A DNA stretch of 64,000 bases from Flavivirga abyssicola (lineage in GTDB: Bacteria; Bacteroidota; Bacteroidia; Flavobacteriales; Flavobacteriaceae): assembly GCF_030540775.2 (NCBI RefSeq), contig NZ_CP141266.1, positions 3,149,001 through 3,213,000 of the forward strand. The letters run 5' to 3'. Positions 1 through 64,000 of the stretch are shown here, in pieces; within the stretch, counting starts at the first letter, position 1, and each line of letters starts with the position of its first letter. A program made the translations under genes and the position numbers. The notes below the pieces were generated by a model. The model was not told where the DNA came from. It was given only the letters and a program-made list of their open reading frames with translations, and ran no database searches.

Positions 1-280
1 GTAATCGTTTGGCATTTTTATTAATAAATGTAATGGATTCGTTTGTAGCAATTCGGTATAACCATGAAAATAATTTACTATTCCCTTTAAAATTATGAAT
101 GTTTTTATAAACTTTAATAAAAGTGTTTTGTAACACGTCATCGGTGTCGTCATGCGACTTTACTATATTTCGAATATGCCAATATAAGCGTTCTTTATAT
201 AACGTTATAAGTGTCCTAAAAGCTTTCTCTTTAAGGTTTTCTGACTTTAATTGTTCTAATAGTTGTGTTTCGTTGGTCAC
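1..280 (-). CDS. RNA polymerase ECF sigma factor, N-terminal part (runs off the left edge)
   Basis: The first 93 codons are in the window, read leftwards from a GTG at 280. The segment DDTDDVLQNTFIKVYKNI is the region 2.2 core of sigma-70 family (ECF) factors, and FSWLYRIATNESI is the region 2.3/2.4 helix that melts and recognises the -10 element. Region 4 lies outside the window. An in-frame stop (TAA at about 270-272 upstream on the coding strand, just before the GTG) leaves no room for a much longer start. The target genes cannot be told from here. The family call is secure; the exact start is less so. Confidence 0.85.
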   Translation of the reverse strand, partial: MTNETQLLEQLKSENLKEKAFRTLITLYKERLYWHIRNIVKSHDDTDDVLQNTFIKVYKNIHNFKGNSKLFSWLYRIATNESITFINKNAKRL

Positions 281-514
281 AAAAATTGTTTAGTCTTTAG
301 ACTAATAAATATACGGAAAGTTTAAATTTTATTTTTGATTTTATTTAATTTTCACAACATATTGATTAGTAGTATTTTACGTGTAATTTAATCGATTAAG
401 TGTATTAAAATAACGATTAAATGCGTTTTTTTTTGGTTGCAACCGTTTTTTGTTTTATGTTTGTATCAGAAACCTACTTATTGTTGATAGTCGTCCCCAA
501 GTCTACCAATGAAC
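281..514. other. intergenic region, no gene seen
   Basis: This AT-rich stretch lies between the start of the sigma-factor gene and the terminator of the ABC exporter gene. I see no convincing open frame. The only structure noticed is a 12-bp perfect palindrome, TTAATCGATTAA, at 388-399, with a further CGATTAA at 414-420. This could be an operator for the sigma-factor gene, but nothing else supports that. Confidence 0.4.
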
Positions 515-553
515 AAAAAAAAGGATAGAAACCCAAATCTCTATCCTTTTTTT
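515..553. terminator. bidirectional Rho-independent terminator
   Basis: AAGGATAG at 521-528 pairs with CTATCCTT at 541-548. The stem is flanked by an A-run on the left and a T-run on the right, so it would work on both strands. On the minus strand it lies just after the stop of the ABC exporter gene, which it probably terminates. Confidence 0.8.
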
Positions 554-572
554 ATTTTAAGTCAATAAAAGA

Positions 573-2396
573 CTATCCGAAACTTTGCATTTCTACTAGT
601 TTATAGTAAACTCCTTTTTTATCGATGAGGTCTTTGTGTTTGCCTTGTTCTACAATTTCTCCTTTATTAAGAACGATGATTTCATCTGCATTTTGTATGG
701 TAGATAATCTATGAGCTATAACAATGGATGTTCTATTTTTCATCATATTCTCAAGGGCAACTTGAACTAAACGTTCACTTTCAGTGTCTAAAGCAGAAGT
801 AGCCTCATCTAGAATCATGATAGGAGGGTTCTTTAAAACAGCTCTTGCTATACTGAGCCGTTGTTGTTGACCTCCAGAAACTTTGTCTCCCGAATCGCCT
901 ATATTTGTATTTATACCTTTGGGTAAAACTTTAACAAATTCCCAAGCATTAGCTATTTTTAATGCCTCAATAATCTCTTCATCAGTAGCATTTTCTTTGC
1001 CAATGAGTAAATTGTTCTTTATAGTGTCATTAAACAAAATAGATTTTTGAGTCACTAAGCCAATTAAATTTCTTAAAGAATGTTTAGTTAAGTCTCTAAT
1101 ATCTTCACCGTCTATAGTTATGTTTCCATTAGTTATATCGTAAAAACGAGTAACAAGATTGGCTATAGTACTTTTGCCACTTCCTGATTGACCAACTAAA
1201 GCGACACTCTTTCCTTTTGGTACTTCTATAGTGAACTCTTTTAAGACTAAGTCGTCTTCGTATTTAAAAGATACCTTATTGAGTTTAATAGCTTTAGAAA
1301 AACCTGTTTTAGTTTTTGCATTGGGTTTATCTGCTATAGGAGAAGATGTATTTAGAATTTCTAAAACACGTTCAGCAGCAGCATTTCCTTTTTTTACACT
1401 ATAACTGGCTTTGCTAATGGCTTTAGCTGGAGTTAAAATATTATAAGCAAGTCCCATATATACAATAAATAAACCAGCTTCAAGGCTTTTTTCATTTAAA
1501 ACCATTTGTCCTCCATACCATAATAAGATAGCTATAACAAGTATACCTAAAAACTCACTAGTTGGTGAGGCTAGATTTTGACGGTTTAGTAGTCTATTGG
1601 AAAATTTATTGAATCTAAGAGTTGAATCTTTGAACTTTTGTCCAAAAATATCTTCGGCATTGAATCCTTTAATTACTTTAAGCCCTCCTAAAGTTTCTTC
1701 TATTATTGATAAAAAGTGTCCTTGTTCGGTTTGTACTTTATCTGAGTGTTTTTTTAAACTTTTACCTATTCTAGATATAATAAACCCAGAAACAGGTATA
1801 AAAATGAAAACAAATAAAGTAAGTTGTGAACTTATGAGAAACATGGTAATGATAGTAAAAAGTATCATTAAGGGTTCTTTAACAATAAGTTCTAGAATAG
1901 ATAGAAAAGACCCTTGAATTTCTTGTACATCTGTGGTTATTCTAGCTATAGTATCGCCTTTACGTTTATCTGAAAAAAAAGACAAAGGTAAATGAGTGAT
2001 TTTTTTAAATAGCTCATTTCGTATATCTTTAAGAACGCCGTTACGCAAAAAAGTTATAAAATACATGGCAAGATAACCGAAGAAGTTTTTCAATAAAAAC
2101 ATGCATATTACCAAAACCACCATAAAAATAAGAACATCGTCATGCCCATCATTGGATTTTTGGGTTACAAAATAATTAAGATAACTCTCTAAATAATCTT
2201 TTGCATTTGAAATGCCAGTCCATACAGGTTTGATATTTAGTTGTTTAGTTTTATCGAATAAAACATTAAGCATAGGAAATAGAGAAACCATTGCCAACGT
2301 ACCAAATAATGCATAAAAAATATTACTGATAATATTTAAAACGGCATAATTTTTATAGGGTTTTGCAAAACGAAGTATTTGCTTGAAGTAATTCAT
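573..2396 (-). CDS. MsbA-like ABC exporter (fused permease and ATPase)
   Basis: This 607-residue half-transporter has an N-terminal membrane domain (about residues 15-330, six predicted helices) followed by an ATPase domain. Walker A is GQSGSGKST (402-410), the Q-loop is Q450, the signature is SGGQQ (507-511), Walker B is MILDE (527-531) and the switch histidine is H562. All catalytic positions are intact. It should act as a homodimer in the inner membrane. By similarity to MsbA it may flip lipid A or another lipid, but the family also exports drugs and peptides, so the substrate is open. Its start overlaps the stop of the upstream mutase gene by one base (TAATG), which suggests translational coupling. 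Confidence 0.93.
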   Translation of the reverse strand: MNYFKQILRFAKPYKNYAVLNIISNIFYALFGTLAMVSLFPMLNVLFDKTKQLNIKPVWTGISNAKDYLESYLNYFVTQKSNDGHDDVLIFMVVLVICMFLLKNFFGYLAMYFITFLRNGVLKDIRNELFKKITHLPLSFFSDKRKGDTIARITTDVQEIQGSFLSILELIVKEPLMILFTIITMFLISSQLTLFVFIFIPVSGFIISRIGKSLKKHSDKVQTEQGHFLSIIEETLGGLKVIKGFNAEDIFGQKFKDSTLRFNKFSNRLLNRQNLASPTSEFLGILVIAILLWYGGQMVLNEKSLEAGLFIVYMGLAYNILTPAKAISKASYSVKKGNAAAERVLEILNTSSPIADKPNAKTKTGFSKAIKLNKVSFKYEDDLVLKEFTIEVPKGKSVALVGQSGSGKSTIANLVTRFYDITNGNITIDGEDIRDLTKHSLRNLIGLVTQKSILFNDTIKNNLLIGKENATDEEIIEALKIANAWEFVKVLPKGINTNIGDSGDKVSGGQQQRLSIARAVLKNPPIMILDEATSALDTESERLVQVALENMMKNRTSIVIAHRLSTIQNADEIIVLNKGEIVEQGKHKDLIDKKGVYYKLVEMQSFG

Positions 2397-4126
2397 TAAT
2401 TAAGTTTCATGTCTTTTAAAATAGCATCTATTTTAGATTCTAATTTCGCTTCAGTATCATTAAAAGCATCAACAGATTCTAAATTGGCGTTAACACTAAT
2501 ATAGAATTTTATTTTGGGCTCTGTTCCACTAGGCCTAAGTGCAATTTGACTTCCGTCTTCTGTATAATAAATCAATACATTGGATTTTGGAATATCAATG
2601 GTGCTTTCTTCACCAGAAACCATATTTTTAGTAATCGATAATTGGTAGTCTTCAACTTTTACTACTTTAGATCCGTTAACTATGGTTAGAGGGTTTTCGC
2701 GAGCATCAATCATCATTTGCTTAATTTCTTCTGCGCCTTCAATACCTTTTTTAGTTAGAGAAACTAGACGTTCTTTATAAAGCCCATGTTCTACATATAG
2801 TTTGATAAGTTCACTATAAAAAGAACTTCCAATTGCTTTGGATAGCGCAGCTATTTCACAAGCTAAAAGTGTTGAGGTAACCGCATCTTTATCTCTTACA
2901 AAATCACCGACCATAAAACCAAAGCTCTCTTCACCACCACCAATAAAATCGAGTTCAGGAAAATCTTTTATTAATTTAGCAATCCATTTAAAACCTGTTA
3001 ATACAATTTTGCTATCTACTTTATAAGCTTCAGCAAGTTTGTTTAACATGGGGGTAGATACGATGGTTGATGCTATAAATTCTTTGCCTTTAATTTTTCC
3101 TTCGGCTTTCCATTGCTTTAATAAGAAATCTGTCATCATCAACATGGTTTGATTTCCGTTAAGTAACTGTAATTTGTTTTCAGAATTGCGAACAGCCACA
3201 CCTAATCTATCACAATCTGGGTCTGTTCCTATAACAATATCGGCATTTACCTTGTCGGCTAATTCTAATGCCATTTTTAGTGCTGCTGGTTCTTCTGGGT
3301 TTGGAGATGCTACTGTAGGGAAATCACCATTTGGCACCTCTTGTTCTTTTACAATATGAACATTTTTGTATCCAGCACGTTTTAAAGTTTCTGGAACTGC
3401 CGTAATAGAAGTACCATGAAGTGATGTAAAAACAATATTTAAATTGTCTTTTGCCTCTTGTGAAGCACCACAGCTACCATTTTCTACTGAAGCATTAATA
3501 AATACATCATCTACATCTTTTCCTATATAATGAATAAGACTGTTATTCGCTTCAAATTTTATATCAGCATAATCAAGATTATTTATAACCTGTATTAAAG
3601 CATCATCATGTGGGGGTACTAATTGTCCTCCATCTTGCCAATATACCTTATACCCGTTGTATTCTGGTGGATTATGTGAAGCAGTTAAAACAATACCGCA
3701 ATGGCAGTTTAAATGTTTAACGGCAAAAGATAATTCTGGTGTTGCACGTAAATCTTCAAATAAATAAACTTCAATACCATTGGCCGAAAACACATCAGCA
3801 ACAACTTTTGCAAGGGTTTTACTATTGTGTCTACAATCGTAAGCAATGACCGCTTTTGGGTTTTCATTTGGAAAAGATTTACGTAAATAATCACTCAATC
3901 CCTGAGTGCTTTTTCCAAGTGTATATTTATTTATGCGATTGGTTCCAACTCCCATAACACCACGCATACCACCGGTTCCAAACTCTAAGTCTTTGTAGAA
4001 ACTTTCTTGGATATCTTTCGGGTTATTTGCAATGCTATCCTTAATGAAGGTTTGTGTATCTGCATCAAAAGTTGGTGTTAACCATGCATTTATTCTATCT
4101 AAAATCTTTGGTTCTATATAAATCAT
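2396..4126 (-). CDS. phosphoglucomutase/phosphomannomutase family enzyme
   Basis: This 576-residue alpha-D-phosphohexomutase interconverts hexose 1- and 6-phosphates in the cytoplasm, feeding nucleotide-sugar synthesis. The phosphoserine loop is [11 protein letters not shown] with S150. The metal loop is DPDCDR (302-307), the sugar-specificity loop is GGEESFGF (about 397-404), and the C-terminal phosphate-binding loop is RPSGTEPK. The length fits the PgcA/PGM2-like subgroup. Glucose versus mannose preference cannot be decided from motifs. It is the first gene of a two-gene unit with the ABC exporter downstream, overlapping it by one base. Confidence 0.93.
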
Positions 4127-4144
4127 ATCTCAATTAAATAAGTG

Positions 4145-4152
4145 CAAAAATA
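4145..4152 (-). promoter_or_regulatory. possible -7 element upstream of the phosphohexomutase gene
   Basis: On the minus strand this reads TATTTTTG, matching the Bacteroidota -7 consensus TAnnTTTG, about 20 bases before the start codon. I see no good TTTG -33 box at the usual distance, so this is tentative. Confidence 0.35.
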
Positions 4153-4261
4153 ATCAATTAGTCAGATAATATCTTTGTTTTTTATATCGAACTAACATTT
4201 AATAACTCAAACGTTTTAGTATTTCTATAGGGGCATAGTTAGTTTTAAAACAAGTATAATT

Positions 4262-5212
4262 CTAATCAAAGTTTAGCTCATTTTTAATAGAATAGCGCTT
4301 TTTCCCTTGCTTAGTTCGCAAAACAATTTCACCTAAAAAACCAGCAACAAAAAATTGTGTACCAATGATCATGGTTGAAAGTGCAATGTAGAATTGAGGT
4401 CGTTGCGTAATAAGTCTGCCTGTTGGATTTAAAAATAATTTATCTATACCTAAGTAAAACGAAAATCCAAAACCGATTGTAAACATAATAAATCCTAAGG
4501 CTCCAAATAAATGCATAGGACGTTTGCCAAAACTAGAGAGGAACCAAATGGTAATTAGATCTAAAAATCCATGGACAAAACGATTCATTCCAAATTTAGT
4601 TTCGCCATATTTTCTGGCTTGGTGCTGTACTACTTTTTCACCAATTTTTGTAAATCCAGCATTTTTAGATAATACGGGGATGTAGCGATGCATTTCACCA
4701 TTTACATCAATATTCTTAACGACGTTTAAGCGATATGCTTTAAGCCCACAGTTAAAATCATTTAGTTTTACACCGGAAGTTTTTCTGGCTGCCCAATTAA
4801 ATAGTTTTGAAGGTAAATTTTTGGCAATAACAGAATCGTAACGCTTCTTTTTCCATCCGGAAACTAGATCGTAACCATCCTCTGTAATCATATTATATAG
4901 TTCTGGGATCTCATCAGGATTGTCTTGCAAATCGGCATCCATAGTAATCACCACATCTCCTTTTGCCTTTTCAAAGCCAGCATGAAGTGCTTGAGATTTA
5001 CCAAAGTTTTTAAAAAAACGAATGCCTTTTACAGGCTTGTTTTGTGATGCTAATTGCGAAATAATTTGCCAGGAATTATCTGTGCTGCCATCATCAATAA
5101 AAATAATTTCATATGAAAAATGATTGGATTGCATAACTTTAGCAATCCAATCATGTAATTCAGTTAATGAGTCTTGTTCGTTTAGTAGTGGTATAACTAC
5201 AGATATATTCAT
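4262..5212 (-). CDS. family 2 glycosyltransferase, polyprenyl-phosphate sugar type
   Basis: This 316-residue protein has a GT-A domain followed by two C-terminal membrane helices (about 230-252 and 268-290). That is the layout of DPM1/GtrB/ArnC-like enzymes, which move a sugar from a nucleotide donor to undecaprenyl phosphate on the inner face of the membrane. FIDDGSTDNSW and DADLQDNPDE carry the nucleotide- and metal-binding aspartates. The gene is monocistronic or loosely linked to its neighbours on the same strand. The sugar is unknown. Confidence 0.9.
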   Translation of the reverse strand: MNISVVIPLLNEQDSLTELHDWIAKVMQSNHFSYEIIFIDDGSTDNSWQIISQLASQNKPVKGIRFFKNFGKSQALHAGFEKAKGDVVITMDADLQDNPDEIPELYNMITEDGYDLVSGWKKKRYDSVIAKNLPSKLFNWAARKTSGVKLNDFNCGLKAYRLNVVKNIDVNGEMHRYIPVLSKNAGFTKIGEKVVQHQARKYGETKFGMNRFVHGFLDLITIWFLSSFGKRPMHLFGALGFIMFTIGFGFSFYLGIDKLFLNPTGRLITQRPQFYIALSTMIIGTQFFVAGFLGEIVLRTKQGKKRYSIKNELNFD

Positions 5213-5251
5213 TTAAATATTTTCTAAATTCAATATTCAAAAATAGCGAAT

Positions 5252-5782
5252 TTATTCTGTGTCTGGATTACTTTTTTTCATTGCAGCAGCAACAATTAAT
5301 CCGATGATACTAAAAAGCACTAAGTACCCTGCTAATCCTTTAGCAATGTTTCCCAACGAATATTGATTTTGAGATTCAATTTGTTCAACAGATTTAGCAA
5401 TAGCATCACTAGGTGTATTGAAGCTCTCAAGCATTTGTACTGTTTTTTCAATAGTTTTTTCTTTCAATACTTCTGCAGCATCCGTATCGATAAAATTAAA
5501 TAGTATATAAGAAATAAAAGTGCTTATTACTAAACCGATTAAAACAGTAAGGAAATAAGATGTGAAAGCTTCTTTAAATGAAGCATACCCATTTTGCAGT
5601 TGTTTCGTTTTTGCAACTGACATAATTCCTAAGACTATTATAGTTATTAAAATAAAAATGCCATACCACATATTGGTCAGTAAACCTAGGTTCACTGCGT
5701 ATGCGATAACAGTTAAAAGAGCGAGTATTGCTCCTAAATATAACCCATAATTTGAAGCTATAGATTTCAATGATTTTTCCAT
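5252..5782 (-). CDS. DUF4199-type integral membrane protein
   Basis: This 176-residue protein has predicted helices at about 12-32, 37-55, 72-97 and 147-168. The sequence between helices three and four (about 98-145) is polar and helical. The pattern matches the DUF4199 family, which is common in Bacteroidota and often sits just upstream of a DPM1-like glycosyltransferase gene, as here (40-bp gap). No biochemical role is established for the family. A link to the glycosyltransferase is inferred from position only. Confidence 0.75.
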   Translation of the reverse strand: MEKSLKSIASNYGLYLGAILALLTVIAYAVNLGLLTNMWYGIFILITIIVLGIMSVAKTKQLQNGYASFKEAFTSYFLTVLIGLVISTFISYILFNFIDTDAAEVLKEKTIEKTVQMLESFNTPSDAIAKSVEQIESQNQYSLGNIAKGLAGYLVLFSIIGLIVAAAMKKSNPDTE

Positions 5783-5873
5783 AATATTTTGTTTAAAACG
5801 TTAGTTGATTTGTTAGTATTCAAAAATAACAAAACGTTACATCAAAAAGTTAAAATAAAAAATAATAAAAAGT

Positions 5874-5904
5874 ATTGTGCGTTTATAAAAAATGCTTAAA
5901 TTTG
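5874..5904 (+). promoter_or_regulatory. promoter of rpmE2
   Basis: ATTG at 5874-5877 and TAAATTTG at 5897-5904 are separated by 19 bases, the usual spacing for Bacteroidota housekeeping promoters. The start codon of the L31 gene is 38 bases downstream of the -7 box. Confidence 0.75.
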
Positions 5905-5942
5905 CAGCTCCAAAATTGTAAAGAATAATAAAGCATTTAGCG

Positions 5943-6194
5943 ATGAGAAAAGGTATACATCCAGAAAATTATAGATTAGTAGCATTTAAAGATATGTCTA
6001 ACGACGATGTGTTTTTAACAAAGTCTACTGCAGATACTAATGAGACTATAGAAGTTGATGGTGTTGAGTATCCACTTGTTAAAATGGAGATATCGAGAAC
6101 ATCACACCCTTATTACACTGGTAAATCTAAATTAGTAGATACTGCTGGTCGTATTGATAAGTTCAAAACTAAATACGCTAAATTTAAAAAATAA
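5943..6194 (+). CDS. rpmE2: 50S ribosomal protein L31 type B
   Basis: The protein has 83 residues and opens with MRKGIHPENYR, with SHPYYTGKSKLVDTAGR near the end, both hallmarks of L31. It contains no CxxC pairs, so it is the zinc-independent type B form that replaces zinc-binding L31 in many bacteria. It has its own promoter and terminator and is probably expressed alone and strongly. Confidence 0.97.
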   Translation: MRKGIHPENYRLVAFKDMSNDDVFLTKSTADTNETIEVDGVEYPLVKMEISRTSHPYYTGKSKLVDTAGRIDKFKTKYAKFKK

Positions 6195-6226
6195 ATTAAG
6201 CGTATATCATAATATAATATTTATTA

Positions 6227-6253
6227 GCCTTTCATTTTTGAAAGGCTTTTTTA
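6227..6253 (+). terminator. Rho-independent terminator after rpmE2
   Basis: AGCCTTTC (6227-6234) pairs with GAAAGGCT (6241-6248) around a short T-rich loop and runs into a T-tract. It lies 33 bases after the rpmE2 stop. Confidence 0.88.
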
Positions 6254-6352
6254 TTTTATTTAATTGAACTATTTTTGAATACGTAAATAATTACTTAATG
6301 TTAAAGTGTAAAAACTTGTAACTCCTAACATAACTCACAATTTTCACCTTTT

Positions 6353-7528
6353 ATGAATTACATTCTTTTTGATGGGGCTTCTCGGAATAATTTATTACCA
6401 TTTACATTTACTAGGCCAGTAGCAGATATTAGAACTGGAATTTTAACCATTCGTGAAAAATGGGAAACGTTTTTAAAAACGACCACCACCACGGTTACTG
6501 AAGATTATTTATCTGATAAATATCCTATGGTAGAACTGGAAGACAATGTGATGATTAATGCATCGTATCTTCCAAATGTAGAATTGGTTGAAAAAATAAA
6601 AGGTTTAAAAGAAAACCAGGCAATTTTTAAAGGTGAAGATGTTATTGCATTTTTTGCTAAAGAAGGGCAAGATGACATTGATTTTGACAGTTTTGAAGTA
6701 TTTGAGTTTAGCGGTAACATTATAAAGATCGAAAATACTTGGGATATTTTTTCTAAAAACGGAGACACTATTCAAGAAGATTTTAACCTAATCACAAAGG
6801 GAAGAACATCACAATCTATTCCGTCTAGTAATAATATTATAGCACCAGAAAATATTTTTATAGAAGCAGGAGCGACATTAGAATTTGCAACGCTTAACGC
6901 TAGTAATGGACCCATTTATATTGGTAAAAACGCAGAAATAATGGAAGGGAGTATTATAAGAGGACCTTTTGCTTTATGTGAAAATGCGACAGTAAAAATG
7001 GCAGCAAAAATTTATGGGCCAACAACAATAGGGCCTAATAGTAAGGTTGGAGGAGAGGTTAACAACTCTGTGATATTTGCCAATTCCAATAAGGGTCATG
7101 ACGGTTTTTTGGGGAATTCCGTTTTAGGAGAGTGGTGCAACATGGGAGCAGATACTAATACTTCTAATTTAAAAAATAACTATGCAGAAGTGCGTTTATG
7201 GGATTATGAAACCGAAGGTTTTGCAAAAACGAGATTGCAATTTTGTGGTTTAATGATGGGGGATCACAGCAAATGCGGTATCAATACCATGTTTAATACA
7301 GGAACAGTTGTAGGGGTAAGTGCCAATATTTTTGGTAGTGGTTTTCCCAGAAATTTTGTACCGAGTTTTAGTTGGGGCGGTAATGGTGGTTTTACTACTT
7401 ATTTAACTAAGAAAGTATTTGAAGTTGCAAGTATTGTGATGGCAAGGCGTAATAAGGAATTCACAGAACAAGATCGAGTTATTTTAGAGCATGTTTTTGA
7501 AGACACTAAAAAGTACAGAAGGGAATAA
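6353..7528 (+). CDS. alternative GlmU-like sugar nucleotidyltransferase/acetyltransferase
   Basis: This 391-residue protein begins MNYILFDGASRNNLLPFTFT, followed by TRPVADIRTGILTIREKWE. This is the N-terminal signature of the Bacteroidota-specific GlmU-like family (TIGR03991), thought to make UDP-GlcNAc from glucosamine 1-phosphate. The second half (about 175-340) is a hexapeptide-repeat left-handed beta-helix (IYIGKNAEIMEGSIIRGPF and similar), as in acyltransferases. The classical GxGxGTRM pyrophosphorylase loop is not evident. Function is inferred from family. Whether a normal GlmU is also present cannot be judged from this window. Confidence 0.85.
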   Translation: MNYILFDGASRNNLLPFTFTRPVADIRTGILTIREKWETFLKTTTTTVTEDYLSDKYPMVELEDNVMINASYLPNVELVEKIKGLKENQAIFKGEDVIAFFAKEGQDDIDFDSFEVFEFSGNIIKIENTWDIFSKNGDTIQEDFNLITKGRTSQSIPSSNNIIAPENIFIEAGATLEFATLNASNGPIYIGKNAEIMEGSIIRGPFALCENATVKMAAKIYGPTTIGPNSKVGGEVNNSVIFANSNKGHDGFLGNSVLGEWCNMGADTNTSNLKNNYAEVRLWDYETEGFAKTRLQFCGLMMGDHSKCGINTMFNTGTVVGVSANIFGSGFPRNFVPSFSWGGNGGFTTYLTKKVFEVASIVMARRNKEFTEQDRVILEHVFEDTKKYRRE

Positions 7529-7576
7529 TTAGGAGATACCCATAGTAAACTTCTAACAGGTTTAACTTCAAATGGT

Positions 7577-7584
7577 TATATTTG
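7577..7584 (+). promoter_or_regulatory. possible -7 element for the PD40 protein gene
   Basis: TATATTTG is a perfect match to the Bacteroidota -7 consensus, 19 bases before the ATG at 7604. No clear -33 box is present at the right distance. Confidence 0.45.
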
Positions 7585-7603
7585 CTTATAGCACATCGTT
7601 TTT

Positions 7604-8521
7604 ATGCTAAAGCTTCTTTATTACATAATCTTTTTTATTGGACTAATAAGTTTTTCTCAAGCTAAAGATTTTAGTGTTAAAAATTTAGAAATTAACACTA
7701 AATATCCACATTTTGGTTTGATGCAAATTAACAGTTCAAGAATTGTTTTTACATCGTACTTATTAGATAAAAAAGGAAGGGTGAAGCGGTTTGAAGGCAA
7801 TCCTATCTTAACAGTTTTTGAGGGTGATTTATCTGAAGATGTTGACATCATTAACGTTACTCCTATACAAATAGACCCAAAGCAAAATATATCTCACATT
7901 ACTAGTGCTACGATATCTCCAGACGGGAAGCACATTTATTTAACGACAAACTATACTAGAAAGAATATGCCAAAAGGCAATTTTAATGAAGCTAATTTTC
8001 ATATTACAGTAGGTGAGTTTAAAACAGGAATAGGATGGACTAATTTTAAAGTATTGCCTTTCTGCAAACTTAAATATTCTTATGCACATCCAGCTTTAGA
8101 TAATGATGGGAAAACATTATATTTTACAGCTAATATTAGAGGTGGAAAAAATACTACTAGAGGAGGTTCTGATATTTTTAAGGTAGATCTCTTAGCAGAT
8201 GGGACTTATAGTGACCCTAAAAATTTAAGCAGTAAAGTTAATTCTTATGGTCGGGAGATGTTTCCTTTTATGAGTGCTGATAATACCTTATATTTCTCTT
8301 CAAATAGACCTAATGGATTTGGTGGGTTCGATATTTATAAAAGTATTATGAATAGAGATGGTACTTTTGAAAAAGCTGAGAAATTACCGCCACCAATTAA
8401 TAGTAAGCAAGATGACTTTTGTTTCATCATAGATTCTGAAAGCAAAACTGGTTATTTTTCATCAAAACGCCCAGAAGGTAAGGGAGATGACGACATTTAT
8501 TATTTTAAACATATCGATTGA
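7604..8521 (+). CDS. secreted PD40 (TolB-like) beta-propeller protein
   Basis: This 305-residue protein starts with a hydrophobic signal peptide (cleavage probably after SFSQA, near residue 20). It then has repeated PD40 motifs such as SPDGKHIYLTTN, DNDGKTLYFTAN, SADNTLYFSSNRPNGFGG and SESKTGYFSSKRPEGKGDDD. These resemble the propeller part of flavobacterial OmpA/PD40 proteins, but there is no OmpA domain, so it is a shorter stand-alone form. It is likely periplasmic or cell-surface, with binding or scaffolding role unknown. Confidence 0.82.
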   Translation: MLKLLYYIIFFIGLISFSQAKDFSVKNLEINTKYPHFGLMQINSSRIVFTSYLLDKKGRVKRFEGNPILTVFEGDLSEDVDIINVTPIQIDPKQNISHITSATISPDGKHIYLTTNYTRKNMPKGNFNEANFHITVGEFKTGIGWTNFKVLPFCKLKYSYAHPALDNDGKTLYFTANIRGGKNTTRGGSDIFKVDLLADGTYSDPKNLSSKVNSYGREMFPFMSADNTLYFSSNRPNGFGGFDIYKSIMNRDGTFEKAEKLPPPINSKQDDFCFIIDSESKTGYFSSKRPEGKGDDDIYYFKHID

Positions 8522-8530
8522 ATTTTTTTA

Positions 8531-8716
8531 ATGATCGGATTAATATGTGCTTTTTTTGTCGGAAAGTATTTTTACAAACTAACTAAAGATTATTATTTTA
8601 CAGGGCTTAGTAATTATAATTTTTTGATTCACTATCTATTAGAGAAAAAATAGAAAAAAGAAGTTGTTGTAAAAGATGAAATCAATGATATTGGTAGAGA
8701 TTTGAAGCGTGATTAA
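8531..8716 (+). pseudogene. probable remnant of a small membrane-protein gene with an in-frame TAG
   Basis: An ATG at 8531, nine bases after the PD40 stop, opens a 40-residue frame beginning MIGLICAFFVGKYFYKL. It is closed by TAG at 8651-8653. The same frame then continues for 20 more codons (KKEVVVKDEINDIGRDLKRD) to TAA at 8714-8716. A hydrophobic start with a charged tail resembles small flavobacterial membrane proteins of the form VGKFFYKLAE, but the middle looks lost. It could instead be a real 40-residue protein. The rest of the gap to 8852 is AT-rich with no gene seen. Confidence 0.4.
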
Positions 8717-8852
8717 TTGTCTTTAAAGTAAACAAGAAAGAAAAATTAATTTGGCTTATTTTATGAAAATGTAATTTTTTTCTTATTTTGTCAGAGATTT
8801 ACAACTTTAAAAGTATGTAGATTTTTTTATCATAGCCCTAAAAAGATAAACT

Positions 8853-9533
8853 GTGTTACATATTTTTAAAAATGAAAGAAAGATCACTATTCTTTTTTTC
8901 ATCATTTTAACTATAGATATTTTAGTTAAACTAAATCTCGATCCCTTTCCGTATAGATATATTTCTAAACCGCCTTTAGTGCTCCTTTTATTTTTGTATT
9001 ACTATTATAATAATAATGAACAACGAAAGATAAAAAAACTGTGGGTAATCTTAGCATTATGCAGTTTTTTATTAGGAGATATATTTGTTATAAACCATAC
9101 TAATATCATTTTTTTAAGTGTCAGCCTACTCCTTTTCGCTTTAGCAAAAGTCTTTTTAAGTTTACGACTTTCTCATGTATCGGATTTTAATGTTATCAAA
9201 CTAATCCCTTTCTCTATAATACTATTTTTCTATACGGTTTTTATAGTGAGCTTTCTTTTTAATAGCCTAGGAGATTTTTTTGCTCCAGCACTGATTAGTT
9301 TTTTTATATCACTATTACTGATTCAATTTGCCTTTTTAAGGAGAGGAGTTGTTAATAATGTTAGTTATTCGTATGTTTTTACAGGTATTATTTTCTATAA
9401 GTTTTCTGAAGCCATGATGGCAATAAAAACATTTAAAATGGACTTACCCATGCAAGATATTTTAATTATGTTATTTTATGGCATAGCTATATATCTCATT
9501 TTTTTTGGAATTGTAAAAGAGCATAAAAATTAA
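8853..9533 (+). CDS. YhhN-like integral membrane protein (putative lysoplasmalogenase)
   Basis: This 226-residue protein consists almost wholly of hydrophobic segments (about seven or eight helices). It has the layout of the YhhN/TMEM86 family, including LLGDIFVI near residue 75 and the C-terminal FYGIAIYLIFFGIVKE. Characterised members hydrolyse the vinyl-ether bond of lysoplasmalogens. In bacteria the physiological substrate is uncertain. The start codon is GTG at 8853; an in-frame ATG further down would cut into the first helix. It converges on the peptide-binding lipoprotein gene with only seven bases between stops. Confidence 0.75.
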   Translation: MLHIFKNERKITILFFIILTIDILVKLNLDPFPYRYISKPPLVLLLFLYYYYNNNEQRKIKKLWVILALCSFLLGDIFVINHTNIIFLSVSLLLFALAKVFLSLRLSHVSDFNVIKLIPFSIILFFYTVFIVSFLFNSLGDFFAPALISFFISLLLIQFAFLRRGVVNNVSYSYVFTGIIFYKFSEAMMAIKTFKMDLPMQDILIMLFYGIAIYLIFFGIVKEHKN

Positions 9534-9540
9534 AATGATA

Positions 9541-11166
9541 TCAATTTTTTTTAACCCTTCTTAAGTCCAATAAATTAATAGGGTTTATTCCAAGACCAGA
9601 AACATTCTTTCTTGTAAAGCGAACCACTTCGTCATAGTATAAAGGCACCATGATTGCATTTGCCATGGCTATAGAATCCATGGTTGTATATAGATGTTTT
9701 CTTTCTTCAATACCAGTAATAGTAAAAGCTTTATTATATAAACTATCAAACAGAGTGTTTTTAAAGTGAAAATAATTTGAGCCGTTAGGAGCGAAATTTT
9801 TACTATAGAATATCGATAAATAATTCTCTGCATCCAAATAATCCGCAACCCAGGAACTTCTAAACATATCAACTTTACCATTTGATCTAGCTGTTCTTAA
9901 AGTTGCTTCAGGCATAACATCGACTTTAATTACTAATCCGGTTTTATCAAGTTCACGTTGAATAAATTCACAAAAACTTAAGTAATTACTGGTCGTTGTT
10001 AAAGTGATTTCAGGTTTTGATATACCACTTTCTTTTATAAACTGTTCAACCAATTGTTTGGCTTTTTCAGGTTGGTAGCTAAAACCAATAGATTCATTAT
10101 GTCCTGCTAGCCCTTTAGGAATAAAACCACCATTAGCAGGATTGCCAATATCGTTTCGTAAATAAATCATCATTTTTTTTCTGTCAAAGCCATAATTAAT
10201 AGCTTTTCTTATGAGTTCAGATTGTATTTCTGGGGTTTTAGAGTCTAAATAAAATCCTAGGTATTCAGAGTTTAGATAAGGACCTTGAATCATATTTACA
10301 GATGCTTTGTAGGTGCTGCGAAGCTGCCCGTCTGCTGTTAAAAGCTCATCTTTATAAGAAGCATCTAAACTGTTTAAAAAATCTATATTGCCTTGTGCGA
10401 ACTGTAAAAACTCACTTTGTTTATCGGGCAAAAAGGTTATGGATACGGCTTCTAAATAAGGTAGAGATACACCAGTACTATCTTTTTCAAAATAATGGTC
10501 GTTTTTTCTAAAAACAAGTTTAATGTTTTCTTCCCAACGTTTAAATTGAAAAGGACCGGTGCCGATAGGGTGCGATCTGAAATCACTGCCATAATGTTCG
10601 GCAATTTCTTTAGGAATAACCGAGCAATACTTCATAGACAATAGCCCTATAAAAGCAGGGAATGGTTGCGTTAATTTAATTTTGAAAAGCGTATCATTTA
10701 TAGCTTCAAAATCATCTACCTTTTTTAAAACCCAATTTCCTGGTGCTGCAATTTTTTCATCCCTTAATCGGTTAAAACTATACCGGAAATCTTCTGCAAC
10801 TACCACTCTTGTAGAATCTTTTCCAAATAGTTCATGCTTGTGAAAATACACATCATCACGTAGTGTAAATAAGTAAGAGAGGCCATCGTCCGAGATTGCC
10901 CAGTTTTTAGCAATACTTGGTAAAATATTTAAATCACTATCCAACTGTACTAAACCATTAAATAATTGATTACTTACCCAGGTATCTTGCAAAGTTCTTG
11001 AAAAAGCAGGGTCTAACGTATTTATGTTTGCATGTTCATTATACCTGAAAACTAGATGGTCTTTGCTAACTAATCTATTGTCTGTGCATGAGTTTAATAA
11101 GAAAGTAAAGCTTATTATGAATAAATAGACTGTTAGGTATTTTATATTTGTCTTCACTAGTTTCAT
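9541..11166 (-). CDS. ABC transporter substrate-binding lipoprotein, peptide/nickel (SBP family 5) type
   Basis: The protein has 541 residues. A signal peptide ends in a lipobox LLNSC (Cys27), so it is anchored by lipid, probably in the periplasm. The body is SBP_bac_5: NTLDPAFSRTLQDTWVSNQLFNGLVQLD at the start, then HPIGTGPFQFKRWEEN and AINYGFDRKKMM. These proteins bind oligopeptides or metal chelates for an inner-membrane importer. No dipeptide permease genes are adjacent, so it may work with a transporter elsewhere. It lies 29 bases after an unrelated-looking ABC membrane protein gene and may share its transcript. Confidence 0.88.
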   Translation of the reverse strand: MKLVKTNIKYLTVYLFIISFTFLLNSCTDNRLVSKDHLVFRYNEHANINTLDPAFSRTLQDTWVSNQLFNGLVQLDSDLNILPSIAKNWAISDDGLSYLFTLRDDVYFHKHELFGKDSTRVVVAEDFRYSFNRLRDEKIAAPGNWVLKKVDDFEAINDTLFKIKLTQPFPAFIGLLSMKYCSVIPKEIAEHYGSDFRSHPIGTGPFQFKRWEENIKLVFRKNDHYFEKDSTGVSLPYLEAVSITFLPDKQSEFLQFAQGNIDFLNSLDASYKDELLTADGQLRSTYKASVNMIQGPYLNSEYLGFYLDSKTPEIQSELIRKAINYGFDRKKMMIYLRNDIGNPANGGFIPKGLAGHNESIGFSYQPEKAKQLVEQFIKESGISKPEITLTTTSNYLSFCEFIQRELDKTGLVIKVDVMPEATLRTARSNGKVDMFRSSWVADYLDAENYLSIFYSKNFAPNGSNYFHFKNTLFDSLYNKAFTITGIEERKHLYTTMDSIAMANAIMVPLYYDEVVRFTRKNVSGLGINPINLLDLRRVKKN

Positions 11167-11195
11167 TTAATAGCGGGTAATTTAATAGTAGTTTT

Positions 11196-12959
11196 TTATC
11201 CTTCAGGCAAGGCTTTCCAATTTTTAATAATTTTAGAATAAAAGTATATAAAGAGTAAATTAATCGTAAATAAAATAAAGCTCCAATGCATTCCTAAACT
11301 ACTCAATAAATTAAAACAAACATCATTATTATAATAGGAATAATTTTCAACACATGCGGCTGATTGGTGTAAAGATATAATTGTAATTATTAGAAAAATA
11401 TAAAGTGTAAATCCAAGAATAGATATGTTTAGGCATATAGCAACTATAAACTTCTTTATTTTTTTTATATAAAATAAGGGAATTGATAAAATAATAGACC
11501 CTAATACTAAGGTTAAATACGATACAAAATACTCAATGCTATTCCCAGTAGATCGTGTTATGTATTCATAAAGAACGGTTAACAATATTACCAGCATGGT
11601 TAATACTCCAATGCTTATAATTGTAAATAGTAGTGGCCTTAAACCTGTAATTCTAAACATAAAAACTAAAGAAGAAAAAAAGAAAGCAAACCATATAAAG
11701 AAGTGTATGGTTTTAAATAAGGGATTGCTTTCTTTTATATCTTCAATATTTTCAAAGACTCTATGTAGAGCATCATTGTCTAAATAATAATTTGTTATAT
11801 GATCTTTATAAAAAGTATCAATAGCAGTTTTAGGGGTACTTGATTCAAATTGAAACTCTTCTTTGGGTTGATTTCTGATTAGGTTTTTTAATTCGAAGTT
11901 ATCGTTTGGGTGATAAACCATGTCAAACCAGTTGTCGACATTCAGATTATGCTTAATTTTATATTGATTGCAAATCATTAAAAAATCCGACAATATTTTT
12001 TTAATTTCATTAGGATCGTTTCTCTTTAAAAGATCATAACCTAATTTATTCCACAGTCTGTTATTTTTATTGTAACCTGCTCGATAATTAAATTTTTCAT
12101 ACTCGTAGTCATTATATTCAGTGTAATTATATTGGAGATTTTCTTGTTCTAATCTATTTTTTTGGGATAGATAAAAATTGTTTGAATAATTAAAATAACT
12201 AGGATTCTCTGTTTGAACATAACTAGAAACATCAAAAATGGAATCTTTAAAAAAATAAGTTCTAATAGTGTCTTTAGTTTTGAAATACACATAGCCTTTA
12301 TAAGAGCTATCAGTTGCCATCTGGTTTAAGGCACCATCTTTTTTATAGAGTGTATAAAATCTGTAATTGTAATCCAGAAATTTTAAAGATAAACTATCTT
12401 TCTTTTGAGTTATTCCATTATAAGTTTCACAATAAAGGGTATCGAAAGGGGCTGGGTAACTACGTTGATTGATAGTGTAGTCCAGTGTGTTTTTAGAAAA
12501 GAATAATGCAGCGGCATTAGAAGCAATAATTTCTTTTTCTACACTTTTTTCGTCATATTTAAAAGAGATATAAGATTTAACACCGAAATTATGTGAAATA
12601 TAAAATGTTGTAGAAAAGAAAATTACTATTAAATAAATTAAAAATTGCTTAAATAATTGTAATCGGGAGGTAGGATAAAAACTTTTAAAAGCATTATTTT
12701 TAAATAGAAAAATAAGCCATAAAACAAGCGTTAAAATGGATATGATAATGCTGATATAAATAGTACCATTTTCAAAAAAAATAGATTTAGCACTATATTC
12801 ATGTAAAACTTCTGGATTAGTAATAGCTAAGAACCCAAAAACAAAAAATAAACCATGCAATATTAGTGCTAAAGCTAAAACCCATAATAATTTTGTATTC
12901 CAAACTAATGGATGATTTTCAAGTAAATATTGATTGGTTTTATGTATAAATTTTTTCAT
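11196..12959 (-). CDS. large membrane protein, probable permease partner of the adjacent ABC ATPase
   Basis: I do not recognise a named family for this 587-residue protein. It has helices at about 25-47, 68-88 and 105-122. A long, Tyr/Asn-rich extracytoplasmic domain follows (about 125-415), then five or so helices (about 420-440, 446-470, 480-500, 508-532, 553-575). A pair of membrane bundles around a large external domain recalls ABC permeases of the ABC-2 or MacB sort. The gene starts ten bases after the ATPase gene ends, which strongly suggests one transporter. Substrate unknown. Confidence 0.6.
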   Translation of the reverse strand: MKKFIHKTNQYLLENHPLVWNTKLLWVLALALILHGLFFVFGFLAITNPEVLHEYSAKSIFFENGTIYISIIISILTLVLWLIFLFKNNAFKSFYPTSRLQLFKQFLIYLIVIFFSTTFYISHNFGVKSYISFKYDEKSVEKEIIASNAAALFFSKNTLDYTINQRSYPAPFDTLYCETYNGITQKKDSLSLKFLDYNYRFYTLYKKDGALNQMATDSSYKGYVYFKTKDTIRTYFFKDSIFDVSSYVQTENPSYFNYSNNFYLSQKNRLEQENLQYNYTEYNDYEYEKFNYRAGYNKNNRLWNKLGYDLLKRNDPNEIKKILSDFLMICNQYKIKHNLNVDNWFDMVYHPNDNFELKNLIRNQPKEEFQFESSTPKTAIDTFYKDHITNYYLDNDALHRVFENIEDIKESNPLFKTIHFFIWFAFFFSSLVFMFRITGLRPLLFTIISIGVLTMLVILLTVLYEYITRSTGNSIEYFVSYLTLVLGSIILSIPLFYIKKIKKFIVAICLNISILGFTLYIFLIITIISLHQSAACVENYSYYNNDVCFNLLSSLGMHWSFILFTINLLFIYFYSKIIKNWKALPEG

Positions 12960-12969
12960 TGATTTGGCT

Positions 12970-14127
12970 TTAGGAAACGAAGAAACGTCTTGTGGATTTT
13001 GTTATATTACGTGTATAAATAACATCTATTTTGTATTTTCCCAGAGCTTCAAGGACTAACGGAAAAGTTATCTCAATAGGAAAATAAGCAATAAAGATAC
13101 CTCCGTTAAAAACCAATTTTTCAAGACATAAATCAGTGAAAATTTGTTTGAGTTTTTCTCTTTCGCAATTACAGTCTATTTCTACAATTAAATAATTTTC
13201 AGTATTTGTAACTTCATTTTTATCGTCATGTTCTTTATGAACGCCATTCTTTAGATATATTACTTTATCAGATACCTTTTCTACTTCATACAATTGCTGG
13301 GAGCTCAATATTAATGCAATAGGGTTATTTATAGAATTACAAATAGATTTTAAGTCTTCTAAGATGACCTGTTGTGCTAATACATCCAGATTAGCTAATG
13401 GTTCGTCTAAAAGAAGTAATTCAGGTTGTTTTAATAGTGTTCTTGCTAACTCAAAACGCATTTTGTACCCAGAAGATAATTCATTCCATTTTAAATGCTT
13501 ATAATTCCATAAGCCAAAACGAGCAATCATCATTAAAACTCTGGTTTCATTTTCTTGGGGATTAATGCCATAATTTGATAAAACAAATTTTAAATTATCC
13601 TTAAGACTGCCATACCATTTTTGAGTTCGTTGTGGAATATATACCAAATTAGAGCGCAAATCATAGTCGTTACCAAAATCCTTATCGAAATTAAACTCTA
13701 ACGATCCTTCATTATGTTTTAGTTCTTTAGCTAAAATTCTTAATAGTGTTGTTTTGCCATTTCCATTTTCTCCAACTAATCCATAAACATCACCTTTGTG
13801 AATATTAATAGAAATAGGCCCTAGCTTAAAACGATTAGCACCATAGCTTTTAGTAATATTTGAACCAGTTACAAGGGGTTTTTCTGTATTATTATCTTCA
13901 ATTGGAATTTTGGAGATTCTATTTAGAATTTCAAGGCTTCTTTTTATAAGCTCCCCTTCTTCTTTTGGAAACTTTTCTTTCCAATCGGTAAGTTCAATAA
14001 CATCATTATAAATATCTAAGTTTTGTGTGTCTATGGCACAATCCATGAGTTTTCGATACCCTAAGAAAGTATCCTTATTTTCAAGAAAAGTAATAACTTC
14101 TTTAATTCGCGTTTCGGCTCTTGTCAT
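12970..14127 (-). CDS. ABC transporter ATPase with an N-terminal helical extension and an atypical switch loop
   Basis: The protein has 385 residues. Residues 1-80 are a helical extension, 85-300 the ATPase and 310-385 a C-terminal domain. Walker A is GENGNGKTT (119-127), Q-loop Q166, signature LSSGY (217-221) and Walker B LLLLDE (237-242). The usual SSH switch reads SSQQ (275-278), so the catalytic-switch histidine is replaced by Gln277. Both helical extension and C-terminal domain may contact the membrane partner encoded ten bases downstream. Membership of the ABC superfamily is certain. Whether it is a full ATPase is open because of the missing histidine. Confidence 0.88.
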   Translation of the reverse strand: MTRAETRIKEVITFLENKDTFLGYRKLMDCAIDTQNLDIYNDVIELTDWKEKFPKEEGELIKRSLEILNRISKIPIEDNNTEKPLVTGSNITKSYGANRFKLGPISINIHKGDVYGLVGENGNGKTTLLRILAKELKHNEGSLEFNFDKDFGNDYDLRSNLVYIPQRTQKWYGSLKDNLKFVLSNYGINPQENETRVLMMIARFGLWNYKHLKWNELSSGYKMRFELARTLLKQPELLLLDEPLANLDVLAQQVILEDLKSICNSINNPIALILSSQQLYEVEKVSDKVIYLKNGVHKEHDDKNEVTNTENYLIVEIDCNCEREKLKQIFTDLCLEKLVFNGGIFIAYFPIEITFPLVLEALGKYKIDVIYTRNITKSTRRFFVS

Positions 14128-14173
14128 TTGTTATTGCAGATTATAAACTTTTAGTTCAAGTCTTCGCACTTAG

Positions 14174-14205
14174 ATTGTATTACTTGTAGCAATTGCGTAA
14201 ATTTG
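14174..14205 (+). promoter_or_regulatory. promoter of mtaB
   Basis: ATTG at 14174-14177 and TAAATTTG at 14198-14205 are 20 bases apart, close to the Bacteroidota consensus. The transcript would have a leader of about 65 bases before the ATG at 14276. Confidence 0.6.
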
Positions 14206-14275
14206 CAAGCTTTTAAGTTAGAAGGCTTGTAAATATATATACATTTCCACCATAAAAGGAAATGAAGAAGAAAAA

Positions 14276-15616
14276 ATGAAGAAAAAAGTCGCATTTTATA
14301 CCTTGGGCTGTAAACTGAATTTTTCAGAGACATCGACTATTGCCAGGAATTTTACAGATGAAGGTTTTGATCGTGTGGATTTTTCTGAAAAGGCAGATAT
14401 TTATGTGATTAATACTTGTTCGGTTACCGAGAATGCAGACAAACGTTTTAAAACAATAGTAAAACAAGCACAGAAAGCCAATTCAGATGCATTTGTTGCA
14501 GCGGTGGGATGTTATGCTCAGTTAAAGCCTCAAGAATTGGCAGATGTAAATGGTGTGGATTTAGTTTTAGGAGCTACTGAGAAATTTAACATTACTGCTT
14601 TTATTAACGATTTGCTTAGTCATCCCGAGCGCAGTCGAGGGGTTGGACAGGTACATTCTTGTGAGATTGAAGATGCCGATTTTTATGTAGGGAGTTATTC
14701 CATAGGAGATAGAACGAGAGCATTTTTAAAAGTTCAGGATGGTTGCGATTACAAATGTACTTATTGTACAATACCTTTAGCACGTGGTATTTCGCGAAGC
14801 GATACCATGGAAAACGTTTTAAAAAATGCTCGGGAGATTTCTAAGCAAAACATAAAAGAAATTGTTCTTACTGGGGTTAATATTGGTGATTATGGTAAAG
14901 GCGAGTTTGGTAATAAAAAACATGAGCATACGTTTTTAGATTTGGTTACTAAGCTAGATCATGTTGAAGGTATTGAGCGATTAAGGATTTCGTCTATAGA
15001 ACCAAATCTTTTAAAAAATGAAACCATTGATTTGGTCTCTAAATCGAGAGCTTTTGTACCTCATTTTCATATTCCATTACAGTCTGGGAGTAACGAGATT
15101 CTTAAAAAAATGAAACGTCGTTATATGCGGGAATTGTATGTAGATCGTGTTTCTAAAATAAAAGAGGTTATGCCACATGCTTGTATAGGTGTCGATGTTA
15201 TTGTTGGATTTCCTGGAGAAACGGACGAACACTTTTTAGAAACGTATCATTTTTTAAATGCATTAGACATTTCATATTTACATGTGTTTACCTACTCAGA
15301 GCGTGATAATACAGAAGCAGCAGAAATGAATGGTGTATTGCCTAACAATATAAGAAGTAAGCGTAGTAAAATGTTACGAGGTTTATCAGTTAAAAAACGT
15401 CGTGCTTTTTATGAAAGCCAAATTGGGTCCAACAGAACTGTTTTGTTTGAAAGCGAAAATAAAGAAGGCTACATTCATGGGTTTACTGAAAACTACATTA
15501 AAGTAAAAACCCCTTGGAATCCTGATCTGATTAATACATTACATCATGTAGAACTTACAAGAATTGATGATGATGGCTTGGTGAGATTTGAGTTTGCAAA
15601 AGTGGTTTCAAACTAA
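14276..15616 (+). CDS. mtaB: tRNA t6A37 methylthiotransferase MtaB
   Basis: This 446-residue radical-SAM enzyme converts t6A to ms2t6A at position 37 of ANN-decoding tRNAs. The N-terminal MTTase domain has the three cysteines of one iron-sulfur cluster (C12, C48, C79). The radical-SAM motif is CDYKCTYC (C157, C161, C164). A TRAM-like RNA-binding domain closes the protein (about 380-440). The GCKLN start and CTIPLARG after the cluster separate MtaB from MiaB and RimO. Residues 115-122 (SHPERSRG) are encoded by a dispersed intergenic-type repeat inserted in frame; see the repeat at 14619. Confidence 0.93.
   Translation: MKKKVAFYTLGCKLNFSETSTIARNFTDEGFDRVDFSEKADIYVINTCSVTENADKRFKTIVKQAQKANSDAFVAAVGCYAQLKPQELADVNGVDLVLGATEKFNITAFINDLLSHPERSRGVGQVHSCEIEDADFYVGSYSIGDRTRAFLKVQDGCDYKCTYCTIPLARGISRSDTMENVLKNAREISKQNIKEIVLTGVNIGDYGKGEFGNKKHEHTFLDLVTKLDHVEGIERLRISSIEPNLLKNETIDLVSKSRAFVPHFHIPLQSGSNEILKKMKRRYMRELYVDRVSKIKEVMPHACIGVDVIVGFPGETDEHFLETYHFLNALDISYLHVFTYSERDNTEAAEMNGVLPNNIRSKRSKMLRGLSVKKRRAFYESQIGSNRTVLFESENKEGYIHGFTENYIKVKTPWNPDLINTLHHVELTRIDDDGLVRFEFAKVVSN
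14619..14642 (+). repeat. dispersed GTCAT-type repeat inside mtaB
   Basis: GTCATCCCGAGCGCAGTCGA followed by GGGG belongs to the same short repeat family as the intergenic copies at 48584, 54930, 56619 and 62718. It encodes SHPERSRG in the mtaB frame, in the linker between the MTTase and radical-SAM domains, without breaking the frame. Confidence 0.7.
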
Positions 15617-15715
15617 GAAACTATAGTAATCTTGCATATTAGCTAGAGTTTTGTTCACTTTGACTTATTTATTGTGCAAATAAAATGACACGATATATTT
15701 TTATACGAGTTAATC

Positions 15716-16228
15716 ATGTCCCAAATGAATAGGTTTCTTTTTATTTTATGCTTTACATTACTTATTACGAGTTGCTCGGAAGAGGAAAGTAATGACTTGT
15801 CTATTGTTGGTACATGGAAATTAACAGCTTGGGAAGTTGCAGATGGATTTGATATGAATAATGATGGTATTGTTAATACTAATATTTTAGACGAAATTGA
15901 ATGTATAAGCAATGAAACTTTAATTTTTGAAACTGAAGGTGTTGTATCTTCCAATAAAACCTTTAACCCAGATATTGATATTGCTTTACAGGAAGGAACT
16001 ACAGATAAGTACGTATTTGATGTAAGATGTGATAAGGAAGGTGTTATTGGTTTTGCAACAACATATTCTCAAAAAAATATAGATACTGTGATATTTAATG
16101 ATAAAGAATCTGCTATTGTCGATAATCAATTATTTCGCTTGATTAAAGAATCGATAAAAATATATAATGAAGACTTTACTGAGATAGTAGCTACTAAGGA
16201 TTTAACATTGGTGTATACCAAACAATAA
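15716..16228 (+). CDS. lipocalin-like lipoprotein
   Basis: This 170-residue protein has a signal peptide and a lipobox LLITSC, so the mature chain begins at Cys20. The mature part opens with LSIVGTWKLTAWEVADGFDM and alternates short beta strands, as in lipocalin-like (DUF4923/Lipocalin_4 type) proteins of Bacteroidota. DMNNDGIVNTNIL looks like a calcium-binding loop. The start may be the second Met (15725), which gives a more usual signal peptide. Ligand and role are unknown. Confidence 0.75.
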   Translation: MSQMNRFLFILCFTLLITSCSEEESNDLSIVGTWKLTAWEVADGFDMNNDGIVNTNILDEIECISNETLIFETEGVVSSNKTFNPDIDIALQEGTTDKYVFDVRCDKEGVIGFATTYSQKNIDTVIFNDKESAIVDNQLFRLIKESIKIYNEDFTEIVATKDLTLVYTKQ

Positions 16229-16253
16229 TTAAGTAGCATTTTTGCAGGAAATA

Positions 16254-16286
16254 AAAAAATCCGAAATTACTACTTCGGATTTTTTT
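16254..16286. terminator. bidirectional Rho-independent terminator
   Basis: ATCCGAA (16259-16265) pairs with TTCGGAT (16274-16280), with an A-run before and a T-run after. It separates the convergent lipoprotein (+) and acetyltransferase (-) genes and can serve both. Confidence 0.88.
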
Positions 16287-16308
16287 ATAATTATTTTTGT
16301 TTAAAAAA

Positions 16309-16605
16309 TTAAATTCTTACTCCAACAGGAAGCATACGCTTATATTTCCTATTGCTTCTCACAAACTTAGCAATTTCAGGGCTTGTTGGTACAACGCTTA
16401 AATTACGTTCTTGAATTTGTTCGAAAACAGCTTCTAAAAACTCTTTGCTAAATTCTTGGTCTTTAATGCCTTCTGGAATAATTAGTTTGGTTAGAAAAAT
16501 TTTCCTTTCTTGTAAAGAATATTCAATTTTTGCTAAATGATTATCAATTTTTATTTCAAATTGACGTAGAAAATCGTTATCAATTAGTTCTGCAGCTTCA
16601 ACCAT
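16309..16605 (-). CDS. small GNAT-like N-acetyltransferase domain protein
   Basis: The 98-residue protein matches the short GCN5-related family (Acetyltransf_CG/YidJ type). The strand FEIKIDNHLAKIEYSL is followed by IIPEGIKDQEFSKEFLEAVFEQIQE, where the acetyl-CoA loop would sit, and then LSVVPTSPEIAKFVRSNRKY. Characterised relatives are few and the substrate is unknown. The acetyl-CoA loop here (GIKDQEFSKE) lacks the glycine-rich form RGxGxG seen in most members, so activity is uncertain. Confidence 0.7.
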   Translation of the reverse strand: MVEAAELIDNDFLRQFEIKIDNHLAKIEYSLQERKIFLTKLIIPEGIKDQEFSKEFLEAVFEQIQERNLSVVPTSPEIAKFVRSNRKYKRMLPVGVRI

Positions 16606-16670
16606 GGTAATTTTTGTTTTGTTTCTTAGAAATCTTAAATAGTGAGCACTATTTATATAACTTTGTTTTG

Positions 16671-16678
16671 CAAAAGTA
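16671..16678 (-). promoter_or_regulatory. -7 element for the small acetyltransferase gene
   Basis: On the minus strand this reads TACTTTTG, a perfect -7 match, followed by CAAAAC. TTTA sits 19 bases further upstream as a weak -33 box. The start codon is about 65 bases downstream. Confidence 0.5.
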
Positions 16679-16797
16679 CAAAAAATAATTGTTATTTTAA
16701 AGATAAAAAAGGGTTAATACCTTATAAAATAAACCTTTAGAATAGGCTTTATTTGAATTTAGAAAACAGTTTTTTATTAAATTCTATTTTAGTACAA

Positions 16798-17463
16798 ATG
16801 AACGAAGAAATAATACATGTTTATTTAATGCCGGGAATGGCTGCAAACCCTATAATTTTTGAACATATAAAATTACCAGAGGATCAATTTAAGATTCATT
16901 TACTTGAGTGGATGTTACCAATTAATAATGAATCTATTAGTGATTATGCATTACGAATGACTAACCATATAAAACATGAAAATATTGTGTTACTTGGTGT
17001 GTCCTTTGGAGGTGTTTTGGTGCAAGAAATGAGTAAGCATATACATGTTAGAAAACTCATTATAGTATCTAGTGTTAAGTCCATGCACGAACTGCCTAAA
17101 CATATGCTACTAGCTAAGAAAATGAAAGCTTATGCATTAGTACCAACACAATTGGCTGGTAGTATTGATTTACTTGCAAAATATGCTTTTGATAGCAGTA
17201 TTAAAAAACGAATGGATTTGTATAAGAAATATTTATCTGTTAATGATAGCAAATATTTAAGTTGGGCTATTAAGCAAATGGTCTGTTGGAATCAGGATGA
17301 AAGTCTACCAAATATTGTACATATTCATGGGGATAGCGATAGTGTGTTCCCTATTAAAAATATAACAAACTGCATCACTATAAAAAAAGGTACACATATT
17401 ATGATTATTAATAAGTTTAAGTGGTTTAATGAGAATTTACCTCGTATAATTTTAGAAAACTAA
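16798..17463 (+). CDS. alpha/beta hydrolase
   Basis: From the ATG at 16798 the protein has 221 residues (MNEEIIHVYLMPGMAANPII). A TTG at 16753 would add 15 residues not expected for the family, so I prefer the ATG. The nucleophile elbow is GVSFGG, the acid is probably in HGDSDSVFP and the histidine in KGTHIMI, giving a complete Ser-Asp-His set. YLMPGM replaces the usual HGxG oxyanion loop. The substrate is unknown. It precedes the transglycosylase gene by 35 bases on the same strand. Confidence 0.8.
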   Translation: MNEEIIHVYLMPGMAANPIIFEHIKLPEDQFKIHLLEWMLPINNESISDYALRMTNHIKHENIVLLGVSFGGVLVQEMSKHIHVRKLIIVSSVKSMHELPKHMLLAKKMKAYALVPTQLAGSIDLLAKYAFDSSIKKRMDLYKKYLSVNDSKYLSWAIKQMVCWNQDESLPNIVHIHGDSDSVFPIKNITNCITIKKGTHIMIINKFKWFNENLPRIILEN

Positions 17464-17498
17464 ATAAAAATTTTACCTTTAAACAAAACTTATTAAAA

Positions 17499-18425
17499 AT
17501 GAAGATAGTACAGAAAGTATTAGCGTTTGTGGGATTATTAAGTTTATCGGCCTTATTTATTTATGCCTTACAAGATGCCCCAACAGATGAGAATTTCGAA
17601 AAAAAACTAATTAACGATTATAATGTTTATGCGTTACAAGTTCCAGATGATTTAAATTTTGCTGGAGAGCCAATGCCACTTAAAAATCCAGATATTTTAG
17701 AACGAATGGATAGAGAGCTATTGGTTAATACATATTGGCAATCTAATGGACTTTTAATGTTTAAACGCGCCAAAAAATATTTTCCAATTATAGAGCCTAT
17801 TTTAGAGAAGCATGGCATTCCAGATGATTTTAAGTATTTGGCTGTCATAGAAAGTGGCTTAACAAACGCCGTATCTCCTGCAGGTGCTAGAGGTGTTTGG
17901 CAAATTATGAAAGTTACAGGCAGAGAAAATGGTTTAGAAGTAAATGATAATGTTGATGAACGTTACCATCTAGAAAAAGCAACAGAAGTAGCGTGTAAAT
18001 ATTTATTAAGATCTAAAAAGAAATTAGGGTCGTGGACCTTAGCCGCGGCTGCTTATAATGCTGGTGTTGCTGGTGTTTCCAGAAAATTGAAGGAACAAAA
18101 TGTATCAAGTTATTACGATTTGTTGCTTATTGAAGAAACGGGGCGCTATATTTTTAGAATCGTGGCATTAAAAGAAATTTTATCTAATCCAGCCAAATAT
18201 GGCTTTAACTTTAGGGATAAGGATTTGTATAACAATGTGCCTACTTATAAAGTAGCTGTTGATACAGCAATTACTGATTTTCCAAAATTTGCTGAAAGTT
18301 TTGGTATTAACTACAAAATATTAAAACTTCATAACCCTTGGTTGCGAGAATCACATTTAAATAATAAATCAAAGAAGTTGTATACTATTGATATTCCTAA
18401 AAAGGGATATTATGATGTACAATAA
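17499..18425 (+). CDS. lytic transglycosylase, MltD-like SLT domain
   Basis: This 308-residue protein has an N-terminal hydrophobic signal or anchor (residues 5-23). An SLT domain follows from about residue 90. The catalytic glutamate is E118 in AVIESGLTNAVSPAGARGVWQIM, and AAAAYNAGVAGVSR is the conserved substrate-groove motif. It cleaves peptidoglycan glycan strands to form 1,6-anhydro ends. MltD-type proteins usually carry C-terminal LysM repeats. Here the chain ends soon after the catalytic domain with no LysM, so it is a short form. Confidence 0.9.
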   Translation: MKIVQKVLAFVGLLSLSALFIYALQDAPTDENFEKKLINDYNVYALQVPDDLNFAGEPMPLKNPDILERMDRELLVNTYWQSNGLLMFKRAKKYFPIIEPILEKHGIPDDFKYLAVIESGLTNAVSPAGARGVWQIMKVTGRENGLEVNDNVDERYHLEKATEVACKYLLRSKKKLGSWTLAAAAYNAGVAGVSRKLKEQNVSSYYDLLLIEETGRYIFRIVALKEILSNPAKYGFNFRDKDLYNNVPTYKVAVDTAITDFPKFAESFGINYKILKLHNPWLRESHLNNKSKKLYTIDIPKKGYYDVQ

Positions 18426-18454
18426 AAGAATACCAATAAATTTAATCGTAGACG

Positions 18455-18486
18455 GAGGATAATTAATAATTATCCTCTTCTTTTTT
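18455..18486 (+). terminator. Rho-independent terminator after the transglycosylase gene
   Basis: GAGGATAATT (18455-18464) pairs with AATTATCCTC (18468-18477), followed by TTCTTTTTT. The right arm overlaps the last codons and stop of the convergent minus-strand gene. Confidence 0.8.
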
Positions 18487-19045
18487 GTGCTCTTATAGAA
18501 CCACCGCTACCGTAATGTTGATTAGGCATTTGAGAACGTTTCATATTTTGTTTCATCATTTTTATCTGATCGGCTAACATACCCTGTTTGTCTAATTTTT
18601 GAGCCTCAGATAATAGTTTTTGGGCTTCTTGCTTTCTACGCTTAGAAAAAGCAATACCAGATAAATTCAATTTAGCCATAGCCAAATCATGGTCCATAGA
18701 CAACCCTAAAGAAATAGCTTTTTTAAAATACTTTTCAGCTTCATTCATATTACTTTGAGAAACCATGATACCATGTAAATAATTATAATATCCTTGTTGC
18801 TTTTTTACTAAAGCAGATTCAGGATTTTTAATTTTGTTAAGCCACTTTTTAGCACCATCAAAATCTTGTTTACGTAATCTTAGAAAAGCTAATAAAATAA
18901 ACTCATTTTTAAAATAAAGGAACACAAAAATTAAAGAAAGTAATATAAGCATAATACCATTACCTATATACCCTTCGGTAAATTGATAAACAGCATAAGC
19001 AATAATGCCTGCTGCTATAATAAGTTTAATAATTTTATTGTACAT
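18470..19045 (-). CDS. membrane-anchored TPR-like protein
   Basis: This 191-residue protein has two close N-terminal helices (about 7-24 and 29-50) and then a helical region. In that region GYYNYLHGIMVSQSNMNEAEKYFKKAISLGL and the segment after it have the shape of tetratricopeptide repeats. The tail is basic and Gln/Met-rich. It probably sits in the inner membrane with the helical part in the cytoplasm as a protein-protein adaptor. The partner is unknown. I see no closer family. Confidence 0.65.
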   Translation of the reverse strand: MYNKIIKLIIAAGIIAYAVYQFTEGYIGNGIMLILLSLIFVFLYFKNEFILLAFLRLRKQDFDGAKKWLNKIKNPESALVKKQQGYYNYLHGIMVSQSNMNEAEKYFKKAISLGLSMDHDLAMAKLNLSGIAFSKRRKQEAQKLLSEAQKLDKQGMLADQIKMMKQNMKRSQMPNQHYGSGGSIRAQKRRG

Positions 19046-19248
19046 TTTAATAAGTTTATAATAAGGAAAAGACGTTTTTTATATGCTAAATAAGGTCTCT
19101 TTTTGTTCTAGACTGCAAAGAAACTAAATTTTTATTAAAAGTAACTCATAGACATTTAACAAAAAAGCAGGTATTAGGCTAAATAGAGAAAGGTTTTATT
19201 AGAATATTTTAACCAAAAAAATAAATGAAAATATTTTTTCAAAAATGG
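19046..19248. other. intergenic region upstream of the rpmH promoter
   Basis: This AT-rich stretch lies between the start of the TPR-like gene and the rpmH promoter. No open frame or clear hairpin was seen. It must also hold the minus-strand promoter of the TPR-like gene, which I could not pin down. Confidence 0.35.
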
Positions 19249-19279
19249 TTTGCAAAGTAATAAAGGCTTTGTATATTTG
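19249..19279 (+). promoter_or_regulatory. consensus housekeeping promoter of rpmH
   Basis: TTTG (19249-19252), a 19-base spacer and TATATTTG (19272-19279) match the Bacteroidota consensus TTTG-N19-TAnnTTTG exactly. The transcript start should be near 19286, leaving a leader of about 60 bases. Confidence 0.85.
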
Positions 19280-19347
19280 CCCTCGGTTTTGGAGAAGGTC
19301 CAAACACTTATAGAAAAATACAATTCAGATTTTAAAGATACAAGATA

Positions 19348-19509
19348 ATGAGTAAAAGAACATTTCAGCCTTCTAAAAGAAAGAGAAGAAACAAACACGG
19401 TTTCAGAGAAAGAATGGCTTCTGCTAATGGTAGAAAGGTATTAGCTCGTAGAAGAGCTAAAGGAAGAAAAAGATTATCTGTGTCATCTGAAACTAGACAT
19501 AAGAAATAA
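19348..19509 (+). CDS. rpmH: 50S ribosomal protein L34
   Basis: This 53-codon gene reads [20 protein letters not shown], then [20 protein letters not shown], ending HKK. It is the highly conserved basic L34, whose length in Flavobacteriaceae is about 52-53 residues. It has its own consensus promoter and a terminator and is not linked to rnpA, its usual partner in many bacteria. Confidence 0.97.
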
Positions 19510-19533
19510 TGATTAACAATTGTTGATAATTTA

Positions 19534-19564
19534 AAGGTGTTACTTAAGTGTAACGCCTTTTTTT
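19534..19564 (+). terminator. Rho-independent terminator after rpmH
   Basis: AAGGTGTTA (19534-19542) pairs with TAACGCCTT (19551-19559, one G-T pair), then a T-run. It lies 25 bases after the rpmH stop. Confidence 0.85.
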
Positions 19565-19623
19565 ATATCTAATGAGTATTATTTTTGTAACTAATTATAT
19601 TATATCCACATAACAAGTAAAAA

Positions 19624-22479
19624 ATGCCGAAAAAATCAAACCTAAAATCGATACTAATTATTGGGTCAGGTCCTATAGTTATTGGACAAGCATGTGAATT
19701 TGATTATTCAGGATCTCAGTCTTTAAGGTCACTTAGAGAAGATGGAATTGAAACAATTCTTATTAATTCCAATCCTGCAACTATCATGACAGATCCTTCC
19801 ATGGCAGATCATGTTTATTTGCTACCTCTCAATACCAAATCTATTATCAAAATTTTAAAAGAGCATCCACAAATTGATGCCGTCTTACCAACTATGGGAG
19901 GTCAGACAGCTTTAAATTTATGTATAGAGGCTGATGAAAAGGGAATTTGGAAAGATTTTGGAGTTGAACTGATAGGTGTTGATATTAATGCTATAAATAT
20001 TACAGAAGACAGAGAGCAGTTTAGAGAATTAATGGGAAAAATAGGTGTTGGTATGGCACCACAAGCTACGGCAACATCTTTCTTAAAAGGAAAAGAAATT
20101 GCTCAAGAATTTGGCTTCCCTCTTTGTATTAGAGCATCATACACATTAGGAGGAGCAGGAGCAGCGATTGTTTATGAAGAAGAAGATTTTGATAAATTAT
20201 TACGTAGAGGGTTAGAAATTTCTCCAATCCATGAAGTGATGATTGATAAAGCAATGATGGGATGGAAAGAGTACGAATTGGAATTACTTCGTGATAAAAA
20301 TGATAATGTTGTCATTATTTGTTCTATAGAGAATATGGATCCAATGGGAATTCATACAGGAGATTCTATTACAGTAGCACCAGCAATGACTTTGAGTGAT
20401 AGAACCTATCAGAAGATGCGTGATATGGCCATTAAAATGATGCGTAGTATCGGTGATTTTGAAGGCGGATGTAATGTTCAATTTGCTGTAAGTCCAGATG
20501 AAAAAGAAGACATTATTGCTATAGAAATAAATCCGCGTGTATCACGTTCTTCAGCATTAGCAAGTAAAGCAACGGGTTATCCGATTGCTAAAATAGCAAC
20601 AAAGCTTGCTATTGGCTATACTTTGGATGAATTAGATAATCAGATAACTAAATCTACTTCGGCTTTATTTGAGCCTACTTTAGATTACGTTATTGTAAAA
20701 ATTCCACGTTGGAATTTTGATAAATTTGAAGGCTCTGATAGAACTTTAGGCTTACAAATGAAGGCTGTTGGAGAAGTTATGGGAATTGGACGTTCTTTCC
20801 AGGAAGCTTTACACAAAGCGACCCAATCTTTAGAGATTAAAAGAAATGGTTTAGGAGCAGACGGAAAAGGTTATAAAGATTACAACCAAATCATTGACAA
20901 GCTCACCAACGCTTCTTGGGATCGTGTTTTTGTTATTTACGATGCGATTGCGATGGGAATTCCACTAAGCCAGATTTATGATATCACAAAAATTGATATG
21001 TGGTACTTAAAGCAATATGAAGAATTATTTCAATTAGAAAAAGAAATATCTACTTATACTATTGATACTCTTGATAGAGAGTTATTATTAGAAGCGAAGC
21101 AAAAAGGATATGGTGACCGTCAGATTGCACATATGTTAGGATGCTTGGAAAGTCAGGTATATAATAAGAGAGATGAATTTAATATTCAGCGTGTATTTAA
21201 GTTAGTTGATACTTGTGCTGCTGAGTTTACAGCCAAAACACCATATTACTATTCTACATTTGAAAATATGGTTGAGACGGCTTCTGGAGAAGTATACACT
21301 CATAATGAAAGTATTGTAAGTGATAAAAAGAAAATTGTTGTACTAGGCTCTGGACCAAACAGAATAGGGCAGGGTATCGAGTTTGATTACTGTTGCGTTC
21401 ATGGCGTTTTAGCGGCTGCTGAATGTGGTTATGAGACGATCATGATTAACTGTAATCCAGAAACGGTTTCTACAGATTTTGATACGGCTGATAAATTATA
21501 TTTTGAACCTGTTTTTTGGGAACATATTTATGATATTATTCGTCATGAAAAACCAGAAGGAGTCATTGTTCAATTAGGAGGACAAACAGCATTGAAATTA
21601 GCTGAAAAGTTAACCAAATATGGTATTAAAATTATTGGAACTAGTTTTGAATCTTTAGACTTAGCTGAAGATAGAGGAAGCTTTTCTCGCTTATTAAAAG
21701 AAAACAATATTCCTTATCCAGAGTTTGGAATTGCAGAAAATGCCGATGAAGCCTTAGAGTTAGCTGATAAATTAGATTTCCCAATTTTAGTTAGACCATC
21801 TTATGTTTTAGGAGGACAGGGGATGAAAATTGTTATCAATAAAGAAGATTTGATTGAGCATGTAGTCGATTTATTAAGAAGAATGCCTAACAATAAATTG
21901 TTATTAGACCATTATTTAGACGGAGCGATTGAGGCAGAAGCAGATGCTATTTGTGATGCTGATGGGAATGTTTATATTATTGGAATCATGGAACATATAG
22001 AACCATGCGGTGTACATTCTGGAGACTCTAATGCTACCTTACCAGCATTTAATTTAGGAGCTTTGGTAATGCAGCAAATCATCGATCATACACATACTAT
22101 AGCTAGAGCATTGAACACTGTTGGTTTAATTAATATTCAGTTTGCTATTAAAGATGATATCGTGTATATCATCGAAGCTAACCCTAGAGCTTCTAGAACG
22201 GTGCCTTTTATTGCAAAAGCATATAAAGAACCTTATGTGAATTATGCAACAAAAGTGATGTTAGGAGAGAAAAAGGTAACTGATTTTGATTTTAAACCAC
22301 AGTTAGAAGGTTATGCCATTAAGCAACCTGTATTCTCTTTCAATAAGTTTCCAAATGTAGATAAGAGATTAGGACCAGAAATGAAAAGTACTGGCGAAAG
22401 TATATTATTCATTGACAGTTTAAAAGATGATGAATTTTACGATCTATATTCCAGACGGAAAATGTACTTAAGTAAATAA
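19624..22479 (+). CDS. carB: carbamoyl-phosphate synthase large subunit, short form
   Basis: The protein has 951 residues against about 1070 for the Escherichia coli enzyme. Both homologous halves are present. The first starts KSILIIGSGPIVIGQACEFDYSG and the second KIVVLGSGPNRIGQGIEFDYC, each followed by an ATP-grasp domain (EINPRVSRSSALASKATGYP; EANPRASRTVPFIAKAYKEP). It makes carbamoyl phosphate for pyrimidines and arginine from ammonia, bicarbonate and two ATP. The chain stops soon after LGPEMKSTGES, so the C-terminal MGS-like allosteric domain (UMP/ornithine site) is absent. carA is not adjacent. Confidence 0.96.
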   Translation: MPKKSNLKSILIIGSGPIVIGQACEFDYSGSQSLRSLREDGIETILINSNPATIMTDPSMADHVYLLPLNTKSIIKILKEHPQIDAVLPTMGGQTALNLCIEADEKGIWKDFGVELIGVDINAINITEDREQFRELMGKIGVGMAPQATATSFLKGKEIAQEFGFPLCIRASYTLGGAGAAIVYEEEDFDKLLRRGLEISPIHEVMIDKAMMGWKEYELELLRDKNDNVVIICSIENMDPMGIHTGDSITVAPAMTLSDRTYQKMRDMAIKMMRSIGDFEGGCNVQFAVSPDEKEDIIAIEINPRVSRSSALASKATGYPIAKIATKLAIGYTLDELDNQITKSTSALFEPTLDYVIVKIPRWNFDKFEGSDRTLGLQMKAVGEVMGIGRSFQEALHKATQSLEIKRNGLGADGKGYKDYNQIIDKLTNASWDRVFVIYDAIAMGIPLSQIYDITKIDMWYLKQYEELFQLEKEISTYTIDTLDRELLLEAKQKGYGDRQIAHMLGCLESQVYNKRDEFNIQRVFKLVDTCAAEFTAKTPYYYSTFENMVETASGEVYTHNESIVSDKKKIVVLGSGPNRIGQGIEFDYCCVHGVLAAAECGYETIMINCNPETVSTDFDTADKLYFEPVFWEHIYDIIRHEKPEGVIVQLGGQTALKLAEKLTKYGIKIIGTSFESLDLAEDRGSFSRLLKENNIPYPEFGIAENADEALELADKLDFPILVRPSYVLGGQGMKIVINKEDLIEHVVDLLRRMPNNKLLLDHYLDGAIEAEADAICDADGNVYIIGIMEHIEPCGVHSGDSNATLPAFNLGALVMQQIIDHTHTIARALNTVGLINIQFAIKDDIVYIIEANPRASRTVPFIAKAYKEPYVNYATKVMLGEKKVTDFDFKPQLEGYAIKQPVFSFNKFPNVDKRLGPEMKSTGESILFIDSLKDDEFYDLYSRRKMYLSK

Positions 22480-22480
22480 T

Positions 22481-22509
22481 AAAAAATGCCGCTAAAAGCG
22501 GCATTTTTT
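22481..22509. terminator. bidirectional Rho-independent terminator after carB
   Basis: AAAAAATGCCGCT (22481-22493) pairs perfectly with AGCGGCATTTTTT (22497-22509) around AAA. It separates convergent carB and the YceI gene. The same GCCGCT/AGCGGC core recurs in the terminator at 43728. Confidence 0.9.
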
Positions 22510-23056
22510 ATTTCTTCTTCAATTGGAAGTTAAATAGAACCTCTATACTCTCGGCAATTTTATTCCTGACAACTTTAGGTATTTTAATATCATAGTCTGC
22601 TGGATTAGCAGTAAATGTTCCAGAAACTATAATGTTGCCTTCACCACTTTTTGAAATTTCCAAAGGCATATTCTCTAATTGATTTGTTTTTCCATGAAAC
22701 GTTAATGTTCCATTAATTTTAAAGACTTTAGGTGTTTCTGATAATTCATTAAAAGAAAAACTAACGATTTTACCTTTAAAAGTAGCTTTAGGATATGTAT
22801 CAGATTCAGCATAGTTTTCATTAAAATGCTCTTCCATGAGCGCATTTTTAAATCGAAACCCTTTAACCAGTACTAATGTAGCAAATTCACCATTTTCGGA
22901 ATTTAAAATGGCAGTGACTGTATTATTGTTGGCTTTTATCTCTTCAAAAGAAGGTACAGAAGCTTCAAAATTTACTTGTCCAATTTTTGTTAAGTATTTG
23001 TTTTGCGCAAGACAATTTAAGCTTATAAAGGCGAAAAAATAAATTAACTTTTTCAT
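22508..23056 (-). CDS. YceI family periplasmic protein
   Basis: This 182-residue protein has a signal peptide ending near LNCLAQ (residue 18). The mature part is a YceI lipocalin-like barrel: VNFEASVPSFEEIKANNNTV, FENYAESDTYPKATFKG-type segments, then LTFHGKTNQLENMPLEI and VSGTFTANPADYDIKIPK. YceI proteins bind isoprenoid or other hydrophobic ligands in the periplasm. It is the last gene of a minus-strand envelope cluster (23204-25609), separated from it by a hairpin at 23082-23110. Confidence 0.9.
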   Translation of the reverse strand: MKKLIYFFAFISLNCLAQNKYLTKIGQVNFEASVPSFEEIKANNNTVTAILNSENGEFATLVLVKGFRFKNALMEEHFNENYAESDTYPKATFKGKIVSFSFNELSETPKVFKINGTLTFHGKTNQLENMPLEISKSGEGNIIVSGTFTANPADYDIKIPKVVRNKIAESIEVLFNFQLKKK

Positions 23057-23081
23057 GTGATTATAATTGTTGTTTTTATGA

Positions 23082-23110
23082 TTTACACCTGTCTTATGGA
23101 CAGGTGTAAA
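23082..23110. other. perfect 12-bp hairpin between the YceI and cytochrome genes
   Basis: TTTACACCTGTC (23082-23093) pairs with GACAGGTGTAAA (23099-23110) around a five-base loop. No strong T-run follows on the minus strand. It is therefore either a weak terminator, an mRNA-processing or stabilising stem, or a protein-binding palindrome. Confidence 0.7.
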
Positions 23111-23203
23111 GTTTATTTAATTATTACTATGCGTAATTATTTTAGTTATAACAGTTCATTATGATTTTACAAGTTGTTATCATTTTAAATCATAGCATAG
23201 AAA

Positions 23204-23572
23204 CTAATTTTCCAAAAGACCATCATCTTTCCATTGTTGAATCAAATTTCTATTAGCTGAAGGCATTTGCCCACTAGGAGGCATAGGGCTGGAAGCATTG
23301 TTAATTCTAGACAATATTGCATCAACTCTATCTCTAACACTAGTGTAGGTTACTAGAGAGAATGGTGCTCCATTGGCAGTTGGATTACCATGGCACTGTG
23401 CACAATTATTATTTATAATACTTTGTACATTTGCATCATAAGTAACCTTTGTAGTTGGGTCTGGATCTGGATTTGGGTCTGGATCAGGAGTAAGGTCATC
23501 ATTGCTATTACTAGAGCAGTTGAAAAGCAATACAGAGATTGCCAAGGTGTAAATTATTTTTTTTAAGTTCAT
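23204..23572 (-). CDS. small cytochrome c-like lipoprotein
   Basis: The protein has 122 residues with a lipobox LLFNC (Cys19). An Asp-Pro linker follows (about 29-39, repeats of PDPD). Then comes one haem c site, CAQCH (C57, C60, H61), and MPPSGQMP, which probably supplies the Met ligand. It would carry one covalent haem at the outer side of a membrane and pass electrons to an unknown partner. It sits between YceI and DUF5777 genes on the same strand, an arrangement typical of Bacteroidota envelope clusters. Confidence 0.85.
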   Translation of the reverse strand: MNLKKIIYTLAISVLLFNCSSNSNDDLTPDPDPNPDPDPTTKVTYDANVQSIINNNCAQCHGNPTANGAPFSLVTYTSVRDRVDAILSRINNASSPMPPSGQMPSANRNLIQQWKDDGLLEN

Positions 23573-23615
23573 AGCTACTTTTTTTATTAATTAATTATCA
23601 TTTTTATAATTCTGA

Positions 23616-24470
23616 TTAAAATCTTCTACTTAAATTAAACCCGAAATAGACATCCCCATCGCTCCAATCTCCATTTCCTTGCCCTAGAAAACCATTGGTA
23701 TTCATGGCTTGAGCATTAGAGAAGTGCATTTGAAATACATGACCTCCTGTTTCTATGTCTATACCTATAGATAACGGGTTTTTAAAAGGCGAATTGTCGG
23801 CTCTATTCAAGTGTAAACCATAATCTGCGTTTATAGACCATCGTTTACTAAGTTTATAGCGTCCACCAAGACCTAATGCAAATTGGCTATTGTCCTGCTC
23901 GTTAACAGAAACATAGTTGTCATGAAAAAAAGTAGGTGCTAACTCCACCGAAAAATTTGTGTTAATTTTTCTGGATATTAGTAATTGAGCAGTATATCCA
24001 AGACGATCCTTAAACTCAATTAGAGGTAAGTCTTGTTCTTCCAGAGCAGTATTGACCAAAATAGCATTATAACCAACAATTGTAAAAGGGAAGCCATTAT
24101 TTTCTTGTCTGAGAAGTCTATATTTTACCGATGCTTGGTAAATTTTAAAAAAGGAACTTCTGGATACACCTACATTAATTGCATCAGAAATACCATAAAC
24201 AAAATTTAATCGTGTTACAGCTTCATCCAATCCAAAAAAAGTATCAATACCATTTTTTAAACTGCCAAAGCGGTGAGATACTATAAAAGTGAGTTCCTTT
24301 TTTGCTACCAACTTTGTAGATTCAAAATTCACAATTTTTAAACCTTTAAAAGCGGCGGTAGCGTGTTGCGAACCAGTAGATTCTGTATCTATTTCGTCTA
24401 ATAAGTCTTCTTGCGAAAACATAAGAAAAGGAAAGCAAATAAGAATTAGTAGTACCTTGTTCATATACAT
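23616..24470 (-). CDS. DUF5777-type outer-membrane beta-barrel protein
   Basis: The protein has 284 residues. A signal peptide ends near FSQE. The mature part includes LTFIVSHRFGSLKNGIDTFFGLDEAVTRLNFVYGISDAINVGVSRS, with alternating amphipathic strands to the end and a terminal aromatic residue (FNLSRRF), as in outer-membrane barrels. This matches the DUF5777 family, which has no established function and is often found with YceI and c-type cytochrome genes, as here. The start could be the third codon (MNKVLL, 24464). Confidence 0.8.
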   Translation of the reverse strand: MYMNKVLLILICFPFLMFSQEDLLDEIDTESTGSQHATAAFKGLKIVNFESTKLVAKKELTFIVSHRFGSLKNGIDTFFGLDEAVTRLNFVYGISDAINVGVSRSSFFKIYQASVKYRLLRQENNGFPFTIVGYNAILVNTALEEQDLPLIEFKDRLGYTAQLLISRKINTNFSVELAPTFFHDNYVSVNEQDNSQFALGLGGRYKLSKRWSINADYGLHLNRADNSPFKNPLSIGIDIETGGHVFQMHFSNAQAMNTNGFLGQGNGDWSDGDVYFGFNLSRRF

Positions 24471-24493
24471 AAAATTTTTGTGTTGGTTAATTT

Positions 24494-25213
24494 TTAACGT
24501 TTTATAAAGCGTTTTACTTGATTATTTATTTTTATTAAATACAGACCTTGACTAAAATTAGAAACATCAATTTCAAGAGCATTATTAAGAGATAGTTTTT
24601 TGTTAAGAATAGTTTCACCTAAAACATTATAAATACTAAGCGTTCCATCACTAATAACTTGTGGAAATTTTAAGGATAATATTGATGATGATGGATTGGG
24701 AGACAATGAAAAACTATTTACAGATAAGTTGTTTATGCTTAATGTGGTTCCCCAATTGGCAACACCGTTTTCAGAACCAGTTCCGGTATATTCAAAAGGT
24801 GGTGATACAGATAAAAAAGTACCTGTAACCCATATCCCAGCAGCATTAGCAACAGATTCACGTTGGTGACTTGCAGAACCCCATTGTAAATAATCTATCA
24901 TATCATCAGCAAAAAATGAGGAGTCTGTTGTATATAGCCCGAATTCTGCATCTGCTGTGTCAAAATTTACAGAGCTGGTAATACTGACCTCTTCTCCAGA
25001 AGCAAGGTTTGTCGATCCTGAATTAATAGTCATGCCACTTATTTGTGCATATGCAGGAAAGTTACAAAACCAATAAGTGGATACATCTACAGTACTCCCA
25101 CCATAATTACGGAGTATGACTGTGTTGTCTGAAGGGTCTACCATTTTAATTCTAATCTGGGCATTTAAACTAAGTATTCCTAAGAAGGATAAAGCAAGTA
25201 ATATTTTTTTCAT
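24494..25213 (-). CDS. secreted protein with a type IX secretion C-terminal tail
   Basis: The protein has 239 residues with an N-terminal signal peptide (to about residue 18). The central domain resembles a lamin-tail or Ig-like fold (VILRNYGGSTVDVSTYWFC). Residues 165-239 form a type A sorting domain: SFSLSPNPSSSILSLKFP, then GLYLIKINNQVKRFIKR at the end. This tail directs export by the T9SS and cell-surface attachment. DMIDYLQWGSASHQRESVANAAGIW suggests a lamin-tail-like body. The ligand is unknown. It is probably co-transcribed with the DUF5777 and cytochrome genes. Confidence 0.85.
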   Translation of the reverse strand: MKKILLALSFLGILSLNAQIRIKMVDPSDNTVILRNYGGSTVDVSTYWFCNFPAYAQISGMTINSGSTNLASGEEVSITSSVNFDTADAEFGLYTTDSSFFADDMIDYLQWGSASHQRESVANAAGIWVTGTFLSVSPPFEYTGTGSENGVANWGTTLSINNLSVNSFSLSPNPSSSILSLKFPQVISDGTLSIYNVLGETILNKKLSLNNALEIDVSNFSQGLYLIKINNQVKRFIKR

Positions 25214-25234
25214 AATAGTTTTTTTAATTATTTT

Positions 25235-25609
25235 TTATTCAATTATACATTGGTCTAATTTGATTTGCTCCAATAAATCGTCATAACCAATTACACGTCC
25301 TTTGATTTTTATTTCGGACCCTATCTTTAGAGATTGTTTTAAAATCTTGCTAAACTGGCAAAATATTTTATCGTTTATAGTCAAATCATTTTGATTGATT
25401 TCAGAAATAATACCAGAGACAATTATAGTTTTATTGAGGTATTTTTTTTCTGATTTTAAAGATCCTTTTGAAAACTCAGAACCAATCGAATTTGCTGTAA
25501 CTACAAAAACTGGAGCTTCAGTTTCAATATTTCTGTGGTCTTTGTATATATATAGATAAGCACCAATACAGAAACATATAAGAATTATTAAAATTATCCA
25601 CTTTTTCAT
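25235..25609 (-). CDS. membrane-anchored OB-fold (tRNA_anti-like) protein
   Basis: This 124-residue protein has one N-terminal helix (4-22) and then a beta-rich domain. KKYLNKTIIVSGIISEINQND and IGSEIKIKGRVIGYDDLLEQIKLDQCII have the shape of the tRNA_anti-like OB fold found in many Bacteroidota envelope proteins. It is likely extracytoplasmic. Despite the name of the fold, RNA binding is unlikely there. It lies at the promoter-proximal end of the cluster that runs to 23204. Confidence 0.7.
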   Translation of the reverse strand: MKKWIILIILICFCIGAYLYIYKDHRNIETEAPVFVVTANSIGSEFSKGSLKSEKKYLNKTIIVSGIISEINQNDLTINDKIFCQFSKILKQSLKIGSEIKIKGRVIGYDDLLEQIKLDQCIIE

Positions 25610-25624
25610 ATTATAAGTTTAAAG

Positions 25625-25652
25625 ACTGCTTCAACACTGGGGTTGAAGCAGT
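25625..25652 (-). terminator. probable terminator hairpin after the acidic repeat lipoprotein gene
   Basis: ACTGCTTCAAC (25625-25635) pairs with GTTGAAGCAGT (25642-25652), an 11-bp perfect stem with a six-base loop. On the minus strand only a short TCTTT follows, so termination may be partial, letting some transcripts enter the OB-fold gene. Confidence 0.6.
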
Positions 25653-25751
25653 TTAGCTAGTAACCAAATGGTTTTTGATAAAGCACATTTGACCAATGAA
25701 ATTTTTCTTTTTCATAAAAAGTATTTCTACTAGCTTTTTTTATTTTTTTAA

Positions 25752-26831
25752 TTAATTACAACCATTATCATACCGTAACCTATCATCACCACCAACTCTT
25801 AAATCTATTTTGGTTTCGGTATATTTCGATATTTCATGTAATATCCAGTCGTTATTGCAATATGGTAGACCAGGGACATTTATTGTTACTGTAATACCAT
25901 TTGCTATACCACTTGCTACCCAAGTACCGAATACGGTTGTATTTGCCCAGTAAACAGATAGTGTACCATCTGTAAAGAAATTAAATGTATAACCAGCATA
26001 TACATTGTCAAGGTTATTACTGTTACGTTCTAGCTTATCAACAGTCCAGTCACTACAAGTTGTTAAAACATCGGTTAATTGAACAGTGTCACAATCATCA
26101 CAATCATCATCATTATAATCATAGTCATCATCTTCATCACAATCATTACTGTAAGTCTCAATAATAGTTTCCAATTCTACTAAATTATTAACGCTTATTT
26201 CGGTATCATCAAGAAGAAGAAGAACAGTAATAGGGAAATTGATTGTTACGTAATCACTTGTACTTAAACTGCTAACGAGCTCAAATAAATTATTGTCAGA
26301 ATTTATAGTTATAACATCAATAAGTTCATTATTTGTATTAAAGACAGATGCTGTTATTGGGTATTTAAAATCCAGACATTCAATGTCATCATCTTCTTCA
26401 TTTTCACCCTTACAATTGTTTGAATAGCTTGATAGTTCGGTGGCATTGTTTATTGTTACTTTAGAGTGATCCTTAAGGTTTATGATAATGGGGTACGTAA
26501 TATCAAGAGCATCTATATCATCATCATCTTCATCAAAAATGTATTCAATAATTTTATAATCCTCTTTAGAAGTAACATTGATATTCTGATTATTTGCGGT
26601 TACTGTCAAAGGGAAATCAATATTAAAGCAGTTAGATTTATCAATGATGTTATCATTAGACCCATCGTTACTTACAGTTTTTAACATTAAGTCAGCAATT
26701 TTTGAGTCAGCAACCAAAACTTCATCTTCGGGTGCTTTTATTAGTTCTCTTTCTTCAGTTCTGCAAGAATTTAATAGCATTATGACTGCGATTGAGAATA
26801 TAAAATAGATCTTAAATAGTTTGTTCATCAA
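25752..26831 (-). CDS. acidic lipoprotein with four beta-type repeats
   Basis: This 359-residue protein has a lipobox LLNSC (Cys23). Residues 68-235 hold four degenerate repeats of about 42 residues, each built on a strand like IDFPLTV or INFPITV followed by a strand and VNNxxEL. The repeats are joined by Asp/Glu runs (FDEDDDDIDALD; NEEDDDIECLD; NDCDEDDDYDYNDDDCDDCD). Residues 253-359 look lipocalin-like (WTVDKLERNSNNL; GTWVASG). The acidic joints may bind calcium. No function is known. It is divergent from a sigma/FecR/TonB-receptor set and is a candidate partner of that receptor. Confidence 0.7.
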   Translation of the reverse strand: MMNKLFKIYFIFSIAVIMLLNSCRTEERELIKAPEDEVLVADSKIADLMLKTVSNDGSNDNIIDKSNCFNIDFPLTVTANNQNINVTSKEDYKIIEYIFDEDDDDIDALDITYPIIINLKDHSKVTINNATELSSYSNNCKGENEEDDDIECLDFKYPITASVFNTNNELIDVITINSDNNLFELVSSLSTSDYVTINFPITVLLLLDDTEISVNNLVELETIIETYSNDCDEDDDYDYNDDDCDDCDTVQLTDVLTTCSDWTVDKLERNSNNLDNVYAGYTFNFFTDGTLSVYWANTTVFGTWVASGIANGITVTINVPGLPYCNNDWILHEISKYTETKIDLRVGGDDRLRYDNGCN

Positions 26832-26934
26832 TTCTTTTTCTATACATAAGTTATATCTATAACAACTTAAGTTTATAAACTCCTCATTTTTTTAAATAAA
26901 TTTTTATATAACTTTAGCAGCACAAAAAAATATT

Positions 26935-27459
26935 TTGGAAAAAGACCTCAACGATTCAATTTGTAAAGAAGTAGTTTTTGAACGTATTTATAATAAATAC
27001 TCTAAAGATTTACATGCTTATTTGTATTATAAATATGGAGAACAATGTAACCCAAATGATAAAATTCAAGATGCTTTTATAAAATTATGGAGTAATTGTA
27101 AAAAAGTAACATTAAGTAAAGCGAAGTCTTTTCTGTATACTGTGGCTAATAATATGATGCTAAATGATATTAAACATCAAAAAGTAGTTTTAAAACATCA
27201 ACAAACACAACCTAAAGACTATACATACGAAACTCCAGAGTTTATTTTAGAAGAAGAACAGTTTTTAGAACGTTATAATGAGGTGTTGACTAGTTTGAAT
27301 GAAGAGCAACGTGTCGCTTTTTTGTTAAATAAAACAGAAGGAAAGAAACATAGTGAAATTGCAGAGATGTTAGGAGTAACCCAAAAAGTTGTTGAATATA
27401 GAATCTATAGTGCTTTCAATATTCTGAAAAAAGAATTGAAAGGATTTAAGATAAAATAA
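26935..27459 (+). CDS. FecI-like ECF sigma factor
   Basis: This 174-residue sigma factor begins with TTG at 26935 (MEKDLNDSICKEVVFERIY). Region 2 includes NDKIQDAFIKLWSNCKKV and AKSFLYTVANNMMLND. Region 4 is VLTSLNEEQRVAFLLNKTEGKKHSEIAEMLGVTQKVVEYRIYSAFNILKK, a standard helix-turn-helix for the -35 region. It is followed by a FecR and a TonB receptor gene, the classical cell-surface signalling order. The sigma factor probably drives the receptor gene and perhaps the divergent lipoprotein gene. Confidence 0.93.
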   Translation: MEKDLNDSICKEVVFERIYNKYSKDLHAYLYYKYGEQCNPNDKIQDAFIKLWSNCKKVTLSKAKSFLYTVANNMMLNDIKHQKVVLKHQQTQPKDYTYETPEFILEEEQFLERYNEVLTSLNEEQRVAFLLNKTEGKKHSEIAEMLGVTQKVVEYRIYSAFNILKKELKGFKIK

Positions 27460-27491
27460 GGAGAAATAGAAGTGAAGTTGTTATATATATA

Positions 27492-28403
27492 ATGGACAAA
27501 GATTATTTACTTGAAAAATGGTTACAAGGTGGCTTGACTGATGCTGAAAAAGAAGCATTTAGCAAGTTAGATGATGCCCAGTTTAATCAATATATTATTG
27601 ATGCTGCGAAACATTTCAAGCTTTCTAATTTTTCTGAAGTAGATAGTTTTCAGGATTTCAAACAACGCTATAATTTGTATAAAACACCTGTTAAAAAGTT
27701 ACATTGGTTGCATCCTTTATTAAAAGTAGCTTGTGTTATTATAGTAGGTTTAGGAATCTATTTTACATTTTTTTTCAATAAGCTTACGCATTTTGAAACT
27801 ATGGCAAGTGAAAAAACGACTATAGAGCTTCCAGATCATTCAAGAGTTGAATTAAATGCTTTAACAGAGGTATGGTTTAATGCTGGAAATTGGAATAAAA
27901 AAAGAACTCTTGAACTTGAAGGTGAAGCGTTTTTCAAAGTTGCAACAGGCAGTGTTTTTGATGTTAAAACAGATGATGGTATAGTAACGGTGGTTGGTAC
28001 GCAATTCAATGTGAAACAGCGTGATCACTATTTTGAAGTTAAATGTTTTGAGGGGGTCGTTAAAGTAACATCAGACACCATTACAAGACAACTACATGCA
28101 GGAGATGTTTTTCGGATTTTGAATGGAACGTTTTCCGAAACAAAGACTACAGTGTCATCTCCAAAATGGACTCATAATATAAGTAACTTTGAAGCCGTTC
28201 CTTTTAAAGAAGTTTTAGCAGAATTGGAACGACAATATAATATAAAGGTTACTTTTAAAGAGATTGATGCTAACCGACTATTCACGGGAGGATTTGTGCA
28301 CGGAAAACTTGAAAACGCATTAATTTCTATCACGCAGCCAATGAATTTGACTTTTGAATTACGTGCTTCAAACTTGGTAATAATACATGGAAAAGAGAAT
28401 TAA
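27492..28403 (+). CDS. FecR-family anti-sigma regulator
   Basis: The protein has 303 residues. A cytoplasmic N-terminal part (1-75) can hold the sigma factor. One membrane helix follows (about 78-96), then a periplasmic FecR domain (TIELPDHSRVELNALTEVWFNAGNW, ELEGEAFFKVATG, VVGTQFNVKQR). The C-terminal DUF4974-like domain (SNFEAVPFKEVLAELERQYNIKVTF) should contact the receptor. Its 3' end overlaps the receptor gene by 17 bases. It relays occupancy of the receptor to the sigma factor. Confidence 0.93.
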   Translation: MDKDYLLEKWLQGGLTDAEKEAFSKLDDAQFNQYIIDAAKHFKLSNFSEVDSFQDFKQRYNLYKTPVKKLHWLHPLLKVACVIIVGLGIYFTFFFNKLTHFETMASEKTTIELPDHSRVELNALTEVWFNAGNWNKKRTLELEGEAFFKVATGSVFDVKTDDGIVTVVGTQFNVKQRDHYFEVKCFEGVVKVTSDTITRQLHAGDVFRILNGTFSETKTTVSSPKWTHNISNFEAVPFKEVLAELERQYNIKVTFKEIDANRLFTGGFVHGKLENALISITQPMNLTFELRASNLVIIHGKEN

Positions 28404-30903
28404 AAAAACTGCTATTTTTTTTAGCCTCTTGTTTTTTATTACTAATTGTATTTGTGCTCAACATACTACCAGTTCAAGAACATTATCTCAAATAATTACA
28501 TCACTTCAAAAAGTGTATCATGTTCAGTTTAACTATGCAGAGGATGTTATTGAAGGTGTTTCGTTAAAACCACCATCTAAAAATTTATCGCTGCAAGAAG
28601 CTTTAAGGTATCTGGAAAGTAATACAGGCTTATCATTTAGCTTAATGAACGATAACTTTATTCTTATTAAACCAAGAACAGGTATTATATTATGTGGATA
28701 CCTTAAGAGAAAAGATAATTTAGAGGTATTGCCTTCTGCAACAATTCAAACTTCAGACAGTTCTACCACCAGTGATAAAAATGGTTTTTTTCAAATTAAA
28801 ATTAAACACCCATTACAGTTAATTACGATACGGTATTTAGGGTATAAAACAATTATGAAACCGTATAATCAATTTGAAGTATCTGGCTGTAAGGATGTGT
28901 ATTTACAATCAGATTTTCAACTATTGCCTCAAGTTATCATTTCAAACTATATAACAAGTGGTATTAATAAAATAGATAACGGTTCATTTCAGATAGATTT
29001 TTCTAATTTAGATATTCTCCCAGGATTGATTGATCATGATGTTTTGCAATCTGTTCAAGCATTTCCAGGCATTCAAAGTGTTAATGAAACAGTTTCAAAT
29101 ATTAATATAAGAGGCGGAACTCACGATCAGAATTTAATTCTTTGGGATGATATAAAAATGTATCAATCTGGACATTTTTTTGGTTTAATTTCTATGTATA
29201 ACCCACATATTACTCAAAAAGTGTCTTTAAGAAAAAGTGGGAACGATGTTAGTTATACCGATGGTGTTTCTGGAACTATAGATATGCAAACCAATCATGA
29301 AGTAAATAGAGCATTTAAAGGTGTAATTGGAGTTAATTTAACAGATGCTAATGGCTTTGCGGATATTCCGATTAATGAATCATCTTCCATACAAGTAGCG
29401 GCAAGAAAATCTATTAGTGATTTTTTTGAAACGCCAACTTACACTGCTTTTTTTGATAGAATTTCACAAAATACAGAAGTCGCATCAAATGCCACAACGA
29501 TAACAAATACTGATAAAACTTTTGATTTTTATGATACGTCGCTCAGATGGATTTATAATATAAGTGATAGGGACAAGTTGAGAGTTAATTTTATTAATGT
29601 TCATAATCAACTTCGGTTTAATGAAAATGCTATAATAAACCAAGAAGAGGAGTCGCGTGATAGTAAATTAACTCAGAATAGCATTGCCGGAGCTTTACAT
29701 TACAATAGAATATGGAATGATAAGTTGAAAACAGATTTTGAAATTTACGAAACGGATTATAAGCTTAGAGCTGTAAATGCCAATATACTTGATTCACAGC
29801 GTTTTTTACAAGAGAATATAGTATCGGAAACCAGTACAAAACTTAAAGTGAATTATAAATTAAATAATAGACTAGAACTTTTAAATGGTTATCATTTTGT
29901 TGAGACTGAAGTCACTAATCTAGATGATGTAGATAATCCATTATTTAGATTTTTAGTTTCAGAAGTCGTAAGAACCCATGGTGTTTTTTCTCAAGTGGCT
30001 TATAAAACTTTAAACAATAAAACGAACTTGAATTTGGGACTTAGATACAACTATATTAGTAAATTTAATAAATCTATTTGGGAACCTCGATTAAGTTTTA
30101 GCCACCAATTTTTTAAGCATTTTGCTCTTGAAATTCTTGCAGAATACAAGCATCAAAATACATCACAGGTCATTAATTTTCAAAATGATTTTTTAGGAAT
30201 TGAAAAACGTAGGTGGCAATTATCAAATGATAAAGAAATTCCAGTTATTACAAGTAAACAAGTTTCTATGGGACTAAATTATAATTATAGTGGATGGCTA
30301 GTTGATATAGATGGTTTTTATAAAATTGTTGATGGTATTACGACCCAAAGTCAGGGGTTTCAAAATCAATATGAATTTATTAAAAGTCATGGCCGTTATG
30401 ATGTAAAAGGTTTAGATATATTGTTAAGAAAGCATATTGAAAAATTTAGTGCCTGGTTGAGTTATTCTTATATGGACAACCGCTACCTTTTTAAAGAATT
30501 AGAAACAAATTATTTTCCTGGTAATTATAATATTTCGCATACTGCTACTTTAGGAATGACCTATGCATTAAATAACCTAAAACTTTCTGCAGGTTTAAAT
30601 TGGCATTCAGGAAAGCCTACTACACAACCTGTTTTTGAAAATCAAATTATTGATGAGCAAGTGAATTATGAAGCGACTAATACCTCAAATTTAGATGATT
30701 ACTTGCGATTGGATATTTCTGCAATTTATAACTTTAAATTCAGCGATAAAACAAGGGCGAATTTAGGTGTATCGGTTTGGAATGTTTTAGATAAAGAAAA
30801 TGAAATTAATAATTTTTATCGTGTAAAAGATGAAACTATTATGGAAACAGTGCAGAAATCTTTGGGGCTTACTCCTAATGCTGTTTTTAGAGTTTATTTT
30901 TAG
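28387..30903 (+). CDS. TonB-dependent transducer with an STN domain
   Basis: This 838-residue outer-membrane receptor starts with a signal peptide (to about residue 24). Next is an STN signalling domain (about 28-97, TLSQIITSLQKVYHVQFNYA), a carboxypeptidase-regulatory-like domain (about 100-165), and a plug (about 185-300, SVQAFPGIQSVNETVSNINIRGG). A barrel ending in FRVYF completes it. The STN domain with FecI and FecR genes just upstream shows a receptor that also signals. No SusD gene is adjacent, so a glycan PUL is unlikely. The ligand is unknown. Confidence 0.92.
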   Translation: MEKRIKKTAIFFSLLFFITNCICAQHTTSSRTLSQIITSLQKVYHVQFNYAEDVIEGVSLKPPSKNLSLQEALRYLESNTGLSFSLMNDNFILIKPRTGIILCGYLKRKDNLEVLPSATIQTSDSSTTSDKNGFFQIKIKHPLQLITIRYLGYKTIMKPYNQFEVSGCKDVYLQSDFQLLPQVIISNYITSGINKIDNGSFQIDFSNLDILPGLIDHDVLQSVQAFPGIQSVNETVSNINIRGGTHDQNLILWDDIKMYQSGHFFGLISMYNPHITQKVSLRKSGNDVSYTDGVSGTIDMQTNHEVNRAFKGVIGVNLTDANGFADIPINESSSIQVAARKSISDFFETPTYTAFFDRISQNTEVASNATTITNTDKTFDFYDTSLRWIYNISDRDKLRVNFINVHNQLRFNENAIINQEEESRDSKLTQNSIAGALHYNRIWNDKLKTDFEIYETDYKLRAVNANILDSQRFLQENIVSETSTKLKVNYKLNNRLELLNGYHFVETEVTNLDDVDNPLFRFLVSEVVRTHGVFSQVAYKTLNNKTNLNLGLRYNYISKFNKSIWEPRLSFSHQFFKHFALEILAEYKHQNTSQVINFQNDFLGIEKRRWQLSNDKEIPVITSKQVSMGLNYNYSGWLVDIDGFYKIVDGITTQSQGFQNQYEFIKSHGRYDVKGLDILLRKHIEKFSAWLSYSYMDNRYLFKELETNYFPGNYNISHTATLGMTYALNNLKLSAGLNWHSGKPTTQPVFENQIIDEQVNYEATNTSNLDDYLRLDISAIYNFKFSDKTRANLGVSVWNVLDKENEINNFYRVKDETIMETVQKSLGLTPNAVFRVYF

Positions 30904-30909
30904 TCTAGA

Positions 30910-31446
30910 TTATAGTTCAACTTTAGCATTATGATCTTTTAAAATTTCTATATAATCCTCCATTTTAAACTCTGAAGCTTTAAAATTATTGGATCTTTTC
31001 TTAGCTTGTGCTTGTCTGGTAATGCTTCTTGAAAAACGACGAATACTTTGTTCTGAATCTAATATAATACCAGGTACAGGCACATTTTTTCCAGATTCGT
31101 CTTTGGCTACCATTGTAAAATAAGAAGAGTTACAATGTTTTTTATTGCCTGTTTGAATATTTTCCGATTCAACGCGAACACCAATAACCATAGAGGTTCT
31201 ACCTGTGTAATTAACTGATGCTTTTAGTGTTACTAATTCGCCAACATCAATGGGGTTTAAAAAATCTACTTTATTAACAGATGCCGTAACACAATAATTT
31301 CTAGAATGTTTTGATGCACAAGCAAATGCTATTTGATCCATTAAGTTTAAAATATAGCCACCATGAATTTTTCCACTAAAATTAGAGTGCGATGGTAACA
31401 TTAATTCAGAAATGGTAATTTGAGATTCTTTTATGCTTTTAAACAT
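30910..31446 (-). CDS. acyl-CoA thioesterase, hotdog fold
   Basis: This 178-residue protein contains SGKIHGGYILNLMDQIAFACASKHSR, the hotdog active-site helix region of YciA/BFIT-type acyl-CoA thioesterases. VDFLNPIDVGELVTLKASV follows. It would cleave cytoplasmic acyl-CoA. The C-terminal 45 residues are basic and helical, probably for oligomer contacts. The gene lies four bases after the DUF3307 gene and is probably the third gene of the satD operon. Confidence 0.85.
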   Translation of the reverse strand: MFKSIKESQITISELMLPSHSNFSGKIHGGYILNLMDQIAFACASKHSRNYCVTASVNKVDFLNPIDVGELVTLKASVNYTGRTSMVIGVRVESENIQTGNKKHCNSSYFTMVAKDESGKNVPVPGIILDSEQSIRRFSRSITRQAQAKKRSNNFKASEFKMEDYIEILKDHNAKVEL

Positions 31447-31450
31447 GTGT

Positions 31451-32143
31451 TTAAATTAATACAGAGTATATAATACCCGTGGTTATTGATATTCCAAAAC
31501 TAATTAAAGTGCCTATTAAAATATATTCTGTAAGCTGTCTGTCTTTTAACTCTCCAAACCTAAAAACAGATTTTGCTGTAATTAAAAAGCCTACAGCTTC
31601 CCAATGACCAGCAATTATAAATATAAACACTAAAATACGCTCTAAAATACCAATATATTTACCGGCATCCTTAAGGGAATCATTATTTTTAGTAAGTTCT
31701 GAAATATTCCACTTTAAAAAAATGGTTTTCATAATTATAGAGACAGGAATTGTTAAAAATAATAAACAGATTAGCAACAAAAGGTTATTTTCTGTTATAT
31801 AAGGTTTTAGATTAAATGTATTATCTGAATAGAAAAAATAACACCCAATAATCACTAATATGTGTAATAGTTGATCTATGAAAAAGAACAATCGTTTTGT
31901 TTTTTCATTTTGAAGGGTAAGTTTTAAGCCATCAATAATTAAATGAGAAATACTTATAATTAGTACAAACGGCCATAGCGATATATCCCAAAGTAATACT
32001 ATTAATAGTATAATATGAATTAATATATGTATATATAGCTTTGGGGATTTTAATTTTTTCTTTTCTTTTTCCTTCACCCATTTTTGGGGTTGCAGAAAAA
32101 AATCACCGATTAGATGGGCTAATAAAAGTTTAAGTAGTATCAT
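31451..32143 (-). CDS. DUF3307 family membrane protein
   Basis: This 230-residue protein starts LLKLLLAHLIGDFFLQPQKW, the family signature, with GDFFLQ and HLIIDGLK as the conserved polar spots between about six helices. Function is unknown. In many genomes it is paired with SatD, as here: the two genes overlap by four bases (ATGA). A shared role is therefore likely, with SatD regulating and the membrane protein as effector. That is inference from gene order. Confidence 0.85.
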   Translation of the reverse strand: MILLKLLLAHLIGDFFLQPQKWVKEKEKKKLKSPKLYIHILIHIILLIVLLWDISLWPFVLIISISHLIIDGLKLTLQNEKTKRLFFFIDQLLHILVIIGCYFFYSDNTFNLKPYITENNLLLLICLLFLTIPVSIIMKTIFLKWNISELTKNNDSLKDAGKYIGILERILVFIFIIAGHWEAVGFLITAKSVFRFGELKDRQLTEYILIGTLISFGISITTGIIYSVLI

Positions 32144-32769
32144 ATTAAAGTATCTATTTTTTGTCTGTACATATGGTCTAGCTCCATAATTTCGTCTAGG
32201 TGCGCTCGTTTTTGTCTAGAACTTACAGCATTTTGATTAATGCCGATAAGTTTACCTAATTTACTTTGTAGTGTATCGGGCTTTTCAATACTTAGTTTAA
32301 CTATTTCAGCAGAGTTGGTCGTCCAGCTATCCATGGTTATCAACGCTAACTTGAAGTATAAATTAAGCTCGTTATCTATCTCAGAATAATTTGTTTTAAT
32401 CCGAAGGTTTTGTTTTTCTTTTTTTAATGTTTCCAGTGTTTCTCCGGAAAATATAAATGCTTCTCCATTAGATTCTGTTACATTTTCGCCTTCATAAGTT
32501 TTATTGCCAATACCAATAGCTAAGCGCACATCTAAACCATGAATAGATTTTATACTGGCTTTTATATATAAAGCAGCTATAAAACTGGAACGAATATCTT
32601 TAATTTCTATTTGAAAACTGTCTCCACGATATATTTCCCAATACGCTTTATCATTACTTAAATAATCTAATGCTCCCTTAAGTACTTTTATCCAGATTTC
32701 TGGGTTTACTTGGGCTCTAGACTTAATAATATCACCCGTTATAACACTTGTTATTGTATTCGATATCAT
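32140..32769 (-). CDS. SatD family DNA-binding regulator
   Basis: The protein has 209 residues. The N-terminal domain has the family motif VITGDIIKSR and YRGDSFQIEIK, resembling a nucleotide-cyclase-like fold. The C-terminal part LQSKLGKLIGINQNAVSSRQKRAHLDEIME is a helix-turn-helix candidate. Its start lies two bases from a four-fold palindromic array (32771-32874) that looks like its own operator. Together with the four-base overlap with the DUF3307 gene this points to an autoregulated regulator-membrane protein pair. What it senses is unknown. Confidence 0.85.
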   Translation of the reverse strand: MISNTITSVITGDIIKSRAQVNPEIWIKVLKGALDYLSNDKAYWEIYRGDSFQIEIKDIRSSFIAALYIKASIKSIHGLDVRLAIGIGNKTYEGENVTESNGEAFIFSGETLETLKKEKQNLRIKTNYSEIDNELNLYFKLALITMDSWTTNSAEIVKLSIEKPDTLQSKLGKLIGINQNAVSSRQKRAHLDEIMELDHMYRQKIDTLI

Positions 32770-32770
32770 A

Positions 32771-32874
32771 TATCACGTTTTTATGCGATAAACAAATATA
32801 TCACATTATTACGTGATAAACAAATATATCGCGTTATTACGTGATAATTTAATATATCATGTTATTGTGTGATA
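32771..32874. promoter_or_regulatory. array of four 20-bp palindromes with an exact 28-bp period (putative SatD operators)
   Basis: Four units start at 32771, 32799, 32827 and 32855. Each has TATCRY, eight bases, then GYGATA; the clearest is TATCAC-N8-GTGATA at 32799-32818. Spacers of eight bases are AACAAATA in the first two and ATTTAATA in the third. The array fills nearly the whole gap between rmuC and satD. Tandem palindromes next to a regulator start suggest cooperative autoregulation. Confidence 0.8.
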
Positions 32875-32885
32875 AATAAAAATTA

Positions 32886-34205
32886 TTAATTATCTTCTTC
32901 GGCACGCTTTATAATGGCTTCTGGCAATGCTTTTTTAGCTTTAGCTCCCATTTTTTTAAGTTTTTCAACACTTGTAACTAGGTTACCTTTACCATCAACT
33001 AGCTTATTCATAGCTGCAGAGTAATCATTTTTTGCTGCATCAATTTTTTTACCAACACCTGTTAAATCCTTTACCAAGCCTTCAAATTTATCGTATAAGG
33101 CACCAGCTTGTCTAGCTATTTCTATAGCATTTCGTTGTTGCTTTTCATTATTCCACATGGTATCGATGGTACGAAGTGTGGCCAATAAGGTAGATGGTGT
33201 TACGATAACAATGTTTTTCTCGAACGCTTTATTGTATATGGAGTTATCTTCATTTACTACAACAGCAAAAGCTGGTTCTATAGGAATGAACATGAGTACA
33301 AAGTCTGGCGATTCAATATCATATAAATCCTGGTAATTTTTTTCCGAAAGTTGATCGACATGCTTCTTGATAGAGTTAACATGTGCTTTTAAGAATGGTA
33401 TTTTATCGTCATCTTCGGCATTTACCAAACGTTCGTAATCTGTTAATGATACTTTGGAGTCAATAATCATTTTTTTGCTATCTGGAAGATGTAAAACGAC
33501 ATCGGGTAAGACCCTGGAGCCATCATCTAAAGTAAAGCTTTGTTGTACAAAATATTCTCTGTCTTTTTCTAATCCGGATTTTTCAAGAACACGTTCTAAA
33601 ACCAATTCGCCCCAATTTCCTTGCATTTTGCTATCTCCTTTTAAGGCTTTGGTTAGGTTGGTAGCCTCTTTAGTCATTTGTTGATTAAGATCTTTTAAGC
33701 CTAATAATTGTTCCTTTAAAGCAGAATGCATACTGATGCTTTCTTTTTGCGATGCTTCTACTTTTTTCTCAAAACCTTGTATCTTTTCTTGTAGAGGACT
33801 TAAAATATTTTTGATATTTTCTTTATTCTGAAGTGTGAATTTTTCAGACTTTTCATCTAATATTTTGGTAGCTAATAACTCAAAATCTTTACGTAATTGT
33901 TCCTGACGCTCCTCTATCTCTTTATCACGTTTTAAATTTAATTGTTGCAGGTTTTCATACTCCGTATTTTTTCGGGTTAACTTAGCATTTAAAAACTCTT
34001 TTTCTCTTCTTATCTCTTCACGTTCACTTTCAACTTTACCTAAATTTTGCTTTAACTCATCAATCGTAACATGCATTTGATTTTGGCGTTCTTCCAGCGT
34101 GCTTTTCTCGCTTTTACTTTTTAGTTTAGTGAATAAGATGCCTAAATAACCGCCAATTGCTGCGGAAATAAGTATAGAAATTATAAGAATAAGGTTGTCA
34201 TTCAT
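32886..34205 (-). CDS. rmuC: DNA recombination protein RmuC
   Basis: This 439-residue protein has an N-terminal membrane helix (4-24), a long coiled coil (about 30-190) and the RmuC nuclease-like domain (about 190-400). MQGNWGELVLERVLEKSGL and LPDVVLHLPDSKKMIIDSKVSL include the PD-(D/E)xK-type residues, and VLMFIPIEPAFAVVV follows. RmuC limits DNA inversions at short inverted repeats. It is upstream of satD on the same strand. The operator array between them could control only the satD side. Confidence 0.93.
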   Translation of the reverse strand: MNDNLILIISILISAAIGGYLGILFTKLKSKSEKSTLEERQNQMHVTIDELKQNLGKVESEREEIRREKEFLNAKLTRKNTEYENLQQLNLKRDKEIEERQEQLRKDFELLATKILDEKSEKFTLQNKENIKNILSPLQEKIQGFEKKVEASQKESISMHSALKEQLLGLKDLNQQMTKEATNLTKALKGDSKMQGNWGELVLERVLEKSGLEKDREYFVQQSFTLDDGSRVLPDVVLHLPDSKKMIIDSKVSLTDYERLVNAEDDDKIPFLKAHVNSIKKHVDQLSEKNYQDLYDIESPDFVLMFIPIEPAFAVVVNEDNSIYNKAFEKNIVIVTPSTLLATLRTIDTMWNNEKQQRNAIEIARQAGALYDKFEGLVKDLTGVGKKIDAAKNDYSAAMNKLVDGKGNLVTSVEKLKKMGAKAKKALPEAIIKRAEEDN

Positions 34206-34296
34206 GTATCTAAAAATATATAACCAAAGATAATTTTTTTGAACGGAAGATGGAGCTTAAATATTTTGGAATTTGAAATTTGTGTTTTTGGGAATT

Positions 34297-35091
34297 CTAT
34301 TTTTTCACTCTAAAACTCCCTGTTTTATTATCAAAAACTATTAAATCCTTCGGAAATAAGTCATTAAAAACGCCTTTTTCTATAAGATTACATGGTTGAT
34401 CCGTAATAACTGAATCTTTAGTCATTACAATTAAAGTATCACATAATTGAATCGCTAAATCTATTTCATGAGAAGAAAATAAAATGGTTTTATTGGTGTC
34501 TTTAGCTAATTTCTGAAGTAGTTTTAAGATATAAGCTTTATGATACATATCTAGATGTGTGGTTGGTTCATCTAGTATAATTAAATCGGTATCTTGTGCT
34601 AAAGCACGAGCAATCATAACTTTTTGTAGTTGACCGTCACTGAGCTCGTAACATTTTTTATGTTTTAAATCTTCAATATTTGTTTGAAGCAAGCATTGGT
34701 TTATAATTTGATAATCCCCTTCATTTAAATTTCCAACCCAATTCGTATAAGGTTGACGACCTAAGGCTACTAATTCAAAAACAGTTAGGTTTTTGGATCC
34801 CAAAGCTTCTGTAAGCACTAAGCTTAGTACTTTCGCTAAATTAATATTGGAATAATTTTCTAAATCGGTATTATTAATCATGATGTTTCCACCTAGTTTA
34901 TACTGAACATTTGTAAGTGTTCTTAATAATGTAGACTTTCCAATACCATTAGCTCCTATAAGACCAACAAGCTCCCCTTTGTGTAATTCAATGCTTATGT
35001 TGGAAGCAATAGTTGTTTTTACTTTTTTAGAAGTATAACCAATAGTTAAGTCTTGAGTCTTTAAAACGGTATGTTGATTATTATTACTCAT
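34297..35091 (-). CDS. btuD: ABC transporter ATPase, cobalamin/ferrisiderophore type (BtuD-like)
   Basis: The 264-residue ATPase has Walker A GANGIGKST (about 43-51), signature LSDGQ (about 153), Walker B LIILDE and switch SSHE. It is the last gene of the minus-strand B12 operon. Its start overlaps the btuC stop by one base (TAATG). FecCD/BtuCD-type ATPases energise import of cobalamin, haem or siderophores. The surrounding cob genes make cobalamin the likely substrate. Confidence 0.88.
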   Translation of the reverse strand: MSNNNQHTVLKTQDLTIGYTSKKVKTTIASNISIELHKGELVGLIGANGIGKSTLLRTLTNVQYKLGGNIMINNTDLENYSNINLAKVLSLVLTEALGSKNLTVFELVALGRQPYTNWVGNLNEGDYQIINQCLLQTNIEDLKHKKCYELSDGQLQKVMIARALAQDTDLIILDEPTTHLDMYHKAYILKLLQKLAKDTNKTILFSSHEIDLAIQLCDTLIVMTKDSVITDQPCNLIEKGVFNDLFPKDLIVFDNKTGSFRVKK

Positions 35092-36122
35092 TAAAACACC
35101 ATTTTTCGTTTTCTAACCAATAACCAGATGATGACAGGTGCCCCAATCAAAGAGGTTATAGCATTAATTGGTAAGGTAAGATCGCTTGATGGTAATTGAG
35201 CAATACTATCACAAATAAGCATCACAATAGCACCAAATAAAAAAACGGCGGGTAATAATATTTTATGATTAGATGTATTAAAGAGTTGCCGTGTCATATG
35301 AGGAATAGCTAAACCAATAAATACAATAGGACCTGCAAAAGCTGTAATAGTTCCTGCTAATAAACTGGTCGCAATAATTATTAATAAACGACTTGTTTTT
35401 AGATTTAGCCCCAAGCTTTTTGCGTAATTTTCTCCTAATAATAAGGTGTTTAATGCTTTTATACAGATTAAACTTACTATGATACCTATGGCATAAATTA
35501 TAAAGAAAATAAATAGCTCATCCCATGTGAGGTTTCCAATACTACCAAGCCCCCAAAATATATATTGTTTTAATTCTTCAGCAGAACTGAAATAGGAGAG
35601 CACACTAACTGTTGCAGAAGTAATACTCCCAAACATGAGGCCAATAATTAATATTGCCATGGTATCTCTCACCTTATTTGATATTATTAGAACTAATAGC
35701 AATACAGCAAAACTACCTAAACTGGCAGCAATTACAATGCTCCATTTAGAAACAAATATTCCAGCAAATGCACCACCAAAAAGGGAGGCTCCCATAATAA
35801 CTAAAGCGACACCTAAACTAGAACCTGATGTGATTCCTAGAACAAAAGGACCGGCGAGCGGGTTTCTAAATAATGTTTGCATGAGCAATCCAGAAACTCC
35901 TAAACCAGACCCTACTATGATGGCTGTAAAAGCTTTTGGTAATCTGTATTCGTGAATTATATATTGCCAGGACTCATTTTCTGTGGGATTTCCAATTAAA
36001 CCATTAAAAACATCTTGAAAAGGAATAAAAACTGAGCCTAAACTAATGTTTGCAAAAAAACATAGAAGAAGTACTAAGGTCAATACTATAAAAGACAGTT
36101 TATATGTTTTTGTATCTGGCAA
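35091..36122 (-). CDS. btuC: ABC transporter permease, FecCD/BtuC family
   Basis: This 343-residue protein has about ten membrane helices. The FecCD motifs are present: LPKAFTAIIVGSGLGVSGLLMQTLFRNPLAGPFVLG, and near the end GPIVFIGLAIPHMTRQL. It starts with TTG directly after the stop of the binding-protein gene (TAA-TTG), so translation is probably coupled. It forms the membrane channel of a type II importer with the downstream ATPase. Cobalamin is inferred from context. Confidence 0.88.
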   Translation of the reverse strand: MPDTKTYKLSFIVLTLVLLLCFFANISLGSVFIPFQDVFNGLIGNPTENESWQYIIHEYRLPKAFTAIIVGSGLGVSGLLMQTLFRNPLAGPFVLGITSGSSLGVALVIMGASLFGGAFAGIFVSKWSIVIAASLGSFAVLLLVLIISNKVRDTMAILIIGLMFGSITSATVSVLSYFSSAEELKQYIFWGLGSIGNLTWDELFIFFIIYAIGIIVSLICIKALNTLLLGENYAKSLGLNLKTSRLLIIIATSLLAGTITAFAGPIVFIGLAIPHMTRQLFNTSNHKILLPAVFLFGAIVMLICDSIAQLPSSDLTLPINAITSLIGAPVIIWLLVRKRKMVF

Positions 36123-37265
36123 TTATTCTAAACGTTTAAAAAAGAAAAGTTCATAATCATTTAATAATTCGGGGTGTGCAATTTTTATAAGATCTTTTAA
36201 TATTAAATCAGGTCGTAAAGTACCCAATTCGTAATAAAGTAAGCCGTCTTTTGCGCCTTTTCTTTTTGTATAAGAGTATACTTGATTGTTTTTGTAGGCA
36301 TTAAAAAAAGCATACCCTTTATGGCCTTGTAACATATCTTCTTTAGCATCAAAATTCCCAGCACCTATCCAGAATTCTGCATTTTGAGCTTTCTCTAATA
36401 CATTTTCAAAGTTCAATTGTATACTACCATTGTTATCATTTTCTTTCCAAAGATAATTGGTATTGGCATCTTCTAAATATTTAGCAATAAAACTTTCACC
36501 ACCGGGGATACTCCATATATCTTTAAAAGTAGAACCCGACATCACTGTTGGTTTTCTAGCAACTGTTTTTGCTGCTTCTTTTGCTTTTAAATAATCGGTT
36601 TCTATAGTTTTAAAAATGGAATCAGCTTCTTTTTCTTTGTTATAGAATGCTGCTACGAATTTTATCCATTCAGCTCTTCCTAAAGGATGTTGTTCTGTCC
36701 AGGAACCATCTAGGACAACGGGAACACCCAATTGTTCTATTTGATCTAATTTTTTGTCAACCCCATTAACCGAAAAGCCGAGTACCATATCTGGGTTTAA
36801 CTCTAAGAGCAATTCTATATTGAGCTCTAAATCATTACCTAACTCTTTTATATCTCCATTATCTACTCGTTTTCTTATTTTCTCAGAGCAAATGTATTTT
36901 GTATTAGGAAAACCGATTAAACTATTATCTACCCCTAAATATTCCAAAGCTGGGATATTGGTTGTAGAAACAGCAACTAAAGTTTTAATGGGGATTTTTA
37001 TTATTTTACTATTAATATCGTGTTCTGGTGTTTTTTCACCTTTATTTACTAATAAATAAGTAAAGACTTTATCACTATTTGGCCATGCAGAATTAACCAC
37101 TACTCTTTTATGATTTTTATAATTCGTAATAGAAAAACCTTTAGCGTAACTAATGATTTCTTGGGTTCCTTCTAATTTGTTTATAGGAATTGCTGCTTGT
37201 TGCTTTTCTTGTTTGCAGGATGAAAGAAGAATTGAATAGGTTACTAAAAGAGTTAAAAAGCGCAT
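36123..37265 (-). CDS. btuF: ABC transporter substrate-binding lipoprotein, BtuF-like
   Basis: This 380-residue protein has a lipobox LLSSC (Cys17). It has the two-lobed helical-backbone binding fold of the BtuF/FhuD class (KTLVAVSTTNIPALEYLGVDNSLIGFP; LNIELLLELNPDMVLGF). It should receive cobalamin from the outer membrane and deliver it to the permease. At 380 residues it is longer than the Escherichia coli BtuF (about 266), mostly in the N-terminal region before residue 90. The ligand is inferred from the operon. Confidence 0.87.
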   Translation of the reverse strand: MRFLTLLVTYSILLSSCKQEKQQAAIPINKLEGTQEIISYAKGFSITNYKNHKRVVVNSAWPNSDKVFTYLLVNKGEKTPEHDINSKIIKIPIKTLVAVSTTNIPALEYLGVDNSLIGFPNTKYICSEKIRKRVDNGDIKELGNDLELNIELLLELNPDMVLGFSVNGVDKKLDQIEQLGVPVVLDGSWTEQHPLGRAEWIKFVAAFYNKEKEADSIFKTIETDYLKAKEAAKTVARKPTVMSGSTFKDIWSIPGGESFIAKYLEDANTNYLWKENDNNGSIQLNFENVLEKAQNAEFWIGAGNFDAKEDMLQGHKGYAFFNAYKNNQVYSYTKRKGAKDGLLYYELGTLRPDLILKDLIKIAHPELLNDYELFFFKRLE

Positions 37266-37327
37266 GGAATAGTAATTAAGGTCTAAAGGTCTTTATTTTT
37301 TTTGAATTTGTACTTATATAAAATAGA

Positions 37328-37891
37328 CTATACTTCAATTTCAGAAATAAGCGTTAATGCATCTTCCTCTTTTCTAAGATGAAAAACATCACCATATTGA
37401 ATTTTAATATTAAATGATTTTTCTAAAGGAACATTTAAAACAGATGAAAGAAAGGCTCTTATTGGACCAGCGTGAGTGACTATTATCAAATCTTCCTCGT
37501 CATGTGATTTTATGACGTCTTCAAAGAAAGTATTTACTCTTGATGCCAAATCAACATAAGATTCTCCATTAGGAACTCTAACATTTACAAAGTTTTTCAT
37601 CCATGGATTTAATGTTTTTTCAGAAATATTATGCCATGCTTTCATTTCCCAATCTCCAAAATCAAGTTCTTTTAAACGCTCATCAAAAAAAACATGAGTC
37701 CCTAGGTAATTTGCTAATAATGCACAGCGTTTTAATGGACTACTTTTTATATGATAGATACCTTCAGGAATTTGTTGTTTAACCGTTTTAAATTCTTCAG
37801 GAAACGTACTTGCTAAGTTTAAATCGGTTTGCCCATAACAAATTCCTTTTTCAATGTTGGGTGTTGTATGTCTAATTATATAAATTTCCAT
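37328..37891 (-). CDS. cobC: alpha-ribazole phosphatase / histidine phosphatase CobC
   Basis: This 187-residue phosphoglycerate-mutase-type phosphatase has the catalytic motif IIRHTTPNIEKGICYGQTDL. The RHxxP replaces the common RHG, as in CobC proteins, with a second histidine in VTHAGPIRAFL. It removes phosphate from alpha-ribazole phosphate before or after joining to cobinamide. It overlaps cobS by 16 bases, which supports this role over a general phosphatase. Confidence 0.88.
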   Translation of the reverse strand: MEIYIIRHTTPNIEKGICYGQTDLNLASTFPEEFKTVKQQIPEGIYHIKSSPLKRCALLANYLGTHVFFDERLKELDFGDWEMKAWHNISEKTLNPWMKNFVNVRVPNGESYVDLASRVNTFFEDVIKSHDEEDLIIVTHAGPIRAFLSSVLNVPLEKSFNIKIQYGDVFHLRKEEDALTLISEIEV

Positions 37892-38637
37892 AGCGCTATA
37901 ACACTTAAATAAAACACAACTTCACATAATTGTTGAACAGCTCCAGCGCAATCTCCTGTTTGCCCACCCAACCATTTCTTAAATTTAATACCTAGATAGG
38001 CTTTAGCTAAATAACAAGGGATAATAGCTATAAAAATTAAAGGTTTATTAAAAAATAATAAAGGGGCTATACCAAAAACAGCACTAACAAGAAGCATATT
38101 TATAGTAATATTTTTTGCGGCTGGTTTTGCTTTGCTATCGTCAGTATCTCGAACATAAGGATGAGTGTAAATTAATGTAGTTGCTATAAACCTACTTAAG
38201 CTATGCCCAGCAATTATGGTTATTGGAATAAAATAAAGAGGAACTTCCCTTAGTGCTGAAAATTTAATAGCAAGTATTAAAATTAATCCAGAGACTCCAT
38301 AGGTTCCTAAACGGGAATCTTTCATAATGAGGAGAATTTTTTCCTTGGTCCATCCGCCTCCAAAACCGTCACAAACATCTGCAAAACCGTCTTCATGAAA
38401 TGCTCCGGTTGTGTATATGGTCGCAATCATACTTAATAAAAGGGCTATTTCTGTAGAAAAAATAAAAGAAAACCCATAAAATACTAAAGCGCCTATGCTA
38501 CCAACAATAATACCAATTAATGAAAAGTATTTAGCGCTTTTTGAAAGGTATTCGGGGTTATGATCAACCCATTTTGGACAAGGGATTCTTGTGAAAAACA
38601 TGATAGCCGTTAAGAAAATTTGAAGTTCTTTTTTCAT
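37876..38637 (-). CDS. cobS: adenosylcobinamide-GDP ribazoletransferase CobS
   Basis: This 253-residue membrane protein has about six helices and the conserved FHEDGFADVCDGFGGG stretch (about 80-95), the metal/substrate site of CobS. It joins adenosylcobinamide-GDP to alpha-ribazole (phosphate) at the inner membrane. GQTGDCAGAVQQLCEV near the C-terminus is also family-typical. It follows cobT after a 153-bp gap that holds no gene. Confidence 0.95.
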   Translation of the reverse strand: MKKELQIFLTAIMFFTRIPCPKWVDHNPEYLSKSAKYFSLIGIIVGSIGALVFYGFSFIFSTEIALLLSMIATIYTTGAFHEDGFADVCDGFGGGWTKEKILLIMKDSRLGTYGVSGLILILAIKFSALREVPLYFIPITIIAGHSLSRFIATTLIYTHPYVRDTDDSKAKPAAKNITINMLLVSAVFGIAPLLFFNKPLIFIAIIPCYLAKAYLGIKFKKWLGGQTGDCAGAVQQLCEVVFYLSVIALWKFI

Positions 38638-38790
38638 CTGTTTCTATTTGTTGGTCTTAAATGTACTTAAGACTATTGACGTTGGTGTATTTTATTTTGC
38701 ATGGTCTAAATAACTTTTGACACGAATTTCATGAATTTATACAAATTCAGTTTTATGGTTAAGTATTTCACGAAGCGTACTTTTAATCTA
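38638..38790 (-). other. short non-coding gap inside the cob operon
   Basis: The 153 bases between cobT and cobS hold no open frame and no clear terminator or riboswitch. The gap breaks an otherwise tightly packed operon and could hold an internal promoter for cobS-cobC-btuFCD. I could not identify a TAnnTTTG element there with confidence. Confidence 0.35.
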
Positions 38791-39843
38791 TCAAACTAAA
38801 GGATCTTTAGTTTCTTCGCTTACACCAGCAGCATCAAAACTAGCCATATCATTTAAAAAATTTACTGATGCTTTTAATAATGGTATTGCTAATGCAGCAC
38901 CTGTACCTTCACCTAATCTTAAGCCTAAAGATAATAAGGGTTTTATATTTAAAAACTCTAACATTTTTATATGCCCTTTTTCATTTGAATTATGAGCAAA
39001 TACACAATAGTCTAAAACATTTTTATTTATAGCTTGCGCAGCTAGCAGGGCAGCAGTTACTATAAATCCATCAATGACTATGATCATTTTTAGTTCAGCA
39101 GCTTTTAAAATAGCACCGCAAAGCATAGCTATTTCAAAACCACCAAAAATGGAAAGTGCTTCGATGGCATTTTGAGGATTATATTTTTTATAAACTTCAG
39201 ACAAGATTTGTTGCTTCTTATTAATGCCTTCACTATTTAATCCAGTACCTGCACCCACACATTCTGTAATAGGTGTTTCTGTAAAATAAGCCATTAATAA
39301 CGCAGCTGAAGATGTGTTACTAATTCCCATTTCTCCAAGACCAATGGTATTTGTACCTTCATCCTTAAGTTTAGAAATAATATCATCACTTTTATTAAAA
39401 GCTTTTTCGCATTGTTCTAATGTCATAGCAGGCTCATTTTGATAGTTTTTAGTGCCAAAATCAATTTTAGCATTAATAATATCAAGAGTCTTTGGAAATG
39501 TATGATTGACTCCTGCATCAACTATTTTTAAGTTTAGATTATTAGTATTGCTAAAAATATTTATGGCTGCGCCACCATTAACAAAATTATAAACCATTTG
39601 AGCCGTTACTTCTTGTGGAAAAGGATTTACTTCTCCTTTGGAGGCAATACCATGATCGCCTGCGAAAACAATAATAGAGGGGTTTGAAATTTTTGGATTT
39701 AATGTATCTTGAATACACCCAATTTTTAAAGCTAAATCCTCTAAAAGCCCTAATGCCCCTAAAGGTTTCGTTTTAAGGTTAATTTTCTTTTGAAGCTCAA
39801 GTTTTAATTCAGAATTATTTATAGAAGATATATTGTGTATCAT
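38791..39843 (-). CDS. cobT: nicotinate-nucleotide-dimethylbenzimidazole phosphoribosyltransferase CobT
   Basis: The protein has 350 residues, the normal length. It has KTKPLGALGLLEDLALKIG, VFAGDHGIASKGEVNPFPQEVT, GLGEMGISNTSSAALL and a C-terminal RLGEGTGAALA with the catalytic glutamate. It makes alpha-ribazole phosphate, the lower nucleotide loop of B12. It starts in a one-base overlap with the end of cobU (TAATG). Confidence 0.96.
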   Translation of the reverse strand: MIHNISSINNSELKLELQKKINLKTKPLGALGLLEDLALKIGCIQDTLNPKISNPSIIVFAGDHGIASKGEVNPFPQEVTAQMVYNFVNGGAAINIFSNTNNLNLKIVDAGVNHTFPKTLDIINAKIDFGTKNYQNEPAMTLEQCEKAFNKSDDIISKLKDEGTNTIGLGEMGISNTSSAALLMAYFTETPITECVGAGTGLNSEGINKKQQILSEVYKKYNPQNAIEALSIFGGFEIAMLCGAILKAAELKMIIVIDGFIVTAALLAAQAINKNVLDYCVFAHNSNEKGHIKMLEFLNIKPLLSLGLRLGEGTGAALAIPLLKASVNFLNDMASFDAAGVSEETKDPLV

Positions 39844-40346
39844 TATTTTAAAGTTAAAGGAATTCCTGATACCATCATAGTTGCTTTATCGGCGTGCTTA
39901 GCAATGTGTTGATTCATCCAACCTTGAAGTTCTGTGAATTTTCTACCTATTTCAGTTTGTGCGTGCACTCCCATACCTATTTCATTGGAAATTATAATGA
40001 TCGTAGCATCTAAAGGGAGTAATTTGTTAAATTCAGTTTTCGCTAATTCTAAGCTTTTTTCGATATCATTTTTGGTATCTACAAAGAAATTTGTGAGCCA
40101 TAATGTGACACAATCAATAACAACAACATCTTTAGGAGTTATCATTTTAGAAAGGATTTTTTCTTCTTCAACAGATGTCCACCTTTCGTCTCTATCAGCA
40201 ATATGCCTATCAACTCGCTTTCTATGATCATCGTCCCAAATTCGAGATGTTGCAATGTATTTAGGGGTATTAGAAAGAGATAGTGCTAAGTTTTGTGCGT
40301 AGCTACTTTTTCCTGAGCGTTCGCCTCCTGTTATGTAAAAAATCAT
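39843..40346 (-). CDS. cobU: adenosylcobinamide kinase / guanylyltransferase CobU
   Basis: The 167-residue protein has the P-loop GGERSGKSSYAQ and WDDDHRKRVDRHIADRDERW. It phosphorylates adenosylcobinamide and attaches GMP to give adenosylcobinamide-GDP, the substrate of CobS. It is the first gene of the minus-strand operon, about 100 bases upstream of the divergent riboswitch. The promoter is not obvious; TAATCTTTG at about 40370-40378 on the minus strand is a near match. Confidence 0.95.
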   Translation of the reverse strand: MIFYITGGERSGKSSYAQNLALSLSNTPKYIATSRIWDDDHRKRVDRHIADRDERWTSVEEEKILSKMITPKDVVVIDCVTLWLTNFFVDTKNDIEKSLELAKTEFNKLLPLDATIIIISNEIGMGVHAQTEIGRKFTELQGWMNQHIAKHADKATMMVSGIPLTLK

Positions 40347-40434
40347 ATCAGAGAATTATTTAATGAGTTTGCAAAGATTAAATATTTTATATGAATAAAG
40401 CGAAAAGTGTACTTATAATTCTAAAATTGATTAG

Positions 40435-40442
40435 TATATTTG
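40435..40442 (+). promoter_or_regulatory. -7 element before the cobalamin riboswitch
   Basis: TATATTTG is a perfect -7 match, followed by C. It would start the transcript near 40449, where the riboswitch fold begins. No clear -33 box is seen upstream. Confidence 0.6.
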
Positions 40443-40447
40443 CAGCG

Positions 40448-40720
40448 AATTTTGGTTCTATTCAGTTTTAATTGAATGGATTAAAAGGGAATCAAGTGAA
40501 AAGATTGATGATTTTAGATTGACGATTAAAGAATTAGGAATTCTTACTATCAGAAATCAAAAGTCGTTTTTCTTCATTCTTGAACTGTTCCCGCAACTGT
40601 AAGTTTATGCTGAATTTATTTTAGCACCTCAATGGAGGATGTTATTAACTTCAAAACCACTGGCTTTATGCTGGGAAGGTGAAATAACATAAAAACAAGT
40701 CAGGAGACCTGCCATTTTCA
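40448..40720 (+). promoter_or_regulatory. cobalamin riboswitch upstream of btuB
   Basis: The leader contains the standard parts in order: TTTTGGTTCT at the start, TTAAAAGGGAATCAAGTGAA, the core CCCGCAACTGTAAG near 40590, ACTGGCTTTATGCTGGGAAG, and the B12 box AGTCAGGAGACCTGCC at 40698-40713. It is in plus orientation and ends 38 bases before the btuB ATG, so binding of adenosylcobalamin should lower btuB expression. The divergent cob operon has no such element in its short leader. Confidence 0.96.
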
Positions 40721-40758
40721 AAACAAAATAAATTAAGCTTTCGGGATAAAAGTTAATT

Positions 40759-42630
40759 ATGAGGAAAATTCTAATTGTATCAATATTTTGCATAGTTTGT
40801 TTTAAAGGCATGGCTCAAAACGATAGTTTACTAAATCGTTTGGGGGAAGTTATTATACAAGCCGATAAAAAATTGAAAAAATATTCTGTAGGGTATAAGG
40901 TTACTACCTTAAATGACTCTGTGATCGTTAGAAATACAGAATCTTTTACATCATTATTACGTTTTAATTCACCTTTATATTTAAGAGAGTATGGGTCGGG
41001 AGGAACTAGTTCTGCCAGTTTTAGAGGGACGAGTTCGTCTAACACAGCTGTGATTTGGAATGGTATTAATATTAATTCCATTAACAATGGTCAAACCGGA
41101 TTTAACTCTTTAACTGTGAGTTTGTTTGATGCCATAGATATAAGAAGTGGAGGAGGTAGTTTAGAATATGGCTCGGGAGCAGTAGGCGGTACTATTCATT
41201 TAAATGATTATTTGCAGTTTACAGATACTAAAAAAATAAAAAACCAATTAGTTGCTTCTCTTGGTAGTTTTGAAACTTATAGAGGTTTATATAAATTTAA
41301 ATTCTCAAATTCTAAGTTAGCTATTAACTCTGGTGTTTCTTATAACCAGTCTGAAAACGATTATAAGTTTTTAAATACAGACTTTAAGAATACAAATGGT
41401 GCATACGAAAACTTTGGATTCAATATAAGTGCGGCGTATTCACTAACAGAATTTTCTCAATTAAAATTTTACAGTGCTAATTATATAGGTGAGAGATTCT
41501 TTTCTGGGGAGTTACCAAATCCATTGTCGGCAAATGATAAGTATCAGGATTTTAGTTATAGAAACTTATTGATTTATACACATGAAAAATCGAGGTTAAG
41601 CCATGAAGCTAAACTTGCATTTTTAACTCAAGAATACCGATATTTTGAAGATAAAACGTCAAGCATATTTAACTTTGGAAAATCTAAGCGCTACCTTGTT
41701 AATTATGATGTTTCTTATAGTTTTCCAAAATTAAAGGCAAGTATAACATCTCATTCGGAGTATGAATCTGCTTTTGGAAAAACAGATCAAATTTCAGAAA
41801 GAAACCGAAGACAATTTTCTCAATCTATTATTTATAATCAGAATATCAATAGCTCTGTGTCTTTTGATGCTAAGCTTAGAAAAGATTTTAATTCAGATTA
41901 TGATGTTCCATTTACTTATGCTTTAGGAGTGAGAGTAAAACCAATAAGGAATTTATTTTTTAGAGCCAATGGGTCTAAAAACTTTCGCGTACCCACTTAC
42001 AATGATTTGTTTTGGCCAGGACAAGGGAATTTGGATTTAATACCCGAAACAGCTTTGCAAGGAGAGTTTGGAATTGGCTATAAGAACAATCAATTTTTAA
42101 TCGATGTAGGAATATTTTATATAAATGCTAAAGATAAAATAGTTTGGACACCTGGAGGAGATCCTAACAGACCAGGAATTTGGGTGCCAATAAATTTATC
42201 GGAAGTAAATAATAAAGGTTTAGAAGTGTCTTTGTCATTTAATAAAACTTTTAATGAACATGCTGTAACGCTTCATATGAACTATGGTTATACTGTAGCA
42301 ACTGATAAAGCCACAGATAATCAACTAATTTTTGTGCCCAAGCATTTATTTAACAGTAACCTAGGATATACTTATAAACGGTTTGGTTTTTTTTATCAGC
42401 AGTTACTCAATGGCAAAGTATATACTACAGAGAGTAATTCTAACGATTTTGTGATACCAGATTACTTTGTAGCTAATACAGGATTGGAATATAAATTTAT
42501 AAACCTTCAACAAAAACAATTAGCAATAGGCCTTAAAGTCAATAATGTATTTAATAAATATTATGAAGTACAGCCTCGAAGACCGATGCCTAACAGAAAT
42601 TTAAACTTTAATATAAACTATAAATTCTAA
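40759..42630 (+). CDS. btuB: TonB-dependent vitamin B12 receptor BtuB
   Basis: This 623-residue outer-membrane protein has a signal peptide ending at KGMAQ. The plug follows (about 25-150, LNRLGEVIIQADKK; SFRGTSSSNTAVIWNGININ; IDIRSGGGSLEYGSGAVGG). A 22-strand barrel ends in FNINYKF. It has no carboxypeptidase-like or STN extension. The cobalamin riboswitch directly upstream identifies the ligand better than sequence alone. It lies three bases before a propeller lipoprotein gene that may act with it. Confidence 0.95.
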   Translation: MRKILIVSIFCIVCFKGMAQNDSLLNRLGEVIIQADKKLKKYSVGYKVTTLNDSVIVRNTESFTSLLRFNSPLYLREYGSGGTSSASFRGTSSSNTAVIWNGININSINNGQTGFNSLTVSLFDAIDIRSGGGSLEYGSGAVGGTIHLNDYLQFTDTKKIKNQLVASLGSFETYRGLYKFKFSNSKLAINSGVSYNQSENDYKFLNTDFKNTNGAYENFGFNISAAYSLTEFSQLKFYSANYIGERFFSGELPNPLSANDKYQDFSYRNLLIYTHEKSRLSHEAKLAFLTQEYRYFEDKTSSIFNFGKSKRYLVNYDVSYSFPKLKASITSHSEYESAFGKTDQISERNRRQFSQSIIYNQNINSSVSFDAKLRKDFNSDYDVPFTYALGVRVKPIRNLFFRANGSKNFRVPTYNDLFWPGQGNLDLIPETALQGEFGIGYKNNQFLIDVGIFYINAKDKIVWTPGGDPNRPGIWVPINLSEVNNKGLEVSLSFNKTFNEHAVTLHMNYGYTVATDKATDNQLIFVPKHLFNSNLGYTYKRFGFFYQQLLNGKVYTTESNSNDFVIPDYFVANTGLEYKFINLQQKQLAIGLKVNNVFNKYYEVQPRRPMPNRNLNFNINYKF

Positions 42631-42633
42631 ACA

Positions 42634-43686
42634 ATGAAAATCAATAAATTACTATCAAAAATCTTTATTTTAAGTGTATTATTTTTAGCGTCTTGTAGCG
42701 ATGATGATTCACCTCAGTTACCAAAGGGTGATTATGAAAATGGTATTTTAATTAGCGGTGAAGGTAGTGGAGCAGGAACTGGTTCTATATCTTTTATTTC
42801 AAACGACTTGACTACAACCGAAAACCTTATTTATAAAAAAGTAAATAATGATGAGTTAGGTACTTTTTTACAATCTATCACTTTTGATAATGATAAGGCT
42901 TTTATTGTTGTTGATAATACAAATTCGGTTATTGTTGTTGATAGATATACTTTTGAAGAGAAAGCAACAATAACTACAGGTTTAAGCACACCTAGATATA
43001 TAGAGACACTAGGTGATAAAGGGTATGTAACCAATTGGGGGTCTACATCGGATGAAACAGACGATTTTATAGCTATTGTAGATTTAAATACTTATGCTGT
43101 AGATGGAACAATTGCAGTAGGGAATGGACCTGAAAGAATTATAGAAAGTAATGGTAAATTATATGTATCGCATAAAGGAGCGTTTGGTACTAATAATATT
43201 ATATCAGTAATTGATTTATCAGATAATAGTGTGGAGACTATAACTGTTGGATATAAACCAGATGAGCTTTTTATAAATGATAAAGGCGAATTAGTCGTTT
43301 TATGTGGAGGAAATGAATCTTGGACAGGAAACGAAACAATAGCATCAATCGTTAACATAAATATGTCAACAAACACAGAGGTGTCCTCTTTAACTTTTGC
43401 TAATGGTGAACATCCAAGTTTAATGGTATTAGATAATGGTGTGTTATATTATGAAGTAGGAGGAAAGGTGTTCTCAATTGATGAAGATGCAACAGCATTG
43501 TCTTCTACATCCATTGTAGAGTCTCAAGGATATTTATATGGATTGGCAGTGAAAAATAACAGAATATATTTATTGGATGCCAGTTTTACAGATTTAAGTG
43601 AGCTGAACGTTTATGATTTATCAACTAAAAATAAAATAGATACCAAGGCAGTAGCTTTAGGAGCATCTAAAATTTATTTTAATTAA
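42634..43686 (+). CDS. beta-propeller (YncE/DUF5074-like) lipoprotein, candidate BtuG-type B12 binder
   Basis: This 350-residue protein has a lipobox LASC (Cys21). The mature part has about seven repeats of propeller strands, for example SITFDNDKAFIVVDNTNSVIVVD, DLNTYAVDGTIAVGNGPERII and DLSDNSVETITVGYKPDELF. BtuG proteins of Bacteroides are surface seven-bladed propellers that bind cobalamin tightly and sit beside BtuB. Gene position (three bases after btuB, under the same riboswitch), length and fold fit. No ligand residues can be confirmed by eye. Confidence 0.8.
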   Translation: MKINKLLSKIFILSVLFLASCSDDDSPQLPKGDYENGILISGEGSGAGTGSISFISNDLTTTENLIYKKVNNDELGTFLQSITFDNDKAFIVVDNTNSVIVVDRYTFEEKATITTGLSTPRYIETLGDKGYVTNWGSTSDETDDFIAIVDLNTYAVDGTIAVGNGPERIIESNGKLYVSHKGAFGTNNIISVIDLSDNSVETITVGYKPDELFINDKGELVVLCGGNESWTGNETIASIVNINMSTNTEVSSLTFANGEHPSLMVLDNGVLYYEVGGKVFSIDEDATALSSTSIVESQGYLYGLAVKNNRIYLLDASFTDLSELNVYDLSTKNKIDTKAVALGASKIYFN

Positions 43687-43727
43687 GGAATAATATTATT
43701 ATCTGCCTTAATTTTATCTACTTTATT

Positions 43728-43757
43728 AAATGCCGCTTTTTAGCGGCATTTTTTTAA
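43728..43757. terminator. Rho-independent terminator after the btuB operon
   Basis: AAATGCCGCT (43728-43737) pairs with AGCGGCATTT (43742-43751), followed by a T-run. It has the same core as the terminator after carB (22481-22509). It ends the btuB unit before the convergent DUF71 gene. Confidence 0.88.
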
Positions 43758-43833
43758 GTTTCCATTTTACTGAAACAAGCTCAGCACAAGCATGGGAATA
43801 ACAATTTTAATGAGAAGCCTAATTATAAAATAA

Positions 43834-44556
43834 CTAGGAATCTTTTGAAATTAAATCACAATACCACACACCATATTTATCAGATTTACAGATGGAGTCA
43901 TCTGTTTTTGGAGTGTCATATTCCCGATATACTTTTTCACCTATAGTAAACTCAATAGGTTTATTAAAGATAGGCCCATCAAAACAAAAGGTATGAAATT
44001 CACCATTTTCTCCACATGGATCTACGCCTTCTGGTAAGTTGTCAATAAAATGTTTGTCTATAACAGTCCCCACAAAATCTTCGCTAAAATATTTAGAATT
44101 CGCGCAAACAATAATCGTTTTAAAGCCTAAATCTAAAAATTCATGAATGAGTTCTTTGGTATTTCGTTTCCAAATAGGAAATACAGCCTTTAAGCCTACT
44201 TCTGCTAATTGGTTTTCGCGATAGGCTTTTAAATCTTCAAGAAAAATATCACCAAAGGCACTATGTGTAAAACCATCATCTTTTAATCGCGTAACAATGT
44301 CTGTCATTTTTTGCTCGTAGATTTCCATGCTTGGCATTTCGGGCAATTCAATAAGACTCGATTTTATATTTAAAGCATTGGTTTGTGCTAGCAATAAGTC
44401 TTTTCTAAGTCCATGCATAGACACCCGATTATAATGACTATTTACAGTAGTAATTAGTTCTTCAATGGAATAACGTTCATCTTGCAATAAATGATAAAGT
44501 GCCAATGCAGAGTCTTTTCCAGAACTCCAATTAAAATAGGTTTTTGTTTTATTCAA
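43834..44556 (-). CDS. DUF71 (COG2102) ATP-pyrophosphatase
   Basis: Counting from the TTG at 44556, one base after the stop of the upstream S41 gene, the protein has 240 residues (MNKTKTYFNWSSGKDSALALYHLL). A longer frame to 44604 would overlap the protease gene and adds unlike sequence, so I reject it. The NWSSGKDSA loop is the PP-loop. Eukaryotic relatives amidate diphthine. Published comparative genomics splits the family, with a bacterial branch linked to B12 salvage. The B12 genes just next door support that branch. Confidence 0.82.
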   Translation of the reverse strand: MNKTKTYFNWSSGKDSALALYHLLQDERYSIEELITTVNSHYNRVSMHGLRKDLLLAQTNALNIKSSLIELPEMPSMEIYEQKMTDIVTRLKDDGFTHSAFGDIFLEDLKAYRENQLAEVGLKAVFPIWKRNTKELIHEFLDLGFKTIIVCANSKYFSEDFVGTVIDKHFIDNLPEGVDPCGENGEFHTFCFDGPIFNKPIEFTIGEKVYREYDTPKTDDSICKSDKYGVWYCDLISKDS

Positions 44557-44557
44557 A

Positions 44558-46027
44558 TTATAGTCCTGCCGGAATTTTTTTGTCTGTGTACATACTTTTA
44601 GCAAATGGAAGTAAATCTTTACTATCTGCTATGAAATCAACAGATTTAACCTTCTTATTAATAGAACGTCCAGTACCAGCTATTTTAGCTATTGCAGTAG
44701 CAAGAAGAGACTCACTAACATCTCCTAAAACCCCCAAATCATTTATATCTTCTGGTACGACATTTCCTGTTTCTGGTGAAAGTCCGTCAAAATAATCGGT
44801 TACCCCATTAATATTTAAAGATTTAAATATTAATGGTTGCATGGCATACGTATGACTTGGGTTAGCCCCATTACGCCTAAAGTTAGGAGAATCATACAAT
44901 GTTGTTGATGCTTGATATTTGCCAGATGTTGTTGTTCCAATTTGTACAACATCAATATAAGGAGCCAATGAATTAATAACCAATTCACTAGCAGAGGCAC
45001 TACTACGACTAGTTAATATGTAAACTCTATTAAGGTTTAAGCTATTTAAAGGTGTACCTTCATTATTATTTATAAACCGATTGATCAGTGCTTCAGGGTC
45101 TTCATTTTCAAAAGCTTGTTGTAATTCGTCATTCCATTGTTCGGTACTAAAAACATCTCCATTAAATTGTCCAGTAATTAAACTGGATAACATAATAGCT
45201 GTATATACAGATCCGCCAGGGTTGTAACGTAAATCAAGAACTAGCTCTGTTGCATTAGCATTTTTAAATATACCAAAAGTATCATTTAATTCTGCGTTAA
45301 ATTGTTCAGTGCCCGTAAAGCTATTATACATTAAATAAGCAACTTTTGTTCCAGCAACATCTAATACGTTGTTAATAAAAATCGGATTTTCTGTATATTG
45401 AGATTTTGATAACGAAACAGTTTCTGAGCTTTCGGTTATAGAATCATCATTCACATCATCAGGAGTGCTATTATCATTATAGTTACCTAGATTAACCGTA
45501 TAGTCACTCTGGTTTAAAAGAGACCTATAATTAGTAGTTGTAAGTTGAGTCCCATCAATTCCATAAAAAATATCACCCCGTGTTACACCTTTTGCAGCCG
45601 CATCAGTATTTGGTAGAACGTAGGTTACATATCCATAAATACTAGTGTCTGTTGAGGAAAATCGAAACACTTTATACTCCATACCATTACTGGTAGATAT
45701 ACCACTAAAAAATTGCTCCAAAGCAATATAGTCGTCAACCATCCAACTAAACCTATCCACAGTTTGCCTTTGGTATATTAAACTTTCAAATAAATCTTCT
45801 GGCTTAGAAAAACTACTTAAATAACTAGTGTACTCTTGATTATTAGAAAACCTGTTATTAGCAAGATCTGTTGTATTCTCTTTATAAAGGTAAAAAGTGT
45901 TCATGCCTCTCCAAACAAAATCATTTATTTCACTTGTAGAGATAGGAATATCATCATCATCTTCAAAACAGCTTGTTACTAAAAAGGCAAGTGTAAGAAT
46001 TAGAATTAGGGCTTTAAAATATTTCAT
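44558..46027 (-). CDS. S41 family C-terminal-processing-type peptidase, lipoprotein
   Basis: This 489-residue protein has a lipobox FLVTSC (Cys20). A PDZ-like part is at about 140-195 (VLPNTDAAAKGVTRGDIFYGIDG). The S41 domain has LVLDLRYNPGGSVYTAIMLSSL, the serine motif LTSRSSASASELVINSL and a later GTTTSGKYQAS with the general base lysine. It would cleave proteins in the periplasm or on the surface. Residues 25-110 resemble the N-terminal part of Bacteroidota S41 lipoproteins. It is probably co-transcribed with the DUF71 gene downstream. Confidence 0.88.
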   Translation of the reverse strand: MKYFKALILILTLAFLVTSCFEDDDDIPISTSEINDFVWRGMNTFYLYKENTTDLANNRFSNNQEYTSYLSSFSKPEDLFESLIYQRQTVDRFSWMVDDYIALEQFFSGISTSNGMEYKVFRFSSTDTSIYGYVTYVLPNTDAAAKGVTRGDIFYGIDGTQLTTTNYRSLLNQSDYTVNLGNYNDNSTPDDVNDDSITESSETVSLSKSQYTENPIFINNVLDVAGTKVAYLMYNSFTGTEQFNAELNDTFGIFKNANATELVLDLRYNPGGSVYTAIMLSSLITGQFNGDVFSTEQWNDELQQAFENEDPEALINRFINNNEGTPLNSLNLNRVYILTSRSSASASELVINSLAPYIDVVQIGTTTSGKYQASTTLYDSPNFRRNGANPSHTYAMQPLIFKSLNINGVTDYFDGLSPETGNVVPEDINDLGVLGDVSESLLATAIAKIAGTGRSINKKVKSVDFIADSKDLLPFAKSMYTDKKIPAGL

Positions 46028-46210
46028 AGCGGTTTTTTTATAAACGTTTAGTCTTTAAAACCCTAAATTTACTTACATTATTATGTAATTAAAAATATTT
46101 TGTAACAAAATAGAAAGTAGGTCGTCGTAATATCAAATAGCAATAATAAGCAACTTTCCCTTTTTGGGAAATGTCTGAAAGACAAAGGGGCTGACTAAAC
46201 CAAACCATCA

Positions 46211-46720
46211 ATGACTCAAGTAGAGTTTTTAAATATTGTAATGCCTTTTAAAGATAAAGTCTTTCGTTTGGCAAAACGGCTGCTAGTATCTACAGAAGAA
46301 GCTGAAGATGCCACCCAAGAGGTTATATTGAAGTTGTGGAAGAATAAAAAGAAGATACAAGAATATAAAAATGTTGAGGCTTTTTCTATGACAATGACTA
46401 AGAATTTTTGTTTTGATAAATTAAAATCTAAACAAGCTCAAAATTTAAAAATTGTACATAGTAATTATGAAGATGGAAATACGTCGTTGCAAAAACAAGT
46501 TGAATTAAATGATAGTGTAGATTGGGTTTCAAAAATTATTGAGGAATTACCCGAGCAGCAAAGAGTGATTATTCAATTACGAGATATAGAAGAATATGAT
46601 TTTGATGAGATTGCAAAAATGCTGGATATGAATAATACAGCAGTACGCGTAAACTTATCGAGAGCAAGAAAAACAATAAGAGAAAAATTAACTAATACAC
46701 ATAATTATGGTATTAAATAA
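46211..46720 (+). CDS. ECF RNA polymerase sigma factor
   Basis: This 169-residue protein has region 2 (STEEAEDATQEVILKLWKNK; NVEAFSMTMTKNFCFDKLKS) and region 4 (IIEELPEQQRVIIQLRDIEEYDFDEIAKMLDMNNTAVRVNLSRARKTIREKL). It heads an operon with a membrane anti-sigma candidate and two DUF4252 genes, an order seen widely in Flavobacteriaceae. The stimulus is unknown. The two genes overlap by 14 bases. Confidence 0.93.
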   Translation: MTQVEFLNIVMPFKDKVFRLAKRLLVSTEEAEDATQEVILKLWKNKKKIQEYKNVEAFSMTMTKNFCFDKLKSKQAQNLKIVHSNYEDGNTSLQKQVELNDSVDWVSKIIEELPEQQRVIIQLRDIEEYDFDEIAKMLDMNNTAVRVNLSRARKTIREKLTNTHNYGIK

Positions 46721-47189
46721 TATAGAAGACTTACTCGAAAAATACGAGAACGGTGAAACAACACTAAAAGAAGAGCAGCAGTTAAAACACTATTTTTCGA
46801 AAGAAACTGTAGCGCCACATTTAGAAATGTATAAACCCATGTTTACGTATTTTTTGGGAAACCAACAAGAACAATTTACTAAGGACTTACCATTAAAAAC
46901 TACACGTACTTTTAATTACAAATGGATTTCTGTCGCTGCAGTAGCTGTTCTTATGTTAGGGTTCTACTTTAATCAATCTACTGAAACTTGTCAAGAGAAT
47001 TTAGTAGGGACAATTTGTGAACCAGAAGAGGCTTTTAACGAAGTAACAAAGTCGTTGGCTATGATTTCAAGTCATTTTAATAAGGGAACATCTACAGTAA
47101 ATTACCTAAGTGAAGTAAACAAAGGTACAGCTACACTTGATTACCTTAATGAAATTGAAAACACCACAAGTATAATTTTTAAAAATTAA
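46707..47189 (+). CDS. probable membrane anti-sigma factor
   Basis: This 160-residue protein begins MVLNNIEDLLEKYENGETTLKEEQQLKHYF, the helical anti-sigma-like start common in Bacteroidota. It has a single membrane helix (about 73-90). A short extracytoplasmic tail follows with two related segments, FNKGTSTVNYLSEV and NKGTATLDYLNEI. There is no zinc-binding HxxxCxxC, so it is not of the ZAS type. Position right behind the sigma gene, with overlap, supports the role. Confidence 0.78.
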   Translation: MVLNNIEDLLEKYENGETTLKEEQQLKHYFSKETVAPHLEMYKPMFTYFLGNQQEQFTKDLPLKTTRTFNYKWISVAAVAVLMLGFYFNQSTETCQENLVGTICEPEEAFNEVTKSLAMISSHFNKGTSTVNYLSEVNKGTATLDYLNEIENTTSIIFKN

Positions 47190-47204
47190 AAACAGAGTAA
47201 TGAA

Positions 47205-47273
47205 ATGAGCATCATTAAACAACTATTAGAAGTTTACTATGCGAATCGTATTTCACCTTTTGAAAACAGTTAA
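47205..47273 (+). CDS. possible 22-residue peptide between the anti-sigma and DUF4252 genes
   Basis: An ATG at 47205 opens MSIIKQLLEVYYANRISPFENS and a TAA closes at 47271-47273. The frame lies in the gap between the anti-sigma and the first DUF4252 gene, on the operon strand. It may be a leader peptide or chance. Confidence 0.2.
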   Translation: MSIIKQLLEVYYANRISPFENS

Positions 47274-47317
47274 AAACGAAAAAAATGAAAACAATAATAA
47301 ATTTAAAAAAAGAAAAA

Positions 47318-47878
47318 ATGAATAAGAAAGCAATTGTATTTATACTGGCATTGATGCTATTACCAGTAGTAGGGATGGCACAAAATATTTTTGATAAATA
47401 TAACGATAACTCTGATGTGACTTATGTGTCCATTAAACCTAAAATGTTTCAAATGATTGCTAAAGCAGGTATTGATACAAGCGATCCAGAAGCTAAAGCA
47501 TTTATGGATATGGTAAAAAGCATTACTAGTTTTAAAACCATAGTAACAGATAAAAAAGAAATATCTGCAGATATTCAAAAATGGGTAAAGTCTCGTTCAA
47601 GCTCTTTAGAAGAATTAATGGAAGTTAAGGATGATGGTACCGAAGTTAAATTCTATGTAAAAGAAGGTAAAGATGCAGACCACGTTAAAGAACTTTTAAT
47701 CTTTGTAAATGGTATTGATAAAGCCATGAAAGGAAAAGGCGTTGAAATTAACGGAGAAAATAGAAAAATTGAAACTGTTGTAGTGTCACTTACAGGAGAT
47801 ATAGATTTAAATGAAATCTCTAAGCTTACAGATAAAATGAATATCCCAGGAGGTAAGCATTTAGAAAAAAAGAAGTAA
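47318..47878 (+). CDS. DUF4252 protein, secreted
   Basis: From the ATG at 47318 the protein has 186 residues and a good signal peptide (MNKKAIVFILALMLLPVVGMA). An ATG at 47285 would add 11 charged residues before it, so I prefer the later start. The mature part (NIFDKYNDNSDVTYVSIKPKMFQMIAKAG) matches DUF4252, a small periplasmic or lipid-anchored family of unknown role found in sigma-factor operons of Bacteroidota. Confidence 0.85.
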   Translation: MNKKAIVFILALMLLPVVGMAQNIFDKYNDNSDVTYVSIKPKMFQMIAKAGIDTSDPEAKAFMDMVKSITSFKTIVTDKKEISADIQKWVKSRSSSLEELMEVKDDGTEVKFYVKEGKDADHVKELLIFVNGIDKAMKGKGVEINGENRKIETVVVSLTGDIDLNEISKLTDKMNIPGGKHLEKKK

Positions 47879-47899
47879 AAGAATAATCATCAATCATGC

Positions 47900-47941
47900 A
47901 ATTTACCTATCTAAGAAACTAAGATTTTAGATAGGTAAATT
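47900..47941. other. perfect 15-bp hairpin between the two DUF4252 genes
   Basis: AATTTACCTATCTAA (47900-47914) pairs with TTAGATAGGTAAATT (47927-47941) with a 12-base loop. No T-run follows on the plus strand, so it is not a standard terminator. It could set mRNA stability or partial read-through between the two genes. Confidence 0.75.
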
Positions 47942-47978
47942 ACATCTGTAAAATCAATCATATTTAATAAATAAACGG

Positions 47979-48521
47979 ATGAAACGAACAATCAAATATA
48001 CATTTTACATTTTATTTGCTACAGTTCTTTTGGTAAGCTGTGCTAGTAGTGGAAGCTTGCAAAGCTATTTTGTAGACAATCAGGAAGCATCGAATTTTAT
48101 TTCACAAGATCTTCCTTTATCAATGGTGAAATTGGATAAAACTAATTTTACAGAAGAACAAAATGAGGCATATAATTCTGTAAATAAATTAAACTTCTTA
48201 GGTTATAAAGCTAAAGGAAGTAATGACGAAACTTTAAAGGCAGAAATAAAAAAAGTGAAAGCTATTTTAAGTGACTCTAAGTATAACGATCTTATGGAGT
48301 TTAATGATAAAGGAAGAAAAGTTATTGTAAAGTATATTGGTACTGATGATGAAGCTGATGAAGTTATTGTTTTTGGAAGTGCCAAAGCACTAGGTTTCGG
48401 TATTATTCGTATTCTGGGTGATGATATGAATCCTGAAAAAATGTCGACTTTGTTTGTTGCATTACAAAACGCGAATGTTGATGAGGGTCAACTACAAGAT
48501 ATTATGAATTTCTTTAAATAA
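47979..48521 (+). CDS. DUF4252 lipoprotein
   Basis: This 180-residue protein has a lipobox LLVSC (Cys21). It is homologous to the gene just upstream (FNDKGRKVIVKYIGTDDEADEVIVFGSAKALGFGIIRILGDDMNPEKM). It follows a hairpin. With the sigma and anti-sigma genes upstream it forms one likely transcript. Function unknown. Confidence 0.83.
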   Translation: MKRTIKYTFYILFATVLLVSCASSGSLQSYFVDNQEASNFISQDLPLSMVKLDKTNFTEEQNEAYNSVNKLNFLGYKAKGSNDETLKAEIKKVKAILSDSKYNDLMEFNDKGRKVIVKYIGTDDEADEVIVFGSAKALGFGIIRILGDDMNPEKMSTLFVALQNANVDEGQLQDIMNFFK

Positions 48522-48538
48522 ATTATAGTCATGTTAAT

Positions 48539-48711
48539 CGGAAAGAATTCTCTGAGACTTGTCTCAGGCTTTCCGTTGAAATTGTCATTCCCGTGAAAAC
48601 GGGAATCTAAATAACAGAATTTCGGTTTTTGACCAGAAAGAAAAGACCAAAACCTGTACTCAACTTGAGAAATAGTCCCTACGGCTTGCCTCGGGGATAG
48701 TTCGTTTCAAG
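48539..48711. repeat. mosaic of nested inverted repeats, non-coding
   Basis: This gap holds several foldable units. CGGAAAG (48539-48545) pairs with CTTTCCG (48569-48575), enclosing CTGAGAC/GTCTCAG. The GTCATTCCCG repeat lies at 48584-48608. CTTGA (48664) pairs with TCAAG (48707-48711), enclosing GTCCC/GGGGA-type arms. No open frame is seen. It looks like a collection site for short dispersed repeats rather than a single element. Confidence 0.55.
48584..48608 (+). repeat. dispersed GTCATTCCCG-type palindromic repeat
   Basis: GTCATTCCCGTGAAAACGGG plus AATCT is a 25-base element with ATTCCCGT/ACGGGAAT arms. It belongs to the same loose family as the copies at 54930, 56619 and 62718. Confidence 0.65.
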
Positions 48712-48808
48712 AAATTCTTTATTGAAAAAAATCTTCGGGTTTTGTCTCGGAATTTTGATTCCTTTTAAAGATTTTCATTCTCGTAAATACTAGAAAACAA
48801 GAAGAGAT

Positions 48809-48857
48809 TGTCTAAAAAGTATCATTCTGAATGATAAAATATATCACTTTTTAGACA
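48809..48857 (-). terminator. long-stem terminator of the purB unit
   Basis: TGTCTAAAAAGT (48809-48820) pairs with ACTTTTTAGACA (48846-48857), a perfect 12-bp stem extended by partly paired AAGAAG arms. It begins inside the last codons of the minus-strand 69-residue protein gene and lies between convergent genes. Confidence 0.6.
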
Positions 48858-49060
48858 GCTTCTTTTTTATTTTGATTTTCCGGTTCTTCATTCGGATTCA
48901 ATTTCGAATAAAATAAATTAATAACAATCACTAAAAATATGATTGTAAGAATGGTTAAAACAATAAAGTTTTTCAAGACATCTAATATACCAGCAACCAA
49001 AATACCACCAACCATAAGGCCACAAAGTAATAGAGATTGTTTATCGGTTAGCATACTCAT
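48851..49060 (-). CDS. small two-helix membrane protein
   Basis: The 69-residue protein has two hydrophobic segments (about 8-25 and 30-52) and a charged tail (NPNEEPENQNKKEAV). I do not recognise a family. The gene lies five bases after purB and is probably its operon partner. Nothing in the sequence indicates a function. Confidence 0.65.
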   Translation of the reverse strand: MSMLTDKQSLLLCGLMVGGILVAGILDVLKNFIVLTILTIIFLVIVINLFYSKLNPNEEPENQNKKEAV

Positions 49061-49064
49061 AATT

Positions 49065-50408
49065 TTAAATTCCTGTATAATTACTAGGAGTAATACGTTT
49101 TAATTCTTCTTTTATTGTATCAGATACTTCTAAAGTATCAATGAAATTAGAAATTGAATCTTGATTAATCTTGGTATTGGTTCTCGTTAAGCCCTTTAAA
49201 GCCTCGTATGGATTAGGATAAGCTTCACGACGAAGAATGGTCTGAATAGCTTCCGCAACCACTGCCCAATTATTTTCTAAATCTTCAGCAAACTTAGTTT
49301 CATTTAAAAGCAATTTATCAAGACCTTTTAAAGTAGATTTAAAACCAATAAGTGTATGAGCAAAAGGAACACCAACATTACGTAAAACCGTGCTGTCTGT
49401 TAAATCGCGTTGTAATCTGGAAATAGGAAGCTTTGCTGATAAATGTTCAAAAACAGCATTAGCAATACCCAAATTACCTTCACTATTTTCAAAATCAATC
49501 GGATTTACTTTATGTGGCATTGCAGAACTACCAACTTCTCCTGCCTTAATTTTTTGCTTGAAATAATCCATTGAAACATAAGTCCAAATATCTCGATCTA
49601 AATCAATTAAAATAGTATTTATACGTTTTAAAGTATCAAACAATGCAGCCATATGGTCGTAATGCTCAATTTGAGTAGTTGGAAAAGAATGCTGTAAACC
49701 TAACTTCTCTTGTACAAATTTAGAACCAAATGCTTTCCAGTCTATGTTTGGGTAGGCTACATGATGCGCGTTAAAATTACCTGTCGCACCACCAAATTTA
49801 GCTGCACTTGGTATATCATTTAATAAATTAAATTGTTCTTCTAAACGCTTAACAAAAACTTCGATTTCTTTTCCTAAACGAGTAGGAGAAGCTGGTTGCC
49901 CGTGTGTTCTGGCAAGCATAGAAATAGAAGCCCAATCTTCTGTTAAAGATTTTAATCTGTTTAAAACATTAAAATATTCCGGAACATATGTGTCGTTCAT
50001 AGCTTCCTTAATGCTTAAAGGAATAGCTGTATTGTTAATGTCTTGTGATGTTAACCCAAAGTGAATAAACTCTTTATATTGCGATAAATTTAAAACATCA
50101 AACTTTTCTTTTATAAAATATTCAACTGCTTTAACATCATGGTTTGTAATACTTTCAATTTTCTTGATAGCCAAAGCATCATCTTCAGAAAAATCTTTAT
50201 AAATCTTTCTTAAATCATCAAAGATAGTTGTATCAATATTTTTAAGTTGGGGTAGTGGAATTTCACAAAGTGCAATAAAATATTCAATTTCCACTAAAAC
50301 ACGATATTTTATAAGTGCTTGTTCAGAAAAATAAGGTGCTAATTCGTTAACTTTATTTCTATATCGCCCATCAATAGGTGAGATGGCATTTAATGATGAT
50401 AATGACAT
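49065..50408 (-). CDS. purB: adenylosuccinate lyase
   Basis: The 447-residue enzyme splits SAICAR and adenylosuccinate in purine synthesis. Signatures are SPIDGRYRNKVNELAPYFSE near the start, TSQDINNTAIPL, ARTHGQPASPTRLGKE with the general acid histidine, and the fumarase/lyase signature GSSAMPHKVNPIDFENSEGN. Length and start are normal for the long (E. coli-like) PurB. It has its own -7 element upstream. Confidence 0.97.
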   Translation of the reverse strand: MSLSSLNAISPIDGRYRNKVNELAPYFSEQALIKYRVLVEIEYFIALCEIPLPQLKNIDTTIFDDLRKIYKDFSEDDALAIKKIESITNHDVKAVEYFIKEKFDVLNLSQYKEFIHFGLTSQDINNTAIPLSIKEAMNDTYVPEYFNVLNRLKSLTEDWASISMLARTHGQPASPTRLGKEIEVFVKRLEEQFNLLNDIPSAAKFGGATGNFNAHHVAYPNIDWKAFGSKFVQEKLGLQHSFPTTQIEHYDHMAALFDTLKRINTILIDLDRDIWTYVSMDYFKQKIKAGEVGSSAMPHKVNPIDFENSEGNLGIANAVFEHLSAKLPISRLQRDLTDSTVLRNVGVPFAHTLIGFKSTLKGLDKLLLNETKFAEDLENNWAVVAEAIQTILRREAYPNPYEALKGLTRTNTKINQDSISNFIDTLEVSDTIKEELKRITPSNYTGI

Positions 50409-50430
50409 GCTTTGTGTTTTTTTGAAGTTG

Positions 50431-50438
50431 CAAAGATA
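50431..50438 (-). promoter_or_regulatory. -7 element of purB
   Basis: On the minus strand it reads TATCTTTG followed by CAAC, a perfect -7 match 23 bases before the ATG. The -33 box is not clear. Confidence 0.5.
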
Positions 50439-50479
50439 CGTTTTTGATTTGCGTTTTTTGGTATTAGATTTGTGATTTT

Positions 50480-51055
50480 TTAAGAAGCTTTACTTTTCTT
50501 TATTTTAAGTAATGTCCGTTTTGCTCGTACTTTAAAAGCAGCACTTTGTTTTTGGAAATTTTGCTCTAAAATTTGTGTTAATTCCGGGTGAATCCAATCA
50601 TAATCCAACCCATAAAGAAACAGCGATTCCATAGCATATACTTTGGGGGCTACTTTTTGATCGCTAATCATCCAATCAAAACAAGCCTCAATAATTCGTT
50701 CTTTATGTTCTGGCGTTAATGCCCTTTTTATTGTATTCGGTTTTTTGGAATAGTATGCCGTGGTGATAAATCCACAGACTTTAGAGATTGGACGAACAGA
50801 TGAATCCAAGTGGATTTTATTAATATTTTTTGTAAACGTTTCTAAGTGAGGTACAATAGCATAAATATATTCCGCACAAACAAATTCTAAAATCCAAGCT
50901 GCACGACTTGATACTTTATCATTAACCATAAATAGAATATCTATTAATTTTGGAAATAAACTCATATCGTTTAGAACCATATTGGCATATTTTGTTCGAT
51001 TTTCACGGGAGGCATTCACAAAGCTTAACTCTTTGTGGAATTCTTCTAAAGTCAT
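50480..51055 (-). CDS. HEAT-repeat-like hypothetical protein next to purB
   Basis: This 191-residue all-helical protein (MTLEEFHKELSFVNASRENRTKYA, then VNDKVSSRAAWILEFVC and AFKVRAKRTLLKIKKSKAS) has the feel of HEAT or adaptin-like repeats. It has no signal peptide and no catalytic motif. It is conserved beside purB in Flavobacteriaceae as far as I recall, and is sometimes misnamed adenylosuccinate lyase. It carries none of the lyase signatures. The role is unknown. Confidence 0.7.
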   Translation of the reverse strand: MTLEEFHKELSFVNASRENRTKYANMVLNDMSLFPKLIDILFMVNDKVSSRAAWILEFVCAEYIYAIVPHLETFTKNINKIHLDSSVRPISKVCGFITTAYYSKKPNTIKRALTPEHKERIIEACFDWMISDQKVAPKVYAMESLFLYGLDYDWIHPELTQILEQNFQKQSAAFKVRAKRTLLKIKKSKAS

Positions 51056-51095
51056 AAGATAATTTTATCTATTTTAGATTTCTAAAATACCTATT

Positions 51096-51569
51096 ATGAA
51101 AATAATAAAAAAGATATTCTTATTGTTATTAATTGTATTTATTATTGCTCAATTTTTTGGACCAGAAAAGAATGAGGGAGACCTAGCATCAATAGATGCC
51201 TTTTTTAATGAAACAAAGCCTTCAGAAGATGTGAAAATCATTTTGAAAGAAAGCTGTTTTGATTGTCACAGTGATGTTACAAGATATCCTTGGTATAATC
51301 ATATTACACCAGTGAATTATTGGTTAGCAGACCATATAAAACACGGAAAAAAACATTTTAATGTGTCAAATTGGGAAGGTAATTCTGTAAAGCGAAAAGA
51401 CCATAAATTTGAAGAACTCATAGAAATGGTAGAAGATAAAAGTATGCCTCTTAATTCATATACATGGACACATTCTGAAGCTAAACTTACAAACAAACAA
51501 GTAACTGCCATTATTGATTGGGCAAAACAAGTACGTTTTAAATATAGTTTAGCTCCAAAACCTGAATAA
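51096..51569 (+). CDS. haem-binding domain protein (Haem_bd type)
   Basis: This 157-residue protein has an N-terminal helix (5-20). ESCFDCHSDVTRYPWYNHITPVNYWLADHI then carries one haem c motif CxxCH (C54, C57, H58), and the Haem_bd family motif RYPWY. It would be a small membrane-anchored c-type haem protein facing the periplasm. Neighbours give no hint of its electron partner. Confidence 0.85.
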   Translation: MKIIKKIFLLLLIVFIIAQFFGPEKNEGDLASIDAFFNETKPSEDVKIILKESCFDCHSDVTRYPWYNHITPVNYWLADHIKHGKKHFNVSNWEGNSVKRKDHKFEELIEMVEDKSMPLNSYTWTHSEAKLTNKQVTAIIDWAKQVRFKYSLAPKPE

Positions 51570-51683
51570 GTTTGAAGTAAACAGAATTCAGTATTTAGTA
51601 ATTGGTTGGTGTATTCAGTAAACAGTTATTTTAAAACAAGTAATGGGATCACATAATTTTAGTAAAAAAATAGTCGTGAATTA

Positions 51684-52919
51684 GTGGCAAAAAAACTCTT
51701 AATAATTGGTTTTGTTTGGCCAGAACCTAAAAGTTCGGCAGCAGGAAGTCGAATGATGCAGTTAATTCAGTTTTTTCAAACTCAGAATTACCAAATAACA
51801 TTTTCTAGTCCTTGTGCTAAAAGTGATAATGCGTTTGATTTAAAAATCATAGGAGTTAATCAGGTTTCTATTGAATTAAATAATACCAGTTTTGATGCTT
51901 TTATAAAAACGTTACACCCAGATATTGTTTTATTTGATCGTTTTATGATGGAAGAACAATTTGGTTGGCGTGTTGCGGAACAATGTCCGGATGCATTGAG
52001 GATTATAGATACCGAAGATTTACACTGTTTACGAAAAGGAAGGCAACAAGCTTTTAAAGATGGAAAGGAATTTGATAAATCTTATTTATTCAGTGATACA
52101 GCAAAACGTGAAATAGCGAGTATTTACAGAAGTGATTTAAGCTTGATTATTTCTGAATCCGAAATGGAAATCCTTAAAAATGACTTTAAAGTAGATAGTG
52201 ATCTATTGCATTACTTGCCTTTTATGTTAGATGACTTGTCTGAAGGTTCTATTGAAAAATTGCCAAACTTTGAAGAGCGTCAACATTTTATAACCATTGG
52301 TAATTTTTTACATGAACCCAATTACAATGCAGTCTTAAATTTAAAAGAAACCATCTGGCCATTAATTAAAAAGCAATTACCTAAAGCCGAATTGCATATT
52401 TATGGGGCATATGCATCACAAAAAGTGAATCAACTTCACAATAAAAAGAACGGATTTTTGATTAAAGGGTTTGTTGAAGATGTTAATGAAGTTATGAAAT
52501 TAGCGCGAGTTTGTTTGGCTCCAATTAGATTTGGCGCAGGTTTAAAAGGGAAACTAGTTGATGCAATGCAAAATGGAACACCATGTGTCACAACAACAAT
52601 TGGGGCAGAAGGGATGTTTGGTAATTTACAACCAAATGGATTTGTAGAAGATGCTCCTCAAATATTTGTTAATAAGGCTATTGAGTTATTCAAAGACCAA
52701 AGGATTTGGGAAGAGAAACAAAAAAATGGATTTGAAATTATAAATAAGCGATTCGATAAAAAAATGCACCAAGAAATTTTTTTAAGTACGATTCAAGAAA
52801 TAGCCCAACAACTAGAGGTACATCGCCTAAATAACTTTACAGGTCAAATCTTACAACATCATACATTACAAAGCACGAAGTTTATGAGTAAATGGATTGC
52901 TGAAAAGAATAAAAGTTAG
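51684..52919 (+). CDS. family 4-type glycosyltransferase
   Basis: This 411-residue protein starts with GTG at 51684 (MAKKLLIIGFVWPEPKSSAAG). It has a GT-B layout. The C-terminal half holds a GT4-like donor site (PKAELHIYGAYASQKVNQL, LIKGFVEDVNEVMKLARVCLAPIRFGAGLKGKLVDAMQNGTPCVTT, IGAEGM). It should transfer a sugar from a nucleotide donor. The acceptor is unknown and there is no polysaccharide cluster around it. Confidence 0.87.
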   Translation: MAKKLLIIGFVWPEPKSSAAGSRMMQLIQFFQTQNYQITFSSPCAKSDNAFDLKIIGVNQVSIELNNTSFDAFIKTLHPDIVLFDRFMMEEQFGWRVAEQCPDALRIIDTEDLHCLRKGRQQAFKDGKEFDKSYLFSDTAKREIASIYRSDLSLIISESEMEILKNDFKVDSDLLHYLPFMLDDLSEGSIEKLPNFEERQHFITIGNFLHEPNYNAVLNLKETIWPLIKKQLPKAELHIYGAYASQKVNQLHNKKNGFLIKGFVEDVNEVMKLARVCLAPIRFGAGLKGKLVDAMQNGTPCVTTTIGAEGMFGNLQPNGFVEDAPQIFVNKAIELFKDQRIWEEKQKNGFEIINKRFDKKMHQEIFLSTIQEIAQQLEVHRLNNFTGQILQHHTLQSTKFMSKWIAEKNKS

Positions 52920-53104
52920 TTAACTTACTTCATCCCAACAGTATTTGTTTTCTTGAATCACTAATGTAATATTCATTTTTTAGTAGTAAAAATCTTGAAA
53001 AAGAGAATAACCTGAGCCTCAGATTAGACTTATTTGTACCCCAATATTGTTTAATTATTTTATGAAATTGCGCTATCAATTAATCATAAATAAATTAAAA
53101 AACT

Positions 53105-53992
53105 ATGAAAATTAATGCTTTAAAATTATTTGTTTTAGTGCTATTCGGTCTAGTACTTTCATCTTGCGAAAAAGAATCTTCTATTGATTATGAAGCCGAT
53201 CAAGTGCTTTCAGAAGAAATCGTAGAAGAAGAACCTGATGAGAATCAACAAAGTAAATTTACAAACGGAAAAAGTTGGGTAGGCTTTAACTGGCCTGCAG
53301 GTTCTTACACAAGAAGTAGAGCTAACAGTGATTTTGGTAATACAAGTAGTATTAGCAACACAGAACTTAATCGTTTAAGTATTACAACAGGTACGCAGCT
53401 AAGTGTAAAACTGTTAAAAAACTCTACAGGTTCTAATGGTGGGCAATTTGCTAAAATTCCTATACAACGATCTACAAATGCATATACTTTAAAATATAGA
53501 ATAAAATTCCCATCCAATTTCGAATGGGGCTTAGGAGGGAAAATACCAGGTTTATCTGGAGGTGCTGCTTATTCAGGTTGTACGGGTTCTCAGGCAAGAA
53601 GCAATGGAGATGGTTGGACTTCCAGAATTATGTGGACAAAACCTCTTGATGGAAGTGCTCCTCACTTTTATCCATATATTTACTATAGTGCCATGACAGG
53701 TAATTGTGGTAATAAGTTTAATAAAAGATATAACATTGTAAAGAATAAATGGTACGGTGTTGAAATGTATGTTAAAATGAATACAGGTACTAATAGTAAT
53801 GGTGTTTTACGAATAAAAATTAATGGAACCACATTAATTAACAGAACTAATATGAAGTGGGTTACAAAGAATGCAGGAAGAGAAATTGATGATATGATGT
53901 TTGGGGTATATAGAGGAGGAAATGATAGTAACTGGTGGGTGTCTAAAGACACAAACATCCTTTTTGATTCTTTCCAATTAATAAAAGGGTAA
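53105..53992 (+). CDS. polysaccharide lyase family 14-like lipoprotein (alginate lyase type)
   Basis: This 295-residue protein has a lipobox LSSC (Cys21) followed by an acidic linker (about 25-48). The domain (about 50-295) is a beta-jelly roll with GGKIPGLSGGAAYSGCTGSQ, NGDGWTSRIMW, HFYPYIYYS and NKWYGVEMYVKMN. These match the PL14-type fold of alginate/glucuronan lyases. It is probably anchored outside the cell. No PUL genes are adjacent. Confidence 0.78.
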   Translation: MKINALKLFVLVLFGLVLSSCEKESSIDYEADQVLSEEIVEEEPDENQQSKFTNGKSWVGFNWPAGSYTRSRANSDFGNTSSISNTELNRLSITTGTQLSVKLLKNSTGSNGGQFAKIPIQRSTNAYTLKYRIKFPSNFEWGLGGKIPGLSGGAAYSGCTGSQARSNGDGWTSRIMWTKPLDGSAPHFYPYIYYSAMTGNCGNKFNKRYNIVKNKWYGVEMYVKMNTGTNSNGVLRIKINGTTLINRTNMKWVTKNAGREIDDMMFGVYRGGNDSNWWVSKDTNILFDSFQLIKG

Positions 53993-54026
53993 AAACTTCT
54001 GTTTTAATCGAAAATAATTGTATTTC

Positions 54027-54060
54027 AAGGGAAAGGTTATTAGTTGACTTTTCCCTTTTT
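54027..54060. terminator. terminator between the PL14 gene and the sirtuin gene
   Basis: AAGGGAAA (54027-54034) pairs with TTTCCCTT (54050-54057), followed by a T-run. The genes on both sides converge on it. Confidence 0.8.
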
Positions 54061-54746
54061 TAAATTTTACTTTTTATTAATTCAATAAACTTTCTAACTC
54101 CAACTGTGGCAGTTTCTGTTATTACCGTTAAATTCTTTTTACTTTCGATACTAGGTTTAGGATCAATAAAATAAATTGGTGTATTAGAAGGTACATAATG
54201 TATTAAACCAGCTGCAGGATAAACTTGCATTGACGTACCAATAATAACTAGTATGTCAGCAGTTTCGCAAATAGATGCTGCTTTTTCAATCATAGGGACA
54301 TCTTCTCCAAACCAAACGATATGAGGGCGTAACTGATGTCCTTTTTGGCACGTATCTCCTAAAACTAAATCGGTTTGCCATTCTTGTATATTACTTTCAT
54401 CTGCAGTACTTCTTACTTTTAAAAGCTCACCATGTAAATGTATCACATTATTGCTTCCAGCACGTTCATGTAAATCATCTACATTTTGGGTTATGATGGT
54501 AACTTTAAAATTGTTTTCAAGCTTGGCTAAATCATAATGTGCAGAATTAGGTTTCACTTCAAAAAGTTGCCTGCGACGTTGGTTATAAAAATCTAAAACC
54601 AAAGCAGGATTAGCTTTAAAGCCTTCAGGTGTTGCCACTTCCATAACATCGTGGCCTTCCCATAAGCCATCAGCATCTCTAAAGGTTTTAATACCACTTT
54701 CGGAACTCATGCCAGCTCCTGTAAGTACTACAATGTGTTTTTTCAT
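54060..54746 (-). CDS. cobB: NAD-dependent protein deacylase (sirtuin) without the zinc cysteines
   Basis: This 228-residue protein has the NAD-binding motifs GAGMSSESGIKTFRDADGLW (10-29), TQNVDD (86-91), and the catalytic histidine in HLHGE (H105), then HIVWFGE. It removes acyl groups from lysine with NAD. The zinc-binding region expected after HLHGELLKV holds only one cysteine (C133), so the Cys4 zinc site is missing. R59/YNQRRR fits the class III desuccinylase type. It is likely active but structurally reduced. Confidence 0.92.
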   Translation of the reverse strand: MKKHIVVLTGAGMSSESGIKTFRDADGLWEGHDVMEVATPEGFKANPALVLDFYNQRRRQLFEVKPNSAHYDLAKLENNFKVTIITQNVDDLHERAGSNNVIHLHGELLKVRSTADESNIQEWQTDLVLGDTCQKGHQLRPHIVWFGEDVPMIEKAASICETADILVIIGTSMQVYPAAGLIHYVPSNTPIYFIDPKPSIESKKNLTVITETATVGVRKFIELIKSKI

Positions 54747-54929
54747 ACTGAACTCATCTTGATTTTTTCTATTTCCTAAAAAATGGCTAAAATTCGCCCA
54801 TATTTTGTTACTTTTTTTATGCTTAGCACTGCTATGCCTTGCAAAAAATGCCTCATCTGAACAAATTTTATTTCATTTTCGGTTAAAAACAAAAAGTCAA
54901 GATGAGTTCACTATAAAAGTAGTTAATCT

Positions 54930-54956
54930 GTCATTCTGAACAAAGTGAAGAATCTC
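54930..54956 (+). repeat. dispersed GTCATTCTGA repeat upstream of trmH
   Basis: GTCATTCTGAACAAAGTGAA followed by GAATCTC lies in the gap between the sirtuin and trmH genes, 36 bases before the trmH start. It is a sister of the copy at 56619. Confidence 0.65.
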
Positions 54957-54992
54957 ATTCAATTTTATTAAATTCGATGTTTACATTTTAAT

Positions 54993-55646
54993 ATGGTAGA
55001 TTTAAAACTTTTAGAGCATTTAGAAACGTATTTAACAGAACATCGGAAAGCGCGTTTTGATAAGGTTTTATCACAGCGAACCAAATATTACACGGTAGCT
55101 ACAGAAGATGTTTATCAATTACATAATACAAGTGCTGTAATACGAAGTTGTGATGTGTTTGGAATACAGGAGGTTAATATTGTTGAAGAACGTAACTCTA
55201 AGCGCATAGATAGAGAAATAGCTATGGGTGCTCAAAAATGGGTTGATCTAAATAGATATCAAACTGTAAACGATTGTATTTCAGATTTAAAAGAAAAAGG
55301 GTATCAGATAGTCGCAACGACACCGCATACAAACGATTGCGAATTGCATGAGTTTGATATCACTAAAAAATCCTGTTTTTTCTTTGGAAGAGAAACCGAA
55401 GGGTTATCCCAAGAAGTTATGGATGCTACCGATAGTTATTTAAAAATACCAATGGTCGGTTTTACTGAAAGTTTAAATATTTCAGTGTCCGCTGCCATTA
55501 TTTTACAGCATGTTACTACTAAACTAAGACAATCAAATATTAGCTGGCAATTAACAGAGGAGGATATGTTAGAAAAACGTTTGGATTGGATAACAAAAAC
55601 TATTAAAAGTTACGATGAAATTGTTGACCGTTTTTATAGTCAGTAA
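54993..55646 (+). CDS. trmH: tRNA (guanosine-2'-O-)-methyltransferase TrmH
   Basis: The 217-residue SPOUT methyltransferase has SAVIRSCDVFGIQEVNIVE, GRETEGLSQEVMDATDSYLKIPMVGF and SLNISVSAAIIL, the three SPOUT motifs that build the AdoMet knot. It methylates the ribose of G18 in tRNA. The length and the C-terminal helix fit TrmH rather than rRNA enzymes such as RlmB. The start is ATG at 54993. Confidence 0.94.
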   Translation: MVDLKLLEHLETYLTEHRKARFDKVLSQRTKYYTVATEDVYQLHNTSAVIRSCDVFGIQEVNIVEERNSKRIDREIAMGAQKWVDLNRYQTVNDCISDLKEKGYQIVATTPHTNDCELHEFDITKKSCFFFGRETEGLSQEVMDATDSYLKIPMVGFTESLNISVSAAIILQHVTTKLRQSNISWQLTEEDMLEKRLDWITKTIKSYDEIVDRFYSQ

Positions 55647-55689
55647 TAATTTTTGTAATTTTAAATCACTAATTAATAATCTGTTAATC

Positions 55690-56217
55690 ATGTATATAGT
55701 TCTTTATGTAGTGCTTACCATTGTTGGTTTATTTATCCTTTTAGCACTTATAGCACCAAAAAAATATAAGGTAAATCGAAGTATTATAATTAACAAACCA
55801 CTTCCAGAGGTATTTCAATACTTAAAACATATAAAAAACCAAGATAATTGGTCGCCTTGGAAAAAGAAGGATCCAGATATGAAACAAGAATTTATAGGTA
55901 ATGATGGTGAAATTGGGTTTATTGCCAAATGGGATGGTAATAAAGAGGTTGGTTTGGGAGAACAAGAAATAACAAACATTATTGATAATGATCGTGTAGA
56001 AGCTAGGTTACGATTTTTTAAACCTTGGAAATCTGAGTCTGATGCGGTTACTAGTGTTGAAGATATTGGTGATGGTAAAACGAAAGTTACTTGGGGATTC
56101 TCTGGAGTTAATAAAGTTCCTGCAAATATCTTTATGATGCTTTATAATGTTGATAAACATGTAGGGAAAGATTTTGAAGAAGGTTTAGCCAGTTTAAAAG
56201 AAATCTTAGAAAATTAG
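55690..56217 (+). CDS. membrane-anchored SRPBCC (START-like) protein
   Basis: From the ATG at 55690 the protein has 175 residues. An ATG at 55615 would overlap trmH and add sequence without character. One N-terminal helix (3-22) is followed by a helix-grip domain (VNRSIIINKPLPEVFQYLKHIKNQDNWSPWKKKD). Such domains bind hydrophobic ligands. The ligand is unknown. The VOC gene follows five bases later. Confidence 0.82.
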   Translation: MYIVLYVVLTIVGLFILLALIAPKKYKVNRSIIINKPLPEVFQYLKHIKNQDNWSPWKKKDPDMKQEFIGNDGEIGFIAKWDGNKEVGLGEQEITNIIDNDRVEARLRFFKPWKSESDAVTSVEDIGDGKTKVTWGFSGVNKVPANIFMMLYNVDKHVGKDFEEGLASLKEILEN

Positions 56218-56222
56218 AAATT

Positions 56223-56600
56223 ATGAATAATAATATGGTAGGTTGGTTTGAGATTCCTGTAACTAATATGGATCGCGCCATAGATTTTTACAATACAGTA
56301 TTCAAAATAAACGTGCAAGCCCAAGATTTTGGAGAGACTTTAATGGGATGGTTCCCATTTGATGAAGGAAAACCAGGAGCTTCTGGTTCTTTAATTCAAA
56401 ATCAAGCTTATGAACCAAGTGATAAAAAAGGAACTTTAGTATATTTTAATTCAGAAGATGTTAATAACGAGTTGAATCGGGTAGAAGATGCTGGAGGTAA
56501 GGTCATTCAAACTAAAACACAAATTTCACCGGATATTGGCTACATGGCTATCTTTATTGATAGTGAAGGTAATAGAATAGCATTACATTCTAGAGCATAA
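56223..56600 (+). CDS. VOC superfamily (glyoxalase-like) protein
   Basis: The 125-residue protein has the two beta-alpha-beta-beta-beta halves of the VOC fold (VGWFEIPVTNMDRAIDFYNTVF; FIDSEGNRIALHSRA). Substrate cannot be told. It is tightly linked to the SRPBCC gene upstream. Confidence 0.88.
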   Translation: MNNNMVGWFEIPVTNMDRAIDFYNTVFKINVQAQDFGETLMGWFPFDEGKPGASGSLIQNQAYEPSDKKGTLVYFNSEDVNNELNRVEDAGGKVIQTKTQISPDIGYMAIFIDSEGNRIALHSRA

Positions 56601-56618
56601 AAAGTAAGTGGTTGAAGT

Positions 56619-56645
56619 GTCATTCTGAATGCAGTGAAGAATCTC
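56619..56645 (+). repeat. dispersed GTCATTCTGA repeat downstream of the VOC gene
   Basis: GTCATTCTGAATGCAGTGAA followed by GAATCTC lies 18 bases after the VOC stop. The core matches the copy at 54930 except for a few bases in the middle. Confidence 0.65.
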
Positions 56646-56728
56646 TTAAGGCTTTGAAAATTGATAAGATGCTTAACTATGCTCTAAATGAAAATATATA
56701 ATTTTTTAGAGAACCTCTTTCGGGGGAT

Positions 56729-57505
56729 TTAAATTCTTTTGCTTCTACCTCTGCTTAAGACTTTATATTCTTCATAACACTCGCTAATAGCGTCAAGTAT
56801 CTGTAAGTCGTTTGCAGTTTGTATAAAACCTTTAGAGTAATCACATTGGCTTACGATTTCATCTAAATCAACACGATCTACCTGTAACAAAGCAGTAAGC
56901 ATTTCTCTGTCAAAACGAGATGCTAGCAAATTCCGTATTTCGTCATCCTCTTTCATCTTCTTTAACTTTCGTAATTCATTTGGTTTTTTACCAAACATAC
57001 GGTGTAAAAAATCTGCTGGGTTAAAAATGGAACCAATAATTTTAGTTATTGTACCTTTAGAACCGGCTTCATAACCTGTACTCGGTAACCCAGAAATACT
57101 GTAACGGTAATTATTATTAGCCACAGGTAATTGCTTTATGTCTACCTCTAGATATCCCGTAAGTTTAAGTTGTTTTACGACGACTTCTTCTAGGGCTAAG
57201 GCCGATTCAGTTAATTCAATATTCGAACTTCCAAACTTTAACCAGTCGTTAGTAACTCTAACTTTTATAGATTTGAAACCTAAAAACGAAAAATGTAATG
57301 TATCGTTTGCTTTAGCAGAAATTTTAAACTCACCTTTTTTATTGGTAGTAGTACCAATTACTTGATTGAGGTTAACAATGTTTACATTTTCAAGTGCTAC
57401 ACCATTTGAAGAATTAATAACAACACCTAAAACTTTATCGGCTTCTTGCCCTATACAAATGACAGAAGTAAATATTAAAATAAAAAGAAGTAGGTAGTTT
57501 TTCAT
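56729..57505 (-). CDS. secreted protein with a carboxypeptidase-regulatory-like domain
   Basis: This 258-residue protein has a signal peptide ending at VICIGQ (about residue 20) and a CarboxypepD_reg-like beta-sandwich (about 22-110: VLGVVINSSNGVALENVNIVNLNQVIGTTTNKKGEFKI, LHFSFLGFKSIKV). The second half is helical and charged with no barrel. In Bacteroidota these domains bring receptor plugs or anchor proteins. Here the remainder is unassigned, so the role is unknown. Confidence 0.83.
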   Translation of the reverse strand: MKNYLLLFILIFTSVICIGQEADKVLGVVINSSNGVALENVNIVNLNQVIGTTTNKKGEFKISAKANDTLHFSFLGFKSIKVRVTNDWLKFGSSNIELTESALALEEVVVKQLKLTGYLEVDIKQLPVANNNYRYSISGLPSTGYEAGSKGTITKIIGSIFNPADFLHRMFGKKPNELRKLKKMKEDDEIRNLLASRFDREMLTALLQVDRVDLDEIVSQCDYSKGFIQTANDLQILDAISECYEEYKVLSRGRSKRI

Positions 57506-57846
57506 AATCTAAAATTCAATAGCTAAAATACTAAACAAAACGGCAAAAGTCACAGTTTAGTCGCAATTTGACTTAAAATTAACAAAAAAGTTTAACCTTA
57601 GCATATGGATTGGGACTTTTATGAAGATAAAATGTAATGAATACTTAAATTTTATTGGTTTTGGTATCTATGTATTCATTGTCGATTATACAGGGACAAT
57701 AATGAATACATATGTATGTTATTGTAAAATCAATAATAAATAATTTTCTTTGTAAGAACTATACTTATATTTGGAGTTGAGGCATAATAGAAATAAACAC
57801 AATTATGTTTATTCGACAGTTGTACTTAATAACCTTAAAGACTTAA
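57506..57846. other. non-coding gap with one strong inverted repeat
   Basis: No gene is evident. A ten-codon frame (ATG at 57605) is too short to support. The only marked structure is the inverted repeat at 57669-57712. The stretch before it is AT-rich. It marks the left end of an accessory-looking group of three genes. Confidence 0.4.
57669..57712. repeat. imperfect inverted repeat
   Basis: TATGTATTCATTGTC (57669-57683) matches the reverse complement of 57695-57712 except for three extra bases in the right arm. The loop is 11 bases. No T-run follows, and its role is unknown. Confidence 0.6.
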
Positions 57847-58692
57847 ATGGAGACATTAATCACATTTATTATTACAATATTGACTGCGGGCATTTCGGCT
57901 ATTATAACTTATTTTGTTTCGATAAAAACTAATTTAAGAAATAAGGAAATAGAAGTTAAAAAAGAACAAGAATTCAAATATTTCTTCCCTTTAAAACATA
58001 GTGCTGACGAGTTATTTCATCGATTAGCTCATATTGAAAAGAAAATTTTTGAAAAGGAAAGTATAAATATGCAGTTACCCCAATCTATCGAAAACAAGAG
58101 TTTTGATTGGTATTTTCTTGATTGGAAAGATTCTGCCAAACCAGAATTAGGAGCAGGTGGATATTTCTTGATAACCACGATATTTATGCACGCACAATTA
58201 TATAATAGAATAAACCAATTGCTTAAGGAATATCCTTTTTTAAAATTAAGGGTTAAAACGACATTGCAAAGTAAAATAGAAAATAATAATGATCAATTAC
58301 TTAGATGTTACGAGGACGTAATAAATGACGAGCATACGGTTGGCTGGACAAAAATATCTGAAGTGATGATGCTAGATGGCTTACTTCCTATTGAAGAATT
58401 GATAAAATTTATACGATTATCGGCGGTAATGAAAGGGGGAATCCCATACGGGTTACAAACTGCATTTGGTGAATTCTTAGAAAAAAATGATGGAGGTTTA
58501 AACTCTCAGATTAACTACGAAGAATTTGTTAGGGTTCTTATGGATAAGGAACAAAGAGCAAAATTCTCGCCTTTGATTAATTTTTATACTGGAATAGTTA
58601 ATGAGAGATTCACAGTTGACTCTTCTAAACTGACAAAATTAAGAGCTTTGATGTTGAGTTTATTAATGTTTAGAGATGCAGAATTAGTTTGA
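57847..58692 (+). CDS. membrane-anchored protein of unknown function
   Basis: I do not recognise this 281-residue protein. It has one N-terminal helix (4-25), a positively charged junction (KTNLRNKEIEVKKEQEFK), and a long helical cytoplasmic part with aromatic patches (KSFDWYFLDWKDSAKPELGAGGYFLITTIFMHAQLY). No catalytic motif is visible. It begins an accessory-looking run with a methyltransferase and a ThuA protein, though the genes are not tightly packed. Confidence 0.6.
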   Translation: METLITFIITILTAGISAIITYFVSIKTNLRNKEIEVKKEQEFKYFFPLKHSADELFHRLAHIEKKIFEKESINMQLPQSIENKSFDWYFLDWKDSAKPELGAGGYFLITTIFMHAQLYNRINQLLKEYPFLKLRVKTTLQSKIENNNDQLLRCYEDVINDEHTVGWTKISEVMMLDGLLPIEELIKFIRLSAVMKGGIPYGLQTAFGEFLEKNDGGLNSQINYEEFVRVLMDKEQRAKFSPLINFYTGIVNERFTVDSSKLTKLRALMLSLLMFRDAELV

Positions 58693-58833
58693 GAATGAAA
58701 TTACTGAGCACAACTATAAAAAACAATTGCTCAATTTTGGGCTTAACCAAAGACCGTTTTAGCCCTTAATCTTGTCTTAGAGAGGTAAAATTGGTTTTGA
58801 AACAAACACTGCTGTGAAAAATTAAATTAAAAC

Positions 58834-59622
58834 ATGAGTTTTTTAGATACAATAAAAGAAAAATTGCTAAAAATTAAACCCATTCAATACTATGTATTGG
58901 GTAAATTTTATTTAAATGATCGTTTTTATATTAATGGGCAAAAAAGAGATGAAATAGAAAGAAAAAAGGATCCTTCAAGAACAGAGATAATTAATTATAT
59001 TTTGTCTCTTTTTGATACTAAGACTACTTATCTTGAAATTGGCGTTCGTGATCCCACTCTCAATTTTGATCATATTAAGGCAGGTAAAAAATATTCTGTA
59101 GACCCTGGAATTGAATTTGAAGAAAACCCTGTTGATTTTGCATTGACTAGTGATGAGTTTTTTGAAGCACTTAAAAATGAAAAAATTCTCTCCAAGGAAA
59201 TTAAGTTTGATGTAATTTTTATTGATGGTCTTCATCTCGCAGAGCAAGTCGATAAGGATATAAAGAACTCATTAAAATATATCAAAGAAGATGGTTATAT
59301 AGTACTTCATGACTGTAATCCACCAACAGAATGGCATGCCAGAGTGGAACATAATTATAAATTTACACCTGCTCATAGTAATTGGAACGGAACAACCTGG
59401 AAAGCATTTTTAAAATGGCGCTGTAATGAACTTATAAACTCATGCTGTATTGATTCAGATTGGGGTGTTGGAATTTTATCAAAAACTCAACCAATAGGTA
59501 AGAATATTGACAAAATAAATAAGTTTTATGAATATGATGCATTGAATAATAACAGAAAAGAATACTTAAACTTAATAACCTTTGAAGAATTTAAAAAAAA
59601 GATTAAAATTATTCGTAGTTAA
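58834..59622 (+). CDS. class I SAM-dependent methyltransferase
   Basis: This 262-residue protein has TTYLEIGVRDPTLNFDHI (motif I, AdoMet binding), FDVIFIDGLHLAEQVDKD (motif IV-like) and LKYIKEDGYIVLHDCNPPTEW. This is the pattern of Methyltransf_24/glycan-associated methyltransferases. It lacks a signal peptide. The substrate is unknown; such enzymes often modify cell-surface sugars. It is preceded by a 141-bp gap and not coupled. Confidence 0.82.
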   Translation: MSFLDTIKEKLLKIKPIQYYVLGKFYLNDRFYINGQKRDEIERKKDPSRTEIINYILSLFDTKTTYLEIGVRDPTLNFDHIKAGKKYSVDPGIEFEENPVDFALTSDEFFEALKNEKILSKEIKFDVIFIDGLHLAEQVDKDIKNSLKYIKEDGYIVLHDCNPPTEWHARVEHNYKFTPAHSNWNGTTWKAFLKWRCNELINSCCIDSDWGVGILSKTQPIGKNIDKINKFYEYDALNNNRKEYLNLITFEEFKKKIKIIRS

Positions 59623-59700
59623 AAATAACGTCATTGAAAAGAGAGGTATTCAAAATCGTTGTAATTCATTCAAGATGAAGCAAAGGGTTAATTAAATTAA

Positions 59701-60621
59701 ATGGTAAAATTATTTTTTCAATCAGCAATATTTCTTTTTTGGGGACATATTATGTTTGCTCATTCCTATACCGATAAGTTAAATGTATTAATTGTAGATG
59801 GGTTTAGTAATCATGATTGGAAACAAACGTCTTTAATTGTTAAAACAATCTTAGAAAAAAGTAATTTGTTTGAAGTTGACATTTCAACAGCACCTTCTGA
59901 GCCTGAAGATATAGCATGGGAAAACTGGCGACCAAAATTTAAAGATTACGATGTTGTTATACAAAACACTAATAATATTCATAACAAAAAGATACAGTGG
60001 CCTAGAGTTGTACAGAAAGAAATGGAAGAATACTTGCGTTCCGGAGGTGGTTTATATATACTTCATTCTGCGAATAATGCTTTTCCGGATTGGGAAGCAT
60101 ACAATTTAATGATTGGATTAGGTTGGAGGTCAAAAGAAGCAGGGGTAGCGTTACAAATTAATGAAGGAGAAGAAGTCATAAGAATTCCCGTTGGCAAAGG
60201 GAAATCGACATACCACGGACCAAGAAATGACGAAATTATTTATACCTTAAATGATCATTCTATTAATAAAGATTTTCCCAAGAAATGGAAAACACCAAAT
60301 ATGGAACTTTATAAGTATGCCAGAGGTCCCGCTAAAAACATGACTATGCTTTCATATGCCAAAGATAAAGAGACTAATATCAACTGGCCAGTAGAATGGG
60401 TAATATCCTATGGTAAAGGAAGGGTTTATAATTCATCTATGGGACATCTTTGGAAAGGAGACATTTACCCTTTAAGCTATAGATGTGTCGGATTTCAAAC
60501 CACTTTAATTCGTGCAGCAGAATGGTTAGCTACCGGAAAAGTATCTTATAAAGTACCCAATAACTTCCCCTCAGAGCATAGCATAGAGTTAGTTGACTTA
60601 GAAGTTGATGCTAAAAATTAA
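59701..60621 (+). CDS. secreted ThuA domain protein
   Basis: The 306-residue protein has a signal peptide (to about AHS, residue 22). Its ThuA-type glutamine-amidotransferase-like fold (KLNVLIVDGFSNHDWKQTS; EYLRSGGGLYILHSANNAFPDW; PVEWVISYGKGRVYNSSMGHLW) places it among ThuA proteins. These are linked to sugar metabolism. The usual GATase cysteine is not apparent. It ends at the terminator before the helicase gene. Confidence 0.83.
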   Translation: MVKLFFQSAIFLFWGHIMFAHSYTDKLNVLIVDGFSNHDWKQTSLIVKTILEKSNLFEVDISTAPSEPEDIAWENWRPKFKDYDVVIQNTNNIHNKKIQWPRVVQKEMEEYLRSGGGLYILHSANNAFPDWEAYNLMIGLGWRSKEAGVALQINEGEEVIRIPVGKGKSTYHGPRNDEIIYTLNDHSINKDFPKKWKTPNMELYKYARGPAKNMTMLSYAKDKETNINWPVEWVISYGKGRVYNSSMGHLWKGDIYPLSYRCVGFQTTLIRAAEWLATGKVSYKVPNNFPSEHSIELVDLEVDAKN

Positions 60622-60699
60622 GACAAACTGAATGATAAATATATTGAGCTAACAAAAATCAATCCAGTGTAAGAGCATTAGGATAGTATATTTGGAGAA

Positions 60700-60742
60700 T
60701 TAAAAAAATAGCTTAGGTCATGGACACAAGCTATTTTTTTAA
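60700..60742. terminator. bidirectional terminator between the ThuA and helicase genes
   Basis: TTAAAAAAATAGCTT (60700-60714) pairs perfectly with AAGCTATTTTTTTAA (60728-60742). The genes converge on it and it can end both transcripts. Confidence 0.88.
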
Positions 60743-60764
60743 TTTATACAGTTTTAAAAACTAT

Positions 60765-62567
60765 TTATCGTCTTGATCGTCTAGGTTTAAATGCGCCAGA
60801 ATTACCGGAATCAGAACGTCTTGGTTTTGAAGCGCCTTCAGAGCGACGTCTTTCACTTCTGTTTCCAGAGCCAGACCTTCTATCGTCGCGTCTTCCACCA
60901 CCTTTTCTATCATCACGCCTTCTGCCTCGGTTTCTGTCGCCTCGTCTTCCACCACCACGATTTTCTGATACTTCAACATTTACAAAACGACCTTCGTGTT
61001 TAAAGTCTGTAAAGAAAGCCAATACTTTTTCCTTTAATTCATTTTCAGTATTAAAAAACGAGAAGCTATCTTTTACTTCGACTTTAAAAACATCATCTCT
61101 TCCAAGTTGTAACTGTTCTTTTAAGAAGTCTTTTAGCTTCATCCAGTCAAAACCATCTTTATTGCCAACATTTATAAAGTAGCGTGTAGAATTGGACTTG
61201 CCTCCAAAATCACGTCCACCGTCTCGATCACGACCACCATCATCAGAAACATTTAGGTTTTTAGATTTTTGATAATAATTATAGAAACGTGTAAACTCAA
61301 CAGAGAAGAACTTTTTAATCAATTCATCCTTATCTGTGTCTTCAAACAATTCGTTAATACTTGATAAATGCTTATCAATTTCATGATTAATCTCAGTGTT
61401 ATGTATTTTATTAGCAAGAGACATTAATTGTACTTCACAAATTTCCGCTCCATCCGGAATATCTTTTTTCTCGAATTGACGTTTAATAATACGCTCAATA
61501 CTTTTTATTTTACGTACCTCACTTTTAGAAACAATCACCATAGAAACCCCTGTTTTACCAGCTCGTCCAGTTCGTCCAGAACGGTGAGTATACGTTTCGA
61601 TTTCGTCTGGTAATTGATAATTTATAACATGGGTAATATCGTCAACATCAATGCCACGCGCAGCTACATCCGTAGCTACTAGTGTTTGTATCTGTTTATT
61701 TCTAAACGATTTCATGACTAAGTCACGTTGGTTCTGACTTAAATCACCGTGTAAAGCGCCAGCACTATATCCATCTTCAATGAGCTGTTCTGCTACTTTC
61801 TGAGTGTCTCGTTTGGTGCGACAAAATACTACCGAGAAAATATCTGGGTTGGCGTCCGATAATCGTTTTAAAGCTTGGTAACGATCTCTGGCATTTACTA
61901 AATAATATTCGTGCGATACATTGCTTGTACTTTCATTTTTATTTCCAACCGTAATTTCCTGTGGACTACTCATGAATTTTTTAGCAATAGTAGCTACTTC
62001 TTTTGGCATGGTTGCGGAAAATAACCAAGTGCTTTTGTCTTCAGGGGTATGAGAAAGTATATCCGTTATATCTTCCTTAAAACCCATATTCAGCATCTCA
62101 TCAGCTTCATCTAAAACAGAATATTGTATTTTAGAAATATCAACCATACGTCTGCTAATCATATCCTTCATACGTCCAGGAGTCGCTACAATAATTTGCG
62201 CGCCTCTTTTCACCTCTCTAGCTTGGTCAGTAATACTAGATCCACCATAAATAGCAACGACATTAAGGCCTTTACAATACTTTCCGTATTGCTTCATTTC
62301 GTTGGTAATCTGTAAACAAAGCTCTCTAGTTGGAGATAAAATTAAACCTTGTGTAGTTCTGCTATTGACATCAATTTTTTCTAGCATAGGGAAACCAAAT
62401 GCTGCTGTTTTACCAGTTCCTGTTTGGGCTAATGCCACTAAATCTGATTCAGACTCTAATAAAATTGGGATTGCTTTTTCTTGGACTTCACTTGGTTTTA
62501 TAAACCCTAAATCTGTAATTGCTTGTAATAGGTCGTCATTAAGACCTAATTCTTGGAATGTGCTCAT
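60765..62567 (-). CDS. deaD: DEAD-box RNA helicase, DeaD/CsdA type
   Basis: The 600-residue protein has the Q motif (FIKPSEVQEKAIP), motif I AQTGTGKTA, VLDEADEMLNMGF, SAT and HRSGRTGRAGKTG. Residues about 445-525 hold a DbpA-like RNA-binding domain (RYFINVGNKDGFDWMKLKDFL). The tail (about 530-600) is a low-complexity RGG/RRxD region that binds RNA. It unwinds structured RNA in ribosome assembly and cold adaptation. It has a structured leader with a -7 box (62568-62703). Confidence 0.94.
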   Translation of the reverse strand: MSTFQELGLNDDLLQAITDLGFIKPSEVQEKAIPILLESESDLVALAQTGTGKTAAFGFPMLEKIDVNSRTTQGLILSPTRELCLQITNEMKQYGKYCKGLNVVAIYGGSSITDQAREVKRGAQIIVATPGRMKDMISRRMVDISKIQYSVLDEADEMLNMGFKEDITDILSHTPEDKSTWLFSATMPKEVATIAKKFMSSPQEITVGNKNESTSNVSHEYYLVNARDRYQALKRLSDANPDIFSVVFCRTKRDTQKVAEQLIEDGYSAGALHGDLSQNQRDLVMKSFRNKQIQTLVATDVAARGIDVDDITHVINYQLPDEIETYTHRSGRTGRAGKTGVSMVIVSKSEVRKIKSIERIIKRQFEKKDIPDGAEICEVQLMSLANKIHNTEINHEIDKHLSSINELFEDTDKDELIKKFFSVEFTRFYNYYQKSKNLNVSDDGGRDRDGGRDFGGKSNSTRYFINVGNKDGFDWMKLKDFLKEQLQLGRDDVFKVEVKDSFSFFNTENELKEKVLAFFTDFKHEGRFVNVEVSENRGGGRRGDRNRGRRRDDRKGGGRRDDRRSGSGNRSERRRSEGASKPRRSDSGNSGAFKPRRSRR

Positions 62568-62703
62568 TCTTGTATAAGTATTCGATTATGTTATGTAGTG
62601 TTACATAAAGAAGCGAATCGACATACTTAACCTTAAACTTCTAATAACACACCCTCACTCTGAGGAATTTAACTCACTTTCTGAGTTTCAAGCGGCAAAG
62701 GTA
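62568..62703 (-). promoter_or_regulatory. promoter and structured leader of the helicase gene
   Basis: On the minus strand TACCTTTG at 62696-62703 is a perfect -7 box. The leader of about 120 bases then folds into AACTCA/TGAGTT and CCTCA/TGAGG hairpins one after the other (62635-62690). A long leader is typical of cold-shock helicase genes and suggests post-transcriptional control. No clear -33 box is visible. Confidence 0.6.
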
Positions 62704-62717
62704 AGCTTTTTTTATTT

Positions 62718-62742
62718 GTCATTCTCGCGAAGGTGGGAATCT
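62718..62742 (+). repeat. dispersed GTCATTCTCG repeat upstream of the helicase promoter
   Basis: GTCATTCTCGCGAAGGTGGG plus AATCT is another copy of the loose repeat family seen at 48584, with ATTCTCGCG/GGTGGGAAT arms. It lies just upstream of the helicase -7 box. Confidence 0.6.
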
Positions 62743-62858
62743 TATTAATTGAATTTCTAATAAATATTTTTTTTGGTATTATAACATGCTTTTACGATAT
62801 CGTGTCTACCTTTTGTTTTCGCTCAAGATAAGCTTCCGTAATCATTAAATCGCACCAA
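62743..62858. other. non-coding stretch, nothing recognised
   Basis: This AT-rich remainder of the gap between the helicase and lipoprotein genes has no open frame. A short palindrome near 62792-62803 (ACGATATCGT core) is the only pattern seen. Confidence 0.35.
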
Positions 62859-62886
62859 AAAAAATCCCGAAACCTCGGGATTTTTA
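62859..62886. terminator. terminator of the minus-strand lipoprotein gene
   Basis: AAAATCCCGA (62861-62870) pairs with TCGGGATTTT (62875-62884) around AACC, with A- and T-runs outside. It lies 22 bases past the stop of the lipoprotein gene. Confidence 0.88.
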
Positions 62887-62907
62887 TAAAAAGGATTAAC
62901 AATAAAG

Positions 62908-63423
62908 CTAAATACATTCTCTTTCATAGTTTGTAGCTTCTGTATCGTTTGTTGGTGTTTCGCCTTCTGTAAATGTTGTGTCCGATATTATTGTTAATTT
63001 ATAAGCACCATCAAACCCAGCACTCAAGCTCCAATCTCTAGCAACGGCCAAATTATAAATACCAGTTTCAGAAATATTAACGTTAGTAACAGATACACTT
63101 TCATCTTGTGTAGTACATCCATAATAAGTAAGTTTACCTTCGGTAAGTAAGTTTGGACCGCCAAACTCTCCAAAATCAGCAGATAAATCTAACGAAACAA
63201 CAGACTTGCCTGTGATATTTTCGATACTTATTGATATTCTGGTTCCTTCTTTAAATTCAAATTGATAAATATCCTCGCAGGTTTCAGACAAATTACAGTT
63301 CCATTCCTCTGTTGTTTCGAACAATGTAAGACCTTTGTCTATAGGGGTGTCATCATCTTTGGAGCAATTGGCAAAAAGTACAGCTAATAGTATTATTACA
63401 GTGTTTTTAATTTGAGTTCTCAT
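62908..63423 (-). CDS. lipoprotein of unknown function
   Basis: This 171-residue protein has a lipobox LFANC (Cys20) and an acidic stretch just after (KDDDTPID). The body is beta-rich with paired cysteines (WNCNLSETCEDIY, YGCTTQDES, and a C-terminal REC). It resembles a pre-peptidase C-terminal-like or Ig-like sandwich (GIYNLAVARDWSLSAGFDGAYKLTI). No catalytic motif is visible. Confidence 0.7.
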   Translation of the reverse strand: MRTQIKNTVIILLAVLFANCSKDDDTPIDKGLTLFETTEEWNCNLSETCEDIYQFEFKEGTRISISIENITGKSVVSLDLSADFGEFGGPNLLTEGKLTYYGCTTQDESVSVTNVNISETGIYNLAVARDWSLSAGFDGAYKLTIISDTTFTEGETPTNDTEATNYERECI

Positions 63424-63574
63424 GACTAGATTAATTAATGTTTTACATGTTTACATCAACTAGGCCATGAGAATGTTACCCTTTTTAGAAAAAAATAATA
63501 TGTTTTTATGAAATTTACTTATAAAATCATGTGTGAGATACTATGGTAAAAACCTATTAGATACCTAATTTTTC

Positions 63575-64000
63575 TTAGGCTCTTAAATTCCTAATCCGTT
63601 CCAACAAAGTAGGATGCGAATAATGCATAAATACATAAGCAGGGTGTGGTGTTAAGTTACTCAAACTATTTTTAGAAAGTTTTTTAAGCGATGTAATTAA
63701 AGGTTCTCCTTTATAGGTGTTTTTGGCATAATCATCCGCCTGGTATTCAAACTTTCTGGAAAATACATTCATAATTAAACCTGTAATTTCAGAAATAGGG
63801 GAGTATAGTAACCCAAAAGCAATAAGTCCAATATGAAAACTTGGAATGTCTACACCTAAAGCATTTGATAATAATGGATTTGAAATAAAAAGCGATAAAA
63901 TAAAAAGCGTTAAACCTGTTAGTAAAATAGAAGCAAACAAATTAAAAATAATATGTTTTTTCTTATAATGTCCAACTTCGTGTGCTAATACAGCAACTAT
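63575..64000 (-). CDS. M48 family (Ste24-like) zinc metalloprotease, C-terminal part
   Basis: The gene runs in from the right edge, where the frame reads AVLAHEVGHYKKKHIIFN. HEVGH is the zinc-binding HExxH motif, and FEYQADDYAKNTYKGEPL carries the third ligand (E in EYQADD). Two membrane helices lie between. The tail LTPHPAYVFMHYSHPTLLERIRNLRA matches CAAX-prenyl protease 1 (Ste24) C-termini. It is an inner-membrane protease. The N-terminal half is outside the window. Confidence 0.92.
   Translation of the reverse strand: MVAVLAHEVGHYKKKHIIFNLFASILLTGLTLFILSLFISNPLLSNALGVDIPSFHIGLIAFGLLYSPISEITGLIMNVFSRKFEYQADDYAKNTYKGEPLITSLKKLSKNSLSNLTPHPAYVFMHYSHPTLLERIRNLRA

Follow-up and report, generated by a model that had tools for sequence, protein, structure and literature searches.

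Tandem palindromes in front of satD-like genes: a candidate operator whose half-sites track a predicted recognition helix

The satD-like locus and its four-unit array

As listed in Table 1, the window (the whole stretch of 64,000 nucleotides of Flavivirga abyssicola DNA analyzed here) carries on its reverse strand a satD-like gene, followed by a gene for a DUF3307 membrane protein and preceded by rmuC. Between rmuC and the satD-like gene lie 116 bp, which are filled by a tandem array of palindromes, as the first-pass annotation had it.

Table 1. Features of the satD-like locus. Positions are those of the window; functional assignments of the units and boxes are putative.
Feature	Position	Strand	Basis or remark
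satD-like gene; N-terminal nucleotide-cyclase/GGDEF-type domain and C-terminal helix-turn-helix	32140..32769	-	
Predicted recognition helix, residues 179-188; Asn180, Ala181 and Ser184 are the half-site-tracking positions	32206..32235	-	
DUF3307 membrane protein, 4-base overlap with satD, presumed same operon	31451..32143	-	PF11750, E 8e-32
Candidate operator unit O1, nearest satD: TATCGC-N8-GTGATA	32771..32790	-	sequence and pattern search
Candidate operator unit O2: TATCAC-N8-GTGATA	32799..32818	-	sequence and pattern search
Candidate operator unit O3: TATCAC-N8-GCGATA	32827..32846	-	sequence and pattern search
Candidate operator unit O4: TATCAC-N8-ATGATA	32855..32874	-	sequence and pattern search
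Putative -7 box TATATTTG, consistent with TAnnTTTG; O2 ends in its TA	32793..32800	-	
Second TATATTTG, 28 bp upstream	32821..32828	-	sequence and family-wide phase
rmuC, upstream neighbor, outside the module	32886..34205	-	upstream in 40/167 loci

The satD-like product has 209 residues, and its closest named relatives are proteins of Flavivirga species (86–88% identical). The name satD, used in the first-pass annotation, applies to the window protein only indirectly. This protein gave no significant Pfam or NCBIfam match, and in particular no match to PF16264 (SatD) at E values up to 1; within the genus, PF16264 was matched in 0 of 12 genomes, and in 3 of 21 relatives in all. Among 72 homologues (alignment A1), on the other hand, 51 matched SatD PF16264 (best E value 1.2e-12) and 42 matched Sigma70_r4, both at E up to 0.1. 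The sequences of this alignment have nearly invariant residues in common and are homologous over most of the protein length, and some of them, such as G001 and G310, have matches to PF16264 as well as to the window protein. We call the window protein SatD-like, its link to PF16264 running through these homologues. The family is said to take its name from the sat operon of Streptococcus mutans, reportedly described by Kremer in 2001.

A predicted model of the protein (pLDDT 95) shows helices at residues 168–175 and 179–188, in what classes as a DNA-binding domain; residues 180, 181 and 184 all lie on the second of these helices. One homologue (L249) was excluded from the structure alignment owing to a stop codon. 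The modeled N-terminal domain matches the folds of class III nucleotide cyclases, GGDEF domains and GTP cyclohydrolase III, the identities quoted ranging from 13% (MA1120) to 19% (GTP cyclohydrolase III); a sequence search of solved structures with the SatD-like protein returned a single match at chance level (E 0.25). Asp13 and Asp50 are conserved in SatD-like homologues and, judging by their strand and hairpin positions rather than by superposition, may be equivalents of the metal ligands. The SatD-like domain differs from these known enzymes in being fused to a helix-turn-helix, and its activity is putative.

The DUF3307 gene lies directly downstream of the satD-like gene in 163 of 167 loci, which bears out the pairing that had been noted for the window. 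The DUF3307 protein contains eight invariant His/Asp residues, all in its N-terminal half, a pattern that we take to recall a membrane metal-dependent hydrolase. Its predicted model (pLDDT 89.6) had no PDB match at E up to 0.001, an absence that shows nothing.

The four palindromes, of the form TATCxx-N8-xxGATA, follow each other at a constant step of 28 bp, precisely as first described. Tandem Repeats Finder delimits the array as 32768–32880 (period 28, 4.0 copies, 82% matches, 0 indels), and its score of 142 was the highest among the 39 rows for the window. Another tandem repeat of the window (60878–60956, 27 bp, 2.9 copies) is separate from the satD array. The palindrome arms, 6 bp long, are imperfect; the inner spacer and the linker between units both measure 8 bp, and the TATnnn half-sites flip orientation every 14 bp. 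Only base 32770 lies between the first palindrome and the start codon. That 28 bp does not correspond to an integral number of helical turns, another point of the early description, is correct: at 10.5 bp per turn the step amounts to 2.67 turns, neighboring units are rotated by 240 degrees, and the same face of the DNA recurs at every third unit, three units making 8.0 turns.

When up to three mismatches were allowed, TATCACGTNNNNACGTGATA matched the window at the four array units only; in 100 shuffles the same pattern gave a mean of 0.18 matches (maximum 2), and four matches were never reached (0/100). Across the whole genome, TATCRYGT-N4-ACGYGATA with at most one mismatch picked out three of the four array units and no other place, the fourth unit (32855) having two mismatches, as do seven places elsewhere in the genome. 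The looser TATCRY-N8-RYGATA occurs at 15 sites genome-wide, four in the array and 11 elsewhere. A reversed control pattern occurs at 10 sites, meaning that single sites outside the array are at chance level. A regulon beyond the satD operon was rejected on this count. One of the closest stray sites (L005) falls within an open reading frame.

Conservation of the array across relatives

Of 299 genomes of the family, 163 contained a satD-like homologue; in an overlapping phylum sample the count was 91 of 395. From these matches 110 and 66 loci, respectively, were taken, picked by hand to cover a range of identities reaching past the top-scoring ones. They comprised 174 distinct loci, of which two had no tblastn match, and the remaining 172 were reduced to 167 by dropping duplicate proteins.

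Within the 190 bp upstream of each gene, the best self-match lag (lags 14–49) was 28 in 132 of the 167 loci and 29 in 22. We scored each region for three tandem 20-bp palindromes, with a threshold of 41.5. This threshold was exceeded upstream of 151 of the 167 satD-like genes, and in no shuffled control (0/167) and no in-gene control (0/167). Among regions 300–600 bp upstream, 2 of 166 exceeded it: one belongs to L177, whose own long array extends there, and the other, of L186, scored 42.0. The period was 28 bp in 129 of the 151 arrays, 29 bp in 21 and 30 bp in one; three units were counted in 116 and four or more in 35. Several of the 16 loci below threshold have two visible units, and some have none. 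In a second set, made up of 73 new proteins, 66 had an array and 7 fell below threshold. The score carries a small bonus for the outer TAT/ATA, so that conservation of these letters is partly by construction; it is also seen in bonus-free scoring, among the rows listed.

The array is kept upstream of most satD-like genes in a phylum-wide sample; the first-pass annotation had proposed such a comparison for Flavobacteriaceae. Its description of the array as unusually regular and multi-copy did not hold up, since a tandem array of at least three units with a 28- or 29-bp period is the norm for the SatD-like gene family. A link of the array to rmuC was also considered and rejected: the flanks inspected (about 1.2–1.5 kb) place rmuC upstream in a minority of loci (Table 1), and a change of the upstream gene leaves the array in front of satD, so it belongs to satD and not to rmuC.

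Comparison of units within arrays, like the per-letter tests below, was confined to 147 of the 151 (four were dropped, their consensus not beginning with TAT or TGT). At the 12 core positions, identity between units was 0.867, against 0.323 expected from composition; in the linkers it was 0.471, against 0.424 expected, and yet the linkers keep a length of 8–9 bp. Matching cores alongside linkers close to chance argue against recent duplication and for copies that are old and selected. It looks as if linker spacing is under selection and linker sequence is not. Slippage can yield tandem 28-mers, and a functionless, neutral tandem duplication is one conceivable origin of such repeats; given linkers that differ almost as by chance next to cores matching at 87%, a period kept across the phylum sample, and half-site letters that recognition-helix residues predict (see below), we attach next to no weight to it.

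Half-site letters and the recognition helix

The outer TAT of the units is almost constant, and the next three letters differ widely by lineage (TATCAC, TATTCC, TATCGG, TATTAG and others), with 24 different core triples among the 147 arrays. These letters follow residue 184 of the SatD-like protein. Gln184 goes with (T/A)A(G/T) (41 arrays; TAG in 21, AAG in 13, TAT in 4), Glu184 with C(G/T)(G/T) (34 arrays; CGG in 11, CTG in 11, CGT in 10), Lys184 with TCC (18 of 22 arrays) and Arg184 with TAC (15 of 18). With Ser, Thr, Met or Asn at this position, CAC or CAT is found in 10 of 14 arrays; the window itself combines Ser184 with TATCAC.

We assessed this relationship with a leave-relatives-out test, in which the prediction for each locus drew only on loci whose N-terminal domains differed by more than 45%. 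Mean letter accuracy was 0.724 for column 184 (128 predictions), 0.556 for column 181 and 0.513 for column 180, and these were the top three of the 209 columns, for which the median was 0.368. For 41 of 63 arrays of the second set, residue 184 was enough to predict the whole triple, and it gave 159 of 189 letters correctly (three of the 66 arrays, not beginning with TA or TG, were dropped); many of these proteins are near relatives of training loci, and the leave-relatives-out test is the stricter of the two.

With N-terminal distance controlled, column 184 stood out, with a partial correlation of 0.473 with half-site distance, followed by columns 198 (0.228), 180 (0.225), 200 (0.185) and 181 (0.179); columns 198 and 200, second and fourth in this ranking, are not part of the recognition helix. 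Taken as a whole, the C-terminal region showed no advantage over the N-terminal one (0.137 vs 0.139). Co-change with the half-site on the tree was 2.8-fold for column 184, 4.0-fold for 181 and 2.2-fold for 180, modestly above a background in which N-terminal columns reached 2.3-fold. Among 168 columns compared over 62 disjoint close pairs, 181 ranked first, 180 second and 184 ninth (p 0.008), the low rank of 184 arising partly because letters vary inside the class while Gln184 stays. Tree co-change and disjoint pairs lend weaker support than the leave-relatives-out test.

A comparable approach, protein–DNA correlation in the MerR family, is reported to have been validated on known complexes (PMC5045206). 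Our analysis resembles that study in correlating residues and site letters position by position with phylogeny reduced, and it differs in concerning another family and in resting, for the SatD-like protein, on a predicted model only.

From the tracking of half-sites by recognition-helix positions, the SatD-like protein very probably binds the array. The competing notion, that a different regulator binds there and the satD-like gene merely adjoins, could in principle accommodate half-sites that track a co-inherited regulator. It leaves it unaccounted for that the top three of 209 predictor columns are recognition-helix positions of the SatD-like protein itself and that the array accompanies satD despite changes of the upstream gene, and we consider it very improbable.

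Some arrays are mixed, with TATTCC units next to units of the TATCAC or TATCGC type in one 28-bp register (L026, L030, L031, L033 and L061). Residue 184 suits the gene-nearest units in L026 and L031 (Met) and does not in L033 and L061 (Lys). Such arrays are as expected under a unit-by-unit replacement of specificity.

Promoter overlap and proposed mechanism

The housekeeping promoters of Bacteroidota have a -7 element, TAnnTTTG, whose G precedes the start site by about 5 nt, and in Flavobacterium johnsoniae the -33 element is weak (PMC6847099, PMC7366714, PMC9723704). Between array start and ATG, the 147 arrays contain 134 TAnnTTTG, against 19.5 (sd 3.9) in shuffles, a comparison to be read with a background in mind that is raised by the AT richness of linkers and by ATA at unit ends; the near-match TAnnTTTA occurs 75 times. 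At least one TAnnTTTG is present in 85 of the 147 loci. In 28-bp arrays, 78 of 116 occurrences share one phase, at which the TA is formed by the final two bases of the palindrome. The promoter of some lineages is located downstream of the array.

Both TATATTTG boxes of the window fit this element, and the TTTG of the second could double as a -33 element for the first promoter. The satD start site is predicted at about 32788; O1 would cover this site and the leader, and O2 would fill the putative -33/-7 spacer. The overlap of sites with -7 boxes in many loci supports autoregulation and fits autorepression of satD-DUF3307.

With the array, its conservation, the link between half-sites and recognition helix, and the phase of the -7 boxes established computationally, we propose that the array serves as operator for a satD-DUF3307 operon under autoregulation, filled by dimers and repressing, a reading to which we assign a probability of about 0.8. 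The early suggestion of an autoregulatory operator gains support from both the helix/half-site tracking and the -7 box overlap. A SatD-like dimer would bind each TATnnn-N8-nnnATA unit, with each of its two recognition helices reading one 6-bp half-site. Contact between neighboring dimers is probable and would hold the linker to 8 or 9 bp irrespective of sequence; at 2.67 turns per unit and a rotation of 240 degrees, this contact would wrap around the DNA. The fixed spacing, taken by itself, would suggest cooperativity. In the window the units lie over the putative satD promoter, so that occupancy of the whole array would silence the operon. Relief would probably come from a nucleotide that the N-terminal, cyclase-like domain senses (or makes); such a signal is plausible.

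Alternatively, the SatD-like protein might bind the array and activate the operon, or work both ways depending on the units filled. In one group of loci the last palindrome lies 50–57 bp before the start codon, and some loci have a TAnnTTTG box roughly one unit downstream of the array, a placement that activation would also allow. Repression is better suited to a last unit at most 10 bp from the start codon, as in the window and in 60 of the 147 arrays, and to -7 boxes often embedded between units, so that activation seems unlikely. Far less credible still is that the repeats are leader RNA hairpins or transcription terminators: a short stem is possible in each unit, but arm mismatches show no G-U excess (190 G-T vs 232 A-C in 3872 pairs), there is little symmetry at inner positions 7–10 of the unit (0.44 and 0.38), transcription from the -7 boxes would not include the units upstream of them, and the coupling to a DNA-reading helix would be left unexplained.

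Autoregulatory helix-turn-helix repressors with multiple operators are familiar from phage repressors, MraZ boxes and type II antitoxins. The SatD-like case is like these in having its sites before its own gene, overlapping a putative promoter and coupled to a helix-turn-helix, and unlike them in a period locked at 28/29 bp, a non-integral number of turns, and in a half-site that drifts with the recognition helix. An autoregulator that acts through several operators is an old principle; what sets the present case apart is its locked period, a half-site that drifts and the fusion to a cyclase-like domain. The literature that we searched, which covered few subscription journals, gave no operator or DNA target for the SatD family or DUF3307.

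The little-studied SatD-like family would thereby gain a concrete, testable role, that of an autoregulator with a readable DNA code. Because residue 184 alone predicts most half-site letters, this code is directly testable in vitro. The 24 triples on a nearly fixed geometry amount to a natural experiment on a repressor and an operator that change specificity together with the spacing locked. A membrane module under nucleotide control is suggested by the cyclase-like domain together with the partner's invariant His/Asp residues.

In transposon screens of S. pyogenes, satD is reported as essential where present and yet accessory (178 of 249 genomes; PMC11323703). This essentiality is compatible with a regulator guarding a harmful partner. 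Together with the two-gene operon and the presumed autoregulation, it gives hints of a toxin-antitoxin module. A broader and more speculative picture, which we regard as doubtful, would be that of a nucleotide-responsive repressor filament, with a half-site every 14 bp on alternating strands and neighboring dimers about 240 degrees apart, assembled along the operator array and guarding a potentially harmful DUF3307 membrane enzyme. Such a stress- or phage-triggered module would occur in Bacteroidota and beyond, its specificity switched repeatedly via a few recognition-helix positions and its array rewritten unit by unit, for which the mixed arrays speak.

Searches of phage records for the SatD-like protein gave no matches, and plasmid records gave four, three of which were examined. 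No clear 28/29-bp array was seen in the Segatella locus L285 or in the Sphingomonas locus L287. The latter (Sphingomonas insulae plasmid NZ_CP048421.1) has satD-DUF3307 adjoining a Pycsar-type membrane effector (PADLOC E 8e-74) and a cyclase gene, with a TIR-domain gene a few genes away, a defense-island setting; the SatD-like and DUF3307 proteins of this plasmid and of the window had no match among PADLOC profiles at E up to 0.01. In the gammaproteobacterial Pseudoalteromonas piscicida (NZ_CP074588.1, L286), at a place where no gene is listed, a satD-like open reading frame is followed by a DUF3307-like one, and two GTAACC/GTTAC palindromes 28 bp apart can be made out by eye before the start codon, lag 28 being second by score. 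Three viral contigs with SatD relatives have arrays that pass the threshold, with a period of 29 bp. Among IMG/VR contigs, L278 and L279 carry SatD relatives together with DUF3307, and their 29-bp arrays have a GC-rich core, TGGCCGG.
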